A stretch of DNA of 42,060 nucleotides from Deltaproteobacteria bacterium (GTDB lineage: Bacteria > Myxococcota_A > UBA796 > JAFGLY01). How positions within the stretch are numbered: position 1 is the first letter of the stretch; every line of letters starts with the position of its first letter. Made by a program: the position numbers and the translations under genes. The stretch is from assembly GCA_016927815.1 (NCBI GenBank), contig JAFGLY010000047.1:1-42060 (forward strand), given 5' to 3'. Below, piece by piece: positions 1 through 42,060 of the stretch. A model generated the notes under the pieces. That model had not been told where the DNA came from. It did not search any database and saw nothing but the letters and a program-made list of their open reading frames with translations.

Positions 1-48
1 CTCTCGGACCCCGCCGACGGGATCGAACTCGGGTTCATGACGTCATGA
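1..48 (+). CDS. 3' end of an unidentified gene (partial)
   Basis: Frame 1 of the plus strand is open from the window edge to a TGA at 46-48 and reads DPADGIELGFMTS at its end, with mostly G/C third positions. The residues loosely recall the DPDG..IELGF tail of vicinal-oxygen-chelate (glyoxalase-like) proteins, but 15 codons are far too few to assign a family. If real, it converges on the aminotransferase and the two stop codons overlap within 43-48. Confidence 0.3.
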   Translation, partial: LSDPADGIELGFMTS

Positions 49-1257
49 GATGGCGTTCGATCCGCTCCCGGCCCCTCCAGCGCCCCTTCCGGACGGGCCG
101 GCGTTCAGGACCCTTCCCAGCCGGACCAGCCCGTCGGTGAGCACGGCGGCCGGCGCGCAGCCCAAGGAGAGGCGCAGGCCCCGATCCAGGCCCGGCCCGA
201 AGGCGCAGCCGGGCACGGTGACCACGCCCTCGGTCTCGAGCGCTTGCCGGGCGGCCGTCCTTCCGTCCGAGCCGGGCGGACCCTCGATCCAGGCGAAGAA
301 GGAGCCTTGTGCGCGGACGGTCCACGCACCGAGCGCGGCCGCGGCGGCGTCGAAGGCACGGCCGCGGTCCGCGAGCTCGGCCCGTTTCTCCTCGATCCAT
401 CCCCCCGCGGTCTCGAGGCAGGCCACCACCAGCGCCTGGCCCGGCCGAGGGGCGCAGATGACCATCGTGTCCTGGATCTTGAGGAACTGGGCCACCACCT
501 CGGGGGCCGCGGCGAGGTAGCCCACCCGCCACCCGGTGAGCGAGAAGGCCTTGGAGAACGAGCCCAGCAGCACGACCCGCTCGCCCCTGGGGGGCCGGTG
601 TCCACGCGCCGGGTCGGCGAAGGGCGCGTAGGTCTCGTCCACGAGGAGCCATCGGCCATCCCGATCCAGGCCCGCGGCCAGTGCGTCGAGGGCCTCGGGG
701 TCCGCGGTGACGCCGGTGGGGTTGTTGGGGGTGACCACGGTGACGGCCTTGCAGTCCTCCGCCCGGGCGGTGGCGAGCAGGCGGTCCGGATCGAGGTCGA
801 ACCCGTCTTGCGCCGCGAGGGGCACGGGCACGACTTCCGCTCCCACCAGCGTGGTGGCCATGGCGTGGTTGAAGTACCAAGGCACCGGGAGCGCCACGCG
901 GTCGCCAGGGTCGAGGATGCCCAGGGTGGCGACCAGGTAGGCCATGTTGGCCCCGGCGGTGACGAGCAGTCCGCCCTCGGGGTCCACGGCCTGGCCCCAA
1001 CGCTCGGAGAGCACGGCCGCCCAGGCGTGTCGGAGGGCGGGCAGGCCCGGATCCGGAGCGTAGCGGTGCAGGAGCGGATCCGAGAGGAGACCCGCGAGGC
1101 GGGCGATTGCCGGGGACGGGGGAGGCCAGTCGGGCACCGCCTGCCCGAGGTCCACCAGAGATCGTCCCCGTCGCTCGAGGTCCGCGGCCAGCGCGTTCAC
1201 CTCGGCGATAGGGGGAGGCTCGGTACGGAGCAGGTTCCGGGAGAGGGCGAGGGCCAC
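43..1257 (-). CDS. Class I/II pyridoxal-phosphate aminotransferase
   Basis: This is a fold-type I aminotransferase of about 404 residues, the usual length of the AspC/aspartate-aminotransferase-like group. Visible signatures are NNPTG at 178-182, the PLP-binding Asp207 in LVDETY, and the Schiff-base lysine 236 in SFSKAFSLTGWRVGY. A C-terminal LRLSLG segment should carry the substrate-carboxylate arginine. The reading frame stays open upstream, but that part is antisense to the EamA gene and has an arginine/proline-rich shadow composition, so I chose GTG 1257, where the family-like sequence begins. No strong ribosome site precedes it. The amino donor and acceptor cannot be told from sequence. 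It diverges from the exporter at 1365, so the pair may share a control region of about 100 bp. Confidence 0.88.
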   Translation of the reverse strand: MALALSRNLLRTEPPPIAEVNALAADLERRGRSLVDLGQAVPDWPPPSPAIARLAGLLSDPLLHRYAPDPGLPALRHAWAAVLSERWGQAVDPEGGLLVTAGANMAYLVATLGILDPGDRVALPVPWYFNHAMATTLVGAEVVPVPLAAQDGFDLDPDRLLATARAEDCKAVTVVTPNNPTGVTADPEALDALAAGLDRDGRWLLVDETYAPFADPARGHRPPRGERVVLLGSFSKAFSLTGWRVGYLAAAPEVVAQFLKIQDTMVICAPRPGQALVVACLETAGGWIEEKRAELADRGRAFDAAAAALGAWTVRAQGSFFAWIEGPPGSDGRTAARQALETEGVVTVPGCAFGPGLDRGLRLSLGCAPAAVLTDGLVRLGRVLNAGPSGRGAGGAGSGSNAIS

Positions 1258-1364
1258 GCACCGGGGATAGCCCGCCGGCCGGGCACCCGGAAGCCCGCTG
1301 GACGCGATCCAGGAGCGGGCCCGGGCAGGGACGGATACGGGGGCCCCAATCCCCGAAGACGCAC

Positions 1365-2252
1365 GTGCCCCTCCCCCATGCCGGCGAGATCGCTGCCCTG
1401 GCCACGGCCTTCTTCTGGGCCGCCTCCGCGGTGTCCTTCGAATACGCGGGGCGGCGCATCGGCTCGCTCTCGCTGAACCTGCTCCGGCTGGTGCAGGGAT
1501 TCGTGCTCCTGGCAGCGGTGGTGCTGGTGGCGAGCGGCCCAGCGGCATTCACGTCGATCTCCGGGGAAAAGGCCCTCCTGCTGTCCATCTCGGGCCTAGT
1601 GGGCCTGGTGTTCGGAGACTACTGCCTCTTCCGGGCCATGGTCGTGATGGGCGCGCGCACCGCGCTGCTGGTCATGTCCCTGGTCCCGCTGCTCACCGTG
1701 GGTGCGGGGTGGGTCGTGCTGCACGAGGGTCCAGACCGCCTGGGCGTCGTGGGCATGCTGCTCACGGTCCTGGGCGTGGCCTGGGTGGTGCTGGAGCGGA
1801 ATCCCCAGGGCGAGGCCCGTTACCCGCTGTCCGGGATCCTGCTGGCGCTGGGTGGAGCCGTGGGCCAGGCCGCGGGTCTCCTCCTGTCACGACCCGCCAT
1901 GGAGGGAACGGATCCGTTCGTCGCCGCCACCTGGCGCGTGGTGTCGGGCCTCGCGGGCTACATCGTCCTCCTCACCCTCACGGGCTGGTGGCCGCGGTTC
2001 CGAACCGCCCTCCGGGATGGGCGTACGGTCAGAATCTCCGGTATCGGAGCGTTTTTCGGACCTTTTCTCGGTATTACCGGGTCCATGGCCGCGGTCCGGT
2101 ACACCGACGCCGGGACCGCGGCCACGATCATGGCCTTGGTCCCGGTGATCCTCATCCCCTCCGCAGCCCTGCTGTTCCACGAGCGGGTCACGCTCCGGGC
2201 AGTGGCCGGAGCGATCCTGGCCGTGGGCGGTGTGACGCTCCTGTTCCTCTAG
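1365..2252 (+). CDS. EamA-family (DMT superfamily) membrane transporter
   Basis: The 295-residue protein is almost entirely hydrophobic and made of two repeated five-helix halves, as in drug/metabolite exporters of the EamA family. The first half starts AALATAFFWAASAVSFEYAG, and the second has the typical late motif ALVPVILIPSAALLFHE followed by a last helix GAILAVGGVTLLFL. It acts in the inner membrane. Members export amino acids, nucleosides or other metabolites, and the substrate here is unknown. Start is GTG 1365; the nearby ATG at 1378 is out of frame. It diverges from the aminotransferase and converges on glutamate dehydrogenase, with only about 50 bp between their ends. A role in amino-acid export would suit both neighbours but is only inference. 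Confidence 0.88.
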   Translation: MPLPHAGEIAALATAFFWAASAVSFEYAGRRIGSLSLNLLRLVQGFVLLAAVVLVASGPAAFTSISGEKALLLSISGLVGLVFGDYCLFRAMVVMGARTALLVMSLVPLLTVGAGWVVLHEGPDRLGVVGMLLTVLGVAWVVLERNPQGEARYPLSGILLALGGAVGQAAGLLLSRPAMEGTDPFVAATWRVVSGLAGYIVLLTLTGWWPRFRTALRDGRTVRISGIGAFFGPFLGITGSMAAVRYTDAGTAATIMALVPVILIPSAALLFHERVTLRAVAGAILAVGGVTLLFL

Positions 2253-2301
2253 ACCCTTGGGGCGGGGTTCTCCTGGCCTGCAGGCTACAGCCTACAGCCT
2301 C

Positions 2302-3786
<1,485 letters not shown>

Positions 3787-4242
3787 TCAGGACGGAGGCA
3801 CGGGAATCGAGTCCCCGACCAGGGGCACGTGGACCATCTCGATCCCCAGGACGCGGGCGGCGTCGAACGAGCGATCGTCCCGGTAGAAGGCACCGTAGCA
3901 AATCCGTCGGATCCCGGCGTTGGCCAGGACCTTGAAGCAGTTCCAGCACGGACTCGCCGTGATGTAGATGGAGGCGCCCTCGATGCGCACGCCGTTGCGG
4001 GCCGCCTGGACCACCGCGTTCAGCTCGGCGTGGATGGTCGCGACGCAGTGGCCGTCCTCCATCATGTGGCCCACGTCGTCGCAGTGCGGCAGCCCGGACA
4101 CGGACCCGTTGTAGCCGGTCGCCAGGATGGTGCGGTTCCGCACGATGACCGCCCCGACCCGTCGGCGGTCGCACGTGGCACGGCTGGACACGACCCGGGC
4201 CACGTTCATGAAGTAATGGTCCCAGTCCACGCGCGATGCCAT
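3787..4242 (-). CDS. Deoxycytidylate (dCMP) deaminase family protein
   Basis: This 151-residue zinc deaminase probably converts dCMP to dUMP, supplying thymidylate synthase, in the cytoplasm. Zinc and catalytic residues are visible: His71-Ala-Glu73 in TIHAELNAV and Cys99/Cys102 in SPCWNCFK. The N-terminal SRATCDRRRVGAVIV and the glycine-rich ATGYNG segment with PHCDD are typical of the dCMP deaminase/ComEB group rather than of cytidine or tRNA-adenosine deaminases. Start is ATG 4242. It lies downstream of no obvious partner on its strand and diverges from the alpha/beta hydrolase at 4300. It could be transcribed into gdhA, but gdhA seems to have its own promoter. Confidence 0.9.
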   Translation of the reverse strand: MASRVDWDHYFMNVARVVSSRATCDRRRVGAVIVRNRTILATGYNGSVSGLPHCDDVGHMMEDGHCVATIHAELNAVVQAARNGVRIEGASIYITASPCWNCFKVLANAGIRRICYGAFYRDDRSFDAARVLGIEMVHVPLVGDSIPVPPS

Positions 4243-4299
4243 GGCGGGGGCCCTATCCCGTGCACGCCGGGGCTGCGATACTCAAGTTCCGGAGATGCC

Positions 4300-5199
4300 A
4301 TGGCCCACACGGAACACCCCCGGTTCCTCTCCTGGGACGACACCCGGATCGCCTACGGGGTGCGCGGCGAACCGGCATCCGATCGCGTCTGCCTGTTCGT
4401 CAACGGGCTGTTCGGGACCGATGCCTGCTGGGCGTTTCTCCAGCAGGACCTGGCGATGGGGCATCGCCTCGTGACGTTCGATCTCCGCGGACACGGGGGC
4501 TCCGATCCGCCCGCGGATCCGGCCCACGTCACGGTGTCCGACGTCGCCCGGGACGCGAGGGCGCTCCTGGACCACCTCGGGGTCGAGCGCGCCGTCCTCT
4601 TCGGGACCTCCTACGGGGTCCAGGTGGCGCTGGAGTCCTGGCGCCTGTTCCCTGAGCGGATCGCCGGGCTGGTCCTGATCACCGGTGACTACGAGGATCC
4701 CCTGGCCACGTTCCGGCTCCTGGGCATCCCCCCCAGGGCCTGGCGAACGGCGGCGACCACCCTGGCCCGGCTCCCACCCCGCGCTACCCAAGCGACCTGG
4801 CATGCGGCTTTCCGCCTTCCGATCTGGCATGCCCTGGCGCGTCTCGCCCGTGCGACGCGCACCGACTCGAGCCAGATGCGGCCCTTCTACGACCACCAGA
4901 CCCGGATCCACGTGCCCACGGCCCTCCGCCTGGCCCTGGCTGCCACCGACCACTCGGCGGAGGATCTGCTGCCCGACGTCCGGATCCCCACGCTGGTGGT
5001 CGCCGGAGGGGAGGACCCCGTCACCCCCGCGTCCCGGGCAGCCGCTCTCCGGGATGCGATCCCCGGCGCCGCGTGGCTGGAGGTGCCCGAGGGCACCCAC
5101 ACCACGCTCATGGAGGCCCCGGAGCAGGTCAACCCCCGCGTGCTCGAGTTCCTCTCCGGGATCCGGTGGGAGGATCAGCCCCCCGAGGGTGGGGTGTAG
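4300..5199 (+). CDS. Alpha/beta-fold hydrolase
   Basis: A 299-residue hydrolase of the alpha/beta superfamily. The nucleophile elbow GTSYG puts the catalytic serine at 104, the acid is probably Asp239 in AGGEDPVTP, and the histidine is His267 in EGTHTTL. An oxyanion-hole region NGLFGTDACW and the strand-loop FDLRGHGGSD are also typical. There is no signal peptide. The start ATG 4300 has GGAG five bases upstream, so the longer open frame reaching back over the dCMP deaminase is rejected. A TACTCA hexamer at 4279-4284 could be part of a promoter. The substrate cannot be predicted. The 3' end overlaps the phosphorylase gene on the other strand by 25 bp. Confidence 0.9.
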   Translation: MAHTEHPRFLSWDDTRIAYGVRGEPASDRVCLFVNGLFGTDACWAFLQQDLAMGHRLVTFDLRGHGGSDPPADPAHVTVSDVARDARALLDHLGVERAVLFGTSYGVQVALESWRLFPERIAGLVLITGDYEDPLATFRLLGIPPRAWRTAATTLARLPPRATQATWHAAFRLPIWHALARLARATRTDSSQMRPFYDHQTRIHVPTALRLALAATDHSAEDLLPDVRIPTLVVAGGEDPVTPASRAAALRDAIPGAAWLEVPEGTHTTLMEAPEQVNPRVLEFLSGIRWEDQPPEGGV

Positions 5200-7262
5200 A
5201 TCCCGGCGTACTCCCGTACCATCCGGCGAGCGTCGTACTGGGGGAGGCACACGGCGATGCTCTGGCGCATGCGTTCCACCCACTCCAACGGGATCCCGGA
5301 CCCGTTGCGGTTCTGCCAGGCGGGGAGGACCTCGTCCTCGAGGGCATGGTAGAGGGCGCGGGCGTCTTCGGGGTCCTGCTCGCTCGTCTGCGGCCGGTGG
5401 AGGTCCGGCGGCCGGATGGCCCACCCGTGCGTGCCGTCCCACGCCTCTGCCCACCAGCCGTCCAGGATGGACAGGTTGAGTACCCCCTGGATCGCGGCCT
5501 TCTGGCCACTCGTGCCGCTGGCCTCGTAGGGCCGCCTGGGGTTGTTGAGCCACAGGTCGCAGCCCTGCGTGAGCATGCGCGCGGCCTTGAGGTTGTAGTT
5601 GGGCAGGAACAGGACCCGGCCCTGGAAGCGGGGATCCTCGCACCAGCGCACGATCTCGGACAGCAGGCTCTGGCCGCGCATGTCCGCGGGGTGAGCCTTG
5701 CCGCCGAACACGATCTGGACGCCCTCGTCCAGGATGCGCACGAGCCGATCCGGGTCGCTGAAGATGAGGTTGGCCCGCTTGTACAACGCGAATCGCCGTG
5801 CGAAGCCGATGGTGAGTGCCTCCGGGTTCAGACGGGGCAGTCCGCGGCCGACCAGCCACTCTACGAGCACCCGCCTGGCGGCCCGCCGCGCATCCCAGAG
5901 GGCCACGGCCGGGATCCTGCGGACCGCCTTGTGCCACCCCTCGGGATCCTGGAAGGCCGTATCCCAGATCGGGGCGTACCGGTCGAGCAGGGCGACGCAG
6001 GCCGGTGACATCCAGGTCTTGGGATGGACGCCGTTGGTGACGTGGCCGATCCGTGCCGGGGGCGGGGCGGGGGCCACCTGGGCCACCGGCGGGAGGGGTT
6101 GGCCGGTGTACAGGTCCTTCCACATCTCGCGGCTCACCTCGCCGTGGATCGCGGAGACGGCGTTGGCGGCGCGCGACATGCGGAGCGCCAGGATGGTGTT
6201 GCAGAGGGGCGCGCCCACGTCGCCAGGCCACACGCGGCCCAGGTCCATCACGAAGCCCGCGGGCAGGCTCGTGGCCTCCCGGTAGCCCGCCAGGTGCCCC
6301 TGGACCTGGTCCCAGGTGAACCGATCGTGGCCCGCCAGTACGGGGGTGTGCGTGGTGAACACGCACCGGCTCCGCGTCTCCTCCAGGGCGCGGTCCACGG
6401 GCACTCCTTGGGCCAGCGCCTCCCGGACGAGCTCCAGGGTGAGGAACGCCGCGTGGCCCTCGTTCATGTGGAACGTGACGGGGTCCAGGCCGAGCGCCCT
6501 TAAGAGTCGAACCCCTCCGATCCCCAGCAGGATCTCCTGGCCGAGACGGGTGTCGCTGGCCCCACCGTACAGGCGGCGACTGTACTGCTGGTGGTACCAG
6601 GTGGCCCCCGGCACGTTCGCGTCGAGCAGGAACAGCCGGACGCGGCCCACCTGCACCTCCCAGGCCTGCGCCAGGTAGGTGTGGTGGTTCTCGGGGACCT
6701 CCACGAAGAGGCGCTTTCCGTCGGGCCCAAGGACCGGCCGGAGCGGGAGGAGGTTCGGGTCGACCTTCCGGTAGACCTCGATCTGCTCGTTCCGCTCGAT
6801 CTTCTGGCGGAAGTACCCCTCCTGGTAGAACAGCCCGACGGCGACGAGCGGAAGGTCGAGGTCCGAGGCGCTCTTCAGGTGATCCCCCGCAAGCACGCCC
6901 AGGCCCCCCGCGTAGATGGGCAGGCACTCGTGGATGCCGTACTCCATGCAGAAGTAGGCCACGGGATGCTGCCGATCCGCGCCCGGGAGCATGGGTGGGG
7001 GGGGTCGATTCTCGGCGCGGAGCTGGTGCCACCGTCGGAGCACCTCCTCCATGTGCAAGCGAAAAACATCATTTTCGGAAAGATCCATCGCCCGGGCATA
7101 GGAGATGGACGCGAGCATGGCCACCGGGTTGTGGCCCGAGCGCGCCCACCCTTCCGGATCGACCTCATCGAACAGGGCGCGAGCGGACTCGTCCCACGAC
7201 CACCACAGGTCGTAGGCCAGGGTGGCGAGCGGTACCAAGGGTTCGGGGAGGCGGAGCTGCAT
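5175..7262 (-). CDS. glgP: Alpha-glucan (glycogen/maltodextrin) phosphorylase
   Basis: This GT35 enzyme releases glucose 1-phosphate from alpha-1,4-glucans with phosphate and PLP. From ATG 7262 it has 695 residues, fitting the shorter bacterial alpha-glucan phosphorylase group rather than the 800-plus-residue E. coli GlgP. The N-terminal domain begins with LATLAYDLWWSWDE, the signature start of that group. CMEYGIHECLPIYAGGLGVLAGDHLKSASD is fully present (residues in the 110-150 range). The PLP-lysine motif EASGTSGQKAA starts at 580, with Lys588 the Schiff-base residue. The frame is open upstream, but that sequence is antisense to the MFS gene. The ribosome site at 7262 is weak. It converges on the hydrolase and diverges from the transporter/thiamine operon. 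Confidence 0.95.
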   Translation of the reverse strand: MQLRLPEPLVPLATLAYDLWWSWDESARALFDEVDPEGWARSGHNPVAMLASISYARAMDLSENDVFRLHMEEVLRRWHQLRAENRPPPPMLPGADRQHPVAYFCMEYGIHECLPIYAGGLGVLAGDHLKSASDLDLPLVAVGLFYQEGYFRQKIERNEQIEVYRKVDPNLLPLRPVLGPDGKRLFVEVPENHHTYLAQAWEVQVGRVRLFLLDANVPGATWYHQQYSRRLYGGASDTRLGQEILLGIGGVRLLRALGLDPVTFHMNEGHAAFLTLELVREALAQGVPVDRALEETRSRCVFTTHTPVLAGHDRFTWDQVQGHLAGYREATSLPAGFVMDLGRVWPGDVGAPLCNTILALRMSRAANAVSAIHGEVSREMWKDLYTGQPLPPVAQVAPAPPPARIGHVTNGVHPKTWMSPACVALLDRYAPIWDTAFQDPEGWHKAVRRIPAVALWDARRAARRVLVEWLVGRGLPRLNPEALTIGFARRFALYKRANLIFSDPDRLVRILDEGVQIVFGGKAHPADMRGQSLLSEIVRWCEDPRFQGRVLFLPNYNLKAARMLTQGCDLWLNNPRRPYEASGTSGQKAAIQGVLNLSILDGWWAEAWDGTHGWAIRPPDLHRPQTSEQDPEDARALYHALEDEVLPAWQNRNGSGIPLEWVERMRQSIAVCLPQYDARRMVREYAGIYTPPSGG

Positions 7263-7431
7263 GGTCGAGGCGGGAACCTGTCCGGGCGCCGGGTCCCCGT
7301 CAAGGAGCTTGGTTGCAGGGGGTCGGGATCCGTCCGGCCCCCCTGCCCCGCCCGGAAGCGCGATCCCGCTCTCGGGCGCAGATCCCCCGGATCGAGTAGG
7401 TACGGGCCGGTGCCCCGCGCCCGGAGACCGC

Positions 7432-8829
7432 ATGGAGCCATCCGGCCCGTCCAGTGCCCTGCGCCTGATCCGACAGTACATCCTCGATTTCGGCGTACTG
7501 CGGGAGAACCGACCCGCGTACTGGGCCCTGCAGGTCGTCAACGTCCTCGAGTCGGTCGCGTTCTTCTCGTTCATGAACGTGGCGACCGTGCTCCTCACGG
7601 AAACCCTGGGATGGGACGACGTGGCCACGGGCTGGATCTACGGGGCGTTCACGCTGCTCGTGACGGTCTCGCTCTTCGTCACCGGGTTCGTGACCGACGC
7701 GCTGGGGATCCGGCGCACCGCGATCCTGGCCCTGTGCCTGTTGCTCGTTTCTCGCGGCGGCATCGCACTCGTGGCCCTGTGGCCGTCCGTGCCGGGCCGT
7801 GCGTGGCTCGCGATCCCGTTGCTCCTCGTCGGTTCGCCGGGCCTGGCCATGGTCCAGACGCTGTACCAGGCCGCCAACCGACGCTTCTCCACGGAACGCA
7901 GCCGAGGCGCGTCCTTCAACGTGTGGTACCTGCTCATGAACCTCGGAGCCGTGGGGGCCGGCTGGCTGATCGACGGCGTGCACCGCTCCCTCGGCCTCGA
8001 CTGGGCCTGGGTGGTCGCAGCGGGCGGGGCCATCACCCTCGTGTCCCTCGCGGTGTGCATCCGGGCCATCCGCGGTCCGGACTCCGGGGCGTTGACCCGC
8101 ACGGCGGCGTCCTCCGAGCCCATCCTCGGGCGGGTGGCCGCGGTGGCCGCCCTGCCGGTCTTCTGGCGGTTCATGGTCCTGATGGTCATCGTGCTCGGGG
8201 TCCGGGCCATCTGGGCCTACATGTCCCTGCTCATGCCCAAGTACTGGCTCCGGGTCATCGGCCCCGACGTCCAGATGGGCCTGTTGCAGACGATCAACCC
8301 CTGGATCGTGCTGGTGGGCGTGGTGCTCATGGTGCCGCTCGCCAACCGCTTCCACGTGTTCTGGCAGCTCGTGGTGGGGGCCTCCGTGAGCGCGCTCTCG
8401 CTGGGCGTGCTGGTGCTCCCGTGGGCCTGGTTCGGACCCGATCCCGCCTCGGGCTACTTCCGGATGGCCGTGGTCATGGCCGTAGTGATGAGCGTCGGCG
8501 AGCTCCTCTGGAGCCCCAAGCTGTCCGAGTTCACCGCTGCGATCGCGCCGCCGGGCCAGGAGGGCGCGTTCTACGGCCTGGGCATGATGCCCTGGTTCGT
8601 GGCCAAGCTCGTGGTGAGCGGGCTGTCGGGGCACATGCTCGTCCGCTGGTGCCCCGAGGGCATCGGCACACGGATCGCGGCGGGAGGGCTGCCCTTCTGG
8701 CAATCGCCCGAGGCCATGTGGCTGGTCCTGTTCGGCTGGGCACTGGCCGGCCCCCTCCTCGCCACGATCTTCTCCCCCTGGCTCACGAAGGGCGCGGACC
8801 TCGCGCCGAGGGAAAGGAGGCATGCATGA
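7432..8829 (+). CDS. Major facilitator superfamily transporter in the thiamine salvage operon
   Basis: A 465-residue inner-membrane carrier with about 12 hydrophobic segments. The N-half has GIRRTAILALCLLLVSRGG after the second helix (MFS loop 2-3 region) and FNVWYLLMNLGAVGAGWLIDG, reminiscent of the proton-dependent oligopeptide (POT/PTR) branch. Start ATG 7432 has GGAG six bases upstream. The stop overlaps the thiM start as ATGA at 8826-8829, so translation is probably coupled. Known bacterial thiamine carriers include ThiT, PnuT and the ThiBPQ ABC system; an MFS protein fixed in front of thiM-thiE-thiL could import a thiazole or other thiamine precursor, but this is inferred from context alone. 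The 170 bp upstream shows no recognisable TPP riboswitch. Confidence 0.85.
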   Translation: MEPSGPSSALRLIRQYILDFGVLRENRPAYWALQVVNVLESVAFFSFMNVATVLLTETLGWDDVATGWIYGAFTLLVTVSLFVTGFVTDALGIRRTAILALCLLLVSRGGIALVALWPSVPGRAWLAIPLLLVGSPGLAMVQTLYQAANRRFSTERSRGASFNVWYLLMNLGAVGAGWLIDGVHRSLGLDWAWVVAAGGAITLVSLAVCIRAIRGPDSGALTRTAASSEPILGRVAAVAALPVFWRFMVLMVIVLGVRAIWAYMSLLMPKYWLRVIGPDVQMGLLQTINPWIVLVGVVLMVPLANRFHVFWQLVVGASVSALSLGVLVLPWAWFGPDPASGYFRMAVVMAVVMSVGELLWSPKLSEFTAAIAPPGQEGAFYGLGMMPWFVAKLVVSGLSGHMLVRWCPEGIGTRIAAGGLPFWQSPEAMWLVLFGWALAGPLLATIFSPWLTKGADLAPRERRHA

Positions 8830-9638
8830 CCGACTGGCCCCGCCGGGCCGCCGCCCACCTGGCCGCCGTGCGGCGGCTCCGGCCCATGGTCCACCACCTC
8901 ACCAACGACGTGGTGACCAACCTCACCGCCAACGTGACCCTCTGCCTCGGTGCGGCCCCGGTCATGGCGCCGTCGGTGGAGGAGGTGGAGGAGATGGTCG
9001 GGTTCGCGGGGTGCCTGCTCCTCAACATCGGCACGCTCGATCCGCCCCTCGTGGAGAGCATGATCCGGGCCGGCCGGAGGGCCAACGATCGCGACATCCC
9101 GGTCGTGCTCGATCCCGTGGGCGCGGGGGCCACGCGGCTGCGGACCGAGTCGGCACTCCGGATCCTCGACGCGTGCCGCGTGTCCGTGCTCCGAGGCAAC
9201 GCGGGAGAGGTGCTCACGCTCGTCGGCTCGGGAGGCAAGGTGCGAGGGGTGGACTCCATGGAAGACATGGCCGGCCGAGACGAGGCCGTGGCGGCCTGGG
9301 CCGCCCGGAACTCGACGGTGGTCGCGGTCACCGGCCCGGTGGACCTGGTCACCGACGGGCGCCGCCGCCTGTATGTCCACAATGGCCACCCCATCCTGGG
9401 CGCCGTCACGGGTACGGGGTGCTCGGCCACGACGGCCGTGGCCAGCTTCCTGGCCGCAAGCCGCGAAGACCCCGCGGCCTCCACGGCCCTTGCGCTCGCG
9501 GTCTTCGGGCTCGCGGCCGAGCAGGCCGCAGCCCGGTCGGCAGGGCCCGGCACCTTCGTGCCCCACCTGCTCGACGCCCTCTACGCGCTCGACGAGGCCG
9601 CCTGCATGGCCGGCATACGGATGGAGCAGGCGGCGTGA
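8826..9638 (+). CDS. thiM: Hydroxyethylthiazole kinase
   Basis: ThiM phosphorylates 4-methyl-5-hydroxyethylthiazole, the salvage entry for the thiazole half of thiamine. The 270-residue protein matches the family length. It has VHHLTNDVVTNLTAN near the start, the substrate-pocket stretch APVMAPSVEEVEEM, and DPVGAGATRLRT in the middle. The catalytic loop GTGCSATTAVA has Cys199, equivalent to the conserved cysteine of Bacillus ThiM. It overlaps the transporter by four bases at its start, and its TGA overlaps the GTG of thiE. Confidence 0.96.
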   Translation: MTDWPRRAAAHLAAVRRLRPMVHHLTNDVVTNLTANVTLCLGAAPVMAPSVEEVEEMVGFAGCLLLNIGTLDPPLVESMIRAGRRANDRDIPVVLDPVGAGATRLRTESALRILDACRVSVLRGNAGEVLTLVGSGGKVRGVDSMEDMAGRDEAVAAWAARNSTVVAVTGPVDLVTDGRRRLYVHNGHPILGAVTGTGCSATTAVASFLAASREDPAASTALALAVFGLAAEQAAARSAGPGTFVPHLLDALYALDEAACMAGIRMEQAA

Positions 9639-10285
9639 GGCGCGAAGACCTCGCCCTGTACGTGGTCACCGACCCGAGCCTGGCCGGATCCCGAGGCGTG
9701 GAAGCCACCTGCGCGCTCGCGCTGGCCGCCGGCCCCAGGGTGATCCAGCTGCGAGACAAGGTCGCGCCCACGAGGGTTCTCGTCGAACAGGCTCGCCGGC
9801 TCGTCGCTCTGTGCGCCCGCCACGACGCGATCCTGATCCTGAACGACCGGCTGGACGTGGCGCTCGCGGCCGGCGCGCACGGCGTCCACCTGGGCCAGGA
9901 CGACCTCCCGGCGGCCGACGCGCGGAGGCTCATCGGCTCGGAGGGCATCCTGGGCCTCTCGGTCCGGACCCCCGAGGAAGCCCGGGCCGCCGAGGAGGTG
10001 GGTGCCGACTATATAGCTGCTAACCTGGTTTTTTCTACGTCCACCAAGACCGACCTCGAGGGCCCGATCGGCCTGGAGGGCGTGCGGGCCCTCCGGAGGG
10101 CCACGCGCCTGCCGCTGGTGGCCATCGGCGGGATCCATCCGGGCAACGCAGCGGACGTGGTCGCCGCCGGCGCCGATGGGGTGGCCGTGGTGTCGGCGGT
10201 GATGGCGGCGCCCGACGTGGGCCTGGCCTGCCGTGCGCTCCTCGGGGCCGTCGAGGTCGGCCGGGCGCGACGAGCGGCCGGATAG
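9635..10285 (+). CDS. thiE: Thiamine-phosphate synthase
   Basis: ThiE joins hydroxymethylpyrimidine diphosphate to thiazole phosphate to make thiamine monophosphate. The 216-residue TIM-barrel protein shows IQLRDK near 37-42, ILNDRLDVALAAGAHGVHLGQDD (phosphate and Mg binding), GLSVRTPEEA, the STSTKTD diphosphate loop and AIGGIHPGNA near the C-terminus. Start is GTG 9635, which overlaps the thiM stop (GTGA), so the two are translationally coupled. The loop reads TSTKTD instead of the more common FPTKTK-type sequence, a modest difference. It is followed by thiL after nine bases. Confidence 0.96.
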   Translation: MRREDLALYVVTDPSLAGSRGVEATCALALAAGPRVIQLRDKVAPTRVLVEQARRLVALCARHDAILILNDRLDVALAAGAHGVHLGQDDLPAADARRLIGSEGILGLSVRTPEEARAAEEVGADYIAANLVFSTSTKTDLEGPIGLEGVRALRRATRLPLVAIGGIHPGNAADVVAAGADGVAVVSAVMAAPDVGLACRALLGAVEVGRARRAAG

Positions 10286-10294
10286 GGGGGGTTC

Positions 10295-11323
10295 ATGGGC
10301 AGCGGTCCAGGCGGCCTCGGCGAGTTCGACATCATCGCGCGGTTCCGATCCGCCCGCGCCACGCGACCCTGGGTGCTGGAGGGCATCGGCGACGACTGCG
10401 CGGTGCTGGACATGGGCCACGGTCGCGCGCTTTTGGTCACCACCGACATGCTCGTGGAGCGGGTCCACTTCCGCCGCGACGTGGGCACGCCCTGGTCCCT
10501 GGGATGGAAGGCGCTGGCCGTGAACGTCAGCGACGTGGCCGCCATGGGCGGCACCCCCGAGGCTGCCTTCCTGGCCGTCGGGTTCACCCACGACCTGCCG
10601 CTGGACCAGCTCCTCGGCTTCCGAGACGGGCTCGCGGCCTGCGCCGCGGCCTTCGAGGTCGACCTGCTCGGAGGCGACACCGTGTCCTCGCGCCAGGACG
10701 TGGTGATGTGCCTCACGGTGCTCGGCACGGCGCCAGCCGACGAGGTGGTCCACCGGGCCGGCGCCCGGCCGGGCGACGTGGTGGTGACGGGCGGCGTCGT
10801 GGGCGACTCGGCCGCCGGCCTCCACGTGCTGCTCGCCGAGGCCGAGGGCCGCCGGGTAGCCCTGGCCGAGGTGGATCGAGCGGCCCTTCTCCACGCGCAC
10901 CTGGAGCCCCAGCCCCAGGTGGCCCTGGGCCGTGCGCTCGCCGCCCGGCGCCTGGTCCGTGCCATGATCGATGTGAGCGACGGGGTGCTCCTCGACCTCT
11001 CCCACGTCTGCGACGCCGCGGGCCTGGGGGCCGTATTGGAGGCCTCCACCCTGCCGGTGTCCGGGGCCTGCCGGTCCGCCGCGGCCGCGCTGGGCCGCGA
11101 TCCGCTCGCGTGGGCCCTCGGTGGAGGCGAGGACTACGTCCTTCTCGCCACGGTGCCTCCGGAACGGTTGGAGGAGGCCTCAGCCGTGGCCCGCGAGGAG
11201 GCGGGTGCGGTCCTCCATGCCATCGGAACCGTCTCGGACGAGCGGGGGCTCCGTCTCGCCCGGGACGGCGGGGTCGCGCCCGTCGAGCCCTGGGGCTGGG
11301 ACCACTTTCCCTCCCCCCCGTGA
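10295..11323 (+). CDS. thiL: Thiamine-monophosphate kinase
   Basis: ThiL phosphorylates thiamine monophosphate to the active cofactor thiamine pyrophosphate. The 342-residue protein belongs to the AIR-synthase-like ATP-binding superfamily. It has EFDIIARF and GIGDDCAVLD at the N-terminus, then VTTDMLVERVHFR, GWKALAVNVSDVAAMGG, LLGGDTVSS and the C-terminal DVSDGVLLDLSHVCDAA and ALGGGEDYVLL motifs. ATG 10295 has a G-rich ribosome site just upstream. It ends the transporter-thiM-thiE-thiL operon; no thiC, thiG or thiD is in the window, so this is a salvage set. Its last 144 bp overlap, tail to tail, the O-antigen ligase-like gene on the minus strand. Confidence 0.96.
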   Translation: MGSGPGGLGEFDIIARFRSARATRPWVLEGIGDDCAVLDMGHGRALLVTTDMLVERVHFRRDVGTPWSLGWKALAVNVSDVAAMGGTPEAAFLAVGFTHDLPLDQLLGFRDGLAACAAAFEVDLLGGDTVSSRQDVVMCLTVLGTAPADEVVHRAGARPGDVVVTGGVVGDSAAGLHVLLAEAEGRRVALAEVDRAALLHAHLEPQPQVALGRALAARRLVRAMIDVSDGVLLDLSHVCDAAGLGAVLEASTLPVSGACRSAAAALGRDPLAWALGGGEDYVLLATVPPERLEEASAVAREEAGAVLHAIGTVSDERGLRLARDGGVAPVEPWGWDHFPSPP

Positions 11324-12757
11324 CGCCAGCGCCCCGGGCCGACCGGGCGGAGCCGGGAGCGGCACGCCGTCCCGCACGGCCCGCTCCACGGCGAGGTAGA
11401 GCGCCGTGTACAGAGAGAGGAACTCCCAGAAGGGCTTCTCGTTGTACTCGAACTCCACGAAGGACCACGCGGCGTAGCCCGCCATCGTGGCTGCAACCGT
11501 CCAGGTCACGACGTGGAGCGAGCTGTCCCGCGTCCAGGCCGCGAGGCGGCGGGTCATGCCGAGCACGGCGGCGACCAGCCACCCGGCCAGGACGAGGCCC
11601 ACCACCCCGTAGTGCGCGAGCAGTCCCCAGAAGATGCCGTGCGGGTAGCGGTGCACCGATGCGTAGAGGAACCCGGAGTACTCCGGGAGGCGCGCGACGT
11701 AGGCGCCCGCCCCGATCCCGAGGCCCCAGGTGTCCTGGAACATCTGGACACAGGTCCGCCAGTTCAGGCCGCGGACGGCGCCCCAGGTGGGGGCCAGGTT
11801 CTCGGAGATGCGCTGGACCGCCCGGGAGGAGACGCCCACGTCCTCCCAGGACGCCACGCCGAGCAGCACCGCGATCAGGAGGACGAACGCGAAAAACCAC
11901 CGCCGGAAACCCGGCAGCGCGAACGCCGCCAGCAAACCACCGACGAGGACGGCGACCACGCCGCCCCGGGAGCCGGAGCCCAACTGGGCCAGGAACACGC
12001 ACAGGCCCGCCCCCAGGAGTACCCACCGCCCGAGGCGCCTCGGCTGGACCCGGGCCAGTCCGAACGCGGGGAGCACGATGAACATGAGGTGCATCGCGAA
12101 CCAGTTGGGCTGCTGGCCGAGACCCGTCTCGCGCCCGCCGCCCGCGGCGGCCTGCCACGGACCCGGATCCTGGACGCCGAGGGCACCGGAGACGAAGCTG
12201 AAGAGGCCGATCCCGACCGAGGCGGCGAGCCAGGCGTAGAGCACGACGAGGACGTCCCTGGGCGTACGGACGAAGGTGAGGATCACCACGGCGTTGGCGA
12301 GGATCACCGCGATGCTGAGGATCTCCGAGACCCCCGCCGATCGGTCGGCGGACCAGGTGAGCGAGAGGCAGGCGAAGGCGAAGAAGCCCAGGAACGGACG
12401 CCGCCACGGCCAGGCGCCCAGGATCCGGCGCTCGTGGCGGACCCCGTGGAGGACCACGGCCACGAGGGCAAACAGGAGGATGGGCTCGAACAGGCCGATG
12501 TGGGTGTGTCCGATCTGCACCAGGGCGTGGGCCGACGTGTCCAGGAGTCTCACCGCCACGAGCAGGGCCACGCCCGCGACGGGCCGCTCCAGCACGACGA
12601 GCGCCACCGCCAGGCCCACCGGCAGCACGACCGCGATTCTCCAGTCCCACGCGAAGACCCCTGCCAGGACGAGCTGCACGGCCAGGATCCCGAGGATCAC
12701 CCACCCGCTCCCGCACCAGCGGAAGGCGCGCGCGATCCGGGCAGAGAGGCGGGCCAC
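11180..12757 (-). CDS. O-antigen ligase / Wzy-like polytopic membrane protein
   Basis: A 525-residue inner-membrane protein with about ten hydrophobic segments, followed by a polar tail of roughly 60 residues. The O-antigen ligase-family core is visible as GQQPNWFAMHLMFIVLPAFGL, then the SGSRGG motif at the start of a helix. A large periplasmic loop follows, with WGLGIGAGAYVARLPEY and the histidine-containing HRYPHGIFWGLLAHYG typical of WaaL/Wzy proteins. Start is GTG 12757 with GAGG seven bases upstream; the open frame continues far upstream but only as antisense shadow. No glycosyltransferase neighbours exist here, so whether it ligates O-antigen, exopolysaccharide or something else is open. 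The C-terminal 48 residues are encoded opposite thiL. Confidence 0.85.
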   Translation of the reverse strand: MARLSARIARAFRWCGSGWVILGILAVQLVLAGVFAWDWRIAVVLPVGLAVALVVLERPVAGVALLVAVRLLDTSAHALVQIGHTHIGLFEPILLFALVAVVLHGVRHERRILGAWPWRRPFLGFFAFACLSLTWSADRSAGVSEILSIAVILANAVVILTFVRTPRDVLVVLYAWLAASVGIGLFSFVSGALGVQDPGPWQAAAGGGRETGLGQQPNWFAMHLMFIVLPAFGLARVQPRRLGRWVLLGAGLCVFLAQLGSGSRGGVVAVLVGGLLAAFALPGFRRWFFAFVLLIAVLLGVASWEDVGVSSRAVQRISENLAPTWGAVRGLNWRTCVQMFQDTWGLGIGAGAYVARLPEYSGFLYASVHRYPHGIFWGLLAHYGVVGLVLAGWLVAAVLGMTRRLAAWTRDSSLHVVTWTVAATMAGYAAWSFVEFEYNEKPFWEFLSLYTALYLAVERAVRDGVPLPAPPGRPGALASRGGGKVVPAPGLDGRDPAVPGETEPPLVRDGSDGMEDRTRLLAGHG

Positions 12758-12856
12758 CAGGGAACCTCGAGGCGTCGCCGGCCGTATCCGGCACCCGCAG
12801 GTGGCGCGACTCGGGGACGCTCGGGGTCGGATACGGTGGACGTCCGGGTCCTCACC

Positions 12857-13663
12857 GTGCGCCTCTTCGACGCCCACTGCCACCTCCAGGACGCAGCCCT
12901 GGCCCCCCGCCTCGACCGGCTCCTGGCCGCTGCGCGGGCCGACGGCGTGACGGGGTGGTCCTGCTGCGGGGTGCGGGAGGACGACTGGGACGCGGTCCTG
13001 GACATCGCCCGCCGTCACGAGGGCGTGGTCCCCTCCTTCGGCCTGCACCCGGCGTACCTCCGAGATCGCCGGGCCGGGTGGCAGGATCGGCTGGCTGGCC
13101 GGCTCACCGGCCATCCGGCAGCGGGGGTGGGCGAGGTGGGTTTGGACCGCGCGAAGGAGGGACTCCTGCCGCTGGAGGACCAGGAGGCCGTCCTCCGGGA
13201 GCAGGTCGCGCTGGCCCGGGACCTCGGGCGGCCGGTGACGATCCACGGGGTGCGTGCCTGGAGCCGGGTCATCGAGATCCTGAGGCCCTTCGGGCCCCAC
13301 CGGGCGGGCATCGTGTGCCACGCCTTCGGCGGCCCGGCCGACCTGGTGGGGCCCCTGGCCGCGCTCAACGCCCGGTTCTCGTTCGGGGGCACCGTCACCC
13401 GCACCCATGCTCGCCGGATTCACGACGCCGCCCGGGCCGTCCCCCTCGATCGGCTCCTCGTCGAGACGGACGCACCCGATCTCGCGCCCATCGGCGAGCA
13501 CGGGCTCGAGCGCGGCCCGGACGGAAGGCCGGTGAACGAACCTCGGACCCTCCGGGTGGTGGTGGCCACCCTGGCCGCGGTCCGGCAGGAGGCGCCCGAG
13601 GTCACGGCCGAGGCCACCGCCGAGAACGCGCGGGCCCTCTTCGCGAAAGCGTTCTCCTCGTGA
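12857..13663 (+). CDS. tatD: TatD-family metal-dependent hydrolase
   Basis: A 268-residue TIM-barrel metallohydrolase of the TatD family, members of which are DNases or D-aminoacyl-tRNA deacylases. Metal ligands are visible: His7 and His9 in FDAHCHL, Glu in GVGEVGLDR, His in VTIHGVRAW, His in VCHAFGGP, and the terminal Asp in LVETDAPDLAP. I chose GTG 12857 because family proteins begin two or three residues before the HxH motif; GTG 12836 in frame would add seven residues. Its stop overlaps the start of tcdA as GTGA, indicating coupled translation. It diverges from the O-antigen ligase-like gene. Confidence 0.92.
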   Translation: MRLFDAHCHLQDAALAPRLDRLLAAARADGVTGWSCCGVREDDWDAVLDIARRHEGVVPSFGLHPAYLRDRRAGWQDRLAGRLTGHPAAGVGEVGLDRAKEGLLPLEDQEAVLREQVALARDLGRPVTIHGVRAWSRVIEILRPFGPHRAGIVCHAFGGPADLVGPLAALNARFSFGGTVTRTHARRIHDAARAVPLDRLLVETDAPDLAPIGEHGLERGPDGRPVNEPRTLRVVVATLAAVRQEAPEVTAEATAENARALFAKAFSS

Positions 13664-14415
13664 CCGGCGAGTCCTTCGCGCGCACGTCGCTCCTGCTCGG
13701 GCCAGAGGCCCTGGCACGGATCGAACGGGCGTTCGTGGTGGTGGTGGGCCTGGGCGCGGTGGGCTCCTTCGCGGTGGAGGCACTCGCCCGCGCCGGGGTG
13801 GGGCGCCTGCGCCTGGTGGACTTCGACACCGTACGAGCAAGCGACCTGAACCGCCAGATCCTCGCACTCCGGTCCACGTTGGGTCGCCCCAAGGTGGAGG
13901 TGGCGGCCCAACGCGTGGCCGACATCCACCCCGCCTGCCGCGTGGAGCCGCTGGGCCTGTTCGCGCATGCGGACACCGCAAGCCGGATCCTGGAGGGGCC
14001 TCCCGACGTCCTGGTCGATTGTATCGACGCGGTGGGGCCCAAGGTGGCCCTGCTGCTGGCGGCCGTGCGGGCACAGGTGGCCGCGGTGTCCTCCATGGGG
14101 GCGGCCTTGAGGCGAGACCCCGGGCTCGTCCGCACGGGCGACCTCTCCGAGACCCGCATCTGTCCGCTCGCCCACGCGGTGCGCAAGCGGCTGCACCGGG
14201 AGGGCGTACGGGAGGGCATCCGGTGCGTGTACTCCTTGGAGCGACCGGCGGATGCGGTGCGACCGGGGGACTGCGGGGAGCAGGGCCTCGAGCGCGGCCG
14301 CACCCGCACCCGGCTCGGCTCGCTGCCCACGATCCCGGGCATCTTCGGCCTGGCCGCCGCCGGGTCCGCGCTGGAGCTGCTCGCGTGCTTGCCTCCCGGG
14401 TTTTCGCGGGGATAG
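13660..14415 (+). CDS. tcdA: tRNA threonylcarbamoyladenosine dehydratase (E1-like)
   Basis: TcdA cyclises t6A at position 37 of ANN-decoding tRNAs to ct6A using ATP. The 251-residue protein has the E1/MoeB-type nucleotide fold: VVVGLGAVGSFAVEALARAG, then LVDFDTVRASDLNRQILAL, where the NRQ arginine contacts ATP, and KVEVAAQRVADIHP. The later ICPLAHAVRKRL and IRCVYSLERP segments, plus the C-terminal LGSLPTIPGIFGLAAA, match TcdA better than MoeB or ThiF. It starts at GTG 13660, overlapping the tatD stop. Both being nucleic-acid or tRNA related makes the pairing sensible, though they may simply be co-transcribed. Confidence 0.92.
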   Translation: MTGESFARTSLLLGPEALARIERAFVVVVGLGAVGSFAVEALARAGVGRLRLVDFDTVRASDLNRQILALRSTLGRPKVEVAAQRVADIHPACRVEPLGLFAHADTASRILEGPPDVLVDCIDAVGPKVALLLAAVRAQVAAVSSMGAALRRDPGLVRTGDLSETRICPLAHAVRKRLHREGVREGIRCVYSLERPADAVRPGDCGEQGLERGRTRTRLGSLPTIPGIFGLAAAGSALELLACLPPGFSRG

Positions 14416-14515
14416 ACCCCTTCGCGAGACTCCAGTTCGGGAGCCGAGGCGATCTGCCCCACAGTCGGGAGAGGATGGGGAGTGTCGCTCCGCCCCGTGG
14501 GCAGGATCGCAGGCC

Positions 14516-16870
14516 ATGGACACGCTCCCCACGCGGATGCTCCCCTTCGGACCTCGCCGCGCGGTCTATGTCGATGTCGCTCGGGACCTCGCGGCGCCCG
14601 TCCTCCCCGATGGCACCGTGGAGGCGTTCGAGGCGTTCGACCTCGCCTACCGAACGCTGTGCGGCATCCTCTACAACTATGTGCCCACCTCGGGCCACCC
14701 CGGAGGGAGCATCTCCTCGGGCCGCCACGTCGCGGGCATCCTCTTCTCCGGGCTCGACTACGACATCGGGGATCCGGAGCGCCCGGACGCGGACCTCCTC
14801 TCGTACGCCGCAGGCCACAAGGCCCTGGGGCTCTACGCGATGTGGGCGCTCCGCGACGAGATCGCCCGCATCGGCCGACCGGGCCTCCTGCCGGAGGATC
14901 CCCGATTCCGCTTGAGGCTCGAGGATCTTCTCGGTTTTCGGCGGAACCCGACCCAGAACACGCCGCTCTTCGAACGCCGGCGAGCCCGGCCCCTCGACGG
15001 CCACCCGACCCCGGCGACCCCGTTCGTGCGGCTCGCGACCGGCGCCTCGGGTGTGGGCATGGGGTCGAGCTTCGGGCTGGCCTTCGCAGCCCTGGACACC
15101 TGGGGAGGACACGCGCCCTATGTCCACGTCGCCGAGGGAGAGGGGGGCATGACTCCGGGGCGGGTCGCCGAGGCGTTCGCCCTGGCCTCCGCCGCGCGGT
15201 TGTGGAACCTGCGTGTCCACGTCGACTGGAACCAGGCCTCGATCGACTCGGACCGGGTCTGCCGCGAGGGCGACCGGCCGGGCGACTACGTCCAGTGGGA
15301 TCCGGTGGAATTCGCCTACCTCCACGACTGGAACGTGGTCTTCGTCGAGCAGGGCCACGACGTCCGACAGGTCCTGGCCGCCCTGGAGTGGACCCGGGCA
15401 CGTCGGAACGACCAGCCCACCGCGGTCGTGTACCGCACCACGAAGGGCTGGCGCTACGGCATCGAGGGCCGCAGGTCCCACGGCGCGGGGCACGGGTTCT
15501 GCTCGCCCGGCTTCCACACCTCGCTCGAGCCGTTCGAGCGTCGCTTCGGCGTGGCCTTCCCCCGGTACGACGGTCCGCCCGACCCGATCGCCGTCGAGCA
15601 GGCGTTCTGGGACACACTCGGGGTCCTCCGGGAGGCCTTGGAGGGCGAACGGGCGCTGTGCACGTGCTTCGCGGACCGTCTCGCCCAGGCCCGGACCCGT
15701 CTCGAGGCCGCCGGTCGCACCCGCCGTCCGGGCTGCCCGGACCTCGCCCGCGTGTACGCCGGCGGGGTCCGCCCCGACGAGATCCCCCCCTCGTGCACCT
15801 ACGCCGCCGGAGCGCAGGTGACGCTGCGCGGCGCTCTCGGGGACACGCTCCATCACCTCAACCGGATCTCGGGCGGCGGGTTCGTGGGTGCCAGCGCCGA
15901 TCTCCTCGAGTCCACGAGCCTCTCCCACCTCGCGAAGGGGTTCCCGGCCGGGTTCTTCGACGCGGTGTCCAATCCCGGGTCCCGCCTCGTCGCCTGCGGC
16001 GGCATCTGCGAGGACGCCATGGGCGCCTTCCTGTCGGGGGTCGCCTCGTACGGCACGCACGTCGGGGCAGGGTCCTCCTACGGCGCCTTCATCGCGGCGC
16101 TGGAACACGTGGCCGCACGCCTGCACGGCATCGGCCAGCAGGCTCGCCGCGACCTCACCGGTGAGCCCTTCCACCCCTTCCTGATCGTCTGCGGCCACGC
16201 GGGGCTCCAGACGGGCGAGGACGGCCCCACCCACGCGGATCCCCAGGCGCTCCAGCTCCTCCAGGAAAACTTTCCCCCCGGCGTCCTCGTCACGCTCACC
16301 CCGTGGGATCCGCAGGAGCTGTACCCGCTCACCGTCGCCGCGCTCCAGGCGCGCCCGGCCGTGGTGGCGCCCTTCGTGACGCGACCCCCCGAGACCGTCC
16401 TGGACCGCGAGAAGCTCGGGATCCCACCCGCCACGGCGGCCGTGCAGGGCCTGTACCCGCTGCGGCGCCTGCCGGGCGGAGCCCCCCGCCACGGCACCCT
16501 CGTGCTCCAGGGCAGCGGCGTCACGAACACGTTCCTCGCACAGGTCCTGCCGCGGATCGACGCGGAGGGTCTGAAGTTGGAGATCTTCTACGTGTCGAGC
16601 GCGGAGCTCTTCGACCGCCTGCCTGCGGACGTGCAGGAGCAGGTGTTCCCCGAGGCCCTGGCTTCGGAGGCCATGGGCATCACGGACTTCACGCTCTCCA
16701 CGATGTACCGATGGATCCCCTCCCGGGCAGGACGTGCGCGCACGCTCCATCCCTTCCGGACCGGGCGCTTCCCCGGTAGCGGACAGGCGCACAAGGTGGC
16801 CGAGGAGGCCGGGCTCCACGGCGAGGGGCAGTGGAGGGCCGTACGCGACTACGCACGCCGGAGGGGATGA
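14516..16870 (+). CDS. Transketolase-family enzyme with atypical cofactor motif
   Basis: From ATG 14516 the protein has 784 residues, over 100 more than a usual transketolase. Domain order is transketolase-like. The N-terminal TPP domain has TSGHPGGSISSGRH at about 62 and YAAGHKALGLYA (the SKGHA position). The cofactor/Mg motif starts at residues 208-210 as GEG rather than GDG and ends WNQ near 240 rather than NN. The central pyrimidine-binding domain has GHAGLQTGEDGPTHADPQ, and a C-terminal transketolase domain follows. The length recalls phosphoketolase, but phosphoketolase-specific motifs are absent. It lies 125 bp upstream of the phosphotransacylase-butyrate kinase fusion on the same strand. 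The real substrates may differ from xylulose 5-phosphate and ribose 5-phosphate. Confidence 0.82.
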   Translation: MDTLPTRMLPFGPRRAVYVDVARDLAAPVLPDGTVEAFEAFDLAYRTLCGILYNYVPTSGHPGGSISSGRHVAGILFSGLDYDIGDPERPDADLLSYAAGHKALGLYAMWALRDEIARIGRPGLLPEDPRFRLRLEDLLGFRRNPTQNTPLFERRRARPLDGHPTPATPFVRLATGASGVGMGSSFGLAFAALDTWGGHAPYVHVAEGEGGMTPGRVAEAFALASAARLWNLRVHVDWNQASIDSDRVCREGDRPGDYVQWDPVEFAYLHDWNVVFVEQGHDVRQVLAALEWTRARRNDQPTAVVYRTTKGWRYGIEGRRSHGAGHGFCSPGFHTSLEPFERRFGVAFPRYDGPPDPIAVEQAFWDTLGVLREALEGERALCTCFADRLAQARTRLEAAGRTRRPGCPDLARVYAGGVRPDEIPPSCTYAAGAQVTLRGALGDTLHHLNRISGGGFVGASADLLESTSLSHLAKGFPAGFFDAVSNPGSRLVACGGICEDAMGAFLSGVASYGTHVGAGSSYGAFIAALEHVAARLHGIGQQARRDLTGEPFHPFLIVCGHAGLQTGEDGPTHADPQALQLLQENFPPGVLVTLTPWDPQELYPLTVAALQARPAVVAPFVTRPPETVLDREKLGIPPATAAVQGLYPLRRLPGGAPRHGTLVLQGSGVTNTFLAQVLPRIDAEGLKLEIFYVSSAELFDRLPADVQEQVFPEALASEAMGITDFTLSTMYRWIPSRAGRARTLHPFRTGRFPGSGQAHKVAEEAGLHGEGQWRAVRDYARRRG

Positions 16871-16995
16871 GCGCCCGGCCAGACCCGCCCTCGGAGAGAC
16901 CCGGGGACCGCTGCGATTGCGCTCGCCGAAGGTCCCGCGCACCCGGGAGGACGGATAGGTCCATGTCGTTCCCTCCGTCTCCCCCGGAGACCTCC

Positions 16996-19197
16996 ATGAT
17001 CCGCCTGCTCCCGCTCCTCGAGGACCAGATCCGGGCCATCGCCCGGCCCAAGCCGACCCTCGTGTTCCCGGAGTCGTCCGATCCGCGCATCCTCTCGGCC
17101 ACCTCCCACCTGACGGGCCTGGCCAACGTGGTCCTGGTGGGGACGACCCGTGAAGAGGTCCGGCGCAGCATCGAGCAGTCCAACCTCCCGCTCAAGGGCT
17201 CGGTCAAGCAGTTCCTGGGCTCGGTCCGCTTCCTGCGTCCCAGCGACGAACCCGCGCTGTGCGAGGCGTTCCACGAGGCCTTCTTCGAGGCCTCCGAGGG
17301 CAAGCGCTGGGCCGTGCCCTACGACGTCGCGGGCACCCTCGTCCGGGAGCCGGTCATGTTCTCCTGCATGGCCGTGCGGCTGGGGTACGCGGACGCGGTC
17401 CTGGGGGGCGTGGCCCATGCGTCCCGCGACTTCTTCCGCCCGGCCCTCCGCCTCCTGCACACCGACCAGGTGGCCTTCGAGGTCGGCCTGTTCTCCCTTC
17501 CCGACGAGCACCCGAGCGACATCTACCAGAAGAACATCGTGGCCTTCGCCGACGTGGCCATCAACCCGGACCCCACACCGCAGGAGTTGGCCGAGATCGC
17601 CGTCGGTTCCTGCAAGATCGTCCGCGACCTGATCCCTCAGGACATCCTTCCACACGTCAACGGGGCGATCCTGTCCTACTCCACACGCGGATCCGCGTCG
17701 GGCGAGTCCGTGATGCGCATCCGGGAGGCGGGCCAGCTCGTTCCCGGGCTCCTCGAGCGCCTCGTGGCCCAGGACCCCGTGTACCAGACCATCCGGATCG
17801 AGGCCGAGCTGCAGATCTCCTGCGCCATCTCCATCGCCGCGGCCCAGTCCAAGCTGCGCGATGCCCTGAACAACCCCGACTCTCCGGTGGGCCGGGCCAA
17901 CGTCCTCATCCTGCCGTCGCTCGACTCCGGCAACCTGATGTACCACCTCTACGCCACGCGCTACCCGCAGGCGGACAAGGTCTTGATGGTGGGCGGCATG
18001 GGGGGCAGGGTGCTGGACTTCTCCCGGAGCGCCTCGGTGGAGGACGTGACCCTGGGCGGCGCGGGCACGGTCCTGCGCCTCAAGCGCAGGGCCGATTGGA
18101 GGGGCACACCTCAGCCGGCCTTCTTCCCGAACCACCGCATCCTGGTCATCAACCCCGGCTCCACGAGCACCCGCCTCGCGCTCTTCGAGGGCGAGGCTCG
18201 CATCTTCGAGCAGGAGGTCCACCACCCCGCGGACGCGATCGCGGCGTGCGCCACCATCCAGGGCCAGCTTCCCTTGCGGCGCGCCGTCCTGGAACGCTTC
18301 CTGGCCGACAACGGCGTGGACCTGGAGTCCATCGATGCCTTCGTGGGCCGCGGAGGCCTCGTGCGCCCGGTGGTGTCGGGCACCTACACCGTGAACGAGA
18401 CCATGCTCGCGGATCTCGCGGCCGCCCGGTACGGCGAGCACGCCTCCAACCTCGGTGCGTCGCTGGCCCACGCGCTGGCCGCGCCCCGAGGCAAGCAGGC
18501 ATTCATCGTGGATCCCGTCGTCACCGACGAGATGGACGAGGTGGCCCACCTGACGGGCCTGGACGGCTTCCCTCGTCGGGCCGTCTGGCACGCGCTGTCC
18601 CAGAAGGCGGTCGCCCGGCAGTACGCCGACGAGCAACTCACCGACTACGAGGACCTCAACCTCGTCGTGGCGCACCTCGGAGGGGGCATCTCGGTCGGGG
18701 TGCACCACCAGGGACGGGTGACCTGGGTCTCCAACGGCCTGGAGGAGGGGCCCATGAGCGCCGAGCGGACCGGCACCCTGCCCAACGACGTGGTCGTGGA
18801 TCTCTGCCTCCACCGCGATCTCTCCGAAAAGGAGGTCCGACGCCGGCTCGTGGGCCAGGGGGGGCTCGTGTCCCACCTGGGCACCTCGGATCTCCGGGAG
18901 GTGGAGCGACGCGTGGACGCGGGAGAACCCAAGGCGGCCCTGGTGTGGGAGAAGCTGTGCCAGGAGGTGGCCTCCACGATCGCGTCCTGCAGTACCCGCT
19001 TCGGGGGTGAGCGTGTGGATCGCGTCATCCTCACGGGCGGCATGACCCGCTCGAGACGCCTGGTGACCCGCGTCACGACGCTCCTCCGTGCGGTCCCCGT
19101 CGGGGTCACCGTGTACCCCGGCGAGCTGGAGGGCGAGGCCCTCAAGGAGGGCGCCGTGCGCGTGCTCCGGGGGCAGGAAACCCCACTCGAGTACTGA
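16996..19197 (+). CDS. Fused phosphotransacylase (Pta/Ptb) - butyrate kinase
   Basis: One 733-residue chain contains two enzymes that are normally separate. Residues 1 to about 370 are a phosphate acetyl/butyryltransferase, with TLVFPESSDPRILSA, LSYSTRGSASGES, EAELQISCAIS and RANVLILPSLDSGNLMYHL. From about 379 an acetokinase-family domain begins with ILVINPGSTSTRLALFEG, the butyrate-kinase form of the N-terminal phosphate loop. It continues with AHLGGGISVGVHHQGRV and SNGLEEGPMSAERTGTLP and is about 355 residues, full length for Buk. Together they would interconvert acyl-CoA and carboxylic acid with ATP made or used. ATG 16996 has GGAG six bases upstream; ATG 16963 in frame is the alternative. 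No stop or frameshift separates the halves. Confidence 0.93.
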   Translation: MIRLLPLLEDQIRAIARPKPTLVFPESSDPRILSATSHLTGLANVVLVGTTREEVRRSIEQSNLPLKGSVKQFLGSVRFLRPSDEPALCEAFHEAFFEASEGKRWAVPYDVAGTLVREPVMFSCMAVRLGYADAVLGGVAHASRDFFRPALRLLHTDQVAFEVGLFSLPDEHPSDIYQKNIVAFADVAINPDPTPQELAEIAVGSCKIVRDLIPQDILPHVNGAILSYSTRGSASGESVMRIREAGQLVPGLLERLVAQDPVYQTIRIEAELQISCAISIAAAQSKLRDALNNPDSPVGRANVLILPSLDSGNLMYHLYATRYPQADKVLMVGGMGGRVLDFSRSASVEDVTLGGAGTVLRLKRRADWRGTPQPAFFPNHRILVINPGSTSTRLALFEGEARIFEQEVHHPADAIAACATIQGQLPLRRAVLERFLADNGVDLESIDAFVGRGGLVRPVVSGTYTVNETMLADLAAARYGEHASNLGASLAHALAAPRGKQAFIVDPVVTDEMDEVAHLTGLDGFPRRAVWHALSQKAVARQYADEQLTDYEDLNLVVAHLGGGISVGVHHQGRVTWVSNGLEEGPMSAERTGTLPNDVVVDLCLHRDLSEKEVRRRLVGQGGLVSHLGTSDLREVERRVDAGEPKAALVWEKLCQEVASTIASCSTRFGGERVDRVILTGGMTRSRRLVTRVTTLLRAVPVGVTVYPGELEGEALKEGAVRVLRGQETPLEY

Positions 19198-19246
19198 TCC
19201 CCGGACACCGACCGTGCGGGCTACCCTGGCAGGGATCGGAGGCCCG

Positions 19247-20632
19247 GTGCCCTATCGCTCCGTCGTCATGGCCGCCCTCGCCGGTGTCGGGCTGGCGGCG
19301 TGCACGCCCCCGCCGCCCCCTCGACCCGACATCGTGCTGTTCGTGGTGGACGCACTCCGCGCGGATGCACTTCCGGCCTGGGGGTACGACCGGCCCAGCG
19401 CTCCCCACCTGGACGACCTGGCAGCCCGCGGCGTCGTCTTCGAACGGGCCTTCTCCCACTCGTCCTGGACCCTTCCGGCCTTTGCCTCGCTCCTCACCGG
19501 CCGGTTGCCCTCCGAGCACGGAGCCGTGCGCGACCCGGCGGATCGCCTGCGGTTCGGGCGTCTCGATCCCGACCTGCCCACGCTCGCCACCCTGCTCTAC
19601 GACGCGGGATGGCGTACCGCGGCCTGGGTGAACAACGTGTTCCTCGCGCCGGAGTTCGCCCTCGGGCGCGGCTTCGACACCTGGGACTACGAGGGCGCGG
19701 TCGGCTTCCAGGAGCGCTCCGGCACCGCGACCGTGGACGCGGCGTTGGCCTGGCTCGACGCGGGCTCCGGCCCGGCGTTCCTCCTGGTGCACGTCATGGA
19801 GCCCCACCTGCCGTACCTCGCCTCTCCTGTGCGGGGTCGCTTCGCGGGGCCACCCCCCGCCCCGTTCTCGCTGCCCTTCGGCGACGCGGAGATTCTGGAC
19901 GCGATCCAGGGCCGAACCCGCGTCCCCGACGACGCGGGCCGGGCCTGGATCCGCGCAACCTACGACGAGGAGGTCCTGGACGCCGACCGTGCGTTGGGGC
20001 GCCTGCTCGACGGCCTCGCGGCCCGGGGACGCCTGGAGGGCACGGTGGTCGCCTTCACCGCGGACCACGGCGAGGAGTTCTGGGACCACGGCGGTTTCGA
20101 GCACGGGCACACGCTCTACGGCGAACTCCTGCACGTGCCGCTGGTACTCGCCGGGCCCGGCCTCGGTGCGGGTCGCGTGGCCGTTCCGGTTCAGCACGCC
20201 GATCTCTTCCGCACGCTCCTGGCCCTGGCGGGCGTGTCCCCGCCCCCGGACGTCGCCGGTGCGGACCTCGGGGCGTCCGCCATTGGCCCCGCCCTGGCTT
20301 CCCGTCCCATCCTGTCCGAGGACTGTCTCTACGGCCCGGCGCGTCTGGCCGTCACCCGGGGGGACGAACGCCTGATCCTGAACCTCGAGACCCGGGTCGC
20401 CAACCTCTTCCGGCTGGACGAGCAAGGCCAGTCGGATGCCCTCGTGCCCGATGGCCCGGAACTGGAGGCCGACGCGAGGCCTCTCCTGGAGGCCGCCTTC
20501 GCGGTGCGGGGGGATCTGGACCTGCACGCGCCGCCCCAACGGATCGCCCCGCTCCACGACGAGGCCATCGAGCGGCTGCGGGCCCTGGGCTACCTCGGGC
20601 CGCGAACCCCGCTTCCGTCCGACCCACCGTGA
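19247..20632 (+). CDS. Sulfatase-superfamily lipoprotein
   Basis: A 461-residue member of the alkaline-phosphatase/sulfatase superfamily, probably membrane-anchored. The signal sequence ends in the lipobox LAAC with Cys19. Metal-site aspartates lie in DIVLFVVDALRADAL. The nucleophile region is SSWTLPAFASLLTG, so a Thr or Ser (about 75) replaces the Cys-x-Pro-Ser-Arg formylglycine motif of true sulfatases. The other metal site is FTADHGEEFWDHGGFEHGH. Such sequences may be phosphohydrolases or phospho-group transferases rather than sulfatases. GTG 19247 has GGAG six bases upstream, and a TACCCT hexamer at 19222-19227 may be part of its promoter. It follows the fused acyl-phosphate enzyme by 49 bp. 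The stop codon lies inside the candidate promoter of the next transcript. Confidence 0.86.
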   Translation: MPYRSVVMAALAGVGLAACTPPPPPRPDIVLFVVDALRADALPAWGYDRPSAPHLDDLAARGVVFERAFSHSSWTLPAFASLLTGRLPSEHGAVRDPADRLRFGRLDPDLPTLATLLYDAGWRTAAWVNNVFLAPEFALGRGFDTWDYEGAVGFQERSGTATVDAALAWLDAGSGPAFLLVHVMEPHLPYLASPVRGRFAGPPPAPFSLPFGDAEILDAIQGRTRVPDDAGRAWIRATYDEEVLDADRALGRLLDGLAARGRLEGTVVAFTADHGEEFWDHGGFEHGHTLYGELLHVPLVLAGPGLGAGRVAVPVQHADLFRTLLALAGVSPPPDVAGADLGASAIGPALASRPILSEDCLYGPARLAVTRGDERLILNLETRVANLFRLDEQGQSDALVPDGPELEADARPLLEAAFAVRGDLDLHAPPQRIAPLHDEAIERLRALGYLGPRTPLPSDPP

Positions 20633-20657
20633 CATGCAGTGCCGGATGACGTATTAT
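20629..20657 (+). promoter_or_regulatory. Candidate promoter of an intergenic transcript
   Basis: GTGACA (20629-20634) and TATTAT (20652-20657) are separated by exactly 17 bases. TATTAT is one of the most AT-rich -10-like hexamers in this G+C-rich window. The -35 box overlaps the sulfatase stop codon. Transcription would begin near 20664-20665, directly before a hairpin at 20668-20692. Confidence 0.5.
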
Positions 20658-20664
20658 GCTCCTC

Positions 20665-21053
20665 CAAGGGAGTGAATTTCATGTTCATTCCCCTGGTTCG
20701 ACCCGGCGGCACTCCGCACCCGCACGCCGCTCCTTCTCGCCCCGCCCCTCTCCGAGTCGTCGTTCATAACCGTTGAAGGCAGGTTTCCTCGATGTGTCTC
20801 CTCGCCCCCGCTTCCGTACCATGACACGAATGTCGCGGTTTCGAACGGGCGAGCGGGTTCGAGGCCAGACGAGATGTCTCCGTTTTCGACCTTGTCCGAT
20901 GCTTGACGAGCGCCCTCGGATCCGTGGCACGCCTCGTGCATGCGGTTCAGAACGGAGAGACGTCAGGCTGCCAGGGCCTTCCAGACGATGCACCCGTGAA
21001 GCGCCCTCGCCTCGGGCACCCGGCTCGACAACGAGCCGGGTGCCTTCGTCTTT
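20665..21053 (+). ncRNA. Candidate structured non-coding RNA (unknown family)
   Basis: The 492 bp between the sulfatase and the lipid kinase hold no convincing protein: open frames there are arginine/proline-rich and lack ribosome sites. Instead there is a promoter-like pair, then a hairpin starting about four bases after the expected start (GGGAGTGAA 20668-20676 pairing with TTCATTCCC 20684-20692, one G-U pair). An intrinsic terminator ends at about 21053. Inside, GTGCAT near 20937 can pair with ATGCAC near 20990, extended by a CG pair across a bulge, enclosing a small domain. The stretch is less G+C-rich than the genes around it. I did not recognise RNase P RNA, tmRNA, 6S, SRP RNA or a riboswitch consensus. 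The mature ends are guesses. Confidence 0.4.
21015..21053 (+). terminator. Intrinsic terminator
   Basis: A perfect 13-bp stem (21015-21027 with 21032-21044) has a 4-nt loop ACAA and is followed by the T-rich run TTCGTCTTT. The T-run exists only on the plus strand, so it stops rightward transcription. It lies 72 bp before the lipid-kinase start and over 380 bp after the sulfatase stop, so it most likely ends a separate intergenic transcript. Confidence 0.82.
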
Positions 21054-21124
21054 GGGGACCGGGATCGAAACCGGGGATCCGGGTATGGATCGCCTCGACC
21101 CGCTCCACGAGCCGTAGCCCATCC

Positions 21125-22111
21125 ATGACCGACCCCCCCCGGGAATCCCTCTGCCTCGTGGTCAACCCGCGTGCCGGATCGGGCACCGCAGGCCGGCGGC
21201 TTGCCCGGCTGGCCCGCCTCGCCGAGGAGGTGTTCCCCACGGTGGACGTCCGCCGGACGGAGGATCGTGGCCATGCCAGCCTCCTGGCCCGCTCGGCCGC
21301 CGCGGAGGGCTTCGACGTGGTCGCGGCCGTGGGTGGGGACGGCACCTGCCACGAGGTCGTGAACGGACTGATGGACCCCGGCGCCTCGTCGGGCCCGGAG
21401 CTCCCGGCTGGAGGCGGCCGCCTCCCGGTCTTCACCGTGGTCCCGTTCGGGACCGGGAGCGACCTCATCCGGAGCCTCGGGATCCCCAGAGACACGCGAG
21501 CGGCGCTACGCCTCGCGCGGGTTGGGGAGACCCGGTCGCTGGACGTGGGATGGGCCCGTACACACGGGCCCGAGGGGGAGCAGATCCACCGGTACTTCGT
21601 GAACGAGTTGAGCTTCGGGATGAGCGGCGAGGTGGTGGCGCGGGTCAACCGCTCCTCCAAGCGGCTCGGAGGCCGGGTCTCGTTCCTCGGGGCCACGCTC
21701 TCGACGCTGGCCGCCGCCCGGCCCAGCAGCGTACGGATCACCTGGGAGGGGCCCCAGGGGTCCGGATCCTGGGACCAGCCCTTCCTGGCCTCGTTCGTCG
21801 CCAACGGCCAGTACTGCGGCGGCGGGATGTGGGTCGGTCGGGGCGGGTCCATGACCGATGGCCTTCTCGACGTCACGGTCGTCCCCGCCCTCTCCGTGCT
21901 CAAGGCGATCCCGAGCCTCCCCCGCCTCTACAACGGCACCACGGACCGGGTGCCGGGAGCGGTCCGGGTCCTGGCCCGCAAGGTCGAGGCCCGGGCCCTG
22001 GACCCGGCGAAGTCCCCGATTCCCGTGGAGACGGACGGCGAGCAGGCCGGCTACCTGCCCCTGGTCCTCGAGGTCCGCCCGAACGCTCTCCGCGTCTGTG
22101 GCGCCTGGTAG
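21125..22111 (+). CDS. Diacylglycerol kinase catalytic-domain protein (YegS/DagK-like lipid kinase)
   Basis: A 328-residue soluble lipid kinase of the DAGK/sphingosine-kinase fold. The nucleotide-binding strand-loop LVVNPRAGSG is at the N-terminus, and the conserved GGDGT with NGL follows near residues 70-80. VVPFGTGSDLIRSLGIP is the second glycine-rich motif, and ETDGEQAGYLP near the C-terminus is the family's metal/ATP-linked end motif. Length fits YegS and bacterial DgkB (about 300). It probably phosphorylates diacylglycerol or a related lipid at the membrane surface. ATG 21125 has no clear ribosome site. It is preceded by an intrinsic terminator and so should have its own promoter between 21054 and 21124, which I could not identify. 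Confidence 0.9.
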   Translation: MTDPPRESLCLVVNPRAGSGTAGRRLARLARLAEEVFPTVDVRRTEDRGHASLLARSAAAEGFDVVAAVGGDGTCHEVVNGLMDPGASSGPELPAGGGRLPVFTVVPFGTGSDLIRSLGIPRDTRAALRLARVGETRSLDVGWARTHGPEGEQIHRYFVNELSFGMSGEVVARVNRSSKRLGGRVSFLGATLSTLAAARPSSVRITWEGPQGSGSWDQPFLASFVANGQYCGGGMWVGRGGSMTDGLLDVTVVPALSVLKAIPSLPRLYNGTTDRVPGAVRVLARKVEARALDPAKSPIPVETDGEQAGYLPLVLEVRPNALRVCGAW

Positions 22112-22274
22112 CGGCCGACTCCGGTCGCGCGTCACGCGGCGGATTTGAATATATCTCCTTTATACCTACCTTTTTGCTTGCTCCTCTCTCCTCGGGGCCA
22201 CGACCCGTCCCGCGGTGCCGCTCGATCGGCACCGCAAGAAGCAGCCGGTCTTCCGGCAAAACATCATTCTCCTC
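22112..22274. other. Gene-free stretch with AT-rich island and hairpins
   Basis: Between the lipid kinase and the HU promoter I see no gene. Bases 22141-22182 form a strikingly AT-rich island for this genome (TTTGAATATATCTCC and a TTTTT run). A perfect 9-bp stem (22212-22220 with 22227-22235) and a 5-bp stem (22243-22247 with 22252-22256) follow. Neither is followed by a T-run, so they are not clear terminators. Confidence 0.4.
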
Positions 22275-22304
22275 TTGCCACCCGCGACGGCCCGCTGTTA
22301 CTAT
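22275..22304 (+). promoter_or_regulatory. Candidate promoter of the HU gene
   Basis: TTGCCA (22275-22280) and TACTAT (22299-22304) are 18 bases apart. Transcription would start near 22311 and give a leader of about 160 nt before the HU start codon. The AT-rich island lies about 100 bp farther upstream. Confidence 0.45.
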
Positions 22305-22471
22305 CCGCGACCCTTTCTTCGGATAGGAACCGTCGGAAGCCTGAGCAGCGGATCCGGACCCACGATTCCACGTCAGCATCGCCTCTCCCTCGGGGTCCTC
22401 TTGGGCCCCCATGACCGTCTCCCTCACCCGGGTCGTCCAGACCCCACCCACCCCCACTCACCGGAGTACAC

Positions 22472-22759
22472 ATGAACAAGGCCCAGCTCACCGAGAAGCT
22501 CGCCGAGCGCTGCAACATCCCCAAGGTCCGTGCGGCCTCCTACATCAACACCCTCGTCGAGATCATCTCGGACGCGCTCCTCACCGGCGATCAGAAGGTC
22601 ACGCTGTCCGACTTCGGCACCTGGACGGTGTCCCAGCGTCGCCAGTTCACCGGCCACAACCCCAAGACCCGCACCCAGATCCAGGTGCCCGCCCGTCGGA
22701 TCCCGGTGTTCCGCGCCGGCAAGGGTCTCAAGGAAGCCCTCAACAAGGACCTCGGCTAG
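22472..22759 (+). CDS. HU/IHF-family DNA-binding protein
   Basis: A 95-residue histone-like protein that binds and bends DNA as a dimer. It starts MNKAQLTEKLAE, has the helix-turn region VTLSDFGTW, and carries the beta-arm segment RRQFTGHNPKTRTQIQVPARRIPVFRAGKGLKEAL. In that segment the RNPxT element of classical HU reads HNPKT, and the RIPVFRAG segment is the HU form (xxPxFxxGKxLK). ATG 22472 has GGAG six bases upstream. It has its own promoter candidate and an excellent terminator, so it is monocistronic. Confidence 0.96.
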   Translation: MNKAQLTEKLAERCNIPKVRAASYINTLVEIISDALLTGDQKVTLSDFGTWTVSQRRQFTGHNPKTRTQIQVPARRIPVFRAGKGLKEALNKDLG

Positions 22760-22805
22760 CCCGAGTCGGGAACTCCCGGGTCCAGGGACCCGGTACCGTC
22801 TCCCC

Positions 22806-22844
22806 GGGGGCGGATGCGGCGACCCCGCATCCGCCCCCGTCTTT
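22806..22844 (+). terminator. Intrinsic terminator of the HU gene
   Basis: A perfect 14-bp G+C-rich stem (22806-22819 with 22825-22838) has a 5-nt loop and is followed by GTCTTTG. It lies 46 bp after the HU stop codon. Confidence 0.82.
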
Positions 22845-22909
22845 GTGCGCCCCCGTCACGATCCTTGACCCACTGGGATCCGAAGGGTCCCCCTTGGCAC
22901 GTCCCGCCC

Positions 22910-22938
22910 TTGACACCCTGGAACCGGGACGCCATGCT
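22910..22938 (+). promoter_or_regulatory. Candidate promoter of ribA
   Basis: A perfect TTGACA (22910-22915) is followed after 17 bases by CATGCT (22933-22938). Transcription would start near 22945, leaving a leader of about 60 nt, too short for an FMN riboswitch; I see no RFN-element sequence here. Confidence 0.55.
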
Positions 22939-23004
22939 TTCGGCGCTCGACCGGACGCACGGTCGCACGAGCGGCCCCGCCCCGCCGACGCCAGAGAGGC
23001 CTCG

Positions 23005-23625
23005 ATGTCCACCGCACCCCAGCTTCGTCCCGTCTCGCAGGATCCCATGGTCCGCCACGTGGCGTCGGCCTGGCTCCCCACCCGGTTCGGCGACTTCCGC
23101 ATCCTGGGCTTCGTCGACGAGGAGGGGCAGGAGTACGTCGTGCTCACCCGCGGCGACGTCGCCGGCGCCGAGGACGTCCCCGTGCGGCTCCACAGCGAGT
23201 GCTTCACGGGCGACGTCTTGGGCTCGCTCCGCTGCGACTGCCGGGAACAGCTCGAAGCCTCGCTGCGCTTCATCGGCCACAGCGAACGCGGCGTGGTCCT
23301 GTACCTGCCCCACGAGGGTCGGGGCATCGGGCTCCTCAACAAGATCCGCGCCTACGCCCTCCAGGAGCTCGGGCTGGACACCGTCGAGGCCAACCTGGCC
23401 CTGGGGTTCGAGAGCGACCTGAGGACATGGGGGGCTGCGGCGGCCATCCTCCGAATCCTCCAGGTGCGCTCGATCCGGCTCCTGACCAACAATCCCGACA
23501 AGATCGAGGCCATGGACCAACTCGGCATCCCGGTGACGGGCCGGATCCCGCTGCGGATGAAGCCCACCCGCTTCAACCGCCGCTACCTCGACACCAAGCG
23601 GGACAAGTGCGGCCACCTGCTGTAG
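23005..23625 (+). CDS. ribA: GTP cyclohydrolase II
   Basis: RibA opens GTP to the first pyrimidine intermediate of riboflavin synthesis, releasing formate and pyrophosphate. This is the stand-alone form of 206 residues, without the RibB domain fused in many bacteria. The zinc cysteines are Cys66, Cys77 and Cys79 in HSECFTGDVLGSLRCDC. The catalytic LPHEGRGIGLLNKIRAYALQ follows, and the conserved LLTNNPDKIEA lies near 155. The frame is open farther upstream, but ATG 23005 has AGAGAGG five bases upstream and sits about 60 nt after a promoter-like pair. No other rib genes are nearby. Confidence 0.96.
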   Translation: MSTAPQLRPVSQDPMVRHVASAWLPTRFGDFRILGFVDEEGQEYVVLTRGDVAGAEDVPVRLHSECFTGDVLGSLRCDCREQLEASLRFIGHSERGVVLYLPHEGRGIGLLNKIRAYALQELGLDTVEANLALGFESDLRTWGAAAAILRILQVRSIRLLTNNPDKIEAMDQLGIPVTGRIPLRMKPTRFNRRYLDTKRDKCGHLL

Positions 23626-23665
23626 GGATGTGCGCCGGGGACCGAGGGCCCGCCCCCTGCCCTGT

Positions 23666-23717
23666 CCCCTCTCCCCCCGGGAGAGGGTGGCGCCGACAGG
23701 CGCCGGGTGAGGGCCGC
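23666..23717. repeat. Palindromic intergenic repeat (CCCTCTCCC/GGGAGAGGG type)
   Basis: The element contains CCCCTCTCC facing GGGAGAGGG (23666-23687), then GGCGCC-GACA-GGCGCC and GGGTGAGGGC. Read on the minus strand it is GCCCTCACCCGGC followed by CCCTCTCCC and GGGAGAGGG. As I recall, this is a form of palindromic repeat seen between genes in many G+C-rich bacterial genomes. It lies between the convergent ribA and saccharopine dehydrogenase genes. Confidence 0.6.
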
Positions 23718-23959
23718 CCCCCCGTCGGCACTCGGTAGAACCTCCACGACGCGCTTCCCCCATCGGCCCGAAAGGGCCGGCAGGACGTCGCGGCCGGCGG
23801 GGAGGGCTTCGGGCACCGCGGTGTATGATGCGGACCGGTACGCCCAAAAGCGCGTCCCCAGCCTCGATTCCGCTCATGACCGCGACGCCCGGAGGCCCGA
23901 CCCAAAGCAGGCCGCAGGCCCGAAGGGCCGCCCCCCCGTCGGCCCGAAAGGGCCGGCAG
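23711..23959. repeat. Duplicated short G+C-rich repeat units
   Basis: Two units each occur twice. A 19-bp unit beginning GGGCCGCCCCCCC is identical at 23711-23729 and 23925-23943. A 21-bp unit containing the palindrome GGCCCGAAAGGGCC is identical at 23763-23783 and 23939-23959. A near-copy of the palindrome lies at 23915-23929. In the second set the two units are fused by a 5-bp overlap; in the first they are separated by 33 bp. No gene is supported in 23626-23983. Confidence 0.7.
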
Positions 23960-23983
23960 CTCGTGCGTCGGCCAGGAGGCCGC

Positions 23984-25315
23984 CTACAGGATCTCGGTGC
24001 GCTCCACGCAGGAGATGCCCAGGGCCTCGAGCTCGCCGAGGATGGGCACGTAGATCTCCTTCCGCACGGGCGCGTGCACCCCGCGCGCTTGGATCCGGCC
24101 CGCCAGGATGTGCTTCACGCCGACGGCCACGGGCAGGGACACGGTGCGTGCCATGGAAGAGTCGCCCCGAGGGATGCCGAAGTCGACCAGGTCCATCGTG
24201 ATCCGTTCGGTCCGTCCGGGAAACACGCCCACCACCTCGTGGTGCATCACGAGCATATCGCGCTCGCCAGGTTGGAAAGCCATTTTCGCCAGCATGGCGT
24301 CGGCCAGCACGTCCAGCGGCGCGTTCATCCCCTCCGGGAGGCACACCTCGTCGTACATGCCGAGCCAGCCGAGCGTCACGACCGGGTCCGCGTCGCGGGC
24401 CAGGCCCAGCCGATGCGCCACCTCCGCCGGGAGATCTCCCTCCCTGTCCACGTTCAGGAGGGCACGGAGCATGCCCGCCCGGGTACGGTCCAGGAGGACG
24501 ATGGGCTCGATCTCGAAGAGGCCCAGGTCCACCCAGGCCTTCCATCGGGCGCAGTGCCCGGCGTAGCGCAGCGTGCCCCGGTAGAGGGTCTCGAGGCCTG
24601 GCAGGCCGTAGGTCTCTTCGTAGGAGAGCGAATCCCGGTTGGGGTAGGCCTCGAAGGTGCCCACCCCGGGCACCTCGAGCGTGTGGGTCGTGGCCAGCAG
24701 ATCGCTCGGCGCCACCTCCACCAGTTGCCCGTCCCAGCGGAACCGAGCGCCGTTCCGCACGGCGAGCAGCACGCCTCGGGGGGCCCAGGAAAACTTGTAC
24801 CCGAGGGGGTTGTCGTTGGCCTCGGGGGCCGGCAGCCCGCCGCAGTAGGACTTGAAAACGGTGACGCGGCCCCCCCGATCGTGGATGCCGTCGAAGATCC
24901 GCATGGCGGACATGTGGTCCAGGCCCGGATCCACCCCGCACTCGTTGAGGAAGAGGAGCCCGGCCTCGCGGGCCGGCGCGTCGAGCGCGCGCATGCCCGG
25001 GCTGATGTAGGAGGTCGTGGCCATGTGGCGCCCGTGCCGCAGGCAGCTCTCGGCGACCTCGACGTGCCGCTGGGCGGGCAGGAGGCTCAACGTCAGGTCG
25101 TGCCGGGCCACGAGGGCGTCGAGGGCGTCCCGGTCGTCCACGTCCAGGGCCAGGGCCCGCCCCCGGGGATGGTCCTGCACCAGGTCGCGCGCCTTGGCCA
25201 CGGTGCGGCTGGCCACCGTGACCGTCAGGCCGGGGAGGTCCAGGAGGTAGCGGACCGCGGGCCGGGCCACGAGGCCGGCGCCGAGGATCAGGACGTTCTG
25301 GCTGTCGGGGGGCAT
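23984..25315 (-). CDS. Saccharopine dehydrogenase (glutamate-forming)
   Basis: The enzyme oxidises saccharopine to 2-aminoadipate 6-semialdehyde and glutamate, the second step of lysine breakdown by the saccharopine route. The 443-residue protein has the nucleotide fold VLILGAGLVARPAVRYL at 8-24 and SLLPAQRHVEVAESCL. Further motifs are TTSYISPGMRAL, ECGVDPGLDHMSAM, SYCGGLPAPEANDNPLGYKFSW and GTLRYAGHC. These closely follow the C-terminal half of animal AASS and fungal Lys9. ATG 25315 has AAGGAG five bases upstream. It follows the reductase gene by 33 bp on the same strand, forming an operon that reproduces the bifunctional eukaryotic enzyme as two proteins. Confidence 0.93.
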   Translation of the reverse strand: MPPDSQNVLILGAGLVARPAVRYLLDLPGLTVTVASRTVAKARDLVQDHPRGRALALDVDDRDALDALVARHDLTLSLLPAQRHVEVAESCLRHGRHMATTSYISPGMRALDAPAREAGLLFLNECGVDPGLDHMSAMRIFDGIHDRGGRVTVFKSYCGGLPAPEANDNPLGYKFSWAPRGVLLAVRNGARFRWDGQLVEVAPSDLLATTHTLEVPGVGTFEAYPNRDSLSYEETYGLPGLETLYRGTLRYAGHCARWKAWVDLGLFEIEPIVLLDRTRAGMLRALLNVDREGDLPAEVAHRLGLARDADPVVTLGWLGMYDEVCLPEGMNAPLDVLADAMLAKMAFQPGERDMLVMHHEVVGVFPGRTERITMDLVDFGIPRGDSSMARTVSLPVAVGVKHILAGRIQARGVHAPVRKEIYVPILGELEALGISCVERTEIL

Positions 25316-25348
25316 CGAGACTCCTTGCGGGACGGTCTCCCTCGGATC

Positions 25349-26665
25349 CTACCGAAGAAAGTCCGCCATGTAGCGGTACTCGGACGGGAACGCACCCCGA
25401 TGGAGGAGGAGCGCGCTCCGGAACTCGGGCGGGAGCGTGAGCGCTCCTATGGGTACGTCGAAATCGGTCCGCACCAGGGCCGGCAGGAACGGCTCGAGCG
25501 CACGGGAGAAGGCCTCGGAGGACTCTTGCGGCAGCTCGCACGGCAGGTTGTCCACGGCCATCATCACCACGCCCGGACCCTCCACGCCGTCCCGCGCCCG
25601 GCCGGCGACCGGATCCCAGACGTAGCACGGCGCGTCGCTGTCCATGACCTTCACGCAGCATTCCACGGATCCGCCGATGTCACAGGAGATGTCCCCGATC
25701 ACCTGCAGGCGCAGCGGAGGGCCGTGGACCGCCCGGCTCCGGAGGAGGTCCAGGGACACGAGCCGCGGATGGGCCGCGGTCCAGTAGACCGCGTTCACGA
25801 GCACGTCGAGGTGCTCCAGGTGCCGATCGAAGACCGAACGGTACCGCTCGGGATGGCGGAGGTACGCCTCCAGCACGAAAGGCGTGCCGGCCTCGACGGG
25901 CTCCACCGTGTGCGCCTCTGCGAAGACGACCTGGAACACCCGATCGCGGGGCTCACCCGCACGGGCCCGGATCCGCGGGAGATCGCCCGGCTCGATCGCC
26001 TCGACCGGCAGGCACCCGAGGACGCGCTGGGCGCCCTGGGAGACGTTGCCATACCCCGCGATGCCCACCACGAAGGGGCACAGGGCAGGGGGGAGTCCCT
26101 CGGACCGGATGCGATCCCCCACCGCCTCCAGGGCGTGGCAGGCCGCCTCGAGGTCCGGGTACGCGTGGGCCGGGCGAATCGCCTCGAACGGGTTGGCGTG
26201 GCCGAGCCAGCGAACCCGCTGCCCCGCCGCGACCAACGTGTCGATCATGCCCGCGGCGCCGGCAAACCAGGAGAAGAAGATGAGACGCCTGCCCTGGGCG
26301 TCCAACACGCGCTCGTAGTCGAGCAACGTGCAGCGCTGGTCCACGAGGCGTCGGAGCATGGGCAGGTTGGCGGGCTGACCCTTGATGGTGTGCGAGAAGA
26401 ACAGGTAGGCCCCGCCCGGTCGGAAGAGGTGCGCGGGGATCTCCTTGACGGCCACGACCAGATCCGCGTCGAAGCAGTCGTCCACGAGCACGGCCCCTGC
26501 CGCCTCGAAGGCGGAATCCGGGAACACCCGCCGCCCGAACCGCTCCACCCGCACGGCGAGACCGTGCTCGGCCACGAGGCGCCGGACGGTGTCGGGCGTG
26601 ACCGGGACGCGGCGCTCCCAGGCGTTCTTGTCCTCACGGCGGATTCCGAGGGTCCGAGGGGGCAT
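25349..26665 (-). CDS. Lysine-ketoglutarate reductase (saccharopine dehydrogenase, lysine-forming)
   Basis: This 438-residue protein matches the N-terminal half of animal alpha-aminoadipate semialdehyde synthase. It begins LGIRREDKNAWERRVPV, followed by YLFFSHTIKGQPANLPML, LLDYERVLD, FFSWFAGAAGMIDTL, and GIAGYGNVSQGAQRVL for the nucleotide. CDIGGSVE and VMMAVDNLPCELPQESS come near the end. It condenses lysine with 2-oxoglutarate to saccharopine using NAD(P)H. Two in-frame ATGs exist at 26671 and 26665; AGGAGG abuts the first and is correctly spaced (six bases) from the second, so I chose 26665. Pairing with the adjacent dehydrogenase indicates lysine degradation. Confidence 0.93.
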   Translation of the reverse strand: MPPRTLGIRREDKNAWERRVPVTPDTVRRLVAEHGLAVRVERFGRRVFPDSAFEAAGAVLVDDCFDADLVVAVKEIPAHLFRPGGAYLFFSHTIKGQPANLPMLRRLVDQRCTLLDYERVLDAQGRRLIFFSWFAGAAGMIDTLVAAGQRVRWLGHANPFEAIRPAHAYPDLEAACHALEAVGDRIRSEGLPPALCPFVVGIAGYGNVSQGAQRVLGCLPVEAIEPGDLPRIRARAGEPRDRVFQVVFAEAHTVEPVEAGTPFVLEAYLRHPERYRSVFDRHLEHLDVLVNAVYWTAAHPRLVSLDLLRSRAVHGPPLRLQVIGDISCDIGGSVECCVKVMDSDAPCYVWDPVAGRARDGVEGPGVVMMAVDNLPCELPQESSEAFSRALEPFLPALVRTDFDVPIGALTLPPEFRSALLLHRGAFPSEYRYMADFLR

Positions 26666-26776
26666 GGGCATCCTCCTGGGTGACCGGCTGGTGGGGCGTG
26701 CCCCGGGGAGCCCGAAACGGGCCTGCAGGCGCCGGAGGGCTAACCCGTGCCTGCGGGCGGGCCCCACACCCGCCGC

Positions 26777-27232
26777 GTGCGAGCGGGATACCAGGCCCGC
26801 ATGGTCCCCGCCCTCCTGCTCCTCTCCTGTGCTGCCCGCCTGGGTGCCTCCGATGCCCCGGTGCCGGAGGTGGCTCCGCAGGATCCCACCCCTCCGGCGC
26901 TCCAAGCCCCGATCCAGCCACCCGCGACCCTGGTGGCCGAACCCTGCGGCGTCCGTCCATGGGTCCGGGAGATCGATCTCGAGGCCGACAATTACCGCTT
27001 CACGGCCCGGGATCTCGTGTCCCCATGCCCTCCCGGCGTCCAGTGCGTCTGGTCCGGGATCGCCGTGCGCACCGGCACGGCCGAGTGGCGCGACGGGGTG
27101 CTGGTGCTGTCCTGCGAGGACTCGGGCCCTCCGGGCGTCCCGTTTCCCGAACGGATGGCCCCAGCCGGCCCGGACGCCCTCCAGGACGAGGAGGGCTGCG
27201 TCTACCGGGTACGGTCCTCGGGACCCCGGTAG
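26777..27232 (+). CDS. Small exported protein, probable lipoprotein, unknown function
   Basis: From GTG 26777 the 151-residue product has an arginine-bearing start (RAGYQAR), a hydrophobic run VPALLLLSC and then a proline-rich linker. The LLSC sequence resembles a lipobox, although leucine at the position two before the cysteine is unusual. ATG 26801 is an alternative start eight codons in. The rest contains several cysteines (PCGVRPW, SPCPPGVQCVWSG, LSCEDSG, EEGCVYRV), consistent with an extracytoplasmic disulfide-bonded domain. I do not recognise the family. It diverges from the lysine-reductase gene, and its 3' end overlaps queD by 31 bp tail to tail. Confidence 0.6.
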   Translation: MRAGYQARMVPALLLLSCAARLGASDAPVPEVAPQDPTPPALQAPIQPPATLVAEPCGVRPWVREIDLEADNYRFTARDLVSPCPPGVQCVWSGIAVRTGTAEWRDGVLVLSCEDSGPPGVPFPERMAPAGPDALQDEEGCVYRVRSSGPR

Positions 27233-27579
27233 AGGACGCCCGAGGAGGGGGTCTCCCAGACCTCCACGCACGCGAGCATGGTCAGGGCAGGCGCGATCCG
27301 GTCCCAGATCCAGGCCGCGATGCGCTCGACGGTGGGGTTCTCGAGACCTTCCACCTCGTTGAGGAGGTGGTGGTCGAGTTGGGCGACGATGGGCGCACAC
27401 GTGGCCTCGAGGTCGTGGAAGTCCATCACGAAGCCCGTGCGAGGGTCCACGGGGCCCACCAGGTGCACCCGCGCCCGGTAGGCATGGCCATGGAGCCGTG
27501 CGCAGGCATGGTCCGAAGGGACCTCGGGCAGGAAGTGGGCTGCCTCGAAGGTGTACTCCTGGACGATCTCGGCGTGCAT
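27202..27579 (-). CDS. queD: 6-carboxytetrahydropterin synthase / 6-pyruvoyltetrahydropterin synthase homologue
   Basis: The 125-residue protein has the compact T-fold of QueD, which converts dihydroneopterin triphosphate to 6-carboxytetrahydropterin on the way to queuosine. Zinc ligands are His15 (FEAAHFLP), His30 and His32. The catalytic-type CxxxHGH motif is CARLHGH with Cys26. MDFHDLEA, LDHHLLNEV and ENPTVERIAAWIW are all present. The CxxxHGH spacing favours QueD over mammalian-type PTPS. It lies 33 bp downstream of the cytochrome-like gene on the same strand. No other queuosine genes are in the window. Confidence 0.92.
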   Translation of the reverse strand: MHAEIVQEYTFEAAHFLPEVPSDHACARLHGHAYRARVHLVGPVDPRTGFVMDFHDLEATCAPIVAQLDHHLLNEVEGLENPTVERIAAWIWDRIAPALTMLACVEVWETPSSGVLYRGPEDRTR

Positions 27580-27612
27580 GGCATGCTCGTCCGGTCCGCG
27601 GCCGGGAGGACC

Positions 27613-28245
27613 CTATCCCGGACCGACGCCGTCCGTCGCGTCCGCTGCCGCACGATGGCAGTCGCCGCACGCCCCGACCACCGTGGCCAGGAGGTCCGAG
27701 GGAGGCAGGTCCGTCCGGGCCGCACGCGCGGCTTCCAGCACGCGATCGGCGGCGTCCGAGGAGCGCATCCCCTCGCGGGCCCGGGGCGGGTCCTCGGCCA
27801 GTCGGGCCGCCACCTCGCGTCCCCGTGCGGAATCGCCCGACACCACGGCCCACCACAACGCCTCTGTGGCACGGGCGTGCCCCGAGACCTCAGGCGAAGG
27901 ACGGCCCACGGATACGCGCTCGGCCAAGTGGCAGGCACCGCAGGACTCGGCCACGCGAGCCAGTCCGTCCGCGGCCTCCCCCGCATCGGCGGCAGCGACG
28001 ATGAACCCCACGGCCGCGTGCAGGTCCTCCAGCGCACGCCGGCCGGCCCGGCCGGCCTCCTCGGTGGGCCAGCCTCCGTCCATGCCGCGAGCCGCCACGG
28101 CCGCTGCCGGCAGGTCGCCCGCCTCCACGGCGCGCAGGAGCGAGGGAGCGTCCTCGAAGTGACCCGGGGCGGCCGCACCGCCCTCGTGGTGCGCGGGAGC
28201 GCAGCGGCAGGCTGCGAGGACGATCCACTGGATCGGGACGTGCAT
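27613..28245 (-). CDS. Exported cytochrome c-like protein with two CXXCH haem motifs
   Basis: A 210-residue protein with a short hydrophobic start ending in LAAC (Cys13), a possible lipobox, and two haem-binding motifs: CGACH at 102-106 and CGDCH at 193-197. Each motif ends a helical, alanine-rich block of about 90 residues, so the protein looks like a tandem duplication of a unit that resembles the four-helix cytochrome c' fold with a C-terminal CXXCH. It would act in the periplasm. The signal lacks lysine or arginine; GTG 28254 would add three residues without solving this. ATG 28245 has GAGAGG eight bases upstream. No electron-transfer partner is adjacent. Confidence 0.68.
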   Translation of the reverse strand: MHVPIQWIVLAACRCAPAHHEGGAAAPGHFEDAPSLLRAVEAGDLPAAAVAARGMDGGWPTEEAGRAGRRALEDLHAAVGFIVAAADAGEAADGLARVAESCGACHLAERVSVGRPSPEVSGHARATEALWWAVVSGDSARGREVAARLAEDPPRAREGMRSSDAADRVLEAARAARTDLPPSDLLATVVGACGDCHRAAADATDGVGPG

Positions 28246-28316
28246 GCCGGGCACCTCTCCCCGACCCCGGGGTGGGGACTCCCCGGGTCTCGGATCTCGG
28301 CATATCCTGCACGTCC

Positions 28317-30398
28317 ATGCACGCCTCTTCCCGCAGACGAGGACCGAGCCGCATCACCCGCTGGGTGGCCCGCCGCATCGGGCACGGCCAGCGAGGCGTC
28401 CGGGCCACCGAGGACCTCCTCCGGATGGAGAGCGTGATCCGCTTCGTGGCGGTCTACGCCCTGACCATCGTCGCACCCGCCCTCCTCCTGGGCTGGTTCG
28501 GCATCTCCGACTCGCTGCGGGGCGAGGCCTCGATGCGCGCGGCCGTGGAGTCCGAGGTCGCTTCCAGCCTCCAGGCTGCGGTGGCGGGCGTGGAGGACCT
28601 GTTCCACCAGTTCGAGAACAACGCGAGCCAGCGCCTCGCCTCGGGGTACTCGGTGCAGGAGTCCCCTGGGGAGATCTCCCCCTACCTGCTCATCGCGGTC
28701 CGTCTGGACGAGCGTGGGGAGGTGGTCTCGCCACGCCCGGACACGGGCGGCAGCGGCCTGCCGGACCACCTCTTCTTCCTCCGGGGGCCCTACGCCGCCG
28801 CCCGCACCCTCGAGGAGCGGGGCGACCACGCCGCCGCGGCCCTGCTGTACCAGAAGGCGGCGGCCGAGGCGCCCGGCGTGGTGCTTCACGGGACGGCCCG
28901 CCTCCAGTGGGCCCGGGTGATGGCCAAGGCCGGCCGGACCCGGGAGGCCGAGGGGCTCTACGCAGAGACCGCGCGATCCCTGGGGCTCCGCTCCGCCATC
29001 TGGGGATTCCCGATCGCGGACCTGGCCCGCCTCGGAGAGGGGCAACTCCTCATCCGCCGGGATCTCGAGGCAGGCGTCCGAATGCTCCGCACGCTCGTGG
29101 ACTCCGTCCTGGCCACCTCGCCGTCCATGGACGAGGCCGGCCGCCTCGCTGTGGCGCTCCATGCCCTGGACCTCCTGGAGCACCGCACCGACGCGGAGTG
29201 GCTGGCCAGCCGTCGCAGCCGTCTCGACGTTCGATCCAGCCAGGTCTACTGGGCCCGACGCCTCCTGCCCGAGATCCAGCCCCTCGCCGCGGGGGGCCGA
29301 CTGCTGCGCGTCGCCCCCGGGGCCTTCCGGTACACCGTGGGAGACGTGGGCCTCTGGGCGACCACCTGGCACGACGTCCAGCTCTACGCGTTCGCCCTGG
29401 ATCTCGCGGCCGTCCTGGACCAGGTCTTGATCGTGAGCCGTCAGTCCATGCGGCCCGACGGGCAGATCGCCGTGACGGTGCTGGCACCCGAGGAGCCTCC
29501 GCCACCGAACACCTTCGAGCGGCGGAGCCTCGCACCCTGGATGCCGGGGTGGGCCGTCGCGGCCCATCCCGTGGATGCCGACGGGTTGATCCGGGCGTTG
29601 TCCCAACGACGGATGCGGCGCATCCTCCTGGTCTTCCTCTCGATCGCCACGGTCGCGGTCGGCGCGGTCCTCATCTCGCGCCTCGTGTCCCGGGAGATGG
29701 ACCTGGCCCGCCTCAAGTCCTCGTTCGCCGCCAACGTCAGCCACGAGCTGAGGTCGCCCATCACCCAGATCCGCTTGAAGGGGGAGGCGCTCCAACTCGA
29801 CCTCGCGGAGGACGAGGACGACCGCCAGCGGCACTACGACACCATCGTGCGCGAGGCCGAGCGGCTGTCCCGCCTCGTGGACAACGTCCTCGACTTCGCC
29901 GCCATCGAGCGCGGCACCAAGAACTACGTCCTCCGTTCTGCGGATCTCGCGAGCACGCTCAAGGGGGCCGTGGAGACGACCCGCTACTCCATGGAGGTGC
30001 GGGGATTCGACCTCGAGGTGGACATCCCGGACACCCTCCCGACGATTCTGCACGATCCCGACGCCATCGCGCAGGCCCTCACCAACCTCCTGTCCAACGC
30101 CGCCAAGTACGGGGCCGAGGGGCACTGGATCGGGGTGAGCGCGACGGTGCTCCCCGAGGAGCTGCAGGTCCACGTGGCGGACCGGGGCATCGGCGTCCCG
30201 CCCGAGGAGCGGGAGCGGATCTTCGATCAGTACTACCGCGGAAAAGACCCTCGAGCCAGGCGTTTCAAAGGCACGGGCATCGGACTCGCGATCGTGAAGT
30301 ACATTATGGACGCCCATGGCGGCCGGGTCTCCGTGGCGCCCTACCCCGGACGGGGCAGCGTGTTCACCCTGCACCTGCCGGTTTCCTCGAAGCCATGA
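28317..30398 (+). CDS. Sensor histidine kinase with large TPR-like extracytoplasmic domain
   Basis: A 693-residue membrane kinase. TM1 is at about 40-63 and TM2 at about 434-458, with a sensor region of roughly 370 residues between them. That region includes a TPR-like stretch (RGDHAAAALLYQKAAAEAP, then AKAGRTREAEGLYAETA). After TM2 come the HisKA domain with the phospho-acceptor His476 in ANVSHELRSPITQIRLK, the N box NLLSNAAKYG, DRGIGVPPEERERIFDQYYRG, and GTGIGLAIVKYIMDAHGG. ATG 28317 lacks a good ribosome site; a TATCCT hexamer at 28303-28308 would place the transcript start almost at the ATG, suggesting leaderless translation. The cognate regulator follows after 12 bp. Confidence 0.9.
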   Translation: MHASSRRRGPSRITRWVARRIGHGQRGVRATEDLLRMESVIRFVAVYALTIVAPALLLGWFGISDSLRGEASMRAAVESEVASSLQAAVAGVEDLFHQFENNASQRLASGYSVQESPGEISPYLLIAVRLDERGEVVSPRPDTGGSGLPDHLFFLRGPYAAARTLEERGDHAAAALLYQKAAAEAPGVVLHGTARLQWARVMAKAGRTREAEGLYAETARSLGLRSAIWGFPIADLARLGEGQLLIRRDLEAGVRMLRTLVDSVLATSPSMDEAGRLAVALHALDLLEHRTDAEWLASRRSRLDVRSSQVYWARRLLPEIQPLAAGGRLLRVAPGAFRYTVGDVGLWATTWHDVQLYAFALDLAAVLDQVLIVSRQSMRPDGQIAVTVLAPEEPPPPNTFERRSLAPWMPGWAVAAHPVDADGLIRALSQRRMRRILLVFLSIATVAVGAVLISRLVSREMDLARLKSSFAANVSHELRSPITQIRLKGEALQLDLAEDEDDRQRHYDTIVREAERLSRLVDNVLDFAAIERGTKNYVLRSADLASTLKGAVETTRYSMEVRGFDLEVDIPDTLPTILHDPDAIAQALTNLLSNAAKYGAEGHWIGVSATVLPEELQVHVADRGIGVPPEERERIFDQYYRGKDPRARRFKGTGIGLAIVKYIMDAHGGRVSVAPYPGRGSVFTLHLPVSSKP

Positions 30399-30410
30399 AG
30401 GAGGCAGCGG

Positions 30411-31112
30411 ATGGTCCGGATTCTGTTCGTCGAGGATGAGGCCGAGGTTCTGAGGACCTTGAAGGCGTTCTTCACTCGCGAGGGCTACGAGGTCCTCGCG
30501 GCGCGGGGCGGAGGCGAGGCCCTCGCGCTGGCAGAGGATCGCCTCCCTCACGTCGCGGTGCTCGACGTCATGCTCCACGAGGGGCCCGAGGGGCCCGACG
30601 GCATGGACGGATTCGAGGTGTGCAAGGCGCTCCGGCAGCGCGGGTTCGAGGGCCCGGTGCTGTTCCTGACCGCCCGCAACGCGGAAACCGACAAGTTGCT
30701 CGGGTTCGAGCTCGGGGCCGACGACTTCGTCACCAAGCCCTTCTCCCTGCTCGAGTTGGCCGCCCGCGTCAAGGCCCTGATCAAGCGCACGGGCGGCACG
30801 CGCAGCACCTTCCGGTTCGGCGACGTCTTCGTGGACCTCGACAACTACCTGGTCCGCCACCCGGGCGGCGAGGAGCGTCTCTCCAACCGGGAGCAGGAGC
30901 TGCTCAAGTACCTGATCGAGCACCGCGGCCGGGTCCTGCCGCGGGAGGAACTGCTCACCAGCATCTGGAAGTACGCCCCCAACGTGACCACCCGCACGGT
31001 GGACACCCACGTCCTGAACCTCCGCAAGAAGCTGGCGGACAACGCCCTCGAGCCCAGGTTCATCGAGACGATGCACGGGGTCGGCTACCGGTTCGTGGCC
31101 GAGGAGGGGTAG
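30411..31112 (+). CDS. OmpR/PhoB-family response regulator
   Basis: A 233-residue transcription regulator with an N-terminal receiver and a C-terminal winged helix. Phospho-acceptor Asp52 is in VAVLDVML, with acidic residues at 8-10 (VEDE). LTARNAETDK and ADDFVTKPFSLLEL give the switch threonine and conserved lysine. The DNA-binding domain has LSNREQELLKYLIEHRGRVLPREELL and TRTVDTHVLNLRKKLADNA...IETMHGVGYRF. The loop after Asp52 reads HEGPEGPDGMDG, about seven residues longer than the usual PGMDG. ATG 30411 has AAGGAGG well placed. It is expressed with the histidine kinase just upstream; its targets are unknown. Confidence 0.95.
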   Translation: MVRILFVEDEAEVLRTLKAFFTREGYEVLAARGGGEALALAEDRLPHVAVLDVMLHEGPEGPDGMDGFEVCKALRQRGFEGPVLFLTARNAETDKLLGFELGADDFVTKPFSLLELAARVKALIKRTGGTRSTFRFGDVFVDLDNYLVRHPGGEERLSNREQELLKYLIEHRGRVLPREELLTSIWKYAPNVTTRTVDTHVLNLRKKLADNALEPRFIETMHGVGYRFVAEEG

Positions 31113-31119
31113 GTCCCCG

Positions 31120-31935
31120 TTGATCCGTTGGCTCCTTCTACTGCTCACCCCTGCGGCCGGGGCCGCCGAGACCCCGGCCGACTGGGCCGTGCTGAACGAA
31201 ATCCGCGTCTCGGAGGTCCTCGACGGGATCTCGCCCAGGAGCGTCGAGCGCCTGGAGGCGCTCCTGGCTCGCCTCGACCCCATGGATCGGCTGTACGGCG
31301 AGACGGCCTACTGGCTGGCTCACGCCCGCGTGACCCTCGGCGATCGCGAAGGAGCCCGGGAGGCTCTGGAGGCCGCGCTCGAGGACCCCGACACGCGGGA
31401 GGCCGCCCTGGCCCTGCAGGCCCAGATGGACGCGGTCCTCTCCACGGTCGATCGCCTCCCCTTCCGCCACGACATGGAGGACGGACGAGGGCCCTTCGTC
31501 CACTCCTGGTTGCACGGCGACCGTGGCGAGGTGCGGATCGCGCCGGTGGACGCCGACCACGGGCGGGCCATCCGCTGGACCTCCCGGATCCGGGACCGCC
31601 AGGAGGACCAGATCACGGTCTCGTTCGCCTCGGGCGCGGGCATCCTGTCCTGGATCCGGTGCGAGATCATGAGCCAGGCTTTCCCGTCCTTCCTCAGGAT
31701 TCTCGTGGAGGACTCCGAGGGGAGGGAGTTCGCCACGGATCCCTTCGAGGTCGCCGAGGGGCGCTGGACCCCGCTCAACGTCGCCCTCTCGACCTTCCAC
31801 AGCACCAACCCCACCACACCCTCGGTGAGGCCACGGGGCTCCCTCAGATCCATGCACTTCAACGACGTCACCGCCTACCTCTCAGCCGACCGGGGCATCC
31901 GGGACGTGTGGATCGACAACCTGGAGATGCGGTAG
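31120..31935 (+). CDS. Secreted protein of unknown function
   Basis: The 271-residue product starts at TTG 31120 (no ATG or GTG is suitable), eleven bases after a GAGGAGGGG ribosome site that overlaps the end of the regulator gene. A signal peptide is clear: IRWLLLLL followed by a likely cleavage after AGA. A helical part follows at about 25-105 (VERLEALLARLDP, VTLGDREGAREALEAALED), possibly TPR-like. The C-terminal half is probably beta-rich, with FRHDMEDGRGPF, AIRWTSRI and FNDVTAYLSADRGIRDVWIDNLEMR, resembling carbohydrate-binding jelly-roll modules in style only. It is the third gene of the kinase-regulator operon and could be part of that signalling unit. Function not recognised. Confidence 0.72.
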   Translation: MIRWLLLLLTPAAGAAETPADWAVLNEIRVSEVLDGISPRSVERLEALLARLDPMDRLYGETAYWLAHARVTLGDREGAREALEAALEDPDTREAALALQAQMDAVLSTVDRLPFRHDMEDGRGPFVHSWLHGDRGEVRIAPVDADHGRAIRWTSRIRDRQEDQITVSFASGAGILSWIRCEIMSQAFPSFLRILVEDSEGREFATDPFEVAEGRWTPLNVALSTFHSTNPTTPSVRPRGSLRSMHFNDVTAYLSADRGIRDVWIDNLEMR

Positions 31936-31956
31936 AAAGGGGGCCCGGAGGCGCTC

Positions 31957-33102
31957 GTGGCCGTGATCGTGCAGAAGTACGGCGGCTCGTCGGTGGCCGA
32001 CATCCCGCGACTCGAGCACGTGGCCCGGCGCATCGCCGCCACCGTCCGCGATGGCCACCGGGTGGTGGTGGTGGTGTCGGCCATGGGCAACACCACCCAC
32101 GCGCTCCTGGCCCTGGCCCGCCGGGTCTCCCCCCACCCCGGCCGTCGGGAGCTGGACATGCTGATGTCCGTGGGGGAGCGCATCACCATGGCCCTGCTCT
32201 CCATGGCGGTGGCCGATCTGGGCGTGCCGGCGGTCTCGTTCACCGGCTCCCAGTCCGGCATCATCACCGACGACCGGCACGCCTCGGCCCGCGTCCTGGA
32301 GGTTCGGCCCGAGCGGATCCGGAGTGCGCTCGACGAGGGAAAGGTCGCCATCGTGGCCGGTTTTCAGGGGGTCAGCCGCTCGCGGGAGGTCACCACGCTC
32401 GGTCGTGGCGGATCCGACACCACGGCGGTGGCCCTGGCCGCGGCGCTCGGTGCGGACCTGTGCGAGATCTGCTCCGACGTGGACGGCGTCTTCTCCGCCG
32501 ATCCGCACCGGGTCCCGGAAGCCCGGCACCTCGACCGGCTCTCCTGGGACGAGGCCCTCGCCCTGTTCCGGGGCGGCGCCCGGGTGCTCCACCCCGAGGC
32601 CGTGGCCTTTGCCGCGCACCACGGCATCACCCTTCGCGCCGTGGCTACGCGCGGGAGCACCGGAGGTACCGCGGTGGGCCAGAGCCGCGAGGGGCTCGCC
32701 TCGCGGGTGGTGGCCGTCACCGTGGATCCCGAGGTGGACCGGGTGACGCCGGGGCCGGAGGGCCTGTCGGCCCTGGTGGACGTGCTCGTCCGGGTCCAGG
32801 CGCCCGTACGCTCCGTGCGCGAGGACGGGATTCTCCTGGATCGCCGGGACTTTCACGACCGAGACCGGGTAGCCTGGCCCGACGGGTCCCGCCTCGTACC
32901 GGTGTGCGTGGCCACGGCGGTCGGACCCGGCTGCGGCCAGCCCGACCTCCTGGTGGCGGGGGCCCGGGCCCTCGAGGCGGCGGGTCTACACGTCCTCGGG
33001 CTGGAGGCGGACCACGACCGGCTGTCCTGGATCCTGCCCGAGGGCTGTGCCCTCGACGCGGAACGCGTGCTCCACAAGGCCCTGGTGGAGGAGACGGCCT
33101 GA
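31957..33102 (+). CDS. lysC: Aspartate kinase with divergent regulatory region
   Basis: The kinase makes aspartyl phosphate, the entry to lysine, threonine and methionine synthesis. The catalytic half is standard: [11 protein letters not shown] at the N-terminus, [74 protein letters not shown] and ARVLHPEAV. The protein is 381 residues, shorter than usual (about 405-450). Its last 130 residues only faintly resemble the paired ACT domains (a late [24 protein letters not shown] fits an ACT end). GTG 31957 has CGGAG six bases upstream. It lies 21 bp after the secreted-protein gene. Feedback control by lysine or threonine may be weak or different. Confidence 0.9.
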
Positions 33103-33224
33103 CCCGAGTCGCGCCGATTTGTCGTGTTGCGGCCTCGAGAGCGAGCCGGCACGCCGGACCGCCGAGATCGAGACCCCACCCCGACGACTGCCCTCGAAGT
33201 GGGGCGACTCCAGGTAAATGCCCC

Positions 33225-33253
33225 TTGCCAGCCGAGGCTTTCGCCGGTACTCT
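33225..33253 (+). promoter_or_regulatory. Candidate promoter of pssA
   Basis: TTGCCA (33225-33230) and TACTCT (33248-33253) are exactly 17 bases apart. Transcription would start near 33260, giving a leader under 20 nt before ATG 33277. This limits the start choice to 33268 (GTG) or 33277 (ATG). Confidence 0.55.
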
Positions 33254-33276
33254 ACAGGCCGTCCCGGGTGCCCGAC

Positions 33277-34071
33277 ATGCTTCGCCAGTTCCTGAGTCCA
33301 CCCAACTGGTTCACGGCCGCCAACCTGTTCTGCGGGTTCTATGCCGTCCACCTGCTGATGCGTCCGGGCTCCGACTACCGGGTCATCGTTCTCGCCGGCT
33401 GGCTCGTCCTCTTCGGCGCCGTCTTCGACATGCTGGACGGCCGGGTGGCGCGCATGACCCACTCGGACAGCGCGTTCGGCACCCAACTCGACTCCCTGTC
33501 CGACATCGTCACGTTCGGTCTCGCGCCCGCCCTGCTGGCCTGGAAGTGGTGCCTCCACCAGGCCGGTCTCTTCGGGCTCGTCGTCGCCTTCCTCTTCGTG
33601 GTCTGCGGTGCGTTCCGCCTCGCCCGGTTCAACTGTCGTGCCCAGGTGAAGCCCCCGTCCGAGAGCTGCGGCATCACGATCACCATGGCGGGCATCACGG
33701 TCGCGCTCCTCGTGGCCAGCTTCGCCACGGCCGAGCGTGACCCCCGTCATCCCTGGAACACCGCGGTCATCATCGGGGCCCTCTCCCTGCTCATGGTCAG
33801 TCGCGTCCCCTACCGGACGTTCAAGACGTTGCGGCTGTCGCCGGTGGTGCTGGCCTGCCTCGCCCTCCTGCTCGGGATCCTGGTGGTGTTCGGCACCCGG
33901 TTCCAAAACTTCGCCGCCGTCCTCCTCCTGCCCTGCGCCCTCTACGTGACCAGCGGTCCGGCGGAGTCGCTCGTGCGCCTGGGCCTGAGGCGCCTCAAGT
34001 TCGCGGGCCGGGCCCCGGACTCCGGCGAGGACCTGTTCGACGACACGGATCCGCAGTCCGACGAGTTCTGA
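33277..34071 (+). CDS. pssA: CDP-diacylglycerol-serine O-phosphatidyltransferase (phosphatidylserine synthase)
   Basis: A membrane enzyme that transfers the phosphatidyl group from CDP-diacylglycerol to serine, leading to phosphatidylethanolamine. The CDP-alcohol phosphotransferase signature is intact: DGRVARMTHSDSAFGTQLDSLSD, in which the aspartates bind metals and the arginine and glycine are conserved. It begins PPNWFTAANLFCGFYAV, the usual PssA N-terminal helix, and has FGLAPALLAWKW and FRLARFN. About seven hydrophobic segments are visible in 264 residues. An in-frame open region extends upstream, but the promoter position makes ATG 33277 (or GTG 33268) the start. It converges on the large membrane/spermidine-synthase-like gene. 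Confidence 0.93.
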   Translation: MLRQFLSPPNWFTAANLFCGFYAVHLLMRPGSDYRVIVLAGWLVLFGAVFDMLDGRVARMTHSDSAFGTQLDSLSDIVTFGLAPALLAWKWCLHQAGLFGLVVAFLFVVCGAFRLARFNCRAQVKPPSESCGITITMAGITVALLVASFATAERDPRHPWNTAVIIGALSLLMVSRVPYRTFKTLRLSPVVLACLALLLGILVVFGTRFQNFAAVLLLPCALYVTSGPAESLVRLGLRRLKFAGRAPDSGEDLFDDTDPQSDEF

Positions 34072-34119
34072 TCCCGCGCCGAGCGGCGTTCGGACGACGG
34101 AGGGCCGGGGAGGACGGGG

Positions 34120-36807
34120 TCAGTCGTCGGGCTTCTCTCGCCTCGCGCCTCCGGGTGGGGCCGACGGCTTCGAAGCCTCGCCCGATCCGCCCGGGTCGCT
34201 GGGTCGGTCGACGAGGAATTGGTGCTGGTACTCGTTGTAGAGCCATTCCACCTCGACGTTTCCAGGCCACCGCTCCCAGGCCTCCTTGAGCACGATGAGG
34301 GCGAACACCCAGCGTTCGCGGCGGGCGTAGGCTCGAGCCAGAGCCACGTGGTCCGCCAGGTCCTCCAGGGCGTGGAAGGGGGGCCGTGCCTCGTGGAGCA
34401 GCACCCGGTAGTTGTCCACGGAGGTGTCCCGGTAGAGCCGGCGGGGCGCGGCGAACTCCACGAGCATGTTGTCGTCGGTGTTGAGCGTCGCGCCTTGTAC
34501 GAACGCGTCGAGCGTGGACTCGTCCATCTGGTGGAACGTGAGAAGATCCCAGGCGTCGTGGATGCCGATGTTCTCGAGGTCCTCGGCTACGCCCGGGCGC
34601 TCGGCGAGGATCGCCTGTACGCGATCGGGGTCGAGCACGAGGGGCGCATCCGATCCCAGGATCACGAGGTCGGCGTCCTCGATGGTGGCGAAGACCGCCA
34701 CGTGCGGAAAGACCGCCCTCATCGTGGCCAGGAGCGAGCGCAACTCCTCGATGCCCATGCCGTAGACCTGGATCCACTGGCTCCAGACGCCCCCCGGCGT
34801 CAGGCGCTCCCGGCCGGCGCTGAAGAACTCTCGCGTGAAGAGGTTGGAGACACCGGTGAGCCAGGGGTTGGAGGGCTCCGAGATCACGGCGTCCCAGGCG
34901 CCGGGCTTTGCGAGGAACACGTGGTTGCGAGCGTCGTTCACGACCGGGCGGACCCTGGGATCCTCGAGGGGACGGTGGTTGACGTGGTCGAAGAAGCGGC
35001 TGGCGGTGAAGACGGCCGGCTCCAGTTCCACCATCTCGATGGACACGAGGTCCGGATGCCGCGTGACCGCGCCGAGCGTCACGCCCGAGGCGAGGCCCAC
35101 CACGCACGCACGGCGAGCGTCGGGCCGGAGGAGGAGCGGCAGGTGGCCCACGAGGATCTGCGTGGGCATGTCCGAGGTGGAGGACGCGTCCACCTTGCCG
35201 TTGTTGGCCAGCCAGACGTTGCCGGTCTTGCGGTTCCTCGCGACGGTCACCACCGAGGACAGCCCCTCGGCGTAGTAGAGGAGGTCGTAGGGCGCGACCG
35301 CGTACTGGTAGATGTGCTCGCGCGTGCGGATCGAGATGTCCGCGACGTACTTGTACATCCCCGAGGTCATGAGCAGGGGGTCCCACGGCGGGGGCTTGAG
35401 GAGAGCCAGGGCGCCGAGCGCCACGATCCCGATCCCCGCGAGGGCGGTCCGCCTCCGAACCGCGCCGGTCGGTCGGGTCCGGGCTCTCCAAGAGGCGGCC
35501 AGGGCGACCAGCGCCCCCGCGAGGTTGACGCCTCCCGCGGCGAGCACGGACCCGGTCACCTGGAGGTGCGGCAACAGGAGAAACGCCGCAGCGACCGATC
35601 CGAGGATGCCGCCCACCGTGTTCACGGCGTACACCTGCCCCACCGGGCCGCCCAGCCGATCCGGATCTCCCACGAACGTCCGCACCGCCAGCGGGAAGGT
35701 TGCCCCCATGAGCAAAGCCGCTGGTGCCATCAGCACCACCGCGAGGAGGCACTGGGCGGGCCAGAACATGATCGGGGCGTTTTCGACGGCCGTGTAGAGG
35801 TCCACGTACACGTAGGGGAGCTGGCCCCAGCTCCACATGGTCGCGGCCGAGAGCGCCGCCACCCCCACCTGGAGACCGGCCAGGAGGGCCAGGCCTCCGG
35901 CCCGCCCGGCGCGCGTCACCGTTCGATCGGCCAGGGGACCCCCCGCCCATCCCCCTGCCGCGATCCCGACCAGGAAGGCGAGGAGCATCGTGGAGAACGC
36001 GTAGGCGCTGCCCCCGAACGTGAGGGTCAGGAGACGGAACCACGCCAGCTCGTAGGCGAGCGAGGCGAAGCCGGCGAGACCGGCCACGAGCAGCACGGAT
36101 CGGTCCGCCGGCGCCCCGGAATCCACGGCGTCGGCCTCCACTTCGAGCGCGGTTCCCTGCTCGGTCCGCCAGGACAGGAGGAGGGCGCCCGCGAAGAGCA
36201 CGAGGTTCCCGGCCGCGGCGATGGAGGTCGTGGCGTCCAGACCGAGGTACGGCAGGAGCACGAAGCCCGCCAGGAAGGTCCCCAAGACCGCGCCTGCGGT
36301 GTTGACGCCGTAGAGCAGCCCCACGCGGTGGCCGGCGAGTGACAGCCGGGTCGTGGCGAAGCGGGCCAGCAGGGGGAGCGTGGCGCCCATGCAGGTGGTC
36401 GGCACCAGGAGCAGCAGGCCCGCGAGGAGGGCCTGGAAGGCCGAGAACACGGTGGGCGAGGGCTCCAGCCATCGCCAGAACCCGAGGTAGAACGGCACGA
36501 TCGACTTCAGGAGCACCGGGAAGGCGAGCGCGTACAGGCCGATCCCTCCCTCGAGCAGGCCGTAGACCCGCACCGGCCGCCGGATCCGATCGGCCAGCCG
36601 GCTCATCAGGAACCCGCCCAGGGACAGCCCCCCCATGAAGGCCGCCAGGACCGTCGCGATGGCCACCTGGCTGGTGCCGAACACCAGGTGCAGCTCCCGA
36701 CCCCACAGCGTCTCGTAGACCAGCGACGTGGCCCCGGACAGGAGGAAGAGCGGGAGGAGGCCCCACAGGGCGGACTCGCGCGAGTGCGGGACGGCGGTCG
36801 GGTGCAT
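34120..36807 (-). CDS. Fused polytopic membrane protein / spermidine synthase-like methyltransferase fold
   Basis: An 895-residue protein. The N-terminal about 480 residues are hydrophobic, with two similar halves of the MFS-like type found fused to spermidine synthase. Each half has ATSLVYE.LWGR or FASLAYELAWFR at its start and an MGATLPL/MGATFPL motif. From about 490 the C-terminal part is a spermidine-synthase-like Rossmann domain. There the aminopropyltransferase GGGDGG site is replaced by VVGLASGVT near 565, followed by IEMVELEPAV, NDARNHVFL and ISEPSNPW. The changed glycine motif argues against true spermidine synthase activity. A TPR-like tail (residues 810-865) follows. ATG 36807 has a weak ribosome site. 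It lies 39 bp downstream of the pilin-like gene. Confidence 0.85.
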   Translation of the reverse strand: MHPTAVPHSRESALWGLLPLFLLSGATSLVYETLWGRELHLVFGTSQVAIATVLAAFMGGLSLGGFLMSRLADRIRRPVRVYGLLEGGIGLYALAFPVLLKSIVPFYLGFWRWLEPSPTVFSAFQALLAGLLLLVPTTCMGATLPLLARFATTRLSLAGHRVGLLYGVNTAGAVLGTFLAGFVLLPYLGLDATTSIAAAGNLVLFAGALLLSWRTEQGTALEVEADAVDSGAPADRSVLLVAGLAGFASLAYELAWFRLLTLTFGGSAYAFSTMLLAFLVGIAAGGWAGGPLADRTVTRAGRAGGLALLAGLQVGVAALSAATMWSWGQLPYVYVDLYTAVENAPIMFWPAQCLLAVVLMAPAALLMGATFPLAVRTFVGDPDRLGGPVGQVYAVNTVGGILGSVAAAFLLLPHLQVTGSVLAAGGVNLAGALVALAASWRARTRPTGAVRRRTALAGIGIVALGALALLKPPPWDPLLMTSGMYKYVADISIRTREHIYQYAVAPYDLLYYAEGLSSVVTVARNRKTGNVWLANNGKVDASSTSDMPTQILVGHLPLLLRPDARRACVVGLASGVTLGAVTRHPDLVSIEMVELEPAVFTASRFFDHVNHRPLEDPRVRPVVNDARNHVFLAKPGAWDAVISEPSNPWLTGVSNLFTREFFSAGRERLTPGGVWSQWIQVYGMGIEELRSLLATMRAVFPHVAVFATIEDADLVILGSDAPLVLDPDRVQAILAERPGVAEDLENIGIHDAWDLLTFHQMDESTLDAFVQGATLNTDDNMLVEFAAPRRLYRDTSVDNYRVLLHEARPPFHALEDLADHVALARAYARRERWVFALIVLKEAWERWPGNVEVEWLYNEYQHQFLVDRPSDPGGSGEASKPSAPPGGARREKPDD

Positions 36808-36846
36808 GGGGGACGGCCCTAACGTGCCGCCCTGGCGGCCGGACGT

Positions 36847-37041
36847 TCAGCGGGCCAGATCGCCGGTGGTGTACACGCTCTCCGCTCGCTGTCCCAGCCG
36901 CTGCATGGCAGGGACGAACCGGGGTGCGAGCATCCACCCCGCCGCCACGAGGGCGAGGACCAGGATCGCGACGATGAGAGCGTGCTCGGCCGTGCTCTGG
37001 CCGGAACGTCCCCGCGTCGGGAGGCCATCGGCCCGGATCAT
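36847..37041 (-). CDS. Small Flp-like (type IVb) prepilin
   Basis: From ATG 37041 the product is 64 residues. It has a basic leader (MIRADGLPTRGRS), then G|QSTAEH, a prepilin-peptidase site with glycine at -1 and the conserved glutamate at +5. A single hydrophobic helix ALIVAILVLALVAAGWML follows, then a short polar tail. This is the layout of Flp/Fap pilins, which usually read GxxxxEY; here the tyrosine is histidine. GGAGG lies four bases upstream of ATG 37041, which rules out the longer frame. No tad/cpa assembly genes or prepilin peptidase are nearby. Confidence 0.72.
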   Translation of the reverse strand: MIRADGLPTRGRSGQSTAEHALIVAILVLALVAAGWMLAPRFVPAMQRLGQRAESVYTTGDLAR

Positions 37042-37065
37042 GGACCCTCCGGAGCTGGGGTCGCC

Positions 37066-37095
37066 AGGATACAGCACCCGGGTGCCCCGTATCCT
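37066..37095. promoter_or_regulatory. Nested inverted repeat between divergent genes
   Basis: AGGATAC (37066-37072) and GTATCCT (37089-37095) form perfect 7-bp arms around the 12-bp palindrome GCACCCGGGTGC (37074-37085). Each arm contains TATCCT facing outward, one toward the pilin-like gene and one toward the TPR gene. It may be an operator or a pair of divergent -10 elements. Confidence 0.45.
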
Positions 37096-37138
37096 CTTCC
37101 CGCGGGGCCCCTCCACCCTCCCAGGCGAGGCGCGGACC

Positions 37139-39148
37139 ATGTTCCCCCACCAGAAACTGGACTGGAACCTCGGTCGCCTCGAGTCCGAGGTGCGCGAGAA
37201 GCCCGACGATCCCGCCGTCCGCCTGGCCTATGGGCGGGCCCTCCTGTCCAAGGGGCTCTTCCACGGAGGGGGCGAACAGGCCTGCGCGCAGGCGCTCAGG
37301 CAGGCCCAGCGGGTCCTCAAGGACGATTCGGCGAACGGCGAGGCACTCGTGCTGGCCGGCTCCGCGCTCGTGGGCATGAACCGTCCCGAGCGCGCGCGGC
37401 CCTTCCTCGACGAGGCCATCCGACAGGTCCCCGATCGGTCCGACCTGCACCTCGCCCTGGGTGCCATGTGCCGTACCGAGGGCGACCGGGCTCGGTCCAT
37501 CGCGCACTTCGAGACGGCGTGCCGGCTCGAACCCGAGGCATGGGAGGCCCACTTCTACCTGGGTCGGGCCCTGGCCGAGCAGGCACGCCTCGCCCAGCAC
37601 GCCCGGCTTCTCGTGGAGCGGGCCCAGTTCCACCTGGTCCGCGCCCTCCGAGCCGGCCCGGCACCCGACCTGAAGGCCAGCGCTCTGAAGGATCTGGGCG
37701 TCACCTGCCTGGCCACGGGCAGGTACGCCGAGGCCGAGCGGATCTTCCAGCGACTGCGGGAGCACCCGAGATACCGTCAGCGGGCGCGCTACCACCTCGG
37801 CAAGGTGGCCTACAGCCTGGGCAAGTACAAGAACGCCATCCACCACTTGAGGACGTACCTGGACGACGCACCCCCGGACACGGGGGCCTGGACCACGATG
37901 GCACAGGCCTTCCTCCAGCTCGGCGAACTCCAACGTGCCCGGGAGACCTGCAACCAGGCCCTCCTCCTGGATCCCGATTACGTGGAGGCCCGCTACACCC
38001 TCGGCTGCACCGTCCTCGAGGAGGGAGACCCGACGGAGGCGGCGCGCATCTTCCGGCTCAACTTGAGGGACCACCCGGACCACGTGCCGTCCTACCTGGA
38101 GATCGCGCGGATCCGGCGCAAGGCCGACGACGTCCGCTGGCTCACCCGTGCCCTGAACGCCGAGGTGGGGGACTTCGACCGCCTGCCGCCGTTCCAGGGC
38201 GACCAGGATCCCCGCTACCACACGCGGCAGCGCATCTCGGTCCTCCTCGACGAACTCAAGGCCATGGGCCCCTCCTCGGTGGGGGTGGTCCTGGGTGCCG
38301 TGGGACGCACCCGCTCGGAGGCGGTCCGCTTCCAGTTGTGGGAGGCGGCCACCGCGCTCGCCGCCAGCCAGGGGGCGGACGAGGTCGCACTCAAGCTCAG
38401 GGATCCGGGCCGCACCTTCAGCAAGGGCCTGGGTCGGCAGGCCCATGCCACGGCCCACCTCCTGCCCGAGCCGGTGCTCACGCGAGGCCTCGCGGTGGGC
38501 GACGAGGACCTGAAGCGGGAGGCCGTGGACAGGTACGGACCCGCGCCCGACGTCGCCTCCCACCGCCTGAACGTGGAGCGCGCACGGCAGGAGGCGCGCA
38601 CCTACCAGGCGCTCCTCCTCCTGGCCATCGCACGGCGACAGAGCCGGGCCGGCCGCAGCCTCCTGTCCCGGTGGGCCGAGACCGCCGATCCCGAAATGGC
38701 CACCGTGGCCCGCATCGGTCTTTCGCTCTACGGCGATCCGGACGCGATCGGAGCGATCCGGCAGGTCGCGCGGGCACGGGGGGTGAGCCTTCAGGTGGAC
38801 CCCCTCCTGGAGGCGCTGGCCCCGCCCCGCCAGGCCGGGGCGCCGCGCCCCCTGGATCCGTCCGACAGCGCCCACTGCACGGCCTGCGGGCGAACGGCCC
38901 GCGAGGCTCGACATCTCATGGCAGGGAGCCACGCCGTCCTGTGCGACCCGTGTATGCTCCACGTGGGCCGTCACCGGGAGTCCCTGCCCGCTCGGGAGGG
39001 GGCCCGCTGCGCCCTCTGCGGCCGCAGCGACGTCGAAGCGCGCGGGCTCTACCACTACGCCGGCGTGGACGTCTGCCGATCCTGCGTCGACCTCTCCTTG
39101 AGGCTGCTCGAGCGGGAGGAGGTGGACGCCTACCTGTCCGCCTGCTAG
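37139..39148 (+). CDS. TPR protein with two C-terminal ClpX-type zinc fingers
   Basis: A 669-residue protein with no signal peptide. Residues about 10-340 are tetratricopeptide repeats (for example VRLAYGRALLSKGLF, LHLALGAMCRTEGD, ARYHLGKVAYSLGKYKNAIHHL, ARYTLGCTVLEEGDPTEAARIF). A helical part at 360-570 may be HEAT-like. The C-terminus has two four-cysteine fingers: Cys580/583/602/605 (CTACGRTAREARHLMAG...LCDPC) and Cys624/627/646/649 (CALCGRSDVEARGLYHYAG...VCRSC). Both resemble the N-terminal zinc-binding domain of ClpX (CxFCGK..xEVxxLIAG...ICDEC), which dimerises and binds substrates and adaptors. ATG 37139 has GAGG eight bases upstream. The hydrolase follows after 10 bp. The function is not known. 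Confidence 0.85.
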   Translation: MFPHQKLDWNLGRLESEVREKPDDPAVRLAYGRALLSKGLFHGGGEQACAQALRQAQRVLKDDSANGEALVLAGSALVGMNRPERARPFLDEAIRQVPDRSDLHLALGAMCRTEGDRARSIAHFETACRLEPEAWEAHFYLGRALAEQARLAQHARLLVERAQFHLVRALRAGPAPDLKASALKDLGVTCLATGRYAEAERIFQRLREHPRYRQRARYHLGKVAYSLGKYKNAIHHLRTYLDDAPPDTGAWTTMAQAFLQLGELQRARETCNQALLLDPDYVEARYTLGCTVLEEGDPTEAARIFRLNLRDHPDHVPSYLEIARIRRKADDVRWLTRALNAEVGDFDRLPPFQGDQDPRYHTRQRISVLLDELKAMGPSSVGVVLGAVGRTRSEAVRFQLWEAATALAASQGADEVALKLRDPGRTFSKGLGRQAHATAHLLPEPVLTRGLAVGDEDLKREAVDRYGPAPDVASHRLNVERARQEARTYQALLLLAIARRQSRAGRSLLSRWAETADPEMATVARIGLSLYGDPDAIGAIRQVARARGVSLQVDPLLEALAPPRQAGAPRPLDPSDSAHCTACGRTAREARHLMAGSHAVLCDPCMLHVGRHRESLPAREGARCALCGRSDVEARGLYHYAGVDVCRSCVDLSLRLLEREEVDAYLSAC

Positions 39149-39158
39149 GGGTCCGGCC

Positions 39159-39836
39159 GTGCAGGTTCGGGCATTCTGCGTCGGCCAGTTCCAGGCCAAC
39201 TGCTTCCTTGTCACCGACCCGGAGACGGGAGCCTCGGCGTTGGTGGACGTGGGCGAGGATGGGGAGGTGGCGCGCCGCCTGGGGGAACGGGGACCCGCAC
39301 GCCCGCTCGAGGCTATCCTCCTCACCCACGCGCACGTGGATCACGCCGGTGGGCTCGCCCAGGTCCAGGCGGAACGGGATGCCCCGACATTCCTCGGATC
39401 CGGCGATCGGGCACTCTTTGCCACCCTGCCGCAGCAGGGCAGCTGGTTCGGCATGCCGTGGCTGGACCACCCCACGGGCCGGGTGGACACCTGGGTGGAC
39501 GACGGGGCCATCGTCACCGTCGGCGCGCTCCGCCTGAGCTTCCTGGCCACGCCCGGCCACACGCCGGGGCACGGCATCTGGGTGGGGACGGGGCACGCCT
39601 TCGCAGGCGACCTCGTGTTCGCGGGCAGCGTCGGGCGCACGGACCTCCCGTTCGGGGATCCCCGCGCCATGACGGCAAGCCTTCTCCGTCTCGGGGACCT
39701 GCCCGACGCGACCGTGCTGCACTGCGGGCACGGCCCGGACACCACGGTCGGCGAAGAGATCCGATCCAATCCCTTCCTCGGCGCCCTCCGGCGCGCCCGG
39801 GGCTGGCCCGACCCCGCAGGCCAGGGGTGGTGGTAG
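39159..39836 (+). CDS. Metallo-beta-lactamase-fold hydrolase (glyoxalase II-like)
   Basis: A 225-residue zinc hydrolase. The HxHxDH metal motif is THAHVDHAGG near 66-75. Further ligands are in TPGHTPGHG, GDLVFAGSVGRTDLPFGDP and the final HCGHGPDTTVGEE. The tail EIRSNPFL is typical of the YcbL/hydroxyacylglutathione-hydrolase-like group. Members cleave thioesters such as S-lactoylglutathione or related compounds in the cytoplasm. GTG 39159 follows AGGGG by seven bases. It is co-transcribed with the TPR/zinc-finger gene, separated by 10 bp. The exact substrate is unknown. Confidence 0.9.
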   Translation: MQVRAFCVGQFQANCFLVTDPETGASALVDVGEDGEVARRLGERGPARPLEAILLTHAHVDHAGGLAQVQAERDAPTFLGSGDRALFATLPQQGSWFGMPWLDHPTGRVDTWVDDGAIVTVGALRLSFLATPGHTPGHGIWVGTGHAFAGDLVFAGSVGRTDLPFGDPRAMTASLLRLGDLPDATVLHCGHGPDTTVGEEIRSNPFLGALRRARGWPDPAGQGWW

Positions 39837-39983
39837 GTGGCCCACGGGGGCCCGCGCCGAGCGACCAATCCACCCCGGACGCCCCGGATGGACGCACGCC
39901 CCACAGCCGCTGCCGGGGGGGGCGCGCCTCGCATCGAAAGTCGTGCGCCCGCATGGCCCCAATCGGGATAGCTACCCTGTGCA

Positions 39984-39999
39984 GGTCCGGATCCGGACC
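39984..39999. repeat. Perfect 16-bp palindrome
   Basis: GGTCCGGATCCGGACC is fully self-complementary. Related GGATCC and GATCCGG sequence continues to about 40014. It lies 247 bp upstream of the OmpA-family start and 147 bp after the hydrolase stop; it could be an operator or a short RNA hairpin. Confidence 0.5.
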
Positions 40000-40209
40000 A
40001 GGGATCCGATCCGGGTCGCGTGGTGGCCCGAAGATGACACGTATGACTTTTATGAGCGACCTTTTCGACATCCGGACGTCGACCTCTCCAGGTCACCTCC
40101 ACCCCCCCTCGCCTGTCCGGCGCGCCGTCCGCGCGGAGCGCGCCACCCACGTCTCAGCCCGTCAGCGTCTTTCTCCTGCCCCATGGGGTAGCCAGACAGA
40201 CCCTTGACG

Positions 40210-40222
40210 GGGTAGCCTACCC
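40210..40222. promoter_or_regulatory. Inverted repeat in the OmpA-gene promoter region
   Basis: GGGTAG-C-CTACCC is a perfect inverted repeat directly after TTGACG (40204-40209). Its right arm overlaps TACCCT (40218-40223), a -10-like hexamer 23 bp before the ATG. TTGACG is too close to TACCCT to be its -35 box, and no good -10 lies 17 bp after TTGACG, so the promoter itself is unresolved. Confidence 0.35.
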
Positions 40223-40246
40223 TCCCACAAGGGAAGGACTCACCCG

Positions 40247-41932
40247 ATGCGACACGCTGCCCTGTACACCACCTCCACCCTCCTCCTCGCTGTGCCGTCC
40301 CTGGCCTTCGGCCAGGAAGCGGACGAGATCTACCGATCGCTCGACACCCAGCTGGTGGGGCCCGCCCTCATGCCGGGCGCCGCCATCGCGATCGACTCCC
40401 CACGGGCCTGGCGACCCCTGACGTTCCAGGGAGGTGCCGCGTGGCAACTCGAGCGCATGCCGCTCGAGTACTTCGAGAACGGCGAATCGGTGGGCGCCGC
40501 CATCACGACGCGCAACACCCTCCACGTGGCGGGCGGCACCACGGTCTACAAGGGCATCACCGCCTACGGCCGCTGGGCCGCGGTCATCATGGACCCGGGG
40601 GTGGAAGGGGCCGAAAACGCCTATCCGGAGTCCAACCTCGCGCTCGGCGACCTCGCCATCGGTGTGAAGGCCGACCTCATCCAGGCCAACAACCTCGCGT
40701 TCGGACCCCACCTCGACGTCTGGTTCCCCACGGGCACCAAGGACTCCTGGGTCGCCGAGGAGAAGACCCGCTACATGCCCGGCCTCCTGCTCGACCTCGA
40801 CACCGGTCCGGTCGAGATCTTCTCCCGCCTGGGCCTTCTCATCCGCTCCGAGTCGAACTCCAACGCCGACTTCATCCTCGGATCCGAGGTCCCTGTGGGC
40901 CTGGGCGTGGCCGTTCCCTTCAGCGACCGGGTCGCCGCCCTCGCGGAGGCCACGGGCCGGATGAGCTTCGTTGAGTTCCTCAAGCCCGGCGCCGAAAACC
41001 CCTTCGAGGCCAAGGCCGGCGTCCGCTGGAAGATCGGCGGCGTCGCCCAGGTGGACCTCGCAGCGGGCACCGCGCTCGACAACGGCTACGGCACCTCCGA
41101 CATCCGCGCGCTGCTCTCCGTGGTGAACATCCCGCGACCCGCCGCGGCCCCGACCGCAGCGGAGGTGGTGGAGGTCGAGGCGCCCAAGCCCAAGGCCGCC
41201 GAGGTCATCGTGCCCGACCAGAAGGAGGAGATTCAGTGGGAGGAGGGCGTGCTGGCCCAGGTGCACCGCGGCCACATCGTCATCAAGGATCCCATCCAGT
41301 TCGAGTTCGCCACGGCCAACATCCTCCCCGTGTCCCAGCCCACGCTCGACGCCGTGGCCCGGGTCATGAACGACTACCCGCAGATCGAGCACCTCCTCAT
41401 CGAAGGCCACGCCTCGGAGGAGGGCACCTACGAGTACAACTACAAGCTCTCCAGCTCCCGCGCCAACGCCATCTACGAGTCCCTCATCCGAGGCGGCGTG
41501 CGGCCCGAGCGCCTCTCCTACCGCGGCATGGGCGAGACCGTCCCCGTGGCGCTGGGTACGGACGAGGAGTCGCTCGCGCTCAACCGGCGCGTCGAGTTCA
41601 AGATCATGAAGGTGCGCGACTTCCTCGACGTGGCCAACCAGGACACCGGCGAGGCGATCGTCTCCCCCATGACCGGCGAGGAGATCTCCGCCCCGAAGAT
41701 GGGGGAGAAGCAGCTCTCCGCGGACGCCAACCCCATCCTGGTCGAGGTGCAGACCGCACCCAAGCCCGAGGAGACCTCCCCCGACGCCGCCGAGTTCCGC
41801 ACGGCCCTCGAGGAGGCCGAGGAGTTGACCCCCGAGGAGGAGACCGCGCCGCCGACCGAAACCGCGCCTCCCGAGAACCCCGAAGCGCCTCCCGAGAACC
41901 CCGAAGCGCCTCCCGAGAACCCCGAAGAGTAG
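40247..41932 (+). CDS. OmpA-family outer-membrane protein
   Basis: A 561-residue exported protein. The signal peptide (MRHAALYTTSTLLLAVPSLAFG) is probably cut before QEADE. Residues about 25-290 alternate polar and hydrophobic residues with many aromatic ends (for example TTVYKGITAYGRWAAVIM, DLAIGVKADLI), consistent with a beta-barrel. A proline/glutamate linker follows. The OmpA/MotB peptidoglycan-binding domain spans about 345-455: IQFEFATANILPVSQPTLDAVA, LLIEGHASEEGTYEYNYKLSSSRANAIYESL and LALNRRVEFKI. The tail is very acidic and ends in three copies of APPENPE. ATG 40247 has AAGGA about eight bases upstream. It probably anchors the outer membrane to peptidoglycan, and a secreted-protein gene follows after 21 bp. 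Confidence 0.92.
   Translation: MRHAALYTTSTLLLAVPSLAFGQEADEIYRSLDTQLVGPALMPGAAIAIDSPRAWRPLTFQGGAAWQLERMPLEYFENGESVGAAITTRNTLHVAGGTTVYKGITAYGRWAAVIMDPGVEGAENAYPESNLALGDLAIGVKADLIQANNLAFGPHLDVWFPTGTKDSWVAEEKTRYMPGLLLDLDTGPVEIFSRLGLLIRSESNSNADFILGSEVPVGLGVAVPFSDRVAALAEATGRMSFVEFLKPGAENPFEAKAGVRWKIGGVAQVDLAAGTALDNGYGTSDIRALLSVVNIPRPAAAPTAAEVVEVEAPKPKAAEVIVPDQKEEIQWEEGVLAQVHRGHIVIKDPIQFEFATANILPVSQPTLDAVARVMNDYPQIEHLLIEGHASEEGTYEYNYKLSSSRANAIYESLIRGGVRPERLSYRGMGETVPVALGTDEESLALNRRVEFKIMKVRDFLDVANQDTGEAIVSPMTGEEISAPKMGEKQLSADANPILVEVQTAPKPEETSPDAAEFRTALEEAEELTPEEETAPPTETAPPENPEAPPENPEAPPENPEE
41864..41926 (+). repeat. Three perfect 21-bp tandem repeats
   Basis: Units at 41864-41884, 41885-41905 and 41906-41926 are identical at the nucleotide level and each encodes APPENPE at the end of the OmpA-family protein. 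Perfect identity suggests recent expansion and possible length variation between strains. Confidence 0.9.
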
Positions 41933-41953
41933 CGCACCGAGGAGGAATCACCG

Positions 41954-42060
41954 ATGCTCCCTGTCTATTTCGCGCTCCTGGCACTCGGGGCGTACACCAA
42001 GACCGACTGTCACTCGACGCTCACGCAGGACTTGAACTGCAACTACATCGACGTGTCGGA
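41954..42060 (+). CDS. Start of a secreted protein (partial)
   Basis: ATG 41954 follows GGAGG by eight bases and lies 21 bp after the OmpA-family stop, so it is probably the next gene of that operon. The 35 residues visible begin MLPVYFALLALGAY, a short hydrophobic start, then TKTDCHSTLTQDLNCNYID with two cysteines. The signal lacks basic residues. The window ends inside the gene, and no family can be assigned. Confidence 0.6.
   Translation, partial: MLPVYFALLALGAYTKTDCHSTLTQDLNCNYIDVS

Follow-up and report, generated by a model that had tools for sequence, protein, structure and literature searches.

The Ptb–Buk and Pta–AckA pathways convert acyl-CoA to fatty acid and ATP in two successive steps, each encoded by a gene of its own. 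Buk-family kinases act as a rule on C4–C5 acids. The PTA active site has been dissected by mutagenesis. In the Treponema Pta, alanine substitution of Ser, Arg and Asp leaves 0.3%, 0.07% and 14% of the activity, respectively (PMC10194888). In the Porphyromonas enzyme (PgPta), mutation of the equivalents of Asp307, Ser309 or Arg310 abolishes all activity and mutation of the equivalents of Arg87 and Arg133 has moderate effects (PMC6461089; numbering of the Methanosarcina Pta, MtPta). A PTA domain is also found in the hybrid malic enzymes (MaeB), where it serves as a sensor (PMC7902834).

The gene described here lies in a 42,060-nucleotide stretch of DNA (the window; contig JAFGLY010000047.1 of a Deltaproteobacteria bacterium, Myxococcota_A). 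It comprises positions 16996..19197 of the forward strand and encodes a protein of 733 residues. The protein has the same two chemistries and domain families as the Ptb–Buk and Pta–AckA pathways, but in one chain, and it pairs a Pta-type, not a Ptb-type, domain with a butyrate-type kinase. As in MaeB, the PTA domain is fused to a metabolic enzyme; however, it is C-terminal in MaeB and N-terminal in the window, where the partner is an acylate kinase. Judged by its residues, we consider it fairly probable that the window protein is a Pta-type phosphotransacylase and butyrate-type acylate kinase, probably active in both halves, and that the PTA half of the other branch of the family is likely regulatory.

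Layout of the fusion protein

The frame opens with an ATG at 16996, runs unbroken for 733 codons and ends with a stop codon at 19195–19197. A Shine–Dalgarno-like GGAG (16986..16989, forward strand) is positioned 7–10 bases 5' of the ATG. The sister protein, a full-length relative with 67% identity in the one other genome of the window's family examined (G001), has an identical start residue. The first-pass annotation, made from the sequence alone, had proposed an uninterrupted frame joining two complete domains, and the open frame and the PTA_PTB and butyrate kinase matches bear this out.

The PTA domain (17038..18051, residues 15–352) matches Pfam PF01515 with 150.5 bits against a gathering cut-off of 24, as well as Pta sequences in the PDB. 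The Pta and EutD models of NCBIfam score 140–148 bits and miss their cut-offs of about 310; in particular, the Pta equivalog model TIGR00651 scores 140 against 311. No Ptb model, TIGR02706 included, is among the NCBIfam matches of the fusion. The domain is thus more Pta-like than Ptb-like, as the annotation had it.

The butyrate kinase domain (18136..19194, from about residue 380/381 to 733) passes the equivalog cut-off of TIGR02707 over the whole domain (398 bits against 289, residues 381–730), which upholds its earlier assignment to the butyrate-kinase type; Pfam places an Acetate_kinase domain at residues 527–690. The ASKHA acylate-kinase motifs INPGSTST, RGG, HLGGG and ER(T/S)G are intact, and the motif residues N386, R452, H560 and R591 are invariant. 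Thermotoga butyrate kinase 2 (PDB 1saz and 1x9j) aligns with the kinase half over its whole length (300 bits) and is among the best fold matches; unlike the window protein, it is a stand-alone enzyme. In an AlphaFold model of the fusion, built from 38 sequences (pLDDT 84, pTM 0.78), one half matches butyrate kinase structures and the other the PTA domains of Pta and MaeB in Foldseek searches.

The two domains are connected by a linker (18052..18135, residues 353–380). Its residues W368, T371-P372 and F376-F377 are kept across both classes of fusion described below, which speaks for a single origin of the fusion.

Occurrence of the fusion

Beyond the window and the sister genome, the fusion is absent from the other 69 genomes of the window's class. 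It is present in 10 of the 379 genomes searched of the phylum, and the other nine proteins are 39–67% identical to that of the window. When 84,980 species genomes were scanned with an alignment, 75 fusion loci were recovered, whereas a single-sequence scan of genome contigs gave no match. The holders are Geothrix and other Holophagaceae, other Acidobacteriota, Spirochaetales, Elusimicrobia, UBP9 and Myxococcota. The whole chain is in one frame in nearly all loci, and a few are interrupted by contig ends. No full-length fusion is present in the plasmid collection.

The window's genome (G000; 97% complete) is a draft in 216 contigs, and an assembly or sequencing artefact might in principle have joined two genes. 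However, the sister genome joins the two domains at the same point through a similar linker, and the fusion recurs in about 80 independent genome records of Acidobacteriota (including Geothrix isolates), Myxococcota, Spirochaetota and Elusimicrobiota; this recurrence refutes an artefact, the probability of which we regard as negligible. A frameshift or hidden stop near position 18100, which the annotation had named as a way for the fusion to be spurious, is likewise excluded in practice. GC3 is even across the junction of the PTA and kinase parts. Since it recurs full length across phyla, the fusion is real, old and common. A fusion already common and characterised had been named in the annotation as a possible refutation: it is common across several phyla and not unique to this genome, but a literature search found no paper describing it.

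Two classes of PTA active site

When 76 fusions are aligned to the Methanosarcina Pta, the catalytic pair Ser309-Arg310 is missing in 74. The two exceptions are the window protein (Ser343-Arg344; 18022..18027) and its sister. The Ser309 position holds Ser in 3 of the 76 sequences and Ala or Pro in the remaining 73; the Arg310 position holds Arg in 7 and another residue in 69. Substitutions at two further positions are nearly as general, with Gln244 replaced by Lys in 73 and Lys257 by Tyr in 72 of the 76, and both are retained in the window (Gln273, 17812..17814; Lys287, 17854..17856) and in G001. Asp316 (Asp350 in the window; 18043..18045), Asn279 and Arg133 are retained in all 76 fusions, Tyr282 and Asp307 in most, and much of the CoA site is retained in the 74 without the pair.

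A control panel places these residues in context. The window protein and its sister are identical to canonical Pta at ten positions (R133, E242, Q244, K257, N279, Y282, D307, S309, R310 and D316), of which the Glu242 position is one where some canonical Ptas themselves deviate. The other fusions checked read REKYNYD[A/P]MD at the same positions. Stand-alone Ptbs retain Lys257 and the Ser-Arg pair. MaeB-like PTA domains have lost S309, R310 and K257 (R310 is kept in one outlying sequence); they resemble most fusions in lacking Ser309 and Arg310, both of which the window protein keeps.

Compared with the Methanosarcina, Porphyromonas and Treponema Ptas (PDB 1qzt, 6iow and 8fir), the window domain has the same fold and the same catalytic Ser, Arg and Asp. 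Unlike them, it falls below the equivalog cut-off and lacks Arg87 (Ser in the window), Lys283 (His) and Gly295-Pro296 (a gap or other residues), all of which are invariant in 14 of 14 canonical Ptas checked. The loss of Arg87, Lys283 and Gly295 is common to the window and the degenerate fusions.

Separate Ptb genes beside the other fusions

In 42 of the 74 other records, a separate Ptb gene with an intact Ser-Arg pair is located near the fusion, within the stretch examined per record. In 15 of the 42 it is on the strand of the fusion, often directly downstream; in G133 and G254 it follows the fusion immediately. The loss of Ser309 and Arg310, together with the separate Ptb nearby, indicates that the PTA half of most fusions is probably no transacylase. 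On the same two grounds, the proposal that the fusion exists to channel the acyl phosphate finds no support as a general explanation.

By analogy with the hybrid malic enzymes, the PTA half of the 74 other fusions is probably a dead, acyl-CoA-sensing domain. In this branch (Acidobacteriota, Spirochaetota, Elusimicrobiota and other Myxococcota), the PTA domain has lost its catalytic Ser and Arg and most likely came to regulate the kinase in response to acyl-CoA, and a separate Ptb would supply the acyl phosphate. This reading suggests that in Geothrix and related anaerobes acyl-CoA may directly control the acylate kinases that yield ATP. It also suggests that most fusions would be misannotated if called 'bifunctional' from their domain content.

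At one locus (L115), a subunit resembling 2-oxoacid:ferredoxin oxidoreductases (TPP_enzyme_C and 4Fe-4S; 4372-5349, reverse strand) is encoded about 3.5 kb from the pair of fusion and ptb, a hint that the acyl-CoA may derive from amino-acid fermentation.

Conservation and phylogeny

The window protein and its sister are 71% identical in the PTA half and 63% in the kinase half. This order is reversed in the other fusions: of 630 pairs, 614 are less conserved in the PTA domain than in the kinase, and 16 are more conserved there. Rooted on Pta and MaeB sequences, the PTA tree splits the fusions into the window pair on one side and all the rest on the other, and the branch leading to the rest is 1.34 long against 0.54 for the window pair. 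The two corresponding branches of the kinase tree are similar (0.63 and 0.78). By these residues and this topology, the window pair has kept a complete catalytic set, and in its sister lineage the corresponding PTA domain appears to have turned into a sensor; the two branches form a single fusion family.

Support for the whole fusion clade in the kinase tree is only 84. In AU tests, a tree that places the window kinase beside the stand-alone Buk of its own genome is less likely but is not rejected (p 0.133). Two stand-alone butyrate kinases from one genus (L033 and L034, of G138 and G200) branch inside the fusion clade. It is likely, not proven, that the PTA domain was lost secondarily in this genus, since a kinase clade of fusions only, without these two, is retained (p-AU 0.093).

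A tentative account, somewhat short of an even chance in our estimate, is that a Pta and an acylate kinase were fused once, in ancient times, and that the product survives complete in one Myxococcota family, as an acyl-CoA-sensing kinase in several phyla and as a lone kinase in one genus, a transition from bifunctional to allosteric enzyme. If true, the PTA fold would have been recruited as a sensor twice independently, here and in the hybrid malic enzymes. Since versions with a complete and with a lost active site coexist, the fusion offers a test case for the conversion of an enzyme domain into a sensor.

Function of the window fusion

In the proposed mechanism, the N-terminal domain would convert acyl-CoA and inorganic phosphate to acyl phosphate and CoA, and the C-terminal domain would convert acyl phosphate and ADP to fatty acid and ATP, or the reverse. 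Bifunctionality is plausible because, on paper, each half has an intact active site.

Besides the fusion, the genome of the window has a single PTA_PTB gene, which is the Ptb of a separate ptb–buk pair on contig 42 (L002). No canonical Pta was found in it; as the other PTA_PTB gene is a Ptb, the fusion is the only Pta-type candidate found in this genome. Because of the ptb–buk pair, the main route may be another than the fusion. Phosphoketolase was considered as a source of acyl phosphate and rejected, as none was found in the genome.

In favour of an active PTA half are the full Pta signature, Q244 and K257 included, in both members of the window pair, and a PTA half under stronger constraint than the kinase half. 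Against it, the equivalog cut-off for Pta is missed and the intact signature occurs in two sequences only. The main doubt comes from the missing Arg87, Lys283 and Gly295-Pro296, which leave open a sensor role here too: the window domain could already be a non-catalytic acyl-CoA sensor, with Ser343 and Arg344 there for ligand binding or by chance. Such a sensor would agree with the degeneration of the PTA half in all other fusions, with the losses shared with them, with the MaeB precedent (PMC7902834) and with the presence of the separate Ptb–Buk pair; set against the complete and constrained catalytic set, we rate it as unlikely, though a serious competitor.

Both halves could also be active with no acyl phosphate handed over. 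The acetyl phosphate made by the PTA half would then be used elsewhere, for instance by a separate acetate kinase, and the kinase half would act on longer or branched acyl phosphates. The Pta-like first and Buk-like second domains would fit this arrangement, as would a genome with a full acetate kinase in which neither canonical Pta nor phosphoketolase was found. However, that the two halves are fused at all speaks for a shared reaction, and the window protein differs from acetyl-specific Pta at the acyl-phosphate pocket positions MtPta Y294 and I297. We regard separate reactions as improbable and favour the two-step enzyme proposed above.

Gene neighbourhood and other acylate kinases

A transketolase-like gene (14252-16870) is located directly upstream of the fusion in the window. 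It scores 125 bits against an equivalog cut-off of 488 and was not found beside the fusion of the sister genome. The window neighbours are this gene, a sulfatase, a diacylglycerol kinase and GTP cyclohydrolase II; those in G001 are TANGO2, a mechanosensitive channel, PALP and ThrE. Only a TatD-like ORF is common to both. Genomic context was considered as an indication of which acyl group is handled and was rejected, as the neighbours in the two genomes share no pathway.

The separate ptb and buk genes (L002:1495-4248, reverse strand of contig 42) are in the same phase with a single TAG between them, an arrangement from which a fusion could easily arise.

The acetate kinase frame of the sister genome, at 405 residues, has no room for a cyclic-nucleotide-binding domain. 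In the window's genome, an acetate kinase (TIGR00016, 441 bits; L144:9728-12208, forward strand of contig 53) is in frame with an N-terminal domain of this kind (PF00027), and is thus a second acylate kinase of this genome joined to a ligand-binding domain.
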